Source: Acidobacteriota bacterium (lineage in GTDB: Bacteria; Acidobacteriota; Terriglobia; Bryobacterales; Bryobacteraceae). Taken from it: 47,505 bases of DNA. The position numbers and the translations under genes were made by a program. Of this stretch, positions 1 through 47,505 are shown one piece after another. Below the pieces are notes generated by a model. It did not search any database. It had not been told where the DNA came from and saw only the letters and a program-made list of their open reading frames with translations. Positions within the stretch are counted from its first letter, which is position 1. Every line of letters begins with the position of its first letter. The stretch is from contig CANIVU010000064.1 in NCBI GenBank assembly GCA_947470805.1, forward strand, positions 1 through 47,505. The letters run 5' to 3'.

Positions 1-273
1 CGGTTCGGGTCCATTCAGGATGCCCGCGCTTTTGCCACCGACTTCTTTCGCTGGTACAACGAGGATCATCACCACTCAGGCATCAGCCTGCTGACCCCGG
101 CCGTGCTTCACCATGGTCTTGCGCCGAGGGTCATCGAAAAGCGCCAAGCCGTCCTCGACGCTGCTTATCTCGTTCACCCGGAACGGTTCGTTAAGCATCC
201 GCCAAAATCCCCGCCTGCCCCAGCGCACGCCTGGATTAACAAGCCAACAACATCAAACGACGATACTCAGTAA
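1..273 (+). CDS. IS3-family transposase, C-terminal fragment (integrase core)
   Basis: This is the last 90 codons of an IS3-family transposase (OrfB, DDE integrase-core fold), open from the window edge to the TAA at 271-273. The remnant WYNEDHHHSGI, followed shortly by TPA, is the typical end of the rve core: the N-E-x-H-H-S-G-I region that follows the catalytic Glu in IS150/IS2-type transposases. A basic tail of about 60 residues then ends close to a conserved W-I-N-K-P motif, also usual in this family. The catalytic DDE residues are upstream and not visible. The gene lies within a few bases of the IS right tip, as expected. Confidence 0.82.
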   Translation, partial: RFGSIQDARAFATDFFRWYNEDHHHSGISLLTPAVLHHGLAPRVIEKRQAVLDAAYLVHPERFVKHPPKSPPAPAHAWINKPTTSNDDTQ

Positions 274-306
274 ACTCCTTGACCGACTGTCTCAAAGTCG
301 TTGACA
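1..306 (+). mobile_element. IS3-family insertion sequence, right end only
   Basis: The window opens inside an IS3-family element. Its transposase C-terminus ends at 271-273. The stretch 277-306 resembles the terminal inverted repeat of IS3-type elements and ends in CA, as the right tip of these elements normally does. The element lies head-on against the CheB-CheR gene on the opposite strand, whose reading frame runs into the IS tip and stops at 292-294. The left end and the other target-site copy lie outside the window, so the target duplication cannot be checked here. Confidence 0.8.
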
Positions 307-2430
307 CGCGCCGGACTGCATCTCTTCGTTGGTTGACTTCAGTTCTTCGTTGGCCATCTCCAGTTCTTCCAACGACGCTTGCAGGTAGTCTTCTTTAGCC
401 CGCAGTTCCTGTTCCAATTCGGCAATGCGCAGTTCGGTATGCGCCGCTGGACTCGGCGCAAAGTGCGGAGCGGAGTGCGGTTCTCCGGGAGCGGCGGGTG
501 GCCCGTCCTGCAAACTGATCAGGAATACGGGAGCCGCCTGGCCCGCTTCTGGACCAATCACCAACGGCGACACCGTTAGGCTCACGGGCGAGAAGTGGCC
601 GTTCGTCTTCACGCTCAGGGAAGGATATCGAACGATCTCATTTCGCTCGGCGGCTTGCCGAAGGGCGAGTGTCAACTCCCGCCGGAGGCCCTCGCGGGCC
701 ATCTTCAGGATGTTGTTTGTGCCCGCCTCACCCGGCGTTGGCTCCAGAAACTGGCCCGTACGCCCATGCAGATAAAGAATATCGCCATTGCCCTGGACCA
801 GTGCGCCGGCTGGTACGATCTGGTTCAGCAGCGCTCGCTCGGTAAGCTCCCGAAGGGTGGGCCGCTTGCGCGCTTTGGCCTGTTCGGGCTCTGAGCGGGG
901 GGGAGCTGAAAAGGGTGTCAATGGGGTTCCAAATCTCTCGAACGACACGCGCCGGCCGCCGGGCACGTCCGGCTTGCGCCGGTAAATCTTCCACTTGCGG
1001 TTTTCCACGGAAAACAGGGAAATGGATTCCCCGACTGTCTCCGATGTACCCAGGTACAGCACACCGCCCGGGCGTAGCGAATAGTGGAGAAGCGGCATCA
1101 ACTTCTGCTGGGAACTGGCGCTCAAATAGATGAACAAGTTACGGCAACTAATGAGGTCGAGATTGTAAAATGGCGGGTCCCGGACAAGGTTGTGCTCAGA
1201 GAAAACGACCATGTCGCGGATGGTTTTTTGGATCCTATACTCAAATCCGCCCGGTTCCAGAGTGAAAAACCGCGCAAGCCGTTCCGGAGTAACATCAGCG
1301 GCGATGCTGGCCGGGAACAGGCCGGCCCGGGCTGTAAATATCGCACGCCGGTCGACGTCGGTGGCGAAGATCTGTACGTGGAAATGCTCATTCCGTGTTT
1401 CCTGATGCTCGAACAGCAGAATCGCCAGTGAATACGGTTCTTCCCCGGTGGCGCAACCGGCCGACCACACCCGGATGGAATCGCCCGCTGCTTTGTCTGC
1501 AAACAGCGAGGGGATGGCCTGCGTCTCTAGCGATCGAAACGCCTCCGGGTCCCGGAAAAAGTTCGTGACGCCAATAAGGAAATCCTGAAAAAGCAGTTCC
1601 AACTCCGCCGGACTTCGCCGGGCGAAGGCAATGTAGGCTTCCAGGGATTTTGAATGCGTAATCGCCACACGGCGCTCCGCCCGGCGCAAGAGCGTCTTCG
1701 ACTTGTAGAGGGAAAAGTCATGCCGCGTGTGGCTATGCAGCAAAGTGCAAAGCTGCCGCAACCCCTCTTCCCCGTTTTCCGCCTCGGCGTCTACTGTTCC
1801 GGCGTTCCCAAAAATACGGGCGACGTAGTCGAGCAGTTTGGGCGCCATCTCCACCGGGGGGATTTCGTAGTCCACCAACCCGGTGGCAATGGCACTGCGC
1901 GGCATACCCTCGAATTCGGTGGAGGCGTCGTCTTGCGCCATCACCATTCCGCCTTGGCCTTTGATAGCCCGGATTCCTAAGCTCCCATCGCTGCCAGTTC
2001 CCGAAAGTATGATTCCAATCGCCCGTTCCTTCTGCTCTGCCGCCAGCGACCGGAAGAAATGGTCGATTGGCTGCCGTCTCCCCTGCGTGGCGTTTGGTGC
2101 GGTGAGTTGCAGCGCGCCCCTGCGCATCGTCATCTCGCAGTTCGGCGGAATAATGTAGACGCCGCCAGGCTCTATCCGCATGCCATCCACAACCTGAAAG
2201 ACCGTCATGCGGGTGTGGCGCTGGATGATCTCAGGAAGGAGCGTTTTGTGATCCGGGGACAAATGCTGGATGAGCACAAACGCCACCTCAGGATTCGGAC
2301 CGCTCGGCATTCCCGCGAAGAAGGCCTCGAAGGCGGCAAGTCCCCCAGCCGAGGCGCCGATTCCGATAACAGGAAATGGGCTTGTCTCCGCGACTAGATC
2401 ACGCACATCGGGCCGAGCGGTGTCATCCAT
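292..2430 (-). CDS. CheB-CheR fusion protein (methylesterase + methyltransferase), C-terminus removed by IS insertion
   Basis: This hybrid chemoreceptor-modification protein carries a CheB methylesterase domain followed by a CheR SAM-dependent glutamate methyltransferase. In CheB, the triad residues fit Ser27 in GIGASAGG, His56 in LIQHLSPDH and Asp148 in SGTGSDG. The CheR N-terminal helical domain follows, then the Rossmann part with VWSAGCATGEEPYSLA and the ISCRNLFIYL motif. The tail enters a Glu-rich coiled coil (EELKSTNEEMQS) that in full-length relatives leads into PAS and often histidine-kinase domains. Here the native frame stops after EEMQS, and the last residues come from the IS tip. 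I chose the ATG at 2430; an in-frame TTG at 2487 would add 19 residues. No CheA, CheW or receptor gene is nearby, so the role may be general signalling rather than motility. The two catalytic domains are intact and may still be made. Confidence 0.85.
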   Translation of the reverse strand: MDDTARPDVRDLVAETSPFPVIGIGASAGGLAAFEAFFAGMPSGPNPEVAFVLIQHLSPDHKTLLPEIIQRHTRMTVFQVVDGMRIEPGGVYIIPPNCEMTMRRGALQLTAPNATQGRRQPIDHFFRSLAAEQKERAIGIILSGTGSDGSLGIRAIKGQGGMVMAQDDASTEFEGMPRSAIATGLVDYEIPPVEMAPKLLDYVARIFGNAGTVDAEAENGEEGLRQLCTLLHSHTRHDFSLYKSKTLLRRAERRVAITHSKSLEAYIAFARRSPAELELLFQDFLIGVTNFFRDPEAFRSLETQAIPSLFADKAAGDSIRVWSAGCATGEEPYSLAILLFEHQETRNEHFHVQIFATDVDRRAIFTARAGLFPASIAADVTPERLARFFTLEPGGFEYRIQKTIRDMVVFSEHNLVRDPPFYNLDLISCRNLFIYLSASSQQKLMPLLHYSLRPGGVLYLGTSETVGESISLFSVENRKWKIYRRKPDVPGGRRVSFERFGTPLTPFSAPPRSEPEQAKARKRPTLRELTERALLNQIVPAGALVQGNGDILYLHGRTGQFLEPTPGEAGTNNILKMAREGLRRELTLALRQAAERNEIVRYPSLSVKTNGHFSPVSLTVSPLVIGPEAGQAAPVFLISLQDGPPAAPGEPHSAPHFAPSPAAHTELRIAELEQELRAKEDYLQASLEELEMANEELKSTNEEMQSGACQRL

Positions 2431-2530
2431 CTTGCCCAATATACTCTTTCCTCTTTGGGAAAGCACCTGACCGGACTTGCTCCTCAACCGGGGGACACCC
2501 GCAACCCGGGTGTCCCCAACCGCCGAAAAC

Positions 2531-2791
2531 CTACGCCCGAATCGCGTCGAACATGCTCCGCGTCTCCGCCGTCAATTCAAACGGCGCCAGCGCGGCATTC
2601 ACCGCGCCCAACCGTCCCTCAAACGCCGGAAACTCAATAAAACTCATGAGCCCCACGTGACACAAGTCCGGATTCACCGGAAATGGTAAATCAGCCAACG
2701 CCTCTAAAACTTCCTCCAACTGCCGGCACTCTACGCGCAGTCGTACCAGTAACAACTCGCCCTCCTCGCGGGAGGCCAAAACTGTAGACAT
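2531..2791 (-). CDS. Small hypothetical protein (86 aa)
   Basis: I do not recognise this 86-residue protein. It has a strong ribosome binding site (AAGGAGAA, about 5 nt before the ATG), which supports it as a real gene. It starts MSTVLASREEGELLLVRL, followed by an acidic, Leu-rich segment (RQLEEVLEALADLP) and a Phe-rich middle (GLMSFIEFPAFEG). The alternation suggests a compact alpha/beta fold, but I cannot assign a family. It has no signal peptide or membrane segment, so a cytoplasmic location is likely. It lies about 100 bp upstream of the CheB-CheR gene on the same strand, so cotranscription is possible but unproven. Confidence 0.6.
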   Translation of the reverse strand: MSTVLASREEGELLLVRLRVECRQLEEVLEALADLPFPVNPDLCHVGLMSFIEFPAFEGRLGAVNAALAPFELTAETRSMFDAIRA

Positions 2792-3011
2792 ACCTGTTCT
2801 CCTTCAAAACGCGGCAAACCGGCTTTCAGGTGAGAAAAAAGGTAGGTCCTGAGGGAGGCCCGATTCGCGTTTAGCACTTTTTACCGTGGTTGCAAGTAGC
2901 TTGGTTTCAGCAGGACGCCGTCGCCTAAATCACTCCACGTGCCATCAGACTAACATTGGTTCGGGGCCAAATCAAGTAAACAGATGGCCCCGAATTCGCA
3001 GCCAAATCTAC

Positions 3012-3950
3012 CTACACCGCGGGCAGTATCGCGCGCGGATCCACCCGTCCTACACGCCCCAGCAAATACTCCACTTCCTGCTTCGCCTTCGCCGTCAACC
3101 CGGCCCCCGGCTTCCGCTGCGCGTCGCTCGCAATCATCCCGCGCCGCATCATCACATACTTGCGCACCGCCAGCCCCACACCCTGCTGCTGCTCATACCG
3201 CAACAACGGCAAGTGCGCGTCGAACAGGTCGTGCGCCGCGTCCCGCTGGCCCTCCTTCTGCAGCCGCACCACGTCGGCCAGCATGTCCGGAAACGCATAT
3301 CCGGTCATCGCCCCATCGGCGCCCCGCTCCATCTCGAAGTCCAGGAACAACCCGCCGTTCCCGCACAAAATCGAAATCGCCCGCATCGACCCATCCGCCG
3401 TAAATCCGCGCAGCGTCGAAATCTTCTCCAGCCCCGGCCAGTCCTCGTGCTTCAACATCACGCACGACGGATTGTCGGTAATGATCCGCTTGATCACCCC
3501 CGGCGTCATCACCACCGTCAGCGTCAGCGGATAGTCCTGTAGCACCCACGGCACGTCCGTCCCAATCGCCTCCACGGCCTGCTTGAAGTAAGTCACAATC
3601 TGGTCGTCGGTGCGCAACGCGGGTGGCGGCGCAATCATCACCCCCGCCGCGCCCGCCTGCATCGCCGCCCGCGTCAACGACGTCATCGCCGCGAACCCCG
3701 GCGAGGAAACTCCCACAATCACCGGAACTCCCTTCGCGCGCTGGATAAACCGCGTCGCCACCGCGATCGCCTCACTCTGCTCCAGCTTCGGGGCCTCGCC
3801 CATAATCCCCAGCACCGTCAGCCCCGTGGCCCCGGCCCGCAGATAGAAATCCGTCAACCCGTCAATCGAGTCGTAATCAATTCGCCCGTCGGGCAGGAAT
3901 GGCGTCGGCGCAATGGGATACAGGCCCTGCGCAGTGTTGTCGAGAAGCAT
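3012..3950 (-). CDS. DapA-like aldolase/lyase (DHDPS/NAL family)
   Basis: This 312-residue protein has the length and fold signature of the dihydrodipicolinate synthase/N-acetylneuraminate lyase family, class I aldolases that form a Schiff base with a 2-oxo acid, usually pyruvate. The expected landmarks are present: an N-terminal YPIAPTPF strand, GIMGEA in place of the G-T-T/S-G-E loop, the catalytic Tyr140 in LQDYP and the Schiff-base Lys167 in MLKHED. True lysine-pathway DapA usually has GTTGE, and this gene is not beside other lysine genes, so the substrate is probably another 2-oxo acid or sugar acid. It is divergently paired with a Gfo/Idh/MocA oxidoreductase across only about 41 bp. That arrangement suggests shared control and a sugar or sugar-acid catabolic role. 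The cytoplasmic location is inferred from the lack of a signal peptide. Confidence 0.85.
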   Translation of the reverse strand: MLLDNTAQGLYPIAPTPFLPDGRIDYDSIDGLTDFYLRAGATGLTVLGIMGEAPKLEQSEAIAVATRFIQRAKGVPVIVGVSSPGFAAMTSLTRAAMQAGAAGVMIAPPPALRTDDQIVTYFKQAVEAIGTDVPWVLQDYPLTLTVVMTPGVIKRIITDNPSCVMLKHEDWPGLEKISTLRGFTADGSMRAISILCGNGGLFLDFEMERGADGAMTGYAFPDMLADVVRLQKEGQRDAAHDLFDAHLPLLRYEQQQGVGLAVRKYVMMRRGMIASDAQRKPGAGLTAKAKQEVEYLLGRVGRVDPRAILPAV

Positions 3951-3991
3951 TAACGTACATTATCTACCCGTTTGATAACATATCGGGCGAC

Positions 3992-5512
3992 ATGAATCGC
4001 CGCTACTTCTTCTTCGGATCCGTCCTCGCCGGGGCAGTGCCCGCCGCCGGCTTTGGCAGTGTGCCCTCGCTCCGCGCGCTTGGCTACAAGCCCTTCTACG
4101 ACAAGTTGAACGTCGCCGCCATCGGCTGCGGCGGCCAAGGCGGCGTCATTCTCAACAACGCCGCGGCTACCGAAAACATCGTCGCCCTCTGCGATGTCGA
4201 CGACAACCGCGCCGCTGCCAACTTCCAGAAGTTCTCCAAACAACCCAAGTACAAAGACTTCCGCGTCATGCTCGACAAAGAGGGCAAGAACATCGACGCC
4301 GTCACCATCGGTATCCCCGATCACATGCACGCCACCGTCGCCCTCAACGCCATGCAGCGCGGTAAACATGTCTACGTCGAGAAGCCCCTCACCCGCACCG
4401 TATGGGAAGCCCGCCTCCTCCGCGATGCCGCCGCCAAGTACAAAGTGGCCTCCCAAATGGGCAACCAGGGCTACTCCCACGAAGCCATCCGCACCACCGC
4501 CGAGATGATCTGGTCCGGTGTCATCGGTGACGTGAAGGAGGTTCATGCCTCCTCCACCCCCGGCACCCACCCCACCGGCACCACCGCCCCCGCCCCCGAA
4601 TCCTCCGTCCCCGCAAACGTCGATTGGGACCTCTGGCTCGGCTCGGCCAACATGCGCTCCTTCAGTCCCGATTACGTCCCCTACAACTGGCGCGGCTTCT
4701 TCGACTTCGGCACCGGCCAGCTCGGCAACTGGGGCATCCACGCCCTCGGCCCCGTCAATCTTGCCCTCCAGCTCGGCGCGCCCTCCAGCGTCGAACTCCT
4801 CACCCAGAAGAATCAAAGCAAGTGGACCTTCCCTTCCAAAGCCGTCATCCGCTTCGATTTCCCCCAACGTGGCGGCCTCGCCCCCGTCTCCATCTTCTGG
4901 CACGACTCCTCGTCCCCGTCCGATGAAGACGCCTACAAAGTCCCCGGCGCCGAAAACGACATGATCCTCCCGCGCAGCGGCAACTTGAACGAAAAGGGCC
5001 GTGGCGCCGCCCCCCGCATGGATCCCGCCGAAGCAGCCGCTCGCCGTGCCTTTGCCGGCTCGTCCGGTGGCCCCCGCATCGGTGCCGGTGGCCCCGGCGT
5101 CAAAGTCTACGGCGATCAAGGCCCCCGGCCCCAACCCAAACCCGGCATCCTCTCCGGCAACGGCGCCGTCTTCGTGGGCTCAAAAGGTCTCCTCTCCACC
5201 GTCGAACGCGGCGAAGGCGTCAAGCTCCTCCCCGAAGACAAGTGGAAGGATTACACCCTCCCCTCCCAGGTCCTCACTCGCTCCCCCGGCCACATGGCCG
5301 ATTGGGTCCGCGCCTGCAAAGGCGGCGACATGTCCTGCTCGGACTTCAGTATCTCCGTCCCCTATGTCGAATGGGTCCTGCTCGGCGTCATCGCCTTCCG
5401 CGTCCCCGGCAAACTGATGTGGGATAGCAAAGCCATGCGCTTCACCAACAGCGAAGAAGCCAACAAACTCCTCAAACCCATCTTCCGCAAAGGCTGGGAA
5501 CTGAAGCTGTAA
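3992..5512 (+). CDS. Gfo/Idh/MocA-family oxidoreductase with Tat-type signal
   Basis: This 506-residue NAD(P)-dependent oxidoreductase belongs to the glucose-fructose oxidoreductase/inositol dehydrogenase family. The ATG at 3992 gives a leader MNRRYFFFGSVLAG with a twin arginine and hydrophobic stretch, indicating Tat export; the longer upstream frame lacks such a leader. The Rossmann core follows: NVAAIGCGGQGG, an acidic residue ending beta2 in ALCDVDD, the GIPDHMH segment and the family motif YVEKPLTR, whose Lys contributes to catalysis. The C-terminal half is the beta-sheet substrate domain with a Gly/Pro-rich insertion near residues 330-380. Such exported two-domain members are abundant in Acidobacteria and Planctomycetes and are presumed to act on sugars, but the substrate cannot be read from sequence. 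It is divergent from the DapA-like gene. A second member starts at the far right end of the window. Confidence 0.88.
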   Translation: MNRRYFFFGSVLAGAVPAAGFGSVPSLRALGYKPFYDKLNVAAIGCGGQGGVILNNAAATENIVALCDVDDNRAAANFQKFSKQPKYKDFRVMLDKEGKNIDAVTIGIPDHMHATVALNAMQRGKHVYVEKPLTRTVWEARLLRDAAAKYKVASQMGNQGYSHEAIRTTAEMIWSGVIGDVKEVHASSTPGTHPTGTTAPAPESSVPANVDWDLWLGSANMRSFSPDYVPYNWRGFFDFGTGQLGNWGIHALGPVNLALQLGAPSSVELLTQKNQSKWTFPSKAVIRFDFPQRGGLAPVSIFWHDSSSPSDEDAYKVPGAENDMILPRSGNLNEKGRGAAPRMDPAEAAARRAFAGSSGGPRIGAGGPGVKVYGDQGPRPQPKPGILSGNGAVFVGSKGLLSTVERGEGVKLLPEDKWKDYTLPSQVLTRSPGHMADWVRACKGGDMSCSDFSISVPYVEWVLLGVIAFRVPGKLMWDSKAMRFTNSEEANKLLKPIFRKGWELKL

Positions 5513-5548
5513 CTCCCGGCGCGAGTACATGCTCTAAGGAAAACAACC

Positions 5549-5959
5549 ATGGCTACACACAAAATTGAAGACGTCGAAGGTATCGGTCCGGTCATCGGAG
5601 AGAAACTCCGCTCCGCCGGCGTTCACGATACGGATGCGCTGTTGAACGGTGCCAAAACGCCGTCCCAGCGCAAGGCTCTCGCCGAAGCGTCCGGCCTCAC
5701 CGAAAAGCAGATCCTCAAGTTCGCCAACATGGTCGACCTCTACCGCATCAAAGGCGTCGGCTCCGAATACGCCGAGCTCCTCGAAGCGGCCGGCGTCGAC
5801 ACCGTTCCCGAACTCGCCCAGCGCAATGCCGAGAATCTTGCGAAGAAACTGGCTGCCGTCAACGAAGAGAAAAACCTCACCCGCCGCGTGCCCTCAGAAT
5901 CAGAAGTCACTCGCTGGGTCGAAGAGGCCAAAACTCTTCCCCGCATGCTCGAATACTAA
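5549..5959 (+). CDS. DUF4332 domain protein (helix-hairpin-helix-like), copy 1
   Basis: This 136-residue protein matches the DUF4332 family, which carries helix-hairpin-helix-like motifs. Two HhH-type turns are visible: VEGIGPVIGEKLRSAG near residues 9-24 and IKGVGSEYAELLEAAGV near residues 68-84. These motifs normally bind nucleic-acid backbone or mediate protein contacts. The C-terminus ends with a conserved V-T-R-W-V-E-E-A-K-T-L segment and EY. An AAGG-containing Shine-Dalgarno sequence lies upstream of the ATG. A close paralogue follows 62 bp downstream, with a perfect hairpin between them. The function is not established; an unspecific DNA-binding or repair-related role is an inference from the HhH motifs only. 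It has no signal peptide. Confidence 0.85.
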   Translation: MATHKIEDVEGIGPVIGEKLRSAGVHDTDALLNGAKTPSQRKALAEASGLTEKQILKFANMVDLYRIKGVGSEYAELLEAAGVDTVPELAQRNAENLAKKLAAVNEEKNLTRRVPSESEVTRWVEEAKTLPRMLEY

Positions 5960-5980
5960 TTCGCCTCATACCGTTTACAC

Positions 5981-6018
5981 TAAGAATGCCCGTCCTCTAC
6001 GAGCGACGGGCATTCTTA
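5981..6018 (+). promoter_or_regulatory. Perfect 14-bp inverted repeat between the DUF4332 paralogues
   Basis: The left arm TAAGAATGCCCGTC at 5981-5994 is exactly complementary to 6005-6018, with a 10-nt loop that itself holds a CTC/GAG pair. The stem ends 3 nt before the ATG of the second DUF4332 gene, so if formed in mRNA it would bury the whole ribosome-binding region. No clear Shine-Dalgarno sequence is visible. There is no long U-tract, so it is a poor fit to an intrinsic terminator. It may be a translational control element, a processing site or a protein-binding palindrome. Confidence 0.7.
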
Positions 6019-6021
6019 CAC

Positions 6022-6432
6022 ATGCCCAACCACAAAATTGAAGACGTAGAAGGCATCGGCAAGGCCATCGGAGCGCAGCTCCGCGAAGCCGGTATCGCCG
6101 ATACCGATACGCTGCTCGCCAGCGCCAAGACCCCCGCGCAGCGCAAAGCGCTCGCCGAGGCCTCCGGCGTTCCTGAAACTCAGATCCTGAAATTCGCCAA
6201 TATGGTGGACCTCTACCGCGTCCACGGCGTTGGCTCCGAATTCGGCGAACTCCTCGAAGCCGCCGGTGTCGATACGGTCCCGGAACTCGCCAAGCGCAAT
6301 CCGGAAGCGTTGGCAAAGCGCCTCGCCGCTCTCAATCAGGAGCAGGACCTCGTTCGCCACGTCCCCCAAGCTTCCTCTGTCACTCGCTGGGTGGAGCACG
6401 CCAAAACGCTCTCCCGCATGATCGAATACTAA
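6022..6432 (+). CDS. DUF4332 domain protein (helix-hairpin-helix-like), copy 2
   Basis: This 136-residue paralogue has the same length as the preceding gene and most of its residues. It begins MPNHKIEDVEGIGKAIG and has the second HhH turn VHGVGSEFGELLEAAGV. The C-terminal VTRWVEHAKTLSRMIEY matches the family end. I set the start at 6022 because it aligns with the start of copy 1; an upstream ATG at 5986 would place 12 unrelated residues, encoded by the hairpin, in front. The pair looks like a recent tandem duplication in which coding sequence is conserved and the spacer has gained the inverted repeat. The biochemical role is unknown. Confidence 0.83.
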   Translation: MPNHKIEDVEGIGKAIGAQLREAGIADTDTLLASAKTPAQRKALAEASGVPETQILKFANMVDLYRVHGVGSEFGELLEAAGVDTVPELAKRNPEALAKRLAALNQEQDLVRHVPQASSVTRWVEHAKTLSRMIEY

Positions 6433-6464
6433 ATCCCTCCCGGACGCGCGTACAATAGGGCTCC

Positions 6465-6872
6465 ATGGCCCCGCTCAATCGTCCGAAGGAAAATCCCTGG
6501 CAACTGAAAACGCCGCCCGGCTCGTCGGAGTACACCATGCACACCGCCGAAAAGGACGGCGTTGCCATTCTGGTCTGCACCGTTGGCTCCACCGTGCTCC
6601 ACTACGATGCTCGCTGCGTTGATGACCTCCACGCCATGCTCAAGTCCGCCGGCGATTGGGTCGAACTCGGCGGCGCCGACGAGCAGAAACCCGCCAAGGA
6701 CGGCACCGTCGAAGCCTGGGGCAGGTCTCCGGAAAACCCCATCGGTGGCTGGTACGGCATCAAAAAGGGTCTCCGCGGCCGCTTCGGCGTCTACCTGCCG
6801 CCGCTCATGGAAGCCCTTGGGCTGTGCGAATTGGAGCACAACCCGAAGAACAATCGCATGCGCGCCAAGTAG
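6465..6872 (+). CDS. Conserved hypothetical protein (probable DUF6855-type family)
   Basis: This 135-residue cytoplasmic protein shows a pattern I associate with a small conserved bacterial family; I believe DUF6855, but I could not check. Landmarks are NPWQLKTPPGSSEY near the N-terminus, LVCTVGSTVLHYDAR, GDWVELGGADEQKPAKDG and GGWYGIKKGLRGRFG, ending LELEHNPKNNRM-like (here CELEHNPKNNRMR). The many conserved Trp, Gly and Asn residues suggest a compact binding fold. Nothing indicates an enzymatic motif, a signal peptide or a membrane segment. Its stop codon abuts the stop codon of the convergent FAD oxidoreductase gene: the shared hexamer TAGCTA at 6870-6875 leaves no intergenic space. Confidence 0.75.
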   Translation: MAPLNRPKENPWQLKTPPGSSEYTMHTAEKDGVAILVCTVGSTVLHYDARCVDDLHAMLKSAGDWVELGGADEQKPAKDGTVEAWGRSPENPIGGWYGIKKGLRGRFGVYLPPLMEALGLCELEHNPKNNRMRAK

Positions 6873-8738
6873 CTACCCCGCCGGCCGCAACGCCGCGTAT
6901 ACAGCCGTTGCAAATCCCGTCAGGTCCAACTCGCCCTCCCCGCCCGTTGCCTTGTACCCGGCCCCGCGCAGCCATGCGGCCAACTCGCTCCCACGCAACA
7001 CCGCCGCCCCGTCCCCGCCCGGCGCCTTGAACGGCTTCCCTTCAAAGCCCAGGATCCGCGACAACCGCTCCGCCCCGTCCGCCCGCGTCACCGGAGCCCC
7101 GCGCAAAGTCTTATACCCCTTCCCCAGCCCCCGCGCACCCAGATACTGAAACGCCGCAAACGCCGCATCGCCGAACGGTAGATCCTCGTCAAACGTAATC
7201 ACCCCGCGCCGCTCCACCAACAGTGCCTGCACCTCCCGCACCGGCACCCTCCGCAAAGGAACGCCTTGCTGCTGCGCCACGTGCGCCGCAATCCCGCACG
7301 CCTCCCCCAGCGCCATGAACACCGGCTCCATCCGCAGCGCGTTATACGCCACATGGCTGCATGAACACGCCACCGGCACCAGCAACCCGTCGACCTTCCG
7401 AGGCACTAACACCCCATACGGCACCTGAAACGGCTCGTGCGATACGTAGAAATATCCCTCCCGTACTCCCGGATGTTTCGGGTCGTACTTATGGTGGCCA
7501 TGCGGGTCAAACTCCCACTCAATCACCGCGATCGACGTTGGCTGCACCTTCGCGCGCCCCATCGCCGCATCAATATCTCCGTCCCGCTCCGTCAACACAT
7601 ACTCGCCCAGAATCCGCCGCCCTTGCCGCACATACACCTGCCGCGGCACGTGCCCGTTGGCCACCCACTCTTCCTTGTGCCAGCCCCATTGCCGCGCGTC
7701 TTCCCGTATCTTCTCCGGCACTTCTGCATCGTTCTGCAACAGCCAGATCAGCCCTACATTATGCGTCCGCACCCTCTCGTACAGCTGCTTCCGCTTCGCC
7801 GGCGTTGCCGTCGGCCACTCCCAGATGTCCTCGGTCAGGTCCAGCGATTCGCTCGGCGCCCCCGTGTTCGGATGCACGTGGTCGCTATTCAATTCGAACC
7901 GTCCGTTCGGCATCGCATACACCTGAATAACGTCGCGGAACTTAGTCGCCCGCCCCGCCCGTATGTCTTCGAGCGTCGCCACATAGTCCGCCCGGTTGTA
8001 ATTCGCCGGCTTTTCAATCGGTACCCGATACGCCGGGACGTTCGTAACATGGAACCGGAAACAATACCCCTGCGTCGCGTTATCCGCCTCGCCCGTCGAC
8101 CCCGGCAGTAACTCCGTCCCCCGGAACTTCATGTAGATCTTTCCCGCGTGCGGCTCGTTGTACTCTGCCCGCCCTTCGCGCCCCGTCCGGAACGGTACGC
8201 CCGCCATCGCCGCCAGGTCGCCCTCGTACGTCGCATCCACAAACGCCGCTCCGCGCAGCGTCACGCCCCCCGCCTCAATTTCCACCAACCGCCCGCCGCG
8301 CACCCGCGCCCGTTTCAATTCTTTCCCCAGCAGCAGCGTAATCCTCCCGCCCTGCTCGCCAATCATCTGGTGGAAAATCTTCTCCGCCGCGTTGGCCTCG
8401 TACCAATACCCATCGCGGCACAGCTTCACATTCGGCCGCGCCGGATTGCCCTTGTCCATCTCCTCGTAGTACTTCACCACCCGCCGCGTGAACTCGTAAA
8501 AGAATCCGCCCACCGCCTGCCGCTTCCCGATATCCGCGTTCGTCAACCCATTGCTGACAATCCCGCCAATATGATCCTCCAGCGCGCACAGCACCACCGT
8601 CCGTCCCAGCCTTGCCGCCGCCACCGCCGCTGCAATCCCGCCCGGCGTTGCCCCATACACAACCACATCGGCGGTCGTCACCTTCGCCGCCCACATCGCC
8701 AGCCCGCCGCCAGCCGCCAGCACCGTTCGCCGCGTCAT
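6873..8738 (-). CDS. FAD-dependent oxidoreductase (FAD_oxidored family), exported
   Basis: This 621-residue flavoprotein has an N-terminal dinucleotide-binding motif, VVVYGATPGGIAAAVAAARLG, read in full as VYGATPGGIAAAVA, and the second FAD-contact region HIGGIVSNGL. This is the large FAD-dependent oxidoreductase family (PF12831 type) common in Acidobacteria and Planctomycetes, often linked to sugar catabolism. The reading frame extends to 8753, but the ATG at 8738 overlaps the stop of the upstream RraA-like gene as ATGA and gives a leader MTRRTVLAAGGGLAMW with a twin arginine, so I prefer it. The overlap implies translational coupling to the RraA-like gene. The substrate is unknown. Confidence 0.85.
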   Translation of the reverse strand: MTRRTVLAAGGGLAMWAAKVTTADVVVYGATPGGIAAAVAAARLGRTVVLCALEDHIGGIVSNGLTNADIGKRQAVGGFFYEFTRRVVKYYEEMDKGNPARPNVKLCRDGYWYEANAAEKIFHQMIGEQGGRITLLLGKELKRARVRGGRLVEIEAGGVTLRGAAFVDATYEGDLAAMAGVPFRTGREGRAEYNEPHAGKIYMKFRGTELLPGSTGEADNATQGYCFRFHVTNVPAYRVPIEKPANYNRADYVATLEDIRAGRATKFRDVIQVYAMPNGRFELNSDHVHPNTGAPSESLDLTEDIWEWPTATPAKRKQLYERVRTHNVGLIWLLQNDAEVPEKIREDARQWGWHKEEWVANGHVPRQVYVRQGRRILGEYVLTERDGDIDAAMGRAKVQPTSIAVIEWEFDPHGHHKYDPKHPGVREGYFYVSHEPFQVPYGVLVPRKVDGLLVPVACSCSHVAYNALRMEPVFMALGEACGIAAHVAQQQGVPLRRVPVREVQALLVERRGVITFDEDLPFGDAAFAAFQYLGARGLGKGYKTLRGAPVTRADGAERLSRILGFEGKPFKAPGGDGAAVLRGSELAAWLRGAGYKATGGEGELDLTGFATAVYAALRPAG

Positions 8739-9544
8739 TTCTTCTTCTTCCACTCCTCGAATTTCTTCTTGTTGGCTTCGTTCAAATTCGGATACACCCC
8801 ATAAATCGGTTCGCCCGAAAGGAGTAACTTCCGCTGAAACTGCTCCTGCTCGTCGTGCTCCAGCGCCTTGTCCACGACCTTCTCTACGATCGCCGCCGGA
8901 ATCACCAACACCCCGTGCCGTTCCCCCACTAAAATATCCCCCGGCACCACCGTCACTCCGCCAATCCGCACCGGCACCTGGTAGTCAACGCTCATCATCA
9001 GCGGGCTCACACTCGACGCGTGCCCGCACCGCAGATAAAAACTCGCCGGCATCGCCGCCAGGTCCGGCACATCCCGCATGCACCCGTCCACCAATATTCC
9101 CGCCCCGCCCTTCATCAAAAACCGCGTCGTCACCATCGCGCCCGAAACAGTCGATCGCGTCTCCCCGCCGGCGTCAATCACCAGCACGTCCCCTGCCTGT
9201 GCCTCTTCCGCCGTCCGGTAGTTCAACTGCGGCCCGACCGCATAAATCTTCTCCCGCAGGTCCTTCCGGTTCGGCAGGTACCGCGCCGTCCGCGCCCGCC
9301 CCACCAGCCGCCGGTCGCCGTTCAGTGGCGTCAGCTCATTGATGAAGCAAAGCGGATACCCCTCGGCCGTCACCGCGCTCCACGCCGCCTCCAGCCCCAC
9401 CCGCATCAGCTTCCCAAATAGCACCCGGTCCGACGCGCTCAGCTTATCGGCCACGTGCGCCGGCAACGTCCGCTCCGGCGCCTGCACCACGGGCGTCTGT
9501 GCCAGCAGCGCTCCACCCATCAAAAGCAAACAGACAATTCGCAT
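8735..9544 (-). CDS. RraA-family protein with signal peptide (putative secreted aldolase/lyase)
   Basis: This 269-residue protein belongs to the RraA/4-hydroxy-4-methyl-2-oxoglutarate aldolase-like superfamily. Key signatures are GDVLVIDAGGE, the central GAMVTTRFLMKGGAG segment and VDGCMRDVPD, where the Arg-Asp pair matches the substrate and metal site of the HMG aldolases. The ATG at 9544 gives a signal peptide MRIVCLLLMGGALLAQT with probable cleavage after A-Q; the frame upstream to 9616 is basic and unlikely. RraA-like proteins are usually cytoplasmic, so a signal peptide is notable. A lysine-rich tail (EEWKKKK) ends at the stop codon that overlaps the next gene. The coupling suggests that the aldolase-like protein and the FAD oxidoreductase act on the same exported pathway. 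The precise reaction is inferred only at family level. Confidence 0.82.
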   Translation of the reverse strand: MRIVCLLLMGGALLAQTPVVQAPERTLPAHVADKLSASDRVLFGKLMRVGLEAAWSAVTAEGYPLCFINELTPLNGDRRLVGRARTARYLPNRKDLREKIYAVGPQLNYRTAEEAQAGDVLVIDAGGETRSTVSGAMVTTRFLMKGGAGILVDGCMRDVPDLAAMPASFYLRCGHASSVSPLMMSVDYQVPVRIGGVTVVPGDILVGERHGVLVIPAAIVEKVVDKALEHDEQEQFQRKLLLSGEPIYGVYPNLNEANKKKFEEWKKKK

Positions 9545-9645
9545 CCCACGAATATATGTCAAATCCTTGCGCGCGACGGCGGTGCCGCGCAGTCGCGCCC
9601 ACCGCCGTTCCCGCACAAGGTGCTACCGGGTTCCCCGGTAAACTC

Positions 9646-10497
9646 TTACGCCGCTGTGCGCCGCCGCAACCGCCACCCCGCCAGCGCCAATAGGCCCGCG
9701 CCCATCGTCGCCATCGTCCCCGGCTCCGGTACGTCATTCCCCGTGTTGCCCGCAAATCCCAGGCTCCCATAATCGCCCCGCCCGCTGCCCAGTCCTCCCT
9801 CCGCCACGCACGAATTGGAAATCGTATTGGTATCCATCGTTACCGCGCCGTTCAGCGCCAGCGCCCGCCCGCACAGGATCGTCGCCGTCGTGTTCAGCGT
9901 GATGCTCTCAGAGGCCAGGATGTTTCCCGCAAAGCTCGTACCCGTGCCCAACGTCGCCGAACTGCCCACCTGCCAGAACACTCCCATGCCCGCCCCGCCA
10001 TTGATCACATTCACACTCGAGCTGCTCGCCGTCGTCAACGTGCTGCCAATCTGAAACAGAAACTGCGCGTTCGGATCTCCCAATCCGTCCAAAGTCAGCG
10101 CCCCCGTCAGTCGTGCCGAGGAAGCGAAGAAATAGACGCCCGGCGTCAACACGCCCACCGTGCCCAGGTCAAACCCCGTCAACACTCCCGTGAACGCCTG
10201 CGCCGCAAAAGCGTTATATGCCGTCAACGCGTCCGCCCCCGCCTGCTGCGCCGCCGCGTCCGTTTGATGAACCGCACCCGTGATCGTCACGCTCCCTAGC
10301 CCGGTAATCGACGGCCCCGGCCATAAACCCAGATTGCCGAAGAGTGTCGTCGACCCGGTGTTCGTCACCGTAGTCGATCCAAGCACCGCGAAATCTTGCG
10401 CCGTGCCCAACACTCCCGCTGTCGCGGGAAGCTGCAGGCAAAGCAAAACGGCCGCCGGAATCAATCGGACTGTCCAGGCCGCACGAGTATTTCTCAC
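9646..10497 (-). CDS. Ice-binding-like (DUF3494) protein with PEP-CTERM anchor
   Basis: This 283-residue surface protein has a signal peptide ([20 protein letters not shown]), a DUF3494/ice-binding-like beta-solenoid domain and a PEP-CTERM sorting tail. The solenoid is recognised by [40 protein letters not shown] and [19 protein letters not shown], all hallmarks of the family. The tail has VPEPGTMA, a hydrophobic helix (LLALAGW) and a basic RLRRR end, as read by exosortase/archaeosortase-type systems. I place the start at a GTG (10497) because GGAGG sits 8 nt upstream; the longer frame to 10578 lacks such a site. Many DUF3494 members are adhesins rather than ice binders, so the ligand is open. 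No exosortase gene is in the window. Confidence 0.87.
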
Positions 10498-10655
10498 TGG
10501 GTTTTCCTCCAAGTCGTAAACGATCATCTGCATGTGATGCACGCGAGTGCCCATCTCCAAACCAGCCCATAACCGCAACTATCGTTCCCGTCACCGCTGG
10601 CGGGCGGTCAATTGACCGCCCGCCGTCACCACCGCAATCGGCCATAATATAGGGC

Positions 10656-11522
10656 ATGCTTCGCCTCGTCACCTTTCTGCTGCTCGCCGTAACCCTCGCC
10701 GCCCAAACCCCCTCCAACTGGCAGACGGCTACCGTCCTCCCCGGTGTCGACATGAAGCGGCTCACCCCCGCCCAGCAGAAGGTCGCCCTCACTGTTCTGC
10801 GCGACTCCGCCTGCCCCTGCGGCTGCCCCATGAAACTCGCCCAGTGCCGCGTCGAAGATCCCGGCTGCGGCCAAAGCACCAACCTCGCCACCCTCGTTGC
10901 CGATGCCGCCGCCGCCGGTAAATCCGTCGCCGAAATCCGCAAAGCCCTCGCCGACTCCCCCCTCATGAAAGCCGCCTCCCAGCGCGACCGCATCCTCCTC
11001 GATCCCGTCACCCTCAACCTCTTCGGCGCCCCCGTTAAAGGTGCCGCCAACGCCAAGGTCACCATCGTCGAATTCTCCGACTTCCAGTGCCCCTTCTGCG
11101 TCAAGGCCATCCCCCAGCTCGACGCGCTGCTGAAGGCCTTCCCCAACGACGTTCGCCTCGTCTACAAGCAGTTCCCCTTGGATCAACACAACCAGGCCGA
11201 ACTCGCCGCCCGCGCCTCCCTCGCCGCCCACGCCCAGGGCAAGTTCTGGCCGTTGCACGACAAGATGTACGCCAACGCCCGCATCATCAACCGCACCACC
11301 GCCCTCGCCTGGGCGAAAGAACTCGGTCTCGACATCGCCAAATTCACTCACGTGCTCGACGCGCCCGAAACCGCCGCCGCCGTCAAACGCGACATGTCCG
11401 ACGGCACCCGCGCCGCCGTCAGCGCCACCCCCACCATCTTCATCAATGGCAAGAAATACCAGGGCGCCATCGAAGTTAGCCAGCTGATTCCCATCATCCA
11501 GAACGAAATCAAAGGCAAGTAA
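10656..11522 (+). CDS. DsbA-like thioredoxin-fold oxidoreductase with Cys-rich N-terminal domain
   Basis: This 288-residue exported thiol-disulfide oxidoreductase has a signal peptide (MLRLVTFLLLAVTLAAQT). The C-terminal part is a DsbA-type thioredoxin fold with the active site CPFC at residues 145-148 (FSDFQCPFC) and the cis-proline loop TPTIFING. Between the two lies a Cys-rich segment near residues 50-72 (SACPCGCPMKLAQC, then GCGQS) that resembles the CxxC heme-lyase subunit CcmH/NrfF type in cysteine spacing. That resemblance is an inference. Cytochrome maturation, or disulfide exchange with a bound thiol, would fit. The stop codon is directly followed by the ATG of the ceramidase-like gene, so the two form an operon. 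Confidence 0.83.
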   Translation: MLRLVTFLLLAVTLAAQTPSNWQTATVLPGVDMKRLTPAQQKVALTVLRDSACPCGCPMKLAQCRVEDPGCGQSTNLATLVADAAAAGKSVAEIRKALADSPLMKAASQRDRILLDPVTLNLFGAPVKGAANAKVTIVEFSDFQCPFCVKAIPQLDALLKAFPNDVRLVYKQFPLDQHNQAELAARASLAAHAQGKFWPLHDKMYANARIINRTTALAWAKELGLDIAKFTHVLDAPETAAAVKRDMSDGTRAAVSATPTIFINGKKYQGAIEVSQLIPIIQNEIKGK

Positions 11523-12773
11523 ATGCGCGCCCTCCTCCTGCTCTTGGCCGCCTCCAGTTTCGCCGCCGAGTTCCGCGCCGCCACCGTCAAAATCGATATC
11601 ACGCCAACCTCGTCGGAATGGCTCCTGGGCTACGGCGCCCGCCAGTCCACCGGCGTGCTCGATAAGATCTACCACCGCATCATCCTGCTCGACGATGGCC
11701 AGACGCAGTTCGCCCTCGTCAGCTCCGACATCTGCCTCGTCTCCCCTGTCGAGTACGAAAAGGTTGCTGCCCTCCTCGAAAAATCCGCCGGCATTAAACC
11801 CGTCAACTTTTGGTGGTCGATGACCCATACGCACTCGGCCCCCGAAGTTGGCCCCCCCGGCCTCGCCGTCGCTTTCCTTGGCGATCGCTATACCCACAAA
11901 ATCGACCCCACCTACACCGAAAAAGTCGAAAAAGCCCTCCTCGACGGCATCGCCGAAGCCCGTAAGAAACTCGCGCCCGCCCGCCTCGGCATCGCCTGGG
12001 GCGTGGCCTATGCGAATATCAACCGCCGTGCCCGCGACGTCGAAGGCGAAACCTTCCTCGGCCTTAATCCCGACGGCCCCTCCGACCGCCGCCTCGGCCT
12101 CATCCGCCTCGATCGAACCGACGGTACCCCAATCGCGCTCATCGCCAACTACCCCATCCACGGCACCGTCCTCGGCGGCAAAAATCTCCTGATCTCTGGC
12201 GACGCCCCCGGCGTAGTCAGCGAATACGTGGAGCAAAAAATCGGAGCGCCCCTGCTGTTCATCAACGGCGCCGCCGGCGACCAGGCCCCCATCTACAGCA
12301 CCCAAAACGATCACAAGGCCGGCCACTTGTCCCAGTTCCGCGTCCTGCTCGGCGACCGCATCCTGGACACGAACAAAGGTCTGAAAACCACCGTCACCAA
12401 CGTAAAGCTGACAACAGCCGCCGCAGTAGTCGAAACACCCCGCCGCCCCGGCCTGACCTTCCCGGACGAGCTGAAAGCATACGCCCCCGGCAACAACGTC
12501 AACCTGCCCGTGCGATATCTCAAGATCAACAAAGACATCGCCATCTGGTCCGCCCCGATCGAACTATTCTGCGAAGTGGCCATCGAGATCCGTGCCAAAT
12601 CGAAGGTCAAAAACACCTTCTACTTCGGCTACACCAACGGCTGGCTAGGCTACATGCTAACGCCGAAAGAGATCCCCCTCGGCGGCTACGAACCCCGCGT
12701 CTCCCCCTACACCGCCCAGGCCGCCGCCGACCTCACCACCACCATCCTCCGTCTCACATCCGCAATAAACTAG
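11523..12773 (+). CDS. Neutral ceramidase-like secreted hydrolase
   Basis: This 416-residue protein has a short signal peptide (MRALLLLLAASSFAAE) and a neutral/alkaline non-lysosomal ceramidase-like N-terminal domain. Typical features are KIDITP-x(n)-L-x-G-Y-G near the start, the metal-site region WWSMTHTHSAPE (H-x-H-S) and NYPIHGTVLGGKNLLISGDAPG, then INGAAGDQAP. Full ceramidases are larger (about 650 residues) and end in an immunoglobulin-like domain. Here only the catalytic domain is present, as in many bacterial proteins of unknown substrate. It starts immediately after the DsbA-like stop with no gap, so it is probably cotranslated. Substrates could be N-acyl lipids, but this cannot be shown from sequence. 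Confidence 0.82.
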   Translation: MRALLLLLAASSFAAEFRAATVKIDITPTSSEWLLGYGARQSTGVLDKIYHRIILLDDGQTQFALVSSDICLVSPVEYEKVAALLEKSAGIKPVNFWWSMTHTHSAPEVGPPGLAVAFLGDRYTHKIDPTYTEKVEKALLDGIAEARKKLAPARLGIAWGVAYANINRRARDVEGETFLGLNPDGPSDRRLGLIRLDRTDGTPIALIANYPIHGTVLGGKNLLISGDAPGVVSEYVEQKIGAPLLFINGAAGDQAPIYSTQNDHKAGHLSQFRVLLGDRILDTNKGLKTTVTNVKLTTAAAVVETPRRPGLTFPDELKAYAPGNNVNLPVRYLKINKDIAIWSAPIELFCEVAIEIRAKSKVKNTFYFGYTNGWLGYMLTPKEIPLGGYEPRVSPYTAQAAADLTTTILRLTSAIN

Positions 12774-12905
12774 TGTCAGACACCTCATTTTTATCCGTAA
12801 AACGCTCCGTCTGACAATCCATCCCCTCCGCACCTGACCGACGCACCTAGAACGCGGTACTCTGATTCGGTCGGTCTATCCACAACTGCCGAAGGAACCC
12901 ACCCC

Positions 12906-13706
12906 ATGCTCCGAACACGACTCGCTCTGTCGCTCCTCTTTTTGTCCCTGGCCAGTGCCCAACCGGCTCAGGACAAATGGTCCGAACTCATGCGCGCCGG
13001 CGACGCTGTTCGCGAGCGCCGCGAATTCGCCAAAGCCGACACTCTCTACAAAGAAGCTCTCCAAATCGCCCAGAAAATCGGCCCCGCCGATCACCGCGTC
13101 GCCACCACCCTCGGCGTCATGGCCTCTCTCTACGAAGAAGCCGGCGACCTCTCCCAGGTCGAAACCCTCCTCAAACTCGCCCTCGCCATCGACACCAAAG
13201 CCAAGGGGCCCGACACGCCCGCCGTCGCCCTCCGCATGAACGATCTCGCGCTCTACTACAAGAAACACGGCCGCCCCGCCGAAGCCGAGCCCCTCTACCT
13301 CCGCGCCTTGGCCATCGACGAAAAGGCCCTCGGTCCCAACCACCCCGAAGTCGCTACCGATCTCAACAATCTGGGCGTTCTCTACCGCGCCAATCGCGAC
13401 TACGACAAGGCCGAACAGGCCTACAAACGCGCCCTCGCCATCCGCGAAAAGGCCCTCGGCCCCGCCCACCGCGACGTCGCCATGAGCCTCTACAGTCTCG
13501 CCATTCTCTACGACGTGCAAAGCAAGTTTCCCGAAGCCGAACAACTCTACAAACGAGCCCTCCCCGTCTTCGAAAAGGCTCTCGGTCCCAAGCACCCTAA
13601 CCTAGCCAGCGCGCTCGAAAACTATGCCGACATGCTCCGCAAACTCAAGCGGGAACCCGAAGCCGTCCAACTTGAAACCCGCGCCAAAGCCATTCGCGCA
13701 AGATAA
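12906..13706 (+). CDS. Secreted TPR protein (kinesin light chain-type repeats)
   Basis: This 266-residue protein has a signal peptide (MLRTRLALSLLFLSLASAQ) and about five tandem TPR units of the 42-residue kinesin light chain type. Each unit shows the pattern A-E-x-L-Y-K/L-R-A-L-A-I-x-E-K-A-L-G-P-x-H-P, with copies such as EPLYLRALAIDEKALGP, EQAYKRALAIREKALGP and EQLYKRALPVFEKALGP. The repeats are strongly conserved and likely form a superhelix for protein binding in the periplasm. There is no catalytic motif. The preceding ~130 bp contains no gene and probably holds the promoter. The gene converges with the P1 peptidase gene, its stop lying 3 bp from that gene's stop. A TPR scaffolding role is family knowledge; the partner is unknown. 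Confidence 0.85.
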   Translation: MLRTRLALSLLFLSLASAQPAQDKWSELMRAGDAVRERREFAKADTLYKEALQIAQKIGPADHRVATTLGVMASLYEEAGDLSQVETLLKLALAIDTKAKGPDTPAVALRMNDLALYYKKHGRPAEAEPLYLRALAIDEKALGPNHPEVATDLNNLGVLYRANRDYDKAEQAYKRALAIREKALGPAHRDVAMSLYSLAILYDVQSKFPEAEQLYKRALPVFEKALGPKHPNLASALENYADMLRKLKREPEAVQLETRAKAIRAR

Positions 13707-13709
13707 CCC

Positions 13710-14798
13710 TCACCGCCCCGAATACCGCCGCAAAATCTCCCGCACCCGTCCAATCGGAATCGCCTCCACCGTCCGCTTCTTTGATCGCACGGTCGTCGCC
13801 CGCAACAGCGAGTTATAAATCGCCTCTTCCGCCGCCTCCAGCACCGCCTGGAACAACGGCGATTGCTCATCTGTCCCCACCTCCCGCACCCCCGTCACCG
13901 TTGAAAACGTAATCCCAAAATCTCCACTGCCATTGCTATAGGAAGCCCCCGTCCGCCCCATCCCAAACACCGCCCGCGCCGCCAGTCTCTGGCATCCCCG
14001 CCCGTTCAACGGCGCATCTGTGGCCACCACCAACATGCACGATCCATCCCCCGGCGCATCCGCCCGTCCCAACTCCCTCCCCACCGGCGCCCCGCCCATC
14101 GTCAGCACCCCGCCAAAATTGCTCTGCACCAACACACCCACCGTGTACCCGCCCTCCCGCGCCGGCAGCACCCGCGACGACGTCCCAATCCCACCCTTCC
14201 ACCCGTAACAAACCGTCCCCGTCCCCGCCCCCACACTCCCCTCTTCCACCGGCCCCTCCGCCGCACGCCCAATGGCCGCCAAAACATCGGCACCCGCCAC
14301 CGGCAACGCCCGAATATCATTCAACCCGCCGTCATTCGTCTCCCCCACCAACGCATTCACCGACATCACCCGCTCATTCCCCGCCTGCCCCAGCGTCCAC
14401 CGCACAACAGCTTCCATTGCCGTCCCCACCGCCAGCGTATTCGTCAGCACAATCGGCGTCTCAATCGTCCCCAACTCCTGCACCTGTGTCGACCCCGCCA
14501 GCTTCCCAAACGCGTTCCCCACAAACACGCCCCCCGGCCGCTTGTCCTGAAACAGGTTCCCCCCATGCGCCAAAATCGCCGTCACCCCCGTCCGTACATC
14601 GTCACCCCGCACCAACGTCGTGTGCCCCACCCGCACGCCCTTCACATCGGTAATTGCGTTCAACGCCCCCGTCCCATAAATCCCCGGTGCCAACCCCAAC
14701 TCCCGCGCGCGCATCCGCGCCTCCTGCCCCCCAACCAGCCCCCCAGCCAACAGCCCTATCCACTCCCGGCGCCCGATCAGATTTCCCATGCACTCCAT
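13710..14798 (-). CDS. P1-family (DmpA/BapA, S58) beta-peptidyl aminopeptidase-like protein
   Basis: This 362-residue protein belongs to peptidase family S58 (DmpA/BapA), N-terminal nucleophile hydrolases that self-cleave into two subunits. The autocleavage and nucleophile site is expected at Ser253 in DGSCMLVVATDAPLN, the counterpart of the conserved G-S-x-(I/V)-x-V-V-A-T-D-A-P-L box. The start of the family domain, GIYGTGALNAITDVKGVRVGHTTL, is also clear (read as GVRVGHTTL). I choose the ATG at 14798 because GGGAGG lies 7 nt upstream; the next possible ATG is 14789. The leader contains RREW then a hydrophobic run (IGLLAGGLVGG), suggesting Tat-type or Sec-type export. The likely activity is removal of N-terminal residues from peptides, some with beta-amino acids. 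Confidence 0.85.
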   Translation of the reverse strand: MECMGNLIGRREWIGLLAGGLVGGQEARMRARELGLAPGIYGTGALNAITDVKGVRVGHTTLVRGDDVRTGVTAILAHGGNLFQDKRPGGVFVGNAFGKLAGSTQVQELGTIETPIVLTNTLAVGTAMEAVVRWTLGQAGNERVMSVNALVGETNDGGLNDIRALPVAGADVLAAIGRAAEGPVEEGSVGAGTGTVCYGWKGGIGTSSRVLPAREGGYTVGVLVQSNFGGVLTMGGAPVGRELGRADAPGDGSCMLVVATDAPLNGRGCQRLAARAVFGMGRTGASYSNGSGDFGITFSTVTGVREVGTDEQSPLFQAVLEAAEEAIYNSLLRATTVRSKKRTVEAIPIGRVREILRRYSGR

Positions 14799-15039
14799 CC
14801 TAATCCCTCCCGGCGGCACACCGCCCTATGGCTTCGCTAACCGGAATGTTTACTTGCCGCTTGCCTCAAATTCGGCGTACAGTGTTCGGCAATAGTTGTA
14901 CCAACTCTTGGCCTGACTGATTCTTGGAATTCGCGTAACAGGCGCGAAAGATCCGGAACCGATGCCGACACCAACTAACAACCCCGCTGCGCCATTCGCC
15001 ACCTCGAACTCACGACTTTCCCAGGCCCACACCTCAGTC

Positions 15040-15757
15040 CTGAGCCAGACGGGCTGCCCCGTTCGCGCGGCAGCCGCCTGCCATTTCGTCGCGACGAAAG
15101 ACCGCGACGGCAAGCCGTTGAAGACGGTGGCCTCCGCGCGCTGCGGCTTATTCCGGGTCGATCCCCTGCCACCTCGGCCAGCGCGCCAGCGTGCTCGACA
15201 TCGGCTGCGCCTGCGGAGAATGGCTCTCTATGCTCGGTGCCCAGGGCCATTCGGCGCTCGGAATCGAAGTCGATGACGGATATGCGGCATTCGGCCGCGG
15301 TGAGTATGCCGTCGATATCCGGAACAGGTCCGTCCATACCTTCGGAGGCCCGGACCACGCCGTGGACTGTATCACCATGTTCCATGGGCTCGAACACCTG
15401 CCCGATCCCCGAAGCGTACTGACGCGGATTCACTCCTGGCTCAAGCCCGATGGGTTTCTCGTCATTGAGGTCCCCAACGTCGCCTCACCCTGCCAGCATC
15501 CCGCCAAGCGTTTCCACTACGCGCACGTCTTCAGCTACACTTCGGCGGCCTTGGCCTATGCCGTTCGGGAATCCGGTTGGTGGATCGTTGCGTTGATGCT
15601 CGACCAATACGATCGGAACATCTTCGCCGTGCTGCAAAAGCCATCGAAGTCGAATCATGAATCGAACAATGAACCCGTCCAGCCGTCATTCCAGCCTGCG
15701 CCACCTGTAGGGACGAGACCTCCCCAAAAGCCTCCAATCCCCTCAGCTAATTCATAG
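15040..15757 (+). pseudogene. SAM-dependent methyltransferase pseudogene (deletion + frameshift)
   Basis: The downstream part (from about 15191) encodes a class I SAM methyltransferase: ASVLDIGCACGEWLSMLG is the SAM-binding motif I, then GIEVDD, DCITMFHGLEHLPDP and LKPDGFLVIEVPN. The normal N-terminal zone lies in a different frame: CHFVATKDRDGKPLKT and ARCGLFRVDPLP (positions about 15070-15170) are the usual Cys-rich start of this family, but that frame cannot join the motif I frame. Intact relatives have roughly 50 residues between these two blocks, and here they are missing. The simplest reading is a deletion at about 15165-15175 that fused the blocks out of frame. The remaining 3' frame (GTG at 15191) lacks a good ribosome binding site. 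The tail after about 15640 is Pro-rich and probably not native. Confidence 0.72.
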
Positions 15758-15960
15758 GCTTTCCCTCCGAATCCCGACGGGCGAAGGAGGGTGACTGTCA
15801 GTGCGCCGGGATAAAACGGCATGTAGTACGGAATGAAAGAGTTCGACAGGAGAGGCGTAGTGAACCATCTTGGCCTCGAGTTTTGCGGGTGTTGTCGCGA
15901 GGCGGCATTCGAAACTGGAGATCTCCAGAGGACTCTGTTTTCCGGTAACATTGCAGGGGA

Positions 15961-16476
15961 ATGCGAATCGCTGCCGGAGTTTTGCCAATCATCCTGATGC
16001 TGGCTGCGCCAACTGTCTGCTTGGCCGATTCACCCGCGCCGCCGCAATCGTCTTCTGGCGATCTCGAGATGTTCAGCAGGTTCTTCAGCCAAGTGGCCGA
16101 ATTGGGGTCGCCAACGCAAGTGATCTATCTGAACGGCCAAACCAGCGATCTCAAGTATCCGACACTGCAGGAAACCATCGGTCTTTCTGATCGGGAAGCG
16201 GACCTCGTGAAAGCGGTCGCTGTCCGCTGCCAGGAGGAACACAGCAACTTGGACCGATCTGCCGGCGCCCTCACCTTGTCGGCTCGCCTGGACTCGATCG
16301 ACGGCCGGACCCCGAACAAACAGTACGCGGCACTCCCGCGGAAGCGCGCCCAGATCATCGCATCGGCGATCGATACCATGCGAACGGAGCTAGGGTCGGC
16401 CCGCTTTGATGCTCTGGCAATGTTTGTTGTGGCGGGGGCGACGAAGCCGGGCTACTTTCCGCCAAAACCGCGGTAG
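15961..16476 (+). CDS. Hypothetical secreted protein (171 aa)
   Basis: I do not recognise this protein. It has a clear signal peptide (MRIAAGVLPIILMLAAPTVCLAD), so it is exported; no lipobox Cys is placed to make it a lipoprotein. The mature part is helical and charged, with QETIGLSDREADLVKAVAV and LPRKRAQIIASAIDTMRTE as its most regular segments, and it ends in a Pro-Gly-rich tail (GATKPGYFPPKPR). The ribosome binding site is poor: AGGGG lies only 2 nt from the ATG. The ~200 bp upstream of it, after the methyltransferase pseudogene, holds no recognisable gene. The gene is isolated between a pseudogene and prfC. Confidence 0.6.
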   Translation: MRIAAGVLPIILMLAAPTVCLADSPAPPQSSSGDLEMFSRFFSQVAELGSPTQVIYLNGQTSDLKYPTLQETIGLSDREADLVKAVAVRCQEEHSNLDRSAGALTLSARLDSIDGRTPNKQYAALPRKRAQIIASAIDTMRTELGSARFDALAMFVVAGATKPGYFPPKPR

Positions 16477-16566
16477 TGAGTAGTCAAGAATCCGGGATGT
16501 AGGCTGACTCATTTTCAGCTTGAGCGTCTGCAGTAAGTCGAGATCGTTCCCACTCTCAACAACCAC

Positions 16567-18198
16567 TTACCCCGTCTGATCAAACTGAACAGTCGGATTG
16601 TTATCAATCAATCGCCGCATGTCCCAAGTCGACTGAAACAGGCAAACCGCCCGCTCATAGTGATCGGTCGCCAGCAGCGTCCCAACCCCATCAACGCCGC
16701 GCAATTGTTTCGCCTCCGCCAGCGTGACCCGCGGCCACCGCGCGCAAACGTAGTTCAGCGGAGAACTCACCGCCTTCACCGCGTACTCCTGCAGGAACCG
16801 CGCCTCCACAACGTCAAACTGCAATCTGCCGACCGCCCCCAAAATCGGCTCCCGCCGGATTGCATCGACCGAGAAATAGACCTGCACCACGCCCTCTTCG
16901 GCAAGCTGCTGAATACCCTTGCGGAACTGCTTATTGCGCGTGACATCCTCATTTCGCAGCGTGCAAAAATGCTCCGGCTGAAAGCTCGGAATGCGCGGAT
17001 ACTCGATCTCCGGTTCGGAACTCAGCGTGTCCCCAATGGCGAAGATCCCCGGATTGACGATGCCCACAACGTCGCCGGCAAACGCCTCGTCCAGCGTCTC
17101 GCGATCCCGCGCGAACAGCCGGTGCAACTTCGTCATGCGAATCTTCTTGCCCAACCGCGGATGATAGACCCACATGTCCCGCTGAAACCGTCCGGAGCAG
17201 ATCCGAAGAATCGCCATGCTGTCCCGGTGCTGCGGGTCCATGTTCCCCTGAATTTTGAACACGAACGCCGAAAAGTCCCCCGACTTCGGCGGGACCGACA
17301 CGCCCTTACTCTCTCTCGCCACCGGCTCGGGCGCGAATTGAGCCAGCGCGTCAAGAAACGTCTCGACCCCGAAGTTGTTCAACGCACTGCCGAAGAACAC
17401 CGGCGTCTGCTCACCATTGCGGAAGCGTTGCTCGTCGAAGCGAGGCAGAACCCCTTCCACCAAATCCAGCACCTCACGCAGTTCGCTCGCCTCGTCGGTC
17501 CCCATGGCTTCTTCCAGTGCCGATTCCTCAACAGAACTCGTCCACGCCTCCGCCCGCAAGTGCCGGAGATCGGAACTGCGGAACTGCAAAAAGCGTTTGG
17601 AGGCCAGGTCGACGACGCCGCGAAACCGGCTGCCGGACCCAACCGGCCAATTCACCGGAGCCGCCGAAATCCCGAGCATCCGTTCCACCTCGTCGATCAG
17701 GTCGAGCGGGTCCCGGCCCACGTGGTCCATCTTGTTGATGAACGTCAGAATCGGAATTTTGCGCAGACGGCAGGCCTCAAACAGTTTTCGCGTCTGCGGT
17801 TCAATGCCCTTGGCGCTGTCGAGCACCATCACCGCACTGTCCACCGCCGTCAGCGTGCGGTAGGTATCCTCACTGAAATCCTGGTGCCCCGGGGTATCGA
17901 GGAGGTTGAACAAGCAACCGGAGTACTCAAACTGCAGAACCGTCGAGGTGATGCTGATCCCCCTGGCCTGTTCAATCGCCATCCAGTCGGAGGTGGCGTG
18001 GCCGCGGTTCTTCTTCGGGCGCACCGAACCGGCCGTATGGACGGCGCCGGCATAGAGCAGCAGTTTCTCGGTGAGCGTTGTCTTCCCCGCATCCGGGTGG
18101 GAGATGATGGCGAACGTTCGTCGCCGGGAAATCTCGCTCTCCAGGGACGAATCGGCGGCGACGGCGATGGGTGTTTGTGTGATCGACTCTGACGGCAA
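16567..18198 (-). CDS. prfC: Peptide chain release factor 3
   Basis: This 543-residue translational GTPase is release factor 3, which recycles RF1/RF2 from the ribosome after termination. The GTPase motifs are intact: ISHPDAGKTTL (G1), the effector region ending in RGISITST, LLDTPGHQDF (G3) and FINKMDHVGRD (G4). The RF3-specific stretch TFAIISHPDAGKTT at the start of the G domain, and the C-terminal FDVVEARFLQEYAV, settle the identity over EF-G. The start is a TTG at 18198 with GGAG upstream; this gives about 20 extra residues before the conserved RRRTFAIIS, and no ATG lies closer in frame. A hairpin with a U-tract lies 23 nt upstream on the same strand and may terminate the preceding gene or attenuate this one. 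Confidence 0.93.
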   Translation of the reverse strand: MPSESITQTPIAVAADSSLESEISRRRTFAIISHPDAGKTTLTEKLLLYAGAVHTAGSVRPKKNRGHATSDWMAIEQARGISITSTVLQFEYSGCLFNLLDTPGHQDFSEDTYRTLTAVDSAVMVLDSAKGIEPQTRKLFEACRLRKIPILTFINKMDHVGRDPLDLIDEVERMLGISAAPVNWPVGSGSRFRGVVDLASKRFLQFRSSDLRHLRAEAWTSSVEESALEEAMGTDEASELREVLDLVEGVLPRFDEQRFRNGEQTPVFFGSALNNFGVETFLDALAQFAPEPVARESKGVSVPPKSGDFSAFVFKIQGNMDPQHRDSMAILRICSGRFQRDMWVYHPRLGKKIRMTKLHRLFARDRETLDEAFAGDVVGIVNPGIFAIGDTLSSEPEIEYPRIPSFQPEHFCTLRNEDVTRNKQFRKGIQQLAEEGVVQVYFSVDAIRREPILGAVGRLQFDVVEARFLQEYAVKAVSSPLNYVCARWPRVTLAEAKQLRGVDGVGTLLATDHYERAVCLFQSTWDMRRLIDNNPTVQFDQTG

Positions 18199-18220
18199 AG
18201 CACTGCTCCAGGTACAAGGA

Positions 18221-18282
18221 AGAAAAAACTGCCGATGCTCTATTCCACGAAGCAGGAAGGCGCTTCGGCATCGTCAGGCAGT
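18221..18282 (-). terminator. Putative intrinsic terminator/attenuator between the YdeN-type hydrolase and prfC
   Basis: Read on the minus strand, ACTGCC...GATGC (18282 towards 18264) can pair with GCATCGGCAGT (18238-18228), with a TGAC bulge, and is followed directly by TTTTTT (18227-18222). The inner loop also holds a GAAGC/GCTTC pair. Its position downstream of the hydrolase stop (18373) fits a terminator for that gene. Being only 23 nt from the prfC TTG, it could also act as a leader attenuator. Pairing strength was judged by eye. Confidence 0.55.
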
Positions 18283-18372
18283 TAGGAGGAGAAGACGCAG
18301 TAGAGAATCACATCCGGACTTTCAGTGTACACTGCTCAACCGCGTCAGCGGTGCGATCAACGTGCCGCGCCC

Positions 18373-18969
18373 TCAGCCGGCCACCGAAACGGGCAGATTG
18401 GCGGACTCTACGCCCAAATTCTCCTGCAGAAACGCGGCAAAGAGCCGTTCTCCCTCCGGCCACATCCCATGCCCGGAGGCGACGTTGATATGGCCCAGCG
18501 CACCGGCGTTCGCATACCGGGCGCCCCAATCCCGTGCCATCCGCGCCACCCGCTCCGGCGTCGCATACGGGTCAGTCTCGCTGCCGACCACCAACGCGGG
18601 GAAGGGAAGCCGCGCCGTCGGCACGGGCGCGAAGCTCACCAGGCTCGGTGGCCGCCGCAATTCGCAATCCAGGTCAGGCGGCGTCACCAGAAATGCCCCA
18701 ACCACCCGACCGACGTTCACCGACGTCGCCGCCCAATGGGTGACTGTGATGACTCCCAAACTATGTGCGATCAGTACCACCGGCGTCCCCGTCCAGGCGA
18801 CAGCCTCATCGAGCCCCTTCACCCATTCCTCCCGTACAGCGTCTTCCCAATCGCGTTGTTCAACGCGCCGCATCCGGCCTGCCGAAGCAGTTTCCCACAA
18901 AGTTTGCCAGTGCTCGGCCGGCGAGCTTTGCCAGCCAGGAACGGTAAGGAAGGTGAGTGCGGGCGCCAT
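18373..18969 (-). CDS. RBBP9/YdeN-family alpha/beta hydrolase
   Basis: This 198-residue serine hydrolase of the RBBP9/YdeN family has the length usual for that family. The start FLTVPGWQSSPAEHWQTLWE is characteristic (read as PGWQSSPAEHWQTLW). The catalytic triad is Ser in IAHSLG, Asp in VGSETDPY and His in GHINVASGHGMWPEG, the last block being a family signature. It is cytoplasmic, with no leader. Natural substrates of this family are not well defined; small acyl esters are hydrolysed by several members. It precedes prfC on the minus strand with a likely terminator between them. Confidence 0.88.
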   Translation of the reverse strand: MAPALTFLTVPGWQSSPAEHWQTLWETASAGRMRRVEQRDWEDAVREEWVKGLDEAVAWTGTPVVLIAHSLGVITVTHWAATSVNVGRVVGAFLVTPPDLDCELRRPPSLVSFAPVPTARLPFPALVVGSETDPYATPERVARMARDWGARYANAGALGHINVASGHGMWPEGERLFAAFLQENLGVESANLPVSVAG

Positions 18970-19209
18970 AGGAATTGTATAACATGGGCTCGCTATTTAG
19001 CGCCGGATTCAAGTTTGAAAAAGTGAGTCACAAGGGTAGAAAATAATTTTCAAGGAATTGAAACGAAAGCAGATAGGTCCATAGTGCGAGACCGGCTTCG
19101 ACCGGAAAAAGTAGACAGATTCGATAGAATGGAAGTAGGAAGAGTGTTTCGTCGCTTTTCCGCACACGGAAAGGAATTCCGGCACTTCCGCAGCAGAAAG
19201 GACTCTGCC

Positions 19210-19377
19210 ATGACGACAACGACTTTATCCCGCTACGAGGCACTTCACCAGGAAGTACTAACGGCCACAGCGCCATCAACTGAATTGGAGCGCTGGTTCG
19301 CCGGCGAGGTTGTCCGGACGATCTGGGAGCACGAAGGCCGCGCCCCAGCGCTCCCTCTTCGGGCCGGCTGCTGCTAG
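19210..19377 (+). CDS. Short ORF (55 aa), possible remnant of a longer repeat-bearing gene
   Basis: This short reading frame has a reasonable ribosome binding site (AAAGGA, about 9 nt before the ATG). It starts MTTTTLSRYEALHQEVL and goes on to ELERWFAGEVVRTIWEHE, a helical segment that looks genuine. Then it abruptly becomes RAPALPLRAGCC and stops at 19375-19377, right where the minisatellite begins. I infer that it is the N-terminus of a longer hypothetical protein broken by a deletion or frameshift near 19335. I do not know its function. The 240 bp upstream hold no other gene, only short AT-rich stretches and small inverted repeats. Confidence 0.45.
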   Translation: MTTTTLSRYEALHQEVLTATAPSTELERWFAGEVVRTIWEHEGRAPALPLRAGCC

Positions 19378-19385
19378 CGCCGGAA

Positions 19386-20268
19386 AACTCCGGATTAGCC
19401 AATTCGAAGCCAATCGGGGCAAGACCGAGCCCGCTCGGTCCAATCGCACCCGGATTTGCGAATACGAAGCCAATCCCGGCGACAGCCACGCCAACCAGCA
19501 CCGGCCAAGACCCGGGCCAACAGATTTACCAATTCGAAGCCAATCGGGGCAAGACCGAGCCCGCTCGGTCCACTCGCACCCGGATTTGCGAATACGAAGC
19601 CAATCCCGGCGACAGCCACGCCAACCAGCACCGGCCAAGACCCGGGCCAACAGATTTACCAATTCGAAGCCAATCGGGGCAAGACCGAGCCCGCCCGGCC
19701 CACGCGCACCCGGATTTGCGAATACGAAGCCAATCCCGGCGACAGCCACGTCAACCAGCACCGGCCAGACCCAGGGCAACGGATTTACCAATCCGAAGCC
19801 AATCGGGGCAACGCCCAGCCCACCCGGCCCACGCGCACCCGGATTTGCGAGTACGAAGCCAATCCCGGCCACAGCCATGCCAACCAGCACCGGCCAGACC
19901 CGGGCCAGCGGATTTACCAATCCGAAGCCAATCGGGGCAACGCCCAGCCCACCCGGCCCACGCGCACCCGGATTTGCGAATACGAAGCCAATCCCGGCCA
20001 CTGCAGTGCCCACCAGCGCCGGCCAGGGCCAGGCCCAGGGCAACGGATTTACCAATCCGAAGCCAATCAGGGCACCGTTGAGCCCACCCGGCGCACCCGC
20101 AACCGGATTTGCGAGTACGAAGCCAATCCCGGCCACAGCCACGCCAACCAGCGCCGGCCAGACCCGGGCCAGCGGATTTACCAATCCGAAGCCAATCAGG
20201 GCAACGCCGAGCCCACCCGGCCTACCCGCAACCGGATTTGCGAGTACGAAGCCAATCCAGGCTATGTA
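19386..20268. repeat. Minisatellite with higher-order structure: seven ~129-130 bp units
   Basis: Seven tandem units fill almost the whole gap between 19377 and the response regulator gene. Marker CGGATTTGCG occurs at 19451, 19581, 19711, 19840, 19969, 20104 and 20233, giving steps of 130, 130, 129, 129, 135 and 129. A second, related marker (GATTTACCAAT or a close variant) occurs at 19392, 19523, 19653, 19782, 19911, 20046 and 20175. Both markers are followed by the same core CGAAGCCAATC, so each unit is a dimer of two diverged half-units. The array is open in all three plus frames over long stretches and also on the minus strand. No ribosome binding site or conserved start supports translation, so I treat the open frames as by-products of the repeats. 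Confidence 0.9.
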
Positions 20269-20357
20269 CCCGGTCCGCCAAAACACAAAGGAGAATCCCG
20301 CCCAACTGCGGACAGCGAAATCAAGTGACCCCTTACCAGGGACCTAATCCAGGAACC

Positions 20358-20801
20358 TTAGTTCCGAGCCCGCATGCTCCGGCTCAACCGCCGCGTTGCA
20401 CGGTCCGAAATCATCCCGGCAACCTGCCCAAGCAACTCCGGAATGTTCTCGGTCTCAATCAGCATCGACCCGGCCATCTTCGCCGCCTCATACTGCTCCG
20501 GCTGCCAAGTCGACAAAATCGCCGTCGCCGGACGATAGTCCAACCCGCGTGCATGCGCCACAACTCGCAACCCGCTTTCGAACGACTCCATATGTAAGTC
20601 GCTCAAAATCAAGGAGTATTCCTTCGCGTCCATCTTCGCGATCGCTTCCGCAGCCGATGCCGCCGTGTCCACCCCGTACCCTCCGGCACGCAGGACCGTC
20701 TGCAAGGTCAACCGCGACGCGGGATCGTCGTCAACAAGCAAAACCTTCGCCATTTCGAAGGCGCTCGCACTCGGGAACACAGGACATTTGGCTGCTGCCA
20801 T
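20358..20801 (-). CDS. Single-domain response regulator (CheY-like receiver)
   Basis: This 147-residue protein is a stand-alone receiver domain. The core starts AKVLLVDDDPASRLTLQ with the acidic pocket DDD, the phosphoacceptor is Asp68 in LILSDLHM, and LSTWQPE takes the place of the Thr/Ser-containing loop. The conserved Lys of the last switch (usually in K-P-F/I) is not obvious: IETENIPELL appears where it would be, so signalling may be atypical. I start at the ATG at 20801 because GTGGAG lies 6 nt upstream; an internal ATG at 20753 would begin exactly at the receiver core. No histidine kinase is adjacent, so its partner is unknown. No output domain is present. Confidence 0.82.
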   Translation of the reverse strand: MAAAKCPVFPSASAFEMAKVLLVDDDPASRLTLQTVLRAGGYGVDTAASAAEAIAKMDAKEYSLILSDLHMESFESGLRVVAHARGLDYRPATAILSTWQPEQYEAAKMAGSMLIETENIPELLGQVAGMISDRATRRLSRSMRARN

Positions 20802-20978
20802 CAAGATCTCCACCACCAGTGTAGGAGATATAGAATTTTTTCCAAGTACCAAATTGCGCTAGGGACTAGTTCTCAGGTCCCCAAACTCGACTCGCCTCGA
20901 AGACTCTGCCGCCATCTGATTGAAAAAGAATGAATTGCCATCTACTGAGAATAAAATCTCAAAAGTAAATAAATCCAG

Positions 20979-20991
20979 GGCACCTAGTGCC
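20979..20991 (-). terminator. Weak hairpin after the O-methyltransferase gene
   Basis: The short perfect palindrome GGCAC-CTA-GTGCC (5-bp stem, 3-nt loop) lies about 35 bp downstream of the O-methyltransferase stop on the minus strand. It is followed by an AT-rich stretch with TTTATTTACTTTT but no strong U-run. It may help end the walJ-like/purB/methyltransferase transcript. The rest of the 224 bp between 20802 and 21025 shows nothing further recognisable. Confidence 0.3.
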
Positions 20992-21025
20992 AACCGACGG
21001 GGTACCACAACCACACCCGACTAGC

Positions 21026-21658
21026 CTAGTGCTCCGCCCTTAGCTTAATCCCTAAGGTCATCCCGTCCCGCAGCGGGATCAGACTCGTCAAAAACCGCTC
21101 ATCGGCGAACAAACGGCGATTAAACGTGTCCACCCCCTCCGTCTCGGCGTCCCGAGGGTCCAGGACCTTCGCCTTCCACAGCGTGTTGTCCGTCACGAAC
21201 ACCCCGCCCGCCCGCACCCGGTCCGGCGCCACGGCATGGACGTCCGGGTACCCGTCCTTGTCGACATCGTTGAAGATCATGTCGAACTCACCCTCGGTCG
21301 ACGCCAACGCCGCCAGCGCGTCTCCGGTATGCACCGTAATCCGGTCGGCCACCCCGGCCCGTTCGAAATACCCGCGCGCCCGCTCGGCGTTCGCCGGGTC
21401 GCCGTCGGAATAGTGGATCTCGCACCCCGGCCCGGCCGCCCGCGCCATCCAGATCGTCGAATACCCGATCGCCGAGCCCAGCTCAAAGATCCGCCGGGCG
21501 CCTGTCATCAAAACCAGCTGGGCCAGGATGGTCGCGCATCCCGGCCCAATGATGTTAATCCGGTGGGCGTACGCATACGCCTCCATCTCGGCCAGCACCG
21601 GATCCCGGGCCGGTAACAGATCCGCTATGTACTGTTCCAGCGCCGGGTTGACGATCAT
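21026..21658 (-). CDS. O-methyltransferase (caffeoyl-CoA OMT-like family)
   Basis: This 210-residue class I SAM-dependent O-methyltransferase of the PF01596 type transfers a methyl group to catechol-like hydroxyls, usually with a divalent metal. Motifs are FELGSAIGYSTIWMARA (SAM site), IHYSDGDP, FDMIFNDVDKDGYPD (acidic metal and SAM region) and VFVTDNTLWKAKV. In place of the D-D-x-x-N metal motif the sequence gives TDNTLW, consistent with the family. Its ATG overlaps the purB stop as ATGA (21655-21658), so it is the third gene of a coupled operon. It has no leader, so it is cytoplasmic. The natural substrate is unknown. Confidence 0.86.
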   Translation of the reverse strand: MIVNPALEQYIADLLPARDPVLAEMEAYAYAHRINIIGPGCATILAQLVLMTGARRIFELGSAIGYSTIWMARAAGPGCEIHYSDGDPANAERARGYFERAGVADRITVHTGDALAALASTEGEFDMIFNDVDKDGYPDVHAVAPDRVRAGGVFVTDNTLWKAKVLDPRDAETEGVDTFNRRLFADERFLTSLIPLRDGMTLGIKLRAEH

Positions 21659-22965
21659 GACCCGAACACCCTCGCGAAGATCTTGCCGACGTTGGCCAGC
21701 TGCCGGTCCATGGCGAACGCCGCCTCGATCTTCTCCATGCTCAAATGCGCCCGGACTTCCGGGTCATTCTCGATTGCTTGGCGGAAGCTCGTCTCGGTCT
21801 CCCACGACCGCATGGCGTGGCTCTGCACCAGCTTGTAGGCCTGCTCGCGCAGCATCCCGGCCGCGGCCAGATCCAGCAGCAGTTGTCCGCTGAAGATCAG
21901 CCCCTGCGTCAGGTTCAGGTTCTTCAACATCCGCTCCGGATGCACCCGCATGCCTTCCACCAGCCAGATGGTCTTGGCCAGCAGGTAGTCGGCCAGGATG
22001 CAGGAATCGGGCAGGATCACCCGCTCCACCGACGAGTGCGAAATGTCCCGCTCATGCCACAGCGAGATGTTCTCGTAGGCCGCCTGCACGTTCCCGCGCA
22101 CCACCCGCGCCAGCCCGCAGATCTGCTCGCACGTCACCGGGTTCCGCTTGTGCGGCATCGCGCTCGAACCCTTCTGGCCAGGGGCGAATGGCTCCTCGGC
22201 TTCCCGCACCTCGGTCCGCTGCAGGTGGCGGACTTCCATCGCGATCTTCTCGCACAAAGCCGCGATCAGCGCCAGCGCGTTGATGAAGGCGGCATGCGAA
22301 TCGCGGCTGATGACCTGGCTCGCAATCGCCGCCGGCCGCAGCCCCAGCCGTTCACAGATCGCCTCTTCCGCCTCTGGCCCGATGTGGCCGAATGTGCCAA
22401 CGGCGCCAGAGATCTTCCCGCACCGCATGTCCTCGGCCGCCTCGGCCAGCCGCTTGCGGTTGCGGCGCAACTCGTCGTACCACAGTGCCAGCTTCAGCCC
22501 GAACGTATACGGCTCGGCGTGGATGCCGTGCGTGCGGCCCATCTGCACCGTGTTCTGGAACTCGTAGGCGCGCGTCTTCAACGCCGCCAATAGCTTCTCC
22601 ACGCCGGCCAGCAACAGCTCGGCCGACTGCTTCACCTGCAGCGCCTGCGCCGTGTCCACAACGTCGTTCGACGTCATCCCGTAGTGGAACCAGCGCGAGG
22701 CTTCGCCGACGCCAGCCGCCGCCATCTTCTCCGCCACCGCTGTGGTGAAGGCGATCACGTCGTGTTTCACTTCACGCTCAATCGTGAAGAGCCGCTCGAC
22801 GTCCACCGCGGCGTGCGCGCGCAGTGCCTGCGCCGCCTCCAGCGGGACTTCGCCCAGGCCGGCCAGCGCCTCGCTGGCCGCCACTTCCACCTCCAGCCAG
22901 CAGGCGTACTTATTCTCGTCGCTCCAAATGCGGCCCATCTCAGGGCGCGTGTACCGTGCAATCAT
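21655..22965 (-). CDS. purB: Adenylosuccinate lyase
   Basis: This 436-residue enzyme of the fumarase/aspartase superfamily splits SAICAR and adenylosuccinate in purine synthesis. The superfamily signature GQKGSSAMPHKRNP is intact, and the first segment, MIARYTRPEMGRIWSDENKY, is the characteristic PurB start. MGRTHGIHAEP and GMTSNDVVDTAQA supply the substrate-binding regions. Its length is typical. It follows the walJ-like gene by 13 bp and overlaps the O-methyltransferase by 4 bp, so the three are most likely one transcript. Nothing in the sequence suggests specific regulation; no PurR-type operator was noticed. Confidence in both family and function is high. Confidence 0.95.
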   Translation of the reverse strand: MIARYTRPEMGRIWSDENKYACWLEVEVAASEALAGLGEVPLEAAQALRAHAAVDVERLFTIEREVKHDVIAFTTAVAEKMAAAGVGEASRWFHYGMTSNDVVDTAQALQVKQSAELLLAGVEKLLAALKTRAYEFQNTVQMGRTHGIHAEPYTFGLKLALWYDELRRNRKRLAEAAEDMRCGKISGAVGTFGHIGPEAEEAICERLGLRPAAIASQVISRDSHAAFINALALIAALCEKIAMEVRHLQRTEVREAEEPFAPGQKGSSAMPHKRNPVTCEQICGLARVVRGNVQAAYENISLWHERDISHSSVERVILPDSCILADYLLAKTIWLVEGMRVHPERMLKNLNLTQGLIFSGQLLLDLAAAGMLREQAYKLVQSHAMRSWETETSFRQAIENDPEVRAHLSMEKIEAAFAMDRQLANVGKIFARVFGS

Positions 22966-22978
22966 GCGTCCTACCAGT

Positions 22979-23764
22979 CTAGTAGGTGAACACGGGGGTC
23001 TGCTTCTTCGGTTCGGCCACGTGCAGCCGCGGCGTCACGCCGCGCGTCTCCAGCGCCTGCACTGCCATCTGTTCCACCAGCGTCGGATAGTTCGTGTTTT
23101 CGCTCAAATGGCCCAAAATCAGTGTGGAAACCGACGTGTCCATGTCCTGCGTAATGAAGTCGTAGGCGGCGTCGTTCGACAGATGCCCCTTGCGGCCCAT
23201 GATGCGTTGCTTGATCGACCACGGGTACGGGCCCACCTTCAGCATCTCCAGATTGTGGTTGGATTCCAGCAGCAACAGGTCTGTGCCCCGCAGGTGCATC
23301 TTGATCGAATCGGGCATGTAGCCCAGGTCGGTGACAACGGCCGCGCGGACGCCATCCGCGCGAACCGTGTACCCCACCGGGTCCACCGCATCGTGCGGAA
23401 TCGTAAAACTGCCGATCTCGATGTCGCCGATCTGAAACCCCGTGCCGGCCGCGAAGGTCTCCTTCGGCGTGCGGATCTCGTCCCAGTCCAGCGCCTCGGC
23501 GGTCAGATGGGTGCAGTAGATCGGCTTGCCCACCGTCCGCCCGATCACCGGCAGGCCCAGGATATGGTCGGAGTGTTCGTGGGTGATCAGAATGGCGTCA
23601 ATCTTATCCAGGCTCTCGCCAATCGAGGCCAGCCGAGCCACCGTTTCGCGCCGGCTGAGCCCGGTGTCGATGAGGATGCGCGTCTTCTCCGTGCCGATAA
23701 ATACGGAGTTTCCCGAGCTCGAAGATGCCAAAACGCAGAATTTCAGAATAAAAACACCCCGCAA
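22979..23764 (-). CDS. MBL-fold metallohydrolase (WalJ/YycJ-like)
   Basis: This 261-residue metallo-beta-lactamase-fold protein is of the WalJ/YycJ type. It begins with a strand and a Ser-rich loop (LKFCVLASSSSGNS) typical of that group and has the metal motif THEHSDHILGL, followed by TVVTDLG-like VVTDLGYMP and LGHLSENTNY. The HxHxDH motif is complete, so a dinuclear metal site is expected. Family members act as single-strand nucleases or cyclic phosphodiesterases in DNA repair and cell-wall linked operons. The sequence does not decide which. It is the first gene of the purB operon, and its promoter must lie in the 104-bp gap 23765-23868, which it shares with the divergent ribbon-helix-helix-like gene. 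Confidence 0.83.
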   Translation of the reverse strand: MRGVFILKFCVLASSSSGNSVFIGTEKTRILIDTGLSRRETVARLASIGESLDKIDAILITHEHSDHILGLPVIGRTVGKPIYCTHLTAEALDWDEIRTPKETFAAGTGFQIGDIEIGSFTIPHDAVDPVGYTVRADGVRAAVVTDLGYMPDSIKMHLRGTDLLLLESNHNLEMLKVGPYPWSIKQRIMGRKGHLSNDAAYDFITQDMDTSVSTLILGHLSENTNYPTLVEQMAVQALETRGVTPRLHVAEPKKQTPVFTY

Positions 23765-23795
23765 ACTAGGGTACCGCGACTATGTGTAGTACCGA

Positions 23796-23804
23796 TTATT
23801 CACA
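23796..23804 (+). promoter_or_regulatory. Single DnaA-box match (TTATTCACA)
   Basis: A perfect match to the consensus TTATNCACA lies in the 104-bp gap between the divergent walJ-like and ribbon-helix-helix-like genes. A degenerate second copy in reverse orientation (TGTGTAGTA) starts 12 bp upstream. A single box occurs often by chance, so this only matters together with the nearby switch in strand composition. No AT-rich unwinding element of convincing length is visible in the gap. Confidence 0.3.
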
Positions 23805-23868
23805 AATCTACAGCATTGGTGAGAGTTTTGTCTGCCCCCGCCCACTATGCAAATAGAGGTATCGAATT

Positions 23869-24168
23869 ATGGCTGTCACGAAACCACGTAACCGACTGGT
23901 GAACTTCCGGGTAAGCGAAGACGAATTCCAAAGCCTGCGAGAGGCTTGCGAAACGGGCGGCGCCCGTTCTATTTCCGACTTCGCCCGCTGCGCGGTGCTC
24001 ACCACGCAGGGTGGGAAGCCCGAGAGCGACGACGTTTTGCGTCTCCGCCTGGCACTGATTGAAGAAAAGATGGGCGAAGTGGACGCGAAGCTCCTGCTGA
24101 TTGCCCGCATGCTGCGCGACACCGCTCCGCCGTCGATGATGTCGGCCGGCGCCGCGCAGTACAGCTAG
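23869..24168 (+). CDS. Small ribbon-helix-helix/MobC-like protein (99 aa)
   Basis: This 99-residue protein begins with a segment that resembles a ribbon-helix-helix DNA-binding motif: RLVNFRVSEDEFQSLREA, followed by ISDFARCAVL. In RHH and MobC-like proteins the first strand inserts into the DNA major groove, and the S-x-S-D/E-F-x-R turn starts helix 2. The remaining half is a helical region with charged residues (LRLALIEEKMGEVDAKLLLIARML) that could form a coiled coil for oligomerisation (quoted in part as LIEEKMGEVDAKLL). It may be an autoregulator or a mobilisation-type protein. No relaxase, toxin or integrase is adjacent. A GAGG site lies 9 nt upstream of the ATG. The gene sits in the zone where strand composition switches. 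Confidence 0.7.
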   Translation: MAVTKPRNRLVNFRVSEDEFQSLREACETGGARSISDFARCAVLTTQGGKPESDDVLRLRLALIEEKMGEVDAKLLLIARMLRDTAPPSMMSAGAAQYS

Positions 24169-24183
24169 GACGAACTTCCGGGC

Positions 24184-25461
24184 CTACGCCGGCACTGGTG
24201 CCGGCGTAGGATTCTCGGCCTTTTCCGGGACCAGTTGTTCCGTCGGGTCGATAAAGACATACAGCGCCGCGCTGATCAGCAGCATCACTGCCAACGGGAT
24301 CAGCGCCTTGTTGTAGTCGTTGCCCAACCACTTCACCAAATAGCCGAACAGCGCGGTGCTGGCAAAGCTGCCCACCTGGCCCGCCATGTTCATGGAGCCG
24401 CTTACGGAACCGGCGTACTTCTTGCCGATATCCATGCAGATGGCCCAGGAAACTGGCAGCATGCAGTCCATGCTCCCGTAGCCGAGCGCCAGGAAGAGTA
24501 CCGCGAGTTCCCGGTTTTCGGTTTGGGACGTGCCCAGCATGAACAGTCCGGAGAGCGCCAGCCCAGCCGAGCCGATCACTCGGCGGCCGATCTTCAGGCC
24601 ATATTTCTTGCTCAGATAATCGCTGGCGACGCCGCCCGACAGGTTGCCCACGATGCCGAATAGGAAGGGCAGGGTGGCCCAGAGTTTCATCTCGTTTTCC
24701 GAGAAGCCACGGCCGCGCTGCAGGTAGGTGGGCAGCCAGCCCAGATAGAAGTACGAGCCCCAGCAGTAGGTGTGATACATCGCCAGCAGGATCCAGAAAT
24801 TGCTGGAGCGCAGGACCTGTTTCCAGGGCAGGGAGACGTGGGCGGCCGCTACCTTCGGCGTTCCGATCAGCTCCAGTTCTTCTTTGCTGATGCCGGCCTT
24901 GTCGCGCGGATTGTCACGTGCGTAGAGATACCACCAGGCCGTCCACACCACGCCCACCGCGCCGAAGATGTAGAACGACGCCCGCCACCCGTATAGCTGC
25001 TGAATCGGGACCACCAGGAACGGCGCCAGAGCGCCGCCCAGCCGGGAGGCGGCCCAGGTGATGCCGACCGCGCGCGCCCGTTCATGCGTCGGGAACCAGC
25101 GGGACACCGAGGCCGAGATGTTCGGATACGCCCCCGCCTCGCCTGCGCCAAAGAAGAATCGGACGATGAGCAGGAAGTAGTAGTTCGTCGCCAGGCCGGT
25201 CAGCGCCGTGAAGGCCGACCACCACAAGACGATACGCGCCAGAATGTTGCGAGGCCCGTACTTGTCGCCCCAAACCCCGGCGGGGATCTCGAATGCGGCG
25301 TAGGAGAGAGTGAAGGCCGACAGAATCAATCCCCAGCTCTCCGTACTGATGGTTAGCTCATCCTGGATTCGCGTGCCCGCGAGGCCGATACAGACGCGGT
25401 CCAAGTAGGTGATGATCGACAGCAAAACGAGTAGCGAAAGAATCCGGTAACGATACGGCAT
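24184..25461 (-). CDS. MFS transporter (ACS family-like anion:cation symporter)
   Basis: This 425-residue inner-membrane transporter of the major facilitator superfamily has about 12 predicted hydrophobic helices. The first helix starts RYRILSLLVLLSIITYLDRV, then GLILSAFTLSYAAFEIPAG and GDKYGPRN (the loop 2-3 motif of the family), and FFFGAGEAGAYPNISASVS, which is the ACS family hallmark. Such proteins move organic anions such as hexuronates, phthalate or tartrate. Substrate choice cannot be predicted. The region beyond the last helix ends in a Pro-Ala tail (PTPAPVPA). The gene is divergent from the PQQ propeller gene at 25499, with only 37 bp between their starts, so their control regions overlap. 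Confidence 0.88.
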   Translation of the reverse strand: MPYRYRILSLLVLLSIITYLDRVCIGLAGTRIQDELTISTESWGLILSAFTLSYAAFEIPAGVWGDKYGPRNILARIVLWWSAFTALTGLATNYYFLLIVRFFFGAGEAGAYPNISASVSRWFPTHERARAVGITWAASRLGGALAPFLVVPIQQLYGWRASFYIFGAVGVVWTAWWYLYARDNPRDKAGISKEELELIGTPKVAAAHVSLPWKQVLRSSNFWILLAMYHTYCWGSYFYLGWLPTYLQRGRGFSENEMKLWATLPFLFGIVGNLSGGVASDYLSKKYGLKIGRRVIGSAGLALSGLFMLGTSQTENRELAVLFLALGYGSMDCMLPVSWAICMDIGKKYAGSVSGSMNMAGQVGSFASTALFGYLVKWLGNDYNKALIPLAVMLLISAALYVFIDPTEQLVPEKAENPTPAPVPA

Positions 25462-25498
25462 AAGCCGCCTATTCTGTCACAGGTGATAGTATTCGTGC

Positions 25499-26863
25499 AT
25501 GCGCTGGACCGCCCTTGCCGCCCTTTCTTTGACTTTGTTTGCCGATACGGACTGGCCGCGGTTCCGCGGACCGAATGGCGCCGGTGTCACCGATGGCAGC
25601 CCGCCGGTGGAATTCGGGCCAGGGAAGAACGTGGCTTGGAAGGTGGCGCCGCCGTCGGGTAAGTCCTCGCCGGTGATCGTGGGTGGGACGCTGATTCTGA
25701 CCGGCCACGCCGGGGAGGCGCTGTTGACGGTGGCCTATGACGCCGCCAGCGGCAAGGAGCTTTGGCGCCGCGAACTGAAGCGGCGAAACACCCAAAAACG
25801 CCACAAGCTAAACGATGTGGCGGCACCCACGGCGGCCGCCGATGGCCAGCGCGTGGTGGTGTTCTTTACCGAGTTCGGGCTGGCCAGTTATTCGCTCGAT
25901 GGCAAGGAAGAGTGGACGCTGCCGCTGGGAGAGATGGGGAGCATGCAGGGCGTGGCGGCGTCGCCGGTGCTGCATGGAGACTCGGTGTATCTGGTCATCG
26001 ATCAGGCACGGGATTCCTTTGTGATTGCGGTGAACGCGGCCAACGGCGAACAACGCTGGCGCCAGCCGCGGCCGGACGCGCCGGGAGGAATTTATTCGAC
26101 GCCGGTGCTGTTCACGGCCGGGCCGGAGCCGGTGCTGGGCGTGTTGGGGGACATCGAGCTGTCGGCCTATTCACTCAAAACGGGCGAGCGGGTATGGTGG
26201 GTGTCGGGGCTGCCGAGCCAGGCGAAGACGTCGCCGGCGGTGGCCGGGGACCGGATCATCTTGTCGGTAAATGCGATGGCCGAGGAGTCGCAGATTCCGG
26301 TGTTCGCCGCGCTGAACGAGGGGAAGAGCCTCGCTCTCGCCAATGCCAAAGGCGTACCGCGGGCGGTGTTTCCGACCGTGGACAAGAACCGTGACGAGGT
26401 GTTGGACGAAGCAGAATGGAATGGCTTCCGGGCGCAGGCGCTGCAGCCATCGGCCACGCTTTCGATCCGGCCGAAGGGGCGCGGGGACCTGACGAAGACG
26501 GCGGTAGAGTGGCGCGCGCAGCGGGCGGTACCCAATGTGCCGTCGCCATTGGTGGCGGGCGGATTTGTGTATACGGTACGCAATGGCGGGGTGGCCGGGA
26601 TCTATGATCTGGCGACCGGAGAAGTGAAGAAAGAGTTCCGGTTGCCGGGGGCGCTGGGGGATTACTACGCCTCGCCGGTGGCGGCGGGTAAGTACATTTA
26701 CTTCGCCAGCATGGAGGGTAAGATCACGGTGTTGGAGGCGGGCGCGGACGGGCATGTGGCGTCATCGGTGGCGATGGAGGAAGAGGTGTTCGCCACGCCG
26801 GCCATCGTTGGTGATACTTTATATCTGCGTACACAGTCAGGACTTTATTGCTTCCGTAAGTGA
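25499..26863 (+). CDS. Secreted PQQ-type beta-propeller protein with an EF-hand loop
   Basis: This 454-residue exported protein carries PQQ-like (BamB/quinoprotein-like) beta-propeller repeats. After the signal peptide (RWTALAALSLTLFA) it starts DWPRFRGPNGAG, the conserved lead strand, then blade motifs such as ASGKELWRREL, LDGKEEWTLPLG and LKTGERVWWVSG. An EF-hand calcium loop interrupts the propeller at residues 295-306 (DKNRDEVLDEAE), with Asp, Asn, Asp, Asp and Glu at the coordinating positions 1, 3, 5, 9 and 12. This combination occurs in acidobacterial and planctomycetal families of unknown function; calcium binding is inferred. No PQQ biosynthesis gene is nearby, so PQQ binding is not assured. 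Its stop at 26861-26863 is 13 bp from the TTG of the first VWFA gene. Confidence 0.84.
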   Translation: MRWTALAALSLTLFADTDWPRFRGPNGAGVTDGSPPVEFGPGKNVAWKVAPPSGKSSPVIVGGTLILTGHAGEALLTVAYDAASGKELWRRELKRRNTQKRHKLNDVAAPTAAADGQRVVVFFTEFGLASYSLDGKEEWTLPLGEMGSMQGVAASPVLHGDSVYLVIDQARDSFVIAVNAANGEQRWRQPRPDAPGGIYSTPVLFTAGPEPVLGVLGDIELSAYSLKTGERVWWVSGLPSQAKTSPAVAGDRIILSVNAMAEESQIPVFAALNEGKSLALANAKGVPRAVFPTVDKNRDEVLDEAEWNGFRAQALQPSATLSIRPKGRGDLTKTAVEWRAQRAVPNVPSPLVAGGFVYTVRNGGVAGIYDLATGEVKKEFRLPGALGDYYASPVAAGKYIYFASMEGKITVLEAGADGHVASSVAMEEEVFATPAIVGDTLYLRTQSGLYCFRK

Positions 26864-26876
26864 AGGAGTTACTCCG

Positions 26877-28136
26877 TTGCGGTATACCCTCTTTTTCCTT
26901 GTAAGTACGGTGCTGCTTTCGCAGACCTTTCCGATGGAAGTTCATCGAGGGAAGCAGGACGGGACGATGCAGATTTCCATCCCGGTGGCGACCTTGCCGA
27001 TGGTGCGGGCGAGTGGCGAATGGCGCAGCACGCTGGAGGTGACTTACATCATCCAGGGCGAGGGCGGGGCGGAGTTGGACCGGGCGGGCGAGGCGGTGGA
27101 GATCAAGATGGACGACCGCCGGCGGCGGTTCATGCTGTCGCAGGCGCTGACGTTGACGAGGCCATTGGGGGCCGATCCGCGGGCGACGGCGTTGCGCGTG
27201 GAGGTGCGGCATAAGGGATCGAGCGCGTTTGGCGCGGCGAAATTGGAGTTGAGCGGGGCGCCGTTTTATGTGGGGGGCGGCGTGGCGCTGGTGCCGTTCC
27301 AGGTGGCGCGGCCGGAGGCGAAGATGGTGACCGGGCTGACGGCCGCCGATGTGCGGCTGTTGGAGGACGGGGTGGAGCAGGCGGCGACGGTGTACGCGGC
27401 CGGTGTGTTGCCGGCGGAGTCGGCGCCGGTGGAGATCGCGTTGCTGTATGACTGCAGCGGGAGCGTCCGCGCGGGCGGGAGTTTGGACCCGCTGGTGGTG
27501 CGGAAGGGGATGCTGGATTCGTTCCCGGAGGCGCGGATTGCGGTGTATGGATTTAGCGAGGGGCTTACCCAACTGGTGGGTTTCACCCGGAGTGAGGCGG
27601 AGTTGCGGCGGGCATCGGGCGCGCTGCAGGGGGTACAGGCGAGAGGCACTTATCTGTTCTCTAACATCGCGGAGGTGGTGCGGCGGTTCGACCGGACGCA
27701 CGCGGCGATCCGGATTGTGGTGGTGTTCTCTGATGGGGAGACTAACCGGACGTGGGATAGCGAGACCGCAACGGACGTGATGCGACTGGCGCGTGAGGCG
27801 GGGGTTGCGATCTACCCTGTGTACACCGGACCGCCGATGGACATGACCCAACCGCGGCCGGGGCGGCCTCCGTCGGCGCCGCGGATGAGTGCGGGCTTTT
27901 CCGCGGCCGATTTCCAGCGATTGACCGAGACCGGTGGCCGGAGTTTCACGAAGGCGAATGGCGCGGATCTGCTGCCGCTGCTGTTGGGGGAAATTGCGAA
28001 GACGGTGAAGGAATCCTATGTGGCCGGGTATCAGCCGGCGGCGGGGGAGAAGGCGAGGGCGCGGCGGGTGCAGGTGGCGCTGCGGGATCCTGAGCGGGGC
28101 GTGGTGATTGGCGGTTCTCGGACGGTGGTGAAGTAG
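26877..28136 (+). CDS. Secreted VWFA-related acidobacterial protein, copy 1
   Basis: This is a 419-residue member of the VWFA-related family (TIGR03436), known from Acidobacteria where it is widely duplicated. It starts at a TTG because AAGGAG lies 8 nt upstream and the signal peptide (RYTLFFLVSTVLLSQTFP) begins there; the frame upstream to 26754 is unlikely. An N-terminal beta-rich part begins MEVHRGKQDGTMQISIPV, followed by the VWFA domain with MIDAS residues DCSGS, Thr in RGTYLFSN and Asp in VVFSDGETN. The C-terminus ends VVIGGSRTVVK, a tail shared with its paralogues. The function is unknown; a metal-dependent adhesion role in the cell envelope is inferred from the domain. The stop is followed by one base and then a mini-ORF that re-uses its tail sequence. 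Confidence 0.86.
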   Translation: MRYTLFFLVSTVLLSQTFPMEVHRGKQDGTMQISIPVATLPMVRASGEWRSTLEVTYIIQGEGGAELDRAGEAVEIKMDDRRRRFMLSQALTLTRPLGADPRATALRVEVRHKGSSAFGAAKLELSGAPFYVGGGVALVPFQVARPEAKMVTGLTAADVRLLEDGVEQAATVYAAGVLPAESAPVEIALLYDCSGSVRAGGSLDPLVVRKGMLDSFPEARIAVYGFSEGLTQLVGFTRSEAELRRASGALQGVQARGTYLFSNIAEVVRRFDRTHAAIRIVVVFSDGETNRTWDSETATDVMRLAREAGVAIYPVYTGPPMDMTQPRPGRPPSAPRMSAGFSAADFQRLTETGGRSFTKANGADLLPLLLGEIAKTVKESYVAGYQPAAGEKARARRVQVALRDPERGVVIGGSRTVVK

Positions 28137-28137
28137 G

Positions 28138-28272
28138 ATGCGGGCCGGGGTGCTGCGGTTGGGGCAGGAGGGCGCCGATTGGGTGGGCCGGATTGCCGAG
28201 ACGGTGAAGGAGTCGGATGTGGCGGAGGGGGAGGGCGTGGTGATTGGCGGTTCTCGGACGGTGGTGAAGTAG
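28138..28272 (+). CDS. 44-codon mini-ORF: collapsed VWFA gene, copy A
   Basis: This complete open frame (ATG to TAG) begins one base after the stop of VWFA copy 1. Its start MRAGVLRL and following QEGADWVG match the start (MRAG) and N-terminal QEGADWVG of VWFA copy 2. Its second half, RIAETVKESDVAEGEG-type text then VVIGGSRTVVK, matches the C-terminal region of copy 1 (IAKTVKES and VVIGGSRTVVK). It thus looks like a full VWFA gene that lost its centre, keeping frame. The VWFA domain is gone, and the signal peptide's hydrophobic part is also missing, so export is unlikely. Translation would depend on coupling to the upstream stop. It may be only a deletion relic. Confidence 0.5.
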   Translation: MRAGVLRLGQEGADWVGRIAETVKESDVAEGEGVVIGGSRTVVK

Positions 28273-28273
28273 G

Positions 28274-28408
28274 ATGCGGGCCGGGGTGCTGCGGTTGAGG
28301 CAGGAGGGCGCCGATTGGGTGGGCCGGATTGCCGAGACGGTGAAGGAGTCGGATGTGGCGGAGGGGGAGGGCGTGGTGATTGGCGGTTCTCGGATGGTGG
28401 TGAAGTAG
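28274..28408 (+). CDS. 44-codon mini-ORF: collapsed VWFA gene, copy B
   Basis: This is the second copy of the same mini-ORF, again separated by a single base from its neighbours on both sides: TAG-G-ATG before and after. It differs from copy A by Gly to Arg in LRLRQEG and Thr to Met in the final RMVVK. The stop and start spacing is the same as between full-length genes in this cluster, so the whole segment from 26877 to 30991 could be read as one coupled series. Two substitutions, both changing the protein, argue against strong selection on the peptide, although the frame is kept. Confidence 0.45.
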   Translation: MRAGVLRLRQEGADWVGRIAETVKESDVAEGEGVVIGGSRMVVK

Positions 28409-28409
28409 G

Positions 28410-29741
28410 ATGCGGGCCGGGTTGCTGCTGTTGGTTCCGGTGCTGTTGGCGCAGACGCTGCCGCTGGACGTCCGACGCGGGGAGCGGGAGGGGACGGTCG
28501 TCTTTGCGGTGCCGGGGGCTTCGTTGCCGCTGGTGCAGGAGGGCGCCGATTGGGTGGGCCAGTTGGAGATGGTTTACCGGGTGATGGGGGCCGATGGGCA
28601 GGTAATGGATCAGGCGGCGGAGACGGTGCCGCTGCGGGTAACGGCGGCGCAGAAGGCCGCGATGGCATCGCAGGCGGTCCGTATCGCGCGGCCGTTGCCG
28701 GCGGTGGCGGGCGCGGTGGAGTTGCGGGTGGCCATGACGGTCCGGCCTGCCGGGACACAGTTCGCGGGCACGATGGCGTTGGGCGGAGCGACGTTCCAGG
28801 TGGACACGAATGTGGCGTTGGTGCCGTTTCAGGTGGAGAAATCGACGGGTTCGTTTTTGACCGATTTGCGGGCGGAGGAGATCCGCCTTCTGGAAGATGG
28901 CGTGGCGCGGGAGGTGGCGTTGCAGATGGTGGGCCGGCAGGGGCCGGCGGCGGTTCCGGTGGACATCACACTATTGCACGACCGCAGCGGGAGCATGGGG
29001 GACACCAGCGCCTACAACGCCGAGGTGTTCCGGAAGGGTTTGCTGGACGAGTTTCCGAATGTGCGGATCGCCATCTACGGGTTCAGCGATGACTTGGTGC
29101 GGTTCACGCCGCACACGCGGGATGTGGAGGCGCTGAACCGGGCGTCGGCGCTGGTGGCGTCGATTGCGCCGCGATCGACACCACTGTTTTCGAGTATCTC
29201 GCGGACGATTGGCGGGTTCGATTTGGGGCGGGCGGCGGTGCGGATTCTGATCGTACTTTCGGATGGGAAGGCGTCCCGTGCGGATTCTGATTCGTTTGCG
29301 TCCGTGCTGCAAACCGCGCGCCGGGCTGGGGTGGCGATTTATCCGGTATTGGTGGCAACGCCGATGCCGGCGAAAGTGTCCCCTCCCCCACCCCCGCCGC
29401 CGCGGCCGCCGGTGCCGCGCAACAAGAAAGGCGAACCAGCAACGCCGGTGAACCAGACGGCCGACGTGGAGATGCGCCGTATGCAACAGGCACAGGGTAC
29501 GGCGGCGCTGAGCGAATCGGTGGCCGATTATGGGCGGCTTGCGCGCAGCGGCGGAATGTTGTTGACTCTCGTACCGTCGGGCAATAGCTTGCCCGGGTTG
29601 TTCGCTGAGATTGCGAAAACATTGCGGTATTCGTATGTGGCCAGCTACCGGCCATCGAAAGGAACGCGAGAGGTGAAGGTGGAAATGGTGTACAAGAAGC
29701 GCGGGAAGGTAATTGGCGGGGTGCGGACGGTGGTGCGATGA
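28410..29741 (+). CDS. Secreted VWFA-related acidobacterial protein, copy 2
   Basis: This 443-residue paralogue has a short signal peptide (MRAGLLLLVPVLLAQT). Its N-terminal domain begins LPLDVRRGEREGTVVFAVPG. The VWFA domain carries a complete MIDAS: DRSGSMGDTS, Thr in RSTPLFSS and Asp in LIVLSDGKAS. Unlike its neighbours it has a Pro-rich insertion near residues 325-345 (SPPPPPPPRPPVP), probably an exposed linker. The C-terminal tail is KVIGGVRTVVR. The gene follows the second mini-ORF by one base, and its own stop overlaps the ATG of copy 3 as ATGA. No clear ribosome binding site precedes it, so translation is likely coupled. Confidence 0.86.
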   Translation: MRAGLLLLVPVLLAQTLPLDVRRGEREGTVVFAVPGASLPLVQEGADWVGQLEMVYRVMGADGQVMDQAAETVPLRVTAAQKAAMASQAVRIARPLPAVAGAVELRVAMTVRPAGTQFAGTMALGGATFQVDTNVALVPFQVEKSTGSFLTDLRAEEIRLLEDGVAREVALQMVGRQGPAAVPVDITLLHDRSGSMGDTSAYNAEVFRKGLLDEFPNVRIAIYGFSDDLVRFTPHTRDVEALNRASALVASIAPRSTPLFSSISRTIGGFDLGRAAVRILIVLSDGKASRADSDSFASVLQTARRAGVAIYPVLVATPMPAKVSPPPPPPPRPPVPRNKKGEPATPVNQTADVEMRRMQQAQGTAALSESVADYGRLARSGGMLLTLVPSGNSLPGLFAEIAKTLRYSYVASYRPSKGTREVKVEMVYKKRGKVIGGVRTVVR

Positions 29742-30991
29742 TCCGGGCGGCGATCCTGCTGTTGTTGCCGGTGGCGTTGGCGCAGACGGTGCCGATGGAG
29801 GTGCGCTACGGAGCGCAGACGGGGACGGTGCAGTTTTCGATTCCTGGCACTTCGGTGCCGCTGGTGGCGGAGGGCACCGATTGGGTGTGTACGCTCGAGA
29901 TTGTCTACCGCGTGACGGACCGGGAGGGCAAGACGCTGGACCAGGCGACGGAGACGATTCCGGTTCGTTTGAACGCGGCGCAGAAGCAGGCGGCGGTGGC
30001 GCAACCGTTGGCGCTGACGCGACCGTTGCCCCGGCATCCGGCGGCGGCGGAGTTCCGGGTGGAGATGACGGGGAGGCCGGCTGGGGTGACGTTCGCGGGT
30101 TCGTTGCCTTTGGGGGCGGCCTCCTTTTCGACGGAGGTGAGCGTGGCGCTGCTCCCGTTCCAGGTAGAGCAGGCCGGGGGGAAGCTGGCGACCGATTTGA
30201 AGGACGACGATGTTGCGGTTATGGACGGCGGGGAGGAGCGGAAGGCGAAGGTGTCTGCGATTGGCGGGCGACAGGCGGACGCGATGCCGTTGGACATTAC
30301 GCTGCTGTTTGACCGGAGCGGGAGCATGCGCTCCGGCGCGGGGGCGGATCCGGAGATCTTCCGGAAGGGGATTCTGGATGAGTTTCCGACGGCGCGGGTG
30401 GCGGTTTATGGCTTCAGCGACAAGCTGATGCAGTTTACGGCGCACACGCGGGACGAGGCGGCGTTGCAGAGGGCGGTGTCGCAGTTGAACAAAGTTCCGC
30501 CGGCGGGTACGCCCTTGTATTGGGCGGTGGCGGAGGCGATTGGGCGGTTCGACCGGAAGCGGCCGGCTCTGCGGATTCTGGCGGTGTTTTCCGATGGGTT
30601 GGACAGCGGCAGCGACGTGACGTTTGCACAGGCGATGCGGGAGGCGCAGGCGGCTGGGGTTTCGATTTACCCGGTTGTGGTGGCTAGTGCGGCGCCGCCT
30701 CCGTCCTCCGCTTCGCGGCGAGCGAAGAAGGGAAGCGCGGTGACGCCGACGATGGATTTGGCTGGAGCCGCGATGCAGTTCCGCCAACTGGCGGATTCGG
30801 GCGGGCAGGACATGTCGGCCGTGCCGGGCGCCGACAATGTGGCGGTTCTTTTCCGAGAGATGACGAAGAAGTTGCGGGGTGCGTATGTCGCCGCGTATCA
30901 GCCGGCGGAAGGGGAGCGGACGGTGCGTGTGGTGCTGCGGGATCCATCGCGCGGGAAGGTGATTGGCGGGACGCGGACGGTGGTGCGGTAG
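29738..30991 (+). CDS. Secreted VWFA-related acidobacterial protein, copy 3
   Basis: This 417-residue third paralogue has a signal peptide (MIRAAILLLLPVALAQT). The N-terminal domain begins VPMEVRYGAQTGTVQFSIPG and the VWFA MIDAS is complete: DRSGSMRSGAG, Thr in AGTPLYWA and Asp in LAVFSDGLDSG. The C-terminal tail is KVIGGTRTVVR. Pairwise resemblance to copies 1 and 2 is clear along the whole length, which supports tandem duplication followed by divergence. Its stop codon abuts the stop of a convergent minus-strand gene: TAGCTA at 30989-30994 serves both, with no spacer for a terminator. The role is unknown beyond the family. Confidence 0.86.
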   Translation: MIRAAILLLLPVALAQTVPMEVRYGAQTGTVQFSIPGTSVPLVAEGTDWVCTLEIVYRVTDREGKTLDQATETIPVRLNAAQKQAAVAQPLALTRPLPRHPAAAEFRVEMTGRPAGVTFAGSLPLGAASFSTEVSVALLPFQVEQAGGKLATDLKDDDVAVMDGGEERKAKVSAIGGRQADAMPLDITLLFDRSGSMRSGAGADPEIFRKGILDEFPTARVAVYGFSDKLMQFTAHTRDEAALQRAVSQLNKVPPAGTPLYWAVAEAIGRFDRKRPALRILAVFSDGLDSGSDVTFAQAMREAQAAGVSIYPVVVASAAPPPSSASRRAKKGSAVTPTMDLAGAAMQFRQLADSGGQDMSAVPGADNVAVLFREMTKKLRGAYVAAYQPAEGERTVRVVLRDPSRGKVIGGTRTVVR

Positions 30992-31507
30992 CTATTTGCG
31001 CAGCGCGGCCTGGGCGGCGGTGGTGGCGGCGTTGACGAGGTCGACCGGCTTCATCTGCTTCTTCACGACGAAGGAGAAGAGTTCGTTTTTGCGGGCGACG
31101 ACAAGCTGGCTTAGAGATTCGTTCCAAAAGGCTTTTTCACCGACGCTGGGGATCCAGGTGAGCTTTTGAGGTTTCACGGTGAGTTGCTGGCCGTCGCGAT
31201 CGACGGTGTACCCCTTGGTGAGTTTTTCAAACCGGGCGTCGAGTTCCTTGATGGCGTTCGGAATGGGCTCGATGCGGATACTGAAAGACTCATTAGCGCG
31301 AGCAGGCACATGGCGGCCGCTGCGGAGGGCTTCGCGGAGTTGGGGGCCGGTGGGCGGGATGCCCATCCAGATATAGCCGCAACTATCGGCGCGGACGGTG
31401 CGAATGGGGGTGGATTCGGGGATTTCGAAGACCTGCCGCAGATCCTGTTCCGGGAGATAGGAACAGGGATCTGTGGCGGCCAGGAAGAAGAACAACAGCG
31501 GTGTCAC
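30992..31507 (-). CDS. Small hypothetical secreted protein (171 aa)
   Basis: I do not recognise a named family. I start it at a GTG (31507), 2 nt after the stop of the alpha/beta hydrolase gene; the frame further upstream is Arg-rich shadow sequence. The leader TPLLFFFLAATDPC is hydrophobic, and the first Cys may start a mature lipoprotein, although the lipobox is not canonical. The body includes CSYLPEQDLRQVFEIPES, a second Cys in RADSCGYIWMG and a C-terminal FWNESLSQLVVARKNELFSF, reminiscent of small secreted proteins that hold a Cys pair. A disulfide between the two cysteines is inferred. It is cotranscribed with the upstream hydrolase. Convergent stop codons leave no space at its end. Confidence 0.62.
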   Translation of the reverse strand: MTPLLFFFLAATDPCSYLPEQDLRQVFEIPESTPIRTVRADSCGYIWMGIPPTGPQLREALRSGRHVPARANESFSIRIEPIPNAIKELDARFEKLTKGYTVDRDGQQLTVKPQKLTWIPSVGEKAFWNESLSQLVVARKNELFSFVVKKQMKPVDLVNAATTAAQAALRK

Positions 31508-31509
31508 AG

Positions 31510-32667
31510 CTATGCCTTTAGATGCTTTGCGAGGAAGGGAACTCCGGCGCCGCCGTGGAAGAGGTGGTCGCCGTCGAAGATTTCGTGCTGGGCGGATTCG
31601 GCGGCGCCGAGGGCCGCGTAGACCTGCTTGACGTGGGCGAAGGCTTCCTTGCTGGCGGCGATGGGGAAGATGGGGTCTCGTTCGCCGCTTTCGACGTAGA
31701 GCGGCCGGGGGGCGATGAGGCTGGCCACGTCGTAGTTTTCGCACCAGTTGAGAATGCCGGGCACGTAGTTATCGATGCAATGCGACATGGCGACGATGGA
31801 ATCTTTGAACGTGTTCAAGTATCCGCTGATCATGGCCACTTTGAGGCGCGGTTCGAGTGCGGCGGCGAAACTGGTGACGGTGCCACCGCCGCTGATGCCC
31901 ATGACGCCGACGCGGGCGGGGTCGAGTTCCTTGCGGGTTTCGATCCAATCGATGGTCCGCATGACGTCGTAGACGCGCCAGCCGACCATGGTTTCTCCGA
32001 GGAGGAGCGCGGCGCCGGCGACGGGCTGGCAGGCGGAGGTGCCGAGCCCTTTTTTCGAAGTGCGGGTATCGCGACGGCAACCGAAGGCCATGGGTTCAAT
32101 GGCGACGGCGGCCATGCCGGCTTCGACGACCTGGATGGCGAAGTCGTGCTGGTAGCCGGCTTTATCGGTGCGGTCGCGGCCTTTGTCGTCGATGCCGACG
32201 ATGTCATCGACACCGCGGCCGTGGCCGGGGACGCAGATCATGGCGGGGACGGGGCTCTTGGCGGATTTCGGGGTGAGGAGGTAGCCGAGGACGGCGACGC
32301 CGGGTTGGGACTCGATGACGAACTTTTCGCGGCGGTAGGTGGGGAAGTCGCGGACTTCGAGGGTGATGGGGTTGAGGGGGGACTTCGATTTGGGGAAGGC
32401 GCCGACGAGCTCTTCGACCTTGGCGCGGAGCTTCTTTTGCCAGGCTTCGGTGGCGCGTTTGTTGGCAGGTTTGTAGGTGAGTTGCAGGGGCGCGGCGGCG
32501 TGGCGGCGCATGGTGTAGGCGACGGGGTCGAAGGCGGGGAGGGAGACCTTGTTTTCAAAGCCGTTGAGGGCGCCGGTATAGGTGGTTTCGGCGGCGGGGT
32601 TGGCGGCGGCCGTGGAGAGCGCGGCGGCGGCGAGGCCGAAGCGGCGGCGATTGATTTTAGTGGGCAT
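31510..32667 (-). CDS. Exported alpha/beta hydrolase (Abhydrolase_7-like esterase)
   Basis: This 385-residue alpha/beta-hydrolase-fold enzyme has a Tat-type leader (KINRRRFGLAAAALSTAAA). The family traits are PAMICVPGHGRGVDDIVG around the oxyanion region, nucleophile Ser in GVMGISGGGT, acid residue in SGERDPIFP and His in FDGDHLFHGG. It resembles the acetyl-xylan esterase/Abhydrolase_7-type proteins abundant in Acidobacteria and Planctomycetes. The substrate is probably an ester in plant-derived or microbial polymers, which is inference. Its ATG overlaps the stop of the small membrane-protein gene upstream (TAATG at 32665-32669), and a second small gene follows 2 nt after its stop. Confidence 0.84.
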   Translation of the reverse strand: MPTKINRRRFGLAAAALSTAAANPAAETTYTGALNGFENKVSLPAFDPVAYTMRRHAAAPLQLTYKPANKRATEAWQKKLRAKVEELVGAFPKSKSPLNPITLEVRDFPTYRREKFVIESQPGVAVLGYLLTPKSAKSPVPAMICVPGHGRGVDDIVGIDDKGRDRTDKAGYQHDFAIQVVEAGMAAVAIEPMAFGCRRDTRTSKKGLGTSACQPVAGAALLLGETMVGWRVYDVMRTIDWIETRKELDPARVGVMGISGGGTVTSFAAALEPRLKVAMISGYLNTFKDSIVAMSHCIDNYVPGILNWCENYDVASLIAPRPLYVESGERDPIFPIAASKEAFAHVKQVYAALGAAESAQHEIFDGDHLFHGGAGVPFLAKHLKA

Positions 32668-32813
32668 TAGTCCTCCTTTTTCTTCCCTTGTTCCTGGAGT
32701 TTGTCCACCAGCGCGGTCGGGGGATTGACGAGCAGGGCAATGAGAACGACGAAAAACGCGGCGAAGAGCATGCCGCCGACGATCAACCAGTCCAACGCGG
32801 GAAGGAATATCAC
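32667..32813 (-). CDS. 48-residue single-pass membrane protein
   Basis: This small gene is easily missed. From a GTG at 32813 with AGGAAA just upstream it encodes ALDWLIVGGMLFAAF (one hydrophobic helix, residues about 7-28) and a charged C-terminal tail ending QEQGKKKED. The stop TAA shares its last base with the ATG of the alpha/beta hydrolase gene, so the two are translationally coupled. The opening LDWLIVGG resembles the first helix of sodium/solute symporters, so it could be a remnant of such a protein, or a small membrane accessory protein. The start codon could instead be a nearby TTG. The gene is about 130 bp from the cpaF-like stop. Confidence 0.55.
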   Translation of the reverse strand: MIFLPALDWLIVGGMLFAAFFVVLIALLVNPPTALVDKLQEQGKKKED

Positions 32814-32939
32814 TTTCCTAGTTTAGCTGGTGGCGGCAGGGGCGGGTGGTGTCAGGATCTATGAAAAATGGAAGAAAAGGGACAAGGGTGGTTGTCCCCT
32901 TATTAGGAAAATGGATAGTGTGGGGCGGGGGCGGGGGCG

Positions 32940-34430
32940 TTAGAGGTTGACGTCTTGGGCTTCGTCGAAGACGTTGGCGGGCAGTTTGATGCCGCCGATG
33001 CGGAGGCGTTCGAGGATGGCTGGCGTTTCGCCGCTCCATTCGAAGCGGCCCTGCACTTTACCTTCCGCCGTTACGCCGATGCGGCGGAAGCGGAAGATGT
33101 CGCGCACTTCGATGTGATCGTGCTGGATGCCGATTACCTCGGAGATGTTGATGATTTTGCGGGAGCCATCCTGGAGACGGGAAACCTGCACTACCATCTT
33201 GATGGCGCTGGCGAGCTGTTGGAGGATGACTTTGGTGGGGATTTCGAGATCCGCCATGAGGATCATCGCTTCCAGACGGGAGAAGGCGTCGCGGGGCGAG
33301 TTGGCGTGGATTGTGGTCATCGACCCTTCCACACCGGTGTTCATGGCCTGCAACATGTCGAGCGCTTCGGCGCCGCGGCACTCGCCGACGACGATACGAT
33401 CCGGACGCATACGGAGGGCGGTGCGGACCAGTTGGCGCTGGTTGATGCCGCCCTCTTTGTTGAGATTCGGCGGGCGGGTTTCGAACTTGATGACGTGGCG
33501 TTGCTGGAGCTGGAGTTCGGCCGTGTCCTCGATGGTGATGATGCGTTCATCGGAGGGGATGAAGCGGCTGACGGCGTTCAGCGTCGTCGTTTTGCCGGAG
33601 CCGGTACCGCCGGAGATGAGGATGGTGGTTTTGGCCTGGACGCATGCGGCGAGGAACTGCAGCATGGTGGGCATGATCGTTTTGTTGGCGATCATTTCGT
33701 CGCTGGTGATGACGTGGCGGCCGAAGCGGCGGATGGAGAGCGAGGGGCCGTCCAAGGCGAGTGGCGGGATGATGGCGTTGACGCGGGAGCCGTCTTTGAG
33801 GCGGGCATCGACGATGGGTTGGGCTTCATCGACGCGGCGGCCGACCTGGGCGACGATCTTTTCGATGATGTGGAGCAGGTGGGCGTTGTCGCGGAACCGA
33901 ACGGGCGTGAGTTGCAGGCGGCCCTGACGTTCGATGAACACCTTGTCGAAGCTGTTGACCAGGATGTCGGAGATGCTGGCTTCTTTGAGCAGCGGTTCGA
34001 GGGGCCCCAATCCGAGGACTTCGTCGAGCACTTCTTCGACGATCTTGTTCTGCTCGGCGGTGGTCATCGGGACGCGCTCATCATCGAGCAGCTTTTCCAC
34101 GACGCGGCCGATTTCGCTACGGACGCGCTCCTTGGGGATGGAGGAAACGCGGTCGACATCGAGGACGCCGATTAACTTTTTGTGAATTTCCGATTTGAGT
34201 TCGAAGTAGCGGTCCGTGGTGCGGGCGGCGTTTGAGGTGGCCGGATGTCGTTCCTTTGGCGCTTCACGTTCGGGGGCGCTGGTGGCGCCGGGGCGCTTGG
34301 CTGCGGGCGTTCCGGCGGGGCGCGGGGCCTTGGCAACGGTCTCGGTGGCCTTGGCGGCCATCAACTGGGCCAAAGACGGGCGGCCGGCGGGAGCCGGAGA
34401 GGATTCAGGCGGTTTGGGGTCGGTGGACAC
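32940..34430 (-). CDS. CpaF/TadA-type secretion ATPase without partner genes
   Basis: This 496-residue hexameric ATPase of the TadA/CpaF (type IVc pilus, tight adherence) class drives pilus assembly or secretion. After a disordered Pro/Ala-rich N-terminus of about 70 residues come the N-terminal helical domain and the ATPase core: Walker A GGTGSGKTT at 274-282, the Asp box IITIEDTAELQL, IVVGECRGAEALDMLQ (Walker B) and the His box TTIHANSPRDA. All key motifs are intact. Tad loci normally have tadB, tadC, pilin and secretin genes beside cpaF; none is present within this window on either side, so it is an orphan here. It probably serves a system encoded elsewhere. Convergent or divergent neighbours suggest an independent transcript. 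Confidence 0.9.
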   Translation of the reverse strand: MSTDPKPPESSPAPAGRPSLAQLMAAKATETVAKAPRPAGTPAAKRPGATSAPEREAPKERHPATSNAARTTDRYFELKSEIHKKLIGVLDVDRVSSIPKERVRSEIGRVVEKLLDDERVPMTTAEQNKIVEEVLDEVLGLGPLEPLLKEASISDILVNSFDKVFIERQGRLQLTPVRFRDNAHLLHIIEKIVAQVGRRVDEAQPIVDARLKDGSRVNAIIPPLALDGPSLSIRRFGRHVITSDEMIANKTIMPTMLQFLAACVQAKTTILISGGTGSGKTTTLNAVSRFIPSDERIITIEDTAELQLQQRHVIKFETRPPNLNKEGGINQRQLVRTALRMRPDRIVVGECRGAEALDMLQAMNTGVEGSMTTIHANSPRDAFSRLEAMILMADLEIPTKVILQQLASAIKMVVQVSRLQDGSRKIINISEVIGIQHDHIEVRDIFRFRRIGVTAEGKVQGRFEWSGETPAILERLRIGGIKLPANVFDEAQDVNL

Positions 34431-34469
34431 GCGTGGGAAAAATTCTCAAACCCAAGGTAGCATGAGAAG

Positions 34470-35633
34470 TTGCTGACAAGACGTCAATTTGCCCTCGCCG
34501 CGCTGGCCCAGGTGGCGCCACGGCGGCCGAACGTCCTGTTTGTGTTGTGCGAGGGTTGGCGGCGGCAGGCGCGGCCGGGGGTGCAGGTGGGGCGGTTAGC
34601 GGCGGAGGGCGTGGCGTTTACGCGGGCCTACGTGGCCAATCCGGCGGGCGGGCCGTCGCGGGCGGCGTTGCATACGGGACGGTATCCGCATGCGGTGTCG
34701 GTGCCCTGGGACGGGCAGAGGCTGGCGGCGGAGTATGCGTGTTTGGCGGATGGGTTCGCGACGGCGGGGTATGAGACGGGATTTGTGGGGAAGTGGGATT
34801 TGGATGGGGCGGTGGGGGCGACGCGGCGCGGGTATGCGTATTGGGCGGATGGCGGCACGGCGGATGGGCGCGTGGAATTGGCTGTGGCGCATTTGCGGAA
34901 GAAGCGGACGGCGCCGTACTTTTTGTTTGTTTCGTTGGGCGCGGGGCGGGCGGGGAAGGGCGAGGCGGCTGAGGATCTGGCGGTGCGGGAGAATGTGCCG
35001 GCGGCGAAGGTGGCTGAGGCGCGGCGGGCGTTGGCGGGGTATGAGGCGGAGTGCCTGGAGATGGACGCGCGGGTGGGGAAGTTGTTGGCGGAGGCGGGGG
35101 CAAATACGTTGGTGGTGTTTACTTCGGACCACGGCGCGATGTTGGGGAGCCATGGGCTGGAGGGGGCGGGTGTGTTCTACGAAGAGTCGGCCGGGGTGCC
35201 GTTGGTGATGCGGTGGCCGGGGCGGTTGGCGGCGGGTGCCCAACAGGATTGGCTGTTTGACAACGTCGATGTGGCGCCGACGCTGCGGGGGCTGTGCGGG
35301 GTGGACGGGATGGAAGACGCGCAGGGGGAGGACCGATCGGCGTTGATTGTGGGCGGCGGGAATGGGGCGCGGCCGGAGTCGGTCTATTTGCAGGGGGAGT
35401 TGGGGACGCCGCGGGAGTGGCGGATGGTGATTCGGGGTTGGGATAAGTTAGTGGTGGACCGGGCGCTGAAGGTGACGCACCTATATAATCTGGCGCAGGA
35501 CCCATTTGAGAAAGACAACCTGGTGGTGGATCGGGCCTCGATCCGGCGGCAGGAGGAGTTACTGGCGTTGATGCGCCGGTGGATTATCAAAACGGCCGAC
35601 CGTGTGCCCTATCCGGGCGCGATGCGGCGGTAA
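34470..35633 (+). CDS. Sulfatase-family protein, probably inactive (no formylglycine residue)
   Basis: This 387-residue protein has the alkaline phosphatase-like sulfatase fold and a Tat-type leader (LTRRQFALAALAQ). PNVLFVLCEGW starts the domain, FTSDHGAMLG is the conserved metal-site Asp-His and GRYPHAV follows the signature loop. The signature normally reads C/S-x-P-S-R; here it is G60-G-P-S-R, so the residue converted to formylglycine is absent. The usual metal ligands of the first strand (A-D-D-x-G) are also changed to C-E-G. I infer loss of sulfatase activity, with a binding or phosphodiesterase-like role as alternative. The start is a TTG at 34470; no ATG is in frame nearby and the ribosome binding site is weak. 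The gene faces away from cpaF, 39 bp apart. Confidence 0.82.
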   Translation: MLTRRQFALAALAQVAPRRPNVLFVLCEGWRRQARPGVQVGRLAAEGVAFTRAYVANPAGGPSRAALHTGRYPHAVSVPWDGQRLAAEYACLADGFATAGYETGFVGKWDLDGAVGATRRGYAYWADGGTADGRVELAVAHLRKKRTAPYFLFVSLGAGRAGKGEAAEDLAVRENVPAAKVAEARRALAGYEAECLEMDARVGKLLAEAGANTLVVFTSDHGAMLGSHGLEGAGVFYEESAGVPLVMRWPGRLAAGAQQDWLFDNVDVAPTLRGLCGVDGMEDAQGEDRSALIVGGGNGARPESVYLQGELGTPREWRMVIRGWDKLVVDRALKVTHLYNLAQDPFEKDNLVVDRASIRRQEELLALMRRWIIKTADRVPYPGAMRR

Positions 35634-35645
35634 CAGGAGAAGACG

Positions 35646-35942
35646 ATGAGCGAAAAAATTGACGTGATTGCGCATTTGCATGCGGCCGAAGGGCACCTGG
35701 ATGTGGTGCGGGAGGCGCTGGAGAGCTTTGTCGCGCCGACGCGGTTGGAAGAGGGTTGCCTGCGGTACGACCTGTTTCAGGACGTGAGCGATCCGTTGAA
35801 GTTCACCTTCATTGAAGAGTGGACGAGCCCGGCGGCGTTGGAGGCGCATTCGAACTCGGCGCATATTGCTGCGGGGCGTGCGAAGATGGCAGGCAAGCTG
35901 TCGCAGCCGGGTTGGGTGCAGGTGGCCAAGCGGATTCTGTAA
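35646..35942 (+). CDS. ABM-domain monooxygenase (YgiN-like)
   Basis: This 98-residue protein is a complete antibiotic-biosynthesis-monooxygenase domain, the ferredoxin-like dimeric fold of quinol monooxygenase YgiN and relatives. Its pattern [20 protein letters not shown], then [16 protein letters not shown] and [17 protein letters not shown], is the family signature. Such proteins oxidise quinones without cofactors or protect from electrophiles; the substrate is unknown. It has a good ribosome binding site (CAGGAGAA, about 6 nt before the ATG) and lies 12 bp after the sulfatase-like stop, so the two are probably cotranscribed. A GC-rich hairpin follows it, separating it from the glucosidase gene. 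Confidence 0.87.
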
Positions 35943-35953
35943 TTGGGGACGGG

Positions 35954-35978
35954 CACGCCGCCGGCCGGCGGCGGCGTG
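35954..35978 (+). terminator. GC-rich hairpin after the ABM gene
   Basis: CACGCCGCCG (35954-35963) is exactly complementary to CGGCGGCGTG (35969-35978), separated by GCCGG. The stem of 10 bp lies 11 bp after the ABM stop and 14 bp before the glucosidase ATG. Only a weak TT-ATCCCTTT tract follows, so it may be a partial terminator. It may also lower translation of the glucosidase, which lacks a clear ribosome binding site. Confidence 0.5.
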
Positions 35979-35992
35979 TTATCCCTTTGGTA

Positions 35993-38611
35993 ATGAGAAA
36001 CGCGGAGCGCGAGCGGCTGGCGAAGGCGGAGAGCCAGGAGGAGCATTGGCGGCGTTGGGGGACGTATATCTCCGACCGGGCGTGGGGCACGGTGCGCGAG
36101 GACTATTCGGCGAACGGGACGGCGTGGGACTATTTTCCGTTTGAACACGCGCATCTGCGGGCGTACCGGTGGAGCGAGGACGCGCTGCTGGGATGGTGTG
36201 ACAATCACCAGCGGATCTGTTTCGGGCTGAGCTTGTGGAACGGGCGGGACTCCATTTTGAAGGAGCGCCTGTATGGGCTGAGTGGGCCGCAGGGGAACCA
36301 TTCGGAGGACGTTAAAGAGCTCTATTACTACCTGGACGCGACGCCGACTCATTCCTACTGCAAGGGGCTGTACAAGTATCCGCAGGCGGCGTTTCCGTAC
36401 GCGCAACTGGCGGAGGAGAGCCGGCGGCGGACGCGACAGGATCCGGAGTTTGAACTGGTGGACACGGGGGTGTTTGACCAGGATCGTTACTTTGATGTGA
36501 CGGTGGAGTATGCGAAGGCCGGCGTGGACGACACGCGGATTCGCATCACGGCGGTGAATCGCGGGCCGGAACGGGCGGCGCTGTGGGTGTTGCCAACGGT
36601 TTGGTTCCGGAATACTTGGACGTGGGGGAGGTCGAGCGAGAGGGCGCCGGTGATGGGGGCTGAGGGCGAGGAGACGGTGGCGCTGCAGACGCCGGGGCTG
36701 GGCGAGTATGTGTTCACTTGTCCTGGGACGGAGGAGTTACTGTTTACCGAGAACGAGGGGAACGCGCTGCGGCTGTGGGGCGTGCCGAACCGATCGTACA
36801 CGAAGGACGCGTTTGGGCAGTATGTGATTGAGGGCAACGCGGCGGCGGTGAATCCGGCGCGGACGGGGACGAAGGCGTGCGGGGTGTATGCGTGGCATCT
36901 GGCGCCGGGGGAGGAGCGGTCGATCACGTTGCGGCTGGCGCCGCGCGGAGCGGCGGCAGGGGAGGATGACGCGGTTGTCTTCGCGGCGCGGATTGCGGAG
37001 GCCGAGAGCTTCTACGCGTCGGTTCCTTCGGTGCCTTTGTCTGCTGATGGGACGGCCGTTTGCCGGCAGGCGTTCGCGGGATTGCTGTGGACGAAGCAGT
37101 TCTTTCATTACGTGGTGGAGGAGTGGTTGCAGGGCGATCCTTCGACGCCCGCGCCACCGCCGGGGCGGCGGTATGGGCGGAACGCGCAGTGGCCGCACTT
37201 GTTCAACGAAGACGTGATTTCGATGCCGGACAAGTGGGAGTATCCGTGGTACGCGGCGTGGGATCTGGCGTTCCATATGGTGCCGTTGGCGATGATCGAT
37301 GCCGACTTCGCCAAGCGGCAAATGGCGCTATTTCTGCGCGAGTGGTACATGCATCCGAACGGGCAGATTCCGGCGTATGAGTGGGCGCTGGGGGACGTGA
37401 ATCCGCCGGTGCATGCGTGGAGTTGCTGGCGGATTTTCCAGATCGACCGGCGGCTGAACGGGCGGGCGGATCACGCGTTTTTGGAACGCTGTTTTCACAA
37501 GCTGCTGATGAACTTCACGTGGTGGGTGAACCGGAAGGACGATTTAGGGAACAACATTTTTGAGGGTGGGTTTCTGGGGCTGGATAACATCGGCGTGTTT
37601 GACCGTTCGGCGCCGCTGCCGATGGGCGGGACGATTGAGCAGAGCGACGGCACCAGTTGGATGGCGATGTATTCGCTGAATATGTTGACGATTGCGCTGG
37701 AGCTGGCGCAGATCAACCACACGTACGAAGACGTGGCGAGTAAGTTTTTTGAACACTTCCTGTACATTGCCAGTGCGGCGAACGGGCGCGACCAGGACGC
37801 GCTGTGGGACGAGGAAGACGGGTTCTACTACGACTTGCTGCGGCTGCCGAGCGGGGAGTGGTTCCGGATGAAGCTGCGGTCGATGGTGGGGATCATTCCG
37901 TTGTTTGCGATGGAGACGATTGACCCGGCGGTGATCGACAAGCTGCCGGGGTTCCGGAAGCGGATGCAGTGGTTTGTGCGGAACCGGCCGGACCTGTGCG
38001 GGAACCTGGCGTCGATGACGGAGAAGGGTGTGGGCGAGCGGCGAATGCTGTCGCTGGTGGGGCCGCGGCGGTTGCGGCGGATATTGGAAAGAGTCCTGGA
38101 CGAGAAGGAGTTTCTGTCGCCGTACGGGATCCGGGCGTTGTCCCGGCATCACGCGGAGCACCCGTATCAGCTGGCTGTGGACGGGGCGACGTATGAGGTG
38201 CGGTATGAGCCGGCGGAATCGAGCACGGGTTTGTTTGGCGGGAATTCGAACTGGCGCGGGCCGATCTGGTTTCCGGTGAATTATCTTCTGATCGAGTCGT
38301 TGCAACGGTTTCATTTCTACCTTGGCGAAGACTACAAGGTGGAGTTTCCGACGGGGAGCGGGAACAGGATGGACCTGTGGGAGGTGGCGGCGGCGCTGTC
38401 GCAGCGGATGTCGGCGTTGTTCCTGAAGGACAAAGACGGGCGGCGACCGGGCATGGGGCCGCATCCGAAATTCCACACCGATCCGCACTTCCGGGATCAT
38501 CTATTGTTCTACGAATATTTCCACGGTGACACCGGGGCCGGGCTGGGGGCGAACCACCAGACGGGATGGACCGCGCTAATCGCGAAGCTGTTGACGCAGA
38601 ATGGAGAGTAA
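35993..38611 (+). CDS. GH63-type glucosidase/MGH1-like glycoside hydrolase
   Basis: This 872-residue protein has the (alpha/alpha)6-barrel catalytic part of glycoside hydrolase family 63/MGH1-like enzymes. I place the start at the ATG at 35993, as it opens with [20 protein letters not shown] and the frame upstream overlaps the ABM gene. Characteristic blocks are [56 protein letters not shown], which holds the catalytic-side Asp in AWDLA, and [11 protein letters not shown]. It has no signal peptide, so it acts in the cytoplasm on imported or internal glycosides; the substrate could be glucosylglycerate, mannosylglycerate or sucrose-like compounds. Its TAA shares one base with the next ATG (TAATG), so it is coupled to the amidohydrolase. 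Confidence 0.86.
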
Positions 38612-40032
38612 TGCGCTTTTTACTGGTTCTTGCTTGCTTTGGGATTTTGGCGGCACAGCCGCGACATGGCGTGAAGCCGCAGCGGATGGTGATTCGCGGG
38701 GCGACGGTGGTGGAGGGCAACGGCACGCCGGCGGCGGGGCCTGTCGACATCGCCATTGAAAACGGCGTGATCACCGCCGTCGGGCGCGCCGCGGCGCAGC
38801 CGGGCGACGTGGTGATTGATGCCAAGGGCAAGTATGTTCTGCCGGGGCTGATCAATCTGCACGGGCACCTGCATACCGAGCGTGGCGGCGTGCCGATGGA
38901 CCCCAACTATGTGCTGAAGCTGTGGTTGGCGTGCGGCATTACGACGGTGCGAGATGTGGGCAGCCCGTTGACGCAGACCCTGAACGTGCGGACGAAGAGC
39001 GAGACGGGCGAGATCGTTGCGCCGCACATGTTTGTGTATCCGATGCTGGGCCGGGTGCGTGATCCGGAGGCGGCGCGGCGGCGGGTGCAGGAGATCAAGA
39101 AGGCCGGGGCCGATGGGTTCAAGATCGTTGGCACATGGCGGGACACGATGGACGCGGCGCTCGATGAGGCGCACAAGCTGGGCCTGCCGGTGGCGCAGCA
39201 CATTGGCGTGGAAGAGACGCGGGCCGATGACGCCATTCGCAATAAGGTGACTTCGATTGAGCACTGGTACGGGATTCCGGATGCCGCGATTCCGGGCGGT
39301 GTGCAGAACTTTCCGTCTTCGTACAACTACATGAACGAGGGCGACCGGTTCCGCTGGGCCGGGCGGCTGTGGCGCGAGGCGGATTGGGAAAAGTTGACGA
39401 AGCTGTTCGATGCCATGATCGCGAACAACGTGGCGTGGGACCCGACGCTCGAGATCTATGAAGCCAGCCGCGACTTGCAGCGGGCGCAGACGCAGCCGTG
39501 GTTTGGCGAGTATCTGCACCCGGTGCTGGCGGAGTTCTTCAAGCCGAACTTGCAGAATCATGGGTCGTACTTTTTGAACTGGTCGTCGACGGACGAGGCG
39601 TATTGGAAAGAGAATTATCAGATCTGGATGCGCGCGGTGCGCGAGTTTGCGCGGCGCGGCGGCACGGTGGGTATTGGCGAGGACGCGGGATACATTTACC
39701 AGATGTACGGGTTCGGGTTCATTCGCAACTTGGAACTGCACCAGGAGGCCGGGTTCCACCCGTTGCAGATTGTGCAGCAGGCCACGTTGAACGGGGCGCG
39801 GATATTGGGGCAGGAGAAGAAGCTGGGGCGCGTGCGCGTGGGCTGGACGGCGGACATGCTGGTGGTGAATGGGAATCCGTTGGAGGATTTTAAACTGCTG
39901 TATCCGGTGGCGGCGAACGCGGGCGTGAAGCCGGGCGTGGAGTGGACGATTAAGGGCGGGATTCCGTATTCGGTGCCGCAGTTGCTGTCGGAAGTGGGGT
40001 CGATGGTGGCTAAGGCGAAGGGGGTAAAGTGA
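38611..40032 (+). CDS. Secreted amidohydrolase
   Basis: This 473-residue metal-dependent amidohydrolase has a signal peptide ([17 protein letters not shown]). The TIM-barrel metal ligands can be traced: LINLHGHLHTE (H-x-H), Lys in GFKIVGT, His in VAQHIGVE, His in SIEHWYG and Asp in GIGEDAG. A beta-sandwich region surrounds the barrel, with VLPGLINLHGH preceded by the usual Gly-rich entry. Family members hydrolyse amides, imides or peptides; the substrate is not defined. The ATG shares its first base with the glucosidase stop, and its own TGA overlaps the GTG of the alcohol dehydrogenase (GTGA), so this is the middle of a coupled series. Confidence 0.87.
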   Translation: MRFLLVLACFGILAAQPRHGVKPQRMVIRGATVVEGNGTPAAGPVDIAIENGVITAVGRAAAQPGDVVIDAKGKYVLPGLINLHGHLHTERGGVPMDPNYVLKLWLACGITTVRDVGSPLTQTLNVRTKSETGEIVAPHMFVYPMLGRVRDPEAARRRVQEIKKAGADGFKIVGTWRDTMDAALDEAHKLGLPVAQHIGVEETRADDAIRNKVTSIEHWYGIPDAAIPGGVQNFPSSYNYMNEGDRFRWAGRLWREADWEKLTKLFDAMIANNVAWDPTLEIYEASRDLQRAQTQPWFGEYLHPVLAEFFKPNLQNHGSYFLNWSSTDEAYWKENYQIWMRAVREFARRGGTVGIGEDAGYIYQMYGFGFIRNLELHQEAGFHPLQIVQQATLNGARILGQEKKLGRVRVGWTADMLVVNGNPLEDFKLLYPVAANAGVKPGVEWTIKGGIPYSVPQLLSEVGSMVAKAKGVK

Positions 40033-41123
40033 CGCCTTTTGAACATGCGTCGCGGACGCGGCTGGTGTTTGGGGCGGGGCGGATTCACGAGATTGGCCGG
40101 TATGCGCGGGAGCTGGGATTCCGGCGGACGCTGATCGTTTCCGATGCCGGGATGCAGAAGGCGGGGCATGTGGCGACGGTGTTGTCGGCGCTGGCGGGGG
40201 AGGGAATTGAGTCGTCGCCGTGGTCGAACTTCGATGCGAATCCGGATTCGCAGATGGTGGAGCATGGGCGGGATTTCGCGTCGAAACTGAATGTGGATTC
40301 GATCATCGGGCTGGGCGGCGGCTCGTCGATGGATTGCGCGAAGGCGATCAACATTGTGCTGACCAATGGCGGGCGGATTCAGGACTACTGGGGGCACGGG
40401 AAGGTGCCGGGCGCGATGTTGCCGATGATTGGTGTGCCGTCGACGACGGGGACCGGGAGCGAGGCGCAATCGTACGCGTTGATCAGTGACGCGGCGACGC
40501 ATGTGAAGATGGCGATTGGCGATGATAAGGCCGCGTTTGCCGTTGCCATTCTGGATCCGGAGGTGGCTCGGACGCAGCCGCGCGCGGTGCGCGCGGTGGC
40601 CGGGTATGACGCGATTTCGCACGCGGTTGAGACCTACGTGACGACGAAGCGGAACGCGCTTTCGCTGTGTTATTCGCGGGAGGCGTGGCGGCTGATGGAG
40701 GGTTCGTTTGAACGGCTGATGGCGGATCCGGACGACGTGGACGCGGTGGCCCAGATGCAGATGGGCGCCTGGTTTTCCGGCGCGGCGATTGAGGCTTCCA
40801 TGCTGGGGGCGACGCATGCACTGGCCAATCCGTTGACGGCGGAGTTTGGCATCACGCACGGGCAGGCGATCGCGGTGATGCTGCCGCACGTGGTGGGTTG
40901 GAACGAGCATCCGGACTATATGGAATTGCACGCGGACCTGCCGATGCGGTTGCGCGAGTTGGCCGATGCGGCGGGGCTTTCGTGCTCGCTGCAGGCGCTG
41001 GGCGTGGCCGAGGATCGGTTGCCGGTGCTGGCCGAGGCGGCGACCAAGCAGTGGACGGGCAAGTTCAATCCGCGGCCGTTGGATTTCGATTCTGCTTTGG
41101 AGTTGTATCGATGCGCTTATTGA
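40029..41123 (+). CDS. Iron-containing (type III) alcohol dehydrogenase
   Basis: This 364-residue enzyme belongs to the iron-activated alcohol dehydrogenase family. NAD(P)-binding features are IIGLGGGSSMDCAKA and PSTTGTGSEA. The metal ligands fit the pattern D-x3-H-x13-H: AGYDAISHAVE, then GATHALANPL and GITHGQAIAV. It starts at a GTG that overlaps the amidohydrolase stop. Members reduce aldehydes or oxidise alcohols such as 1,3-propanediol or lactaldehyde; the substrate here is unknown. No signal peptide is seen, so it is cytoplasmic. The 3' end overlaps the start of the next gene by 13 nt in another frame. Confidence 0.89.
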   Translation: MTPFEHASRTRLVFGAGRIHEIGRYARELGFRRTLIVSDAGMQKAGHVATVLSALAGEGIESSPWSNFDANPDSQMVEHGRDFASKLNVDSIIGLGGGSSMDCAKAINIVLTNGGRIQDYWGHGKVPGAMLPMIGVPSTTGTGSEAQSYALISDAATHVKMAIGDDKAAFAVAILDPEVARTQPRAVRAVAGYDAISHAVETYVTTKRNALSLCYSREAWRLMEGSFERLMADPDDVDAVAQMQMGAWFSGAAIEASMLGATHALANPLTAEFGITHGQAIAVMLPHVVGWNEHPDYMELHADLPMRLRELADAAGLSCSLQALGVAEDRLPVLAEAATKQWTGKFNPRPLDFDSALELYRCAY

Positions 41124-42196
41124 TTCTTTCGCTTTTGCTGGGGATTTCGCTGTTTGCCGAGTGGCCGCAGTTCCGGGGGAACCCGTCGCTGACGGGCGTG
41201 GCGACGGGGACGTTGCCGCCGGAGAATTTGAAGCTGCTGTGGACGTGGGAGGGGGGCGAGTCGTTTGAGTCGTCGCCGGTAATTGCGGGCGGGGTGGCCT
41301 ACATTGGCGCGGGGAATGGGGATCTGGTCGCGATTGACATGGCGACGGGGAAGACGAAGTGGAAGTACAAGACGGGGGCGGAGTTGGGTGAGTCGACGCC
41401 GGCGGTGGGCGGCGGGGCTGTTTTTATTGGCGATTTGCGCGGCGGGTTCCATGCGGTGAGCGTGGCGACGGGCAAGGCGCTGTGGACGTTTAAGACGCTG
41501 TCGGAAATTAAGTCGTCACCGGTGGTGGTGGGCGACCGCGTGTTGATTGGTTCGTATGACCAGAACCTGTACGCGGTGGAGATCAAGACGGGGAAGCAGT
41601 TGTGGAAGTTCGAGACGGCCGGGCCGGTGCACGCTACGCCGGGGATCGCCAATGGCGTGGCCTATGTGACGGGGTGTGATGAGAAGTTCCGGGCGATCCG
41701 GGTGAGCGATGGGAAGGAAATGTTTGAGGTGGCGAGCGGGGCTTACACGGGCGCGTCGCCGTTGTTGGTGGGATCGATGGCGTATTACGGGACGTTTGGG
41801 AACGAGGTGTTTGGCGTCGATATGGCGACGAAGAAGATCGTGTGGAAGTACGAACACCCGGTGCGGAAGTTCCCGTATTATTCGAGCGCGACGCTGGCGG
41901 CGGGGAAGATCATCCTGGGCGGGCGCGACAAGATGGTGCACGGCATCGACGCGAAGACGGGGAAGGGCGCGTGGACGTTCGCGACGAAGAGCCGGGTGGA
42001 ATCGTCTCCGGCGGTGGCTGGGAACCGCGTCTTTATTGGGTCGAACGACGGGCGGCTATATGTGCTGGACGCGGCGACGGGGAAGAAGTTGTGGGAGTAT
42101 GAGGCCGGGTCGGCTTTGTCGGCTTCGCCGGCCATCAGTGATGGGAAGGTGCTGATTGCGTCGCAGGACGGGCGCGTGTTTTGTTTCGGCGGCTGA
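41111..42196 (+). CDS. Secreted PQQ-type beta-propeller protein (BamB-like)
   Basis: This 361-residue exported beta-propeller has a signal peptide (MRLLILSLLLGISLFAE). It opens WPQFRGNPSLTGVA, the usual lead of this family, then repeats of the type AIDMATGKTKWKY, SVATGKALWTFK, EIKTGKQLWKFE, DAKTGKGAWTF and DAATGKKLWEYE, about seven blades. It could belong to quinoprotein-like dehydrogenases or to scaffold proteins such as BamB; it lacks the long catalytic inserts of true PQQ alcohol dehydrogenases, so I favour a structural or binding role. The ATG is chosen because the signal peptide starts there; it lies inside the end of the alcohol dehydrogenase gene. The stop is 3 nt from that of the convergent gene. 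Confidence 0.87.
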   Translation: MRLLILSLLLGISLFAEWPQFRGNPSLTGVATGTLPPENLKLLWTWEGGESFESSPVIAGGVAYIGAGNGDLVAIDMATGKTKWKYKTGAELGESTPAVGGGAVFIGDLRGGFHAVSVATGKALWTFKTLSEIKSSPVVVGDRVLIGSYDQNLYAVEIKTGKQLWKFETAGPVHATPGIANGVAYVTGCDEKFRAIRVSDGKEMFEVASGAYTGASPLLVGSMAYYGTFGNEVFGVDMATKKIVWKYEHPVRKFPYYSSATLAAGKIILGGRDKMVHGIDAKTGKGAWTFATKSRVESSPAVAGNRVFIGSNDGRLYVLDAATGKKLWEYEAGSALSASPAISDGKVLIASQDGRVFCFGG

Positions 42197-42199
42197 GCT

Positions 42200-43009
42200 C
42201 TACTGGCCTTCGCCGTAGACGATGGAGCCGTTGACGCCGTCCTTGTTTTTGGCGGCACCGATGGTGACGTTTCGCTTGCGGTCCTCGTGTTGGAAGACGA
42301 GTTGGAGCGCCTGGTCCTCGCCAGAGCTGGTCATGGCGGAGGTGGTTTGGCTGTAGCCGGCTGAGCCGTACTTGCCTTGGTAGAATTCTTTGATTTTATC
42401 GAGCGGTTCGTTGGAGGAGAAGACCACGGTGCCGCCGGCGCCTTTGTCGCTATTGCCGGCCATGCCGCCGATGACCTTGGCGTCGCCGGGGAGGAAGACC
42501 CAGTCGGGGAGCTTCATGTTGGCGCCGGCACCGATTTCGGCGTGGCCTTCGTCGGAGTCGATGGTGATCTTGCCGTCCTTGATCGCGTCGCCATCGATGG
42601 TGATCGTCTTGCCGGTCTTCTTGTCGCGAATAGTGATTTTGCCGGTCTTTTCGTTGACGTCGAGGACGTCGATATCGGTGTTGGCCGCGGCCGCGACCTG
42701 GGCGATGGTGGCCAGCGGGTTCTTGGCCATTTGCTGGGCTTTGTTCACGAACATGTAGCCGACGACTGCGCCGCCGATGACGAGGAGCATGACGAATGCG
42801 AAGAGGCCGATGAGGATCCAGGCCCAGATAGGCATGCCCTTTTTGGGCTGGGGCGGTTGCTGGGGGTATTGCTGTTGAGGCGGATAGCCGCCGTATTGTT
42901 GTTGCGGCGGGTATCCCTGTTGCGGGTACCCCTGCTGCGGATGACCTTGTTGCGGTTGCTGCGGTTGCTGCGGGTACTGCGGCTGCTGGGGATATTGTGG
43001 GGCCGACAT
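42200..43009 (-). CDS. Membrane protein with Pro/Gln/Tyr-rich N-terminal tail
   Basis: This 269-residue protein has a low-complexity tail at residues 1-58, built of YPQQ/PQQ-type repeats, one transmembrane helix (PIWAWILIGLFAFVMLLVIG) and a soluble domain rich in repeated Lys/Asp/Gly strands (KTGKITIRDKKTGKTITIDG). The soluble part then shows FLPGDAKVIGGMAG and DKIKEFYQGKYGSAGY, similar to envelope proteins of unknown function. The tail is probably cytoplasmic and may phase-separate or bind partners through proline-rich contacts; this is inference. The ATG at 43009 starts MSAPQYPQQP; the frame upstream overlaps the PSD1 gene. Its start is 41 bp from the divergent PSD1 gene start. Confidence 0.7.
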   Translation of the reverse strand: MSAPQYPQQPQYPQQPQQPQQGHPQQGYPQQGYPPQQQYGGYPPQQQYPQQPPQPKKGMPIWAWILIGLFAFVMLLVIGGAVVGYMFVNKAQQMAKNPLATIAQVAAAANTDIDVLDVNEKTGKITIRDKKTGKTITIDGDAIKDGKITIDSDEGHAEIGAGANMKLPDWVFLPGDAKVIGGMAGNSDKGAGGTVVFSSNEPLDKIKEFYQGKYGSAGYSQTTSAMTSSGEDQALQLVFQHEDRKRNVTIGAAKNKDGVNGSIVYGEGQ

Positions 43010-43049
43010 GCCCTGATTGTGGCACACGCGGGGGGGATAGAATAGGGGC

Positions 43050-45527
43050 ATGCGATCGACGGTATGGCTGCTGGTTTTCGCGGGCTCTTTATGTGGGCAG
43101 GAGACGTTTACCACGGAGGTGGCGCCGATACTGAAGCGCCGATGCGTTGCGTGTCACGGCGCGGCGATGCAGACCAATGGGCTGCGCGTGGACGACGGCG
43201 CGGCGCTGGTTGCGGGCGGGTATTCGGGTGCGGCGGTGGTGGCGGGGAAGCCTGCGGAGAGTAAGTTGCTGGCGCGGTTGCGGAGCAGCGAGAAGGGGCA
43301 CATGATGCCGCCCGCGGGTCCGCGGTTGACGGCGGCCGAGATTGCGACTGTTGAGAAGTGGATCGCCGGAGGCGCGAAGGTGCCGACGTCGACGGCAAAG
43401 GGGCCGGCGCGGCGTGAATCGAGCCATTGGTCGTTTCAGCCGGTAAAGAAGCCGGCGGTGCCGGCGGGGGCGAATGCGATCGACTATTTTGTTGGCGAGC
43501 GTTTGAAGAAAGAGGGCCTCGCGCCTTCGGCCGAGGCGGACCGGCGGACGCTGGCGCGGCGGGTGAAGTTGGACCTGGTTGGATTGGCACCGACGCCGGA
43601 AGAGGTGGAGGCGTTCGTCAACGATAAGCGGCCGGACGCGTATGAGCGGATGGTGGACGGGTACCTGGTTTCGCCGCACTATGGGGAGCGATGGGCGCGG
43701 CCGTGGCTGGACCTGGCGCGGTATGCGGACAGCGACGGGTACGAGAAAGACAACGTGCGGCCGCACGCATGGCGGTACAGGCAGTGGGTGATCGATGCGT
43801 TGAACAACGATATGGGTTTCGACCGGTTTACGATTGCGCAGATAGCGGGTGATTTGCTGCCGGGCGCGACGATGGAAGACCGGGTGGCGACCGGGTTTCA
43901 CCGCAATGTGCTGACCAACCGCGAGGCCGGTGTGGACCGGGCTGAGGCGCGGTATGAGCAGTTGATCAACCGCACGCAGACGTTGGGGACAACGTGGCTG
44001 GGGCTGACGGTGGGTTGTGCGCAGTGCCACGACCACAAGTACGATCCGTTTTCGCAGCGCGAGTTTTATCAGCTGTATGCGTTCTTCAACGAAGCTGACG
44101 ATGTGGATATCGATGCGCCGATGGCTGGCGAGCGCGGGCCCTATTTGAAGGCGTTGCCGGGGTATCGCCGCGAGCGGGCGAAGTTACTGGCCGAGTATAA
44201 GATTCCGGAGTACCAGGCGCGCTGGGAAGAGAAGATGCGGGCGGCGTATGCAAATCCGGGCAAGGATGCGGAGTTTGATTTTTGGATTACTTCGATGTCG
44301 GCGATGGTGGATCACGCCATGCGGATGTTGCATAAGAAGCCGGCCGAACGGACAGAGCGGGAAGCCGATATTCTGGCCGATTACTTCATGGGCAATCCTG
44401 GGCCGGAGTTCGGGCGGGATAAGGAGTTGACGGCGAAGTTGAAAGACCTGCGGGGGAAAATGGCGGAGTTGAAAAAGACGATGCCGTTCCTGACACAGGC
44501 CTACGCGATGGGCGTGAATCCGGATCATCCGAAGACGCACATCACGATTCGCGGCGACTACAAGGCGCTGGGGATTGAGGTGCAACCGGGGACGCCGGCG
44601 GTACTTCCGCCGATGGAGACGAAGGCGGGCGAGCCGTCTCGGCTGGCGTTCGCCAAGTGGCTGGCTTCGCGGGAGAATCCGTTGACACCGCGGGTGACGG
44701 TGAACCGGGCGTGGCAGGAGTTTTTCGGACGCGGGATTGTACGGACGTCGGAGGATTTCGGGGCGACCGGCGAGAAGCCGACGCATCCGGAGTTACTCGA
44801 TTATTTGACTGCGGAGTTCATGGACAACGGGTGGAGTTTTAAGAAGCTGCATAAGTCGATTGTGATGTCGGCGACTTACAGGCAGTCTTCTAAGTACCGG
44901 CCGGATGCGGCGGAGAAGGACGCCGATAATACGTTGCTCTCTCGCCAATCGCGGCTGCGGTTGCCGGCCGAGCTGATTCGCGATACGGCGTTGCAGGTGG
45001 CGGGGATTTTGAACATGGAAGTCGGTGGGAAGTCGGTGATGCCGTTCCTGCCGAAGGGTGTGGGCGAGTTGGCCTATGGCGGTTCAAAGTGGAAAGAGAC
45101 GTTTGGCAAAGAGGCCTACCGGCGCGGGTTGTACATTCACTATCAGCGCACGACGCCGTATCCGCTGCTGGTGAATTTCGATGCGCCGGATTCGAATATG
45201 GCGTGTTCGCGGCGGCGTCCCTCGAACGGGCCGTTGCAGGCGCTGAACCTGCTGAATGATCCGGTTTTCATTGAAGCGTCGCAGGCCTTCGCGCTGCGGG
45301 CGATGGAGACGAAGGCGGCGACCGGTGAGCGGATTGAGAGCATGTTTACGCTGGCGCTGGGGCGCGCGCCGTCGGAGACCGAGCGCCAGACGCTGGCGCG
45401 GTATGTCGATAAGCAGACCGACGTACTGCGGACCGAAGGCAAGCAAGGCGAGTTATTGACGCAGGCGGCATGGAGCGGCGTGGCGCGTGTGCTGTTCAAC
45501 CTCGACGAATTTATCAACAGGGAATAA
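43050..45527 (+). CDS. PSCyt1/DUF1549/DUF1553 (PSD1-type) protein with cytochrome c motif
   Basis: This 825-residue exported protein has the domain order of planctomycete- and acidobacterium-type PSD1 proteins: signal peptide (RSTVWLLVFAGSLCGQ), an N-terminal cytochrome-like domain with heme motif RRCVACHGA (CxxCH), then DUF1549 with HYGERWARPWLDLARYADSD and DUF1553 with NPLTPRVTVNRAWQEFFGRG and SRRRPSNGPLQALNLLNDP. The cytochrome and the frequent neighbour DUF1501 suggest an electron-linked periplasmic process, often associated with sulfated or other polysaccharide use, though the reaction is unknown. A second Cys pair (GCAQCHDHKYD) lies near residue 325 and matches another CxxCH. The stop is 5 bp from the next gene's start. 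Confidence 0.9.
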   Translation: MRSTVWLLVFAGSLCGQETFTTEVAPILKRRCVACHGAAMQTNGLRVDDGAALVAGGYSGAAVVAGKPAESKLLARLRSSEKGHMMPPAGPRLTAAEIATVEKWIAGGAKVPTSTAKGPARRESSHWSFQPVKKPAVPAGANAIDYFVGERLKKEGLAPSAEADRRTLARRVKLDLVGLAPTPEEVEAFVNDKRPDAYERMVDGYLVSPHYGERWARPWLDLARYADSDGYEKDNVRPHAWRYRQWVIDALNNDMGFDRFTIAQIAGDLLPGATMEDRVATGFHRNVLTNREAGVDRAEARYEQLINRTQTLGTTWLGLTVGCAQCHDHKYDPFSQREFYQLYAFFNEADDVDIDAPMAGERGPYLKALPGYRRERAKLLAEYKIPEYQARWEEKMRAAYANPGKDAEFDFWITSMSAMVDHAMRMLHKKPAERTEREADILADYFMGNPGPEFGRDKELTAKLKDLRGKMAELKKTMPFLTQAYAMGVNPDHPKTHITIRGDYKALGIEVQPGTPAVLPPMETKAGEPSRLAFAKWLASRENPLTPRVTVNRAWQEFFGRGIVRTSEDFGATGEKPTHPELLDYLTAEFMDNGWSFKKLHKSIVMSATYRQSSKYRPDAAEKDADNTLLSRQSRLRLPAELIRDTALQVAGILNMEVGGKSVMPFLPKGVGELAYGGSKWKETFGKEAYRRGLYIHYQRTTPYPLLVNFDAPDSNMACSRRRPSNGPLQALNLLNDPVFIEASQAFALRAMETKAATGERIESMFTLALGRAPSETERQTLARYVDKQTDVLRTEGKQGELLTQAAWSGVARVLFNLDEFINRE

Positions 45528-45532
45528 CTGAC

Positions 45533-46927
45533 ATGAACTTTTCACGGCGCGACTTACTCAATACGATCGGTTACGGCGTCGGCGGCATGGCGCTGGAGCA
45601 CCTGTTGCACGGGGCGGTGGTGAATCCGCTGGCGCCGAAGAAGCCTCATTTTGCCCCGAAGGCCAAGAGCGTGATCTTCATGTTCATGGAGGGCGGGCCG
45701 AGCCAGATGGATCTGTTCGATCCCAAGCCGGCGTTGATGAAGCACAACGGAAAGCCGCTGCCGACGGAGTTCACCAAGGACTTGAAGCTGGCGTTCACGA
45801 AGCCGAACGCGGCGGCGCTGGCGAGTCCGCGGACTTTCAAAAAGTGCGGGCAGAGCGGGTTGGAGATCAGCGACTACCTGCCCGGGTTGCGGGAAGTGGC
45901 CGATGAGTTGTGCGTGGTCCGTTCGATGCATACGGACGCGGTGAATCATCACCCGGGCCAGTTGATGCTGTTCACGGGGAGTATTCAGTTTGGCCGGCCG
46001 ACGGCTGGGGCGTGGGTGACGTACGGGCTGGGAAGTGAGTCGCAGAACCTGCCTGGGTTTGTGGCGTTGTCGAGCGGCGCGGGGACCAGCGGCGGGGCGT
46101 CGAACTTCATGAGCGGGTTCATGCCGTCGACTTATCAGGGGACGATTTTCCGGAATTCGGGGGACCCGATTCTGTACCTGTCGAACCCGGATGGGATTTC
46201 GAAGGCGACACAGCGGACGTCGCTCGACGCGATCAAGGAGTTGAACGAAGAGCGGTTGCGGGTGAACGGGGATCCGGAGATTGCTTCGCGGATTGCGAGC
46301 TATGAACTGGCCTACCGGATGCAGATGAGCGCGCCGGAGTTGTTGGACTTCTCCAATGAGTCGCAGGAGACGTTGGAGATGTACGGGATTGGTAAAGAGC
46401 CGACGAACCAGTTCGGGACCAACGCGCTGCTGGCGCGGCGGTTGGTGGAGCGGGGCGTGCGGTTCGTTCTGATGATGGACGCCAGCTGGGACACGCACAC
46501 GAACCTGAACAAGAAGCTGAAGGAGAAGTGCGACGCGACGGATAAGGGATCGTCAGCACTGATCAAGGATCTGAAGCGGCGCGGGCTGTTGGACGAGACG
46601 CTGGTGGTGTGGGGCGGGGAATTCGGGCGCACGCCGATCTGCGAGATTCGGAATACCTCGGACCCGGATAACGCTGGTCGCGACCATCACCCGACGGGCT
46701 ATTCGATGTGGCTTGCCGGGGGCGGGATTAAGGGCGGTCAGACGATCGGCGAAACCGACGAGCTGGGCTTCACCATTACCCGCGACAAGGTGCACGTGCA
46801 TGACCTGCAGGCGACGATGTTGCACTGTCTGGGCATGGACCACCTGAAGCTGACCTATCGCCACATGGGGCGGGATTACCGTTTAACGGATCTGGGTGGC
46901 AATGTGGTTCAGGCAATGCTTCGGTAG
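45533..46927 (+). CDS. DUF1501 protein with Tat-type signal
   Basis: This 464-residue protein is the usual partner of the PSD1 gene upstream. It has a Tat leader with SRRDLLNTIGYGVGG (twin Arg) and the DUF1501 blocks FMFMEGGPSQMDLFDPKP, HHPGQLMLFTG, FGRTPICE and DHHPTGYSMWLAGGGIKGG. The fold is alkaline-phosphatase/sulfatase-like, with candidate metal ligands Asp, His and the NAGRDHHP stretch. A sulfohydrolase-like or phosphatase-like role is inferred. The ATG at 45533 is chosen because the leader starts there. A strong bidirectional terminator follows at once. Confidence 0.9.
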   Translation: MNFSRRDLLNTIGYGVGGMALEHLLHGAVVNPLAPKKPHFAPKAKSVIFMFMEGGPSQMDLFDPKPALMKHNGKPLPTEFTKDLKLAFTKPNAAALASPRTFKKCGQSGLEISDYLPGLREVADELCVVRSMHTDAVNHHPGQLMLFTGSIQFGRPTAGAWVTYGLGSESQNLPGFVALSSGAGTSGGASNFMSGFMPSTYQGTIFRNSGDPILYLSNPDGISKATQRTSLDAIKELNEERLRVNGDPEIASRIASYELAYRMQMSAPELLDFSNESQETLEMYGIGKEPTNQFGTNALLARRLVERGVRFVLMMDASWDTHTNLNKKLKEKCDATDKGSSALIKDLKRRGLLDETLVVWGGEFGRTPICEIRNTSDPDNAGRDHHPTGYSMWLAGGGIKGGQTIGETDELGFTITRDKVHVHDLQATMLHCLGMDHLKLTYRHMGRDYRLTDLGGNVVQAMLR

Positions 46928-46931
46928 ACGC

Positions 46932-46964
46932 AAAAAGGCCAGCCCCGGGAGGCTGGCCTTTTTT
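46932..46964 (+). terminator. Strong bidirectional intrinsic terminator
   Basis: AAAAAGGCCAGCC (46932-46944) pairs perfectly with GGCTGGCCTTTTT (46951-46963), loop CCGGGA, followed by one more T. The GC part of the stem is 8 bp and the A/T flanks supply U-tracts in both directions. It lies 4 bp after the DUF1501 stop and 18 bp before the stop of the convergent oxidoreductase gene, so it can end both transcripts. Confidence 0.93.
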
Positions 46965-46981
46965 GACTGGGTTGGATTGCG

Positions 46982-47505
46982 TTAGGAACGAACCGGCGCT
47001 TTGTCGACGATCTTGAACTTCTGTTCGTCGAAGTAGAGGATCTTGCCGGAGCGGTAGCTGTGGACGGCCATGGTGATGAGCACCTGGGCGCGGCCAGCCG
47101 TTTCGACGTCGAGCGTCGGCTTCTGGCGCGAGACCATGCAGTCCAGGAAGTTGGTGACATGGGTGCGCATGGTGTCGAGTTCCTTAACCGGAATCTTAAC
47201 TTCTTCCAGGCCGAACTTGTACTTGTCGCCACCGATCGCCTTGCGCGCGCCCTGACGGCCGGTGACTTCCGGCTTGAGGGTGATGTGCGGGGCGAAGCCT
47301 TCAAAGCGGCCGTGTTCCACCATGATGATGGTGCCTTCGTGGCCGCGGATGAGGCCGGGGATGTGCTGGGAGTTGGCCATCGACGAGCTGAGCACCAGCG
47401 AGTGGCCGGCGTTGTATTCGGCGATGAGGTGGAAGGTGTCGGGCACTTCGCGGTCGGGCTTCGACGGATCTTCCGGCAGCTTCGAGAACTCGTAGATACC
47501 GCCAC
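46982..47505 (-). CDS. Gfo/Idh/MocA-family oxidoreductase, C-terminal part (runs off the window)
   Basis: This is the C-terminal ~173 residues of a Gfo/Idh/MocA-type oxidoreductase, open to the right edge of the window; the Rossmann domain is outside. The visible part is the beta-sheet substrate domain: [19 protein letters not shown], then [39 protein letters not shown] and [20 protein letters not shown]. The last three blocks are the common end of this family (a helix with H-x-x-N-F-x-D-x-V and the terminal A-H-S/L-A-x-x-S/R). The substrate is unknown. It stops 18 bp from a bidirectional terminator shared with the DUF1501 gene. Confidence 0.8.

Follow-up and report, generated by a model that had tools for sequence, protein, structure and literature searches.

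Two nearly identical 136-bp units lie between the first and second of three tandem VWFA genes in an acidobacterial contig, of which the whole 47,505-nucleotide stretch that was analysed is called the window below. Each unit consists of 44 sense codons and TAG, and each is a mosaic of the two flanking genes. The gene remnant is real and well resolved; it is most likely debris, and a passive relay of ribosomes through it is possible. We consider it probable that the units are the debris of an unequal exchange between copies 1 and 2, the product of which, a middle chimera, collapsed and was then duplicated once. The locus is a clean snapshot of tandem gene family turnover in an acidobacterium, with a mosaic whose parents can be identified and a doubled remnant; a sister species carries a chimera of the reciprocal type, and in other genomes the site is empty. 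If its in-phase decay was selected, polarity and coupling would shape gene death inside operons.

Anatomy of the locus and family membership

The window carries, on the plus strand and in this order, a PQQ_2/BamB-like gene, VWFA copy 1, unit 1, unit 2, and VWFA copies 2 and 3 (Table 1). The most likely start of copy 1 is TTG 26877, with both the start and a signal-like N terminus judged by eye. Nowhere in the window do copies 1 and 2 adjoin directly, while copies 2 and 3 share 4 bases (ATGA, 29738-29741), so that the window offers no junction of two full genes with the stop-base-start spacing that the preliminary description saw preserved in the units. As the preliminary description had it, the two frames are set off from each other and from both VWFA genes by a single base: a lone G separates stop from start at 28137, 28273 and 28409. 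The tandem mini-ORFs that it placed at 28101..28419 are also real, but the periodicity extends from 28097 to 28433. Units 1 and 2 differ at 2 of 136 positions (28162/28298, G/A; 28259/28395, C/T), and both differences are nonsynonymous (G9R and T41M). The Shine-Dalgarno-like GGTGGTGA in the tail of copy 1 recurs before unit 2 and before copy 2.

Table 1. Features of the VWFA array and segments of the unit 1 mosaic. Segment positions are counted within unit 1.
Feature	Position	Strand	Remarks
PQQ_2/BamB-like beta-propeller gene	25499..26863	+	upstream of the array; serves as syntenic marker
VWFA copy 1	26877..28136	+	419 aa; TTG start assigned by eye
Shine-Dalgarno-like GGTGGTGA	28122..28137	+	in copy 1 tail, before unit 1 start; motif position by eye
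136-bp tandem repeat	28097..28433	+	2.5 periods; takes in copy 1 end and copy 2 start
Unit 1	28138..28272	+	ORF of 44 codons; mosaic with copy 2 parts (start, QEGADWVG) and copy 1 parts (ETVKES, VVIGGSRTVVK)
Unit 2	28274..28408	+	unit 1 ORF with G9R and T41M
VWFA copy 2	28410..29741	+	443 aa
VWFA copy 3	29738..30991	+	417 aa; ATGA overlap with copy 2
Segment from copy 2 start	unit 1-22		2 mismatches (2/22); mosaic alignment
Segment from copy 2 28531-28562	unit 23-54		QEGADWVG block; 2 mismatches (2/32); mosaic alignment
Segment from copy 1 27993-28022	unit 55-84		ETVKES block; 5 mismatches (5/30); mosaic alignment
Segment from copy 1 28097-28137	unit 96-136		tail; 0 mismatches (0/41); mosaic alignment

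All three full genes score over the cut-off of 23.8 bits for the Pfam VWA family, PF00092 (27.3, 28.9 and 25.5 bits for copies 1, 2 and 3, respectively). The family TIGR03436 (acidobact_VWFA) needs at least 81.25 bits; copy 3 lies over this value (84.0), and copies 1 (68.6) and 2 (68.0) lie below it. VWFA genes are plentiful in the genus, with 25 matches (E up to 1e-8) in G000, the genome of the window, and at least one match in each of the 19 genomes. Heavy gene duplication has been described in Solibacter, and the available portion of that study names a von Willebrand type A paralogue, called too divergent for the tree analysis there (PMC3174227). The unit segments come from full-length genes of the acidobact_VWFA kind (TIGR03436), of which copy 3 passes the cut-off. 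Unlike such full-length members, the units lack a VWA domain and match no family: neither unit matched any NCBIfam family at E up to 10, TIGR03436 included, or any Pfam family.

Mosaic structure and probable origin of the units

Unit 1 was aligned to the paralogues with jumps allowed, and the score was compared with those of 60 first-order Markov resamples. The mosaic scored 74; the resamples averaged 1.3 and never exceeded 16 (n = 60), so the kinship between unit and paralogues is not due to chance. All four confident segments hold the parental phase, and they are colinear. Exact matches include 12 bases at the copy 2 start, 26 in the copy 2 QEGADWVG block, and 40 at the copy 1 end, in agreement with the earlier proposal that the start and QEGADWVG block of copy 2 are joined to the VKES and VVIGGSRTVVK end of copy 1. 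The tail of unit 2 differs from copy 1 at 1 of 41 positions. The program gave the 11 bases of unit positions 85-95 a weak, out-of-phase placement; by eye, they could be a leftover of the copy 1 stretch VAGYQPAAGE. With a laxer jump penalty, the mosaic was broken into more and shorter pieces.

Four confident segments imply at least three junctions and not one central deletion. The preliminary description held that a gene had lost its centre in frame and then duplicated; the mosaic origin, the collapse, the duplication and the retained frame are supported, and the single central loss is not. Since the junctions are common to both units and only 2 bases differ between them, the collapse came before the duplication.

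Unequal exchange between tandem copies yields a gained product with the start of the downstream copy and the end of the upstream one, and a lost product with the reverse arrangement. The units take their 5' part from the downstream paralogue and their 3' part from the upstream paralogue, in colinear order, and so show the polarity of a gained product. We propose that a former VWFA gene lay between copies 1 and 2 and that the units are its remnant. This middle gene, with a copy 2-like start and a copy 1-like end, would have arisen by unequal exchange of the tandem copies 1 and 2. Its interior would then have been lost in at least three deletions, by a presumed order and mechanism, to leave the four in-phase segments. 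The resulting 136-bp remnant would have doubled once, probably via the tail-plus-start sequence, of which about 53-65 bases are repeated. The stop-G-start junctions and the Shine-Dalgarno-like tail may pass ribosomes from copy 1 through the units to copy 2, which would leave the debris harmless to downstream genes. As a protein, the unit most likely has no function.

Divergence from the parents is uneven (0/41 in the tail against 5/30 in the ETVKES block), which implies either a parent that had diverged beforehand or a later homogenisation of the tail. As judged from these alignments, one recent chimera made from the present copies 1 and 2, with neither a diverged parent nor tail homogenisation, does not fit. 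The phase kept at all three junctions (1 in 27 by chance) also appears to speak mildly against wholly unselected decay. Remnants of unequal crossing-over in tandem families are likewise made from tandem paralogues, with a middle chimera that begins like the downstream gene and ends like the upstream one, and with lineage-specific copy number. The units differ from them in having collapsed to 136 bp, in having their confident junctions in phase, and in having been duplicated as a mini-cistron.

Turnover of the array among relatives

We compared the locus across 19 genomes of the genus, G000 included. The PQQ gene has a match in 19 of 19, at 67% identity or more in 9 (own genome included). Copy 3, and thus the array, is present in 3 of 19 (G000, G004 and G010; E up to 1e-25). 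In G004, the closest relative, copy 1 runs to the end of a contig (94.6% over 3000 bases), and another contig, C381, carries a different, diverged VWFA gene and then copy 3. The contigs break in this region, and the assembly gap between C549 and C381 spans the place where units would lie. The diverged gene (C381:32-688, locus L044) precedes copy 3 and so takes the place that copy 2 has in the window; it corresponds to neither of copies 1 and 2, with about 67% DNA identity to copy 2 (229 bases).

G010 has the end of the PQQ gene, then one VWFA gene, and then copy 3, without units. The first 60 bases of that first gene are copy 1-like (65%, versus 53% for copy 2), and the remaining 60-base blocks are closer to copy 2 in 21 of 21 cases. 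This gene shows the lost-product polarity, reciprocal to that of the units. Against an origin by exchange, its chimerism spans the start region only, where the flank is positional, and the gene could be ancestral rather than an exchange product. Downstream of copy 3 in the same genome (C528, locus L042, 2228-2442) a short stretch again resembles the 3' part of copy 3 (MRVRHLTDSGGQDMSAMPGMSNMTML-like) and appears to be a further partial duplication.

In six other genomes, the PQQ orthologue reaches at least 67% identity. The array site is nearly empty, with about 60-160 bases, in five of them (G002, G006, G013, G014 and G018). In the sixth, G003, the site on C16 (L047, about 6830-8077) holds a 1.25-kb stretch that does not match the window; three of its reading frames, inspected by eye, showed no VWFA frame. 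From these comparisons, we judge that the array is labile within the genus. No full-length middle chimera, as parent or intermediate, was seen in the relatives; the G010 gene has the opposite polarity, and G004 has a gap there.

A comparison of the copy number of the 136-bp unit in related strains had been proposed earlier as a check. The array is labile among the relatives, and the searches recovered no further instance of the unit. Among up to 12 candidates scored in each of 60 relatives, the unit DNA gave one 33-base match, in G041 (88%, E 2.3e-4; 2000 of 3033 locus bases read), which we took as chance. The 44-aa product gave one weak partial match and no second instance in the 199 other genomes of the order: the search over 200 genomes, own included, recovered the own two copies and a 40% match within a 308-aa frame in G177. 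We also considered a mobile repeat and rejected it; searches of plasmids and phages gave no unit match, and among up to 12 candidates scored in G000, none was found beyond the copy 2 parent stretch. The accessible literature yielded no description of collapsed in-frame units of this kind, and a search under VWFA family names yielded nothing.

Coding capacity, coupling and alternative readings

Over 27 codons (the tail, identical in unit 1, was left out), unit 1 differs from its parents by 6 nonsynonymous and 3 synonymous changes; with the two inter-unit changes, the totals are 8 and 3. The probability of at least 8 nonsynonymous changes among 11 is 0.65 under neutrality and 0.012-0.029 at an omega of 0.2-0.25; the full VWFA genes have omega values of 0.09-0.25. 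The parental differences alone (6 nonsynonymous of 9) give 0.052 at an omega of 0.2, which is not clearly excluded. On these counts, the unit changes look unconstrained and neutral-like. Of 5000 first-order resamples of the inner 129 bases, 42% keep the frame open, and openness by itself is therefore weak evidence. By arithmetic, three junctions would all be in phase by chance 1 time in 27, which may be read as a mild hint of frame selection. Neutral debris, one of three options raised in the preliminary description, fits best, given the unconstrained changes, the share of open resamples, and the lack of a second instance among the genomes searched.

The units have the anatomy of coupled cistrons, with a +1 stop-start spacing and a Shine-Dalgarno-like site. 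Pairing of the 20 bases in front of a start with the anti-Shine-Dalgarno sequence, for which the letters of E. coli were used, amounts to -12.0 kcal/mol at unit 1, unit 2, copy 2 and copy 3 alike, and to -8.3 kcal/mol at copy 1. A value of -12.0 kcal/mol is reached at 3.7% of 1365 in-gene positions. In E. coli, according to the available portion of one study, the last 15 nucleotides of the upstream gene are enough for termination-reinitiation, and a stop-start distance of about 20 nucleotides nearly abolishes it (PMC10666635). Because of this anatomy and of the published work on other gene pairs, passage of ribosomes from copy 1 through units 1 and 2 to copy 2 by coupling is plausible. In the parts available of two reports on termination-reinitiation pairs (PMC10666635, PMC6728339), those pairs resemble the units, which have a very short, +1 stop-start distance and a Shine-Dalgarno-like upstream 3' end; however, they are mostly -4 or -1 overlaps of functional genes.

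A stronger reading, which we regard as unlikely, is that the units were selected as relay cistrons, with in-frame decay and stop-G-start junctions feeding ribosomes to copies 2 and 3 and averting polarity. The strong pairing at all four starts, seen at few in-gene positions, the phase of every confident junction, and the tail as the best-preserved unit segment are in keeping with such selection, as is the dependence of termination-reinitiation in E. coli on a short upstream tail and distance (PMC10666635, in the part available). However, copy 2 ends in the pairing tail too, and this tail encodes the conserved C terminus of the family, so that relay selection is not needed to explain it; excising both units would give equal coupling; 1 in 27 is weak; and the pairing depends on anti-Shine-Dalgarno letters borrowed from E. 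coli. The more general proposal, that paralogues decay under selection for frame and stop-G-start only, to minimal relay cistrons that hand on ribosomes, with the units as such relays, we hold to be quite doubtful.

An assembly artefact of short reads, in the tandem copy number or in the units altogether, is very unlikely. In its favour, the assembly consists of 220 contigs, the units share an exact repeat of up to 96 bases, and the G004 contigs break in the array region; yet two sites distinguish the units, and the mosaic interior runs into both flanks with the frame unbroken.

It is highly improbable that the units encode a selected 44-aa peptide with the conserved VWFA tail, another of the earlier options. 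Each unit has an open frame and start signals, but the product matched neither Pfam nor NCBIfam; it has lost the hydrophobic stretch of copy 2, and with it any signal peptide, as well as the whole VWA domain. There is no sign of purifying selection on the peptide across species: 8 of 11 changes are nonsynonymous, neutral-like, and the 200 genomes of the order hold the own two copies and a single 40% partial match, with no second instance. A model of the unit from one sequence was of middling confidence (mean pLDDT, 69.3; pTM, 0.38). A model of copy 2 from 6 sequences gave a mean pLDDT of 69.8 and a pTM of 0.53, and its VWA part falls outside the pieces retained in the units.

We give as little credence to the remaining option, that the 136-bp unit serves to switch between the neighbouring paralogues by recombination. 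The array is labile among relatives, and the unit has exact stretches in common with copy 2 (26 bases) and copy 1 (40 bases), which would suit such a device; beyond the lability, however, it found no support: those stretches are short, no phase-variable configurations, recombinase or inverted arrangement was found in the locus and the relatives compared, and the units occur in one genome only (60 relatives, up to 12 candidates scored in each).

An RNA element was considered and rejected. The units fold no better than shuffles (z = +1.17 and +0.96; +1.34 for the repeat in another register), and Rfam gave 0 matches over the window at gathering thresholds. A promoter or terminator within the array was likewise rejected: positions 25300-31300 hold 1 promoter-like and 5 terminator-like sites, which is no excess over shuffles (0.7 and 5.6), and none lies within the units.

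Elsewhere in the window, positions 19391-20262 hold another tandem repeat, with a period of 129/264, 3.3 to 6.7 copies, and about 90% matches. It is open on both strands, with repeats such as 'GFTNPKPIGATPSPPGPRAPGFANTKPIPATA' on the plus strand or 'AGIGFVFANPGARGPGGLGVAPIGFGLVNPL' on the minus strand.
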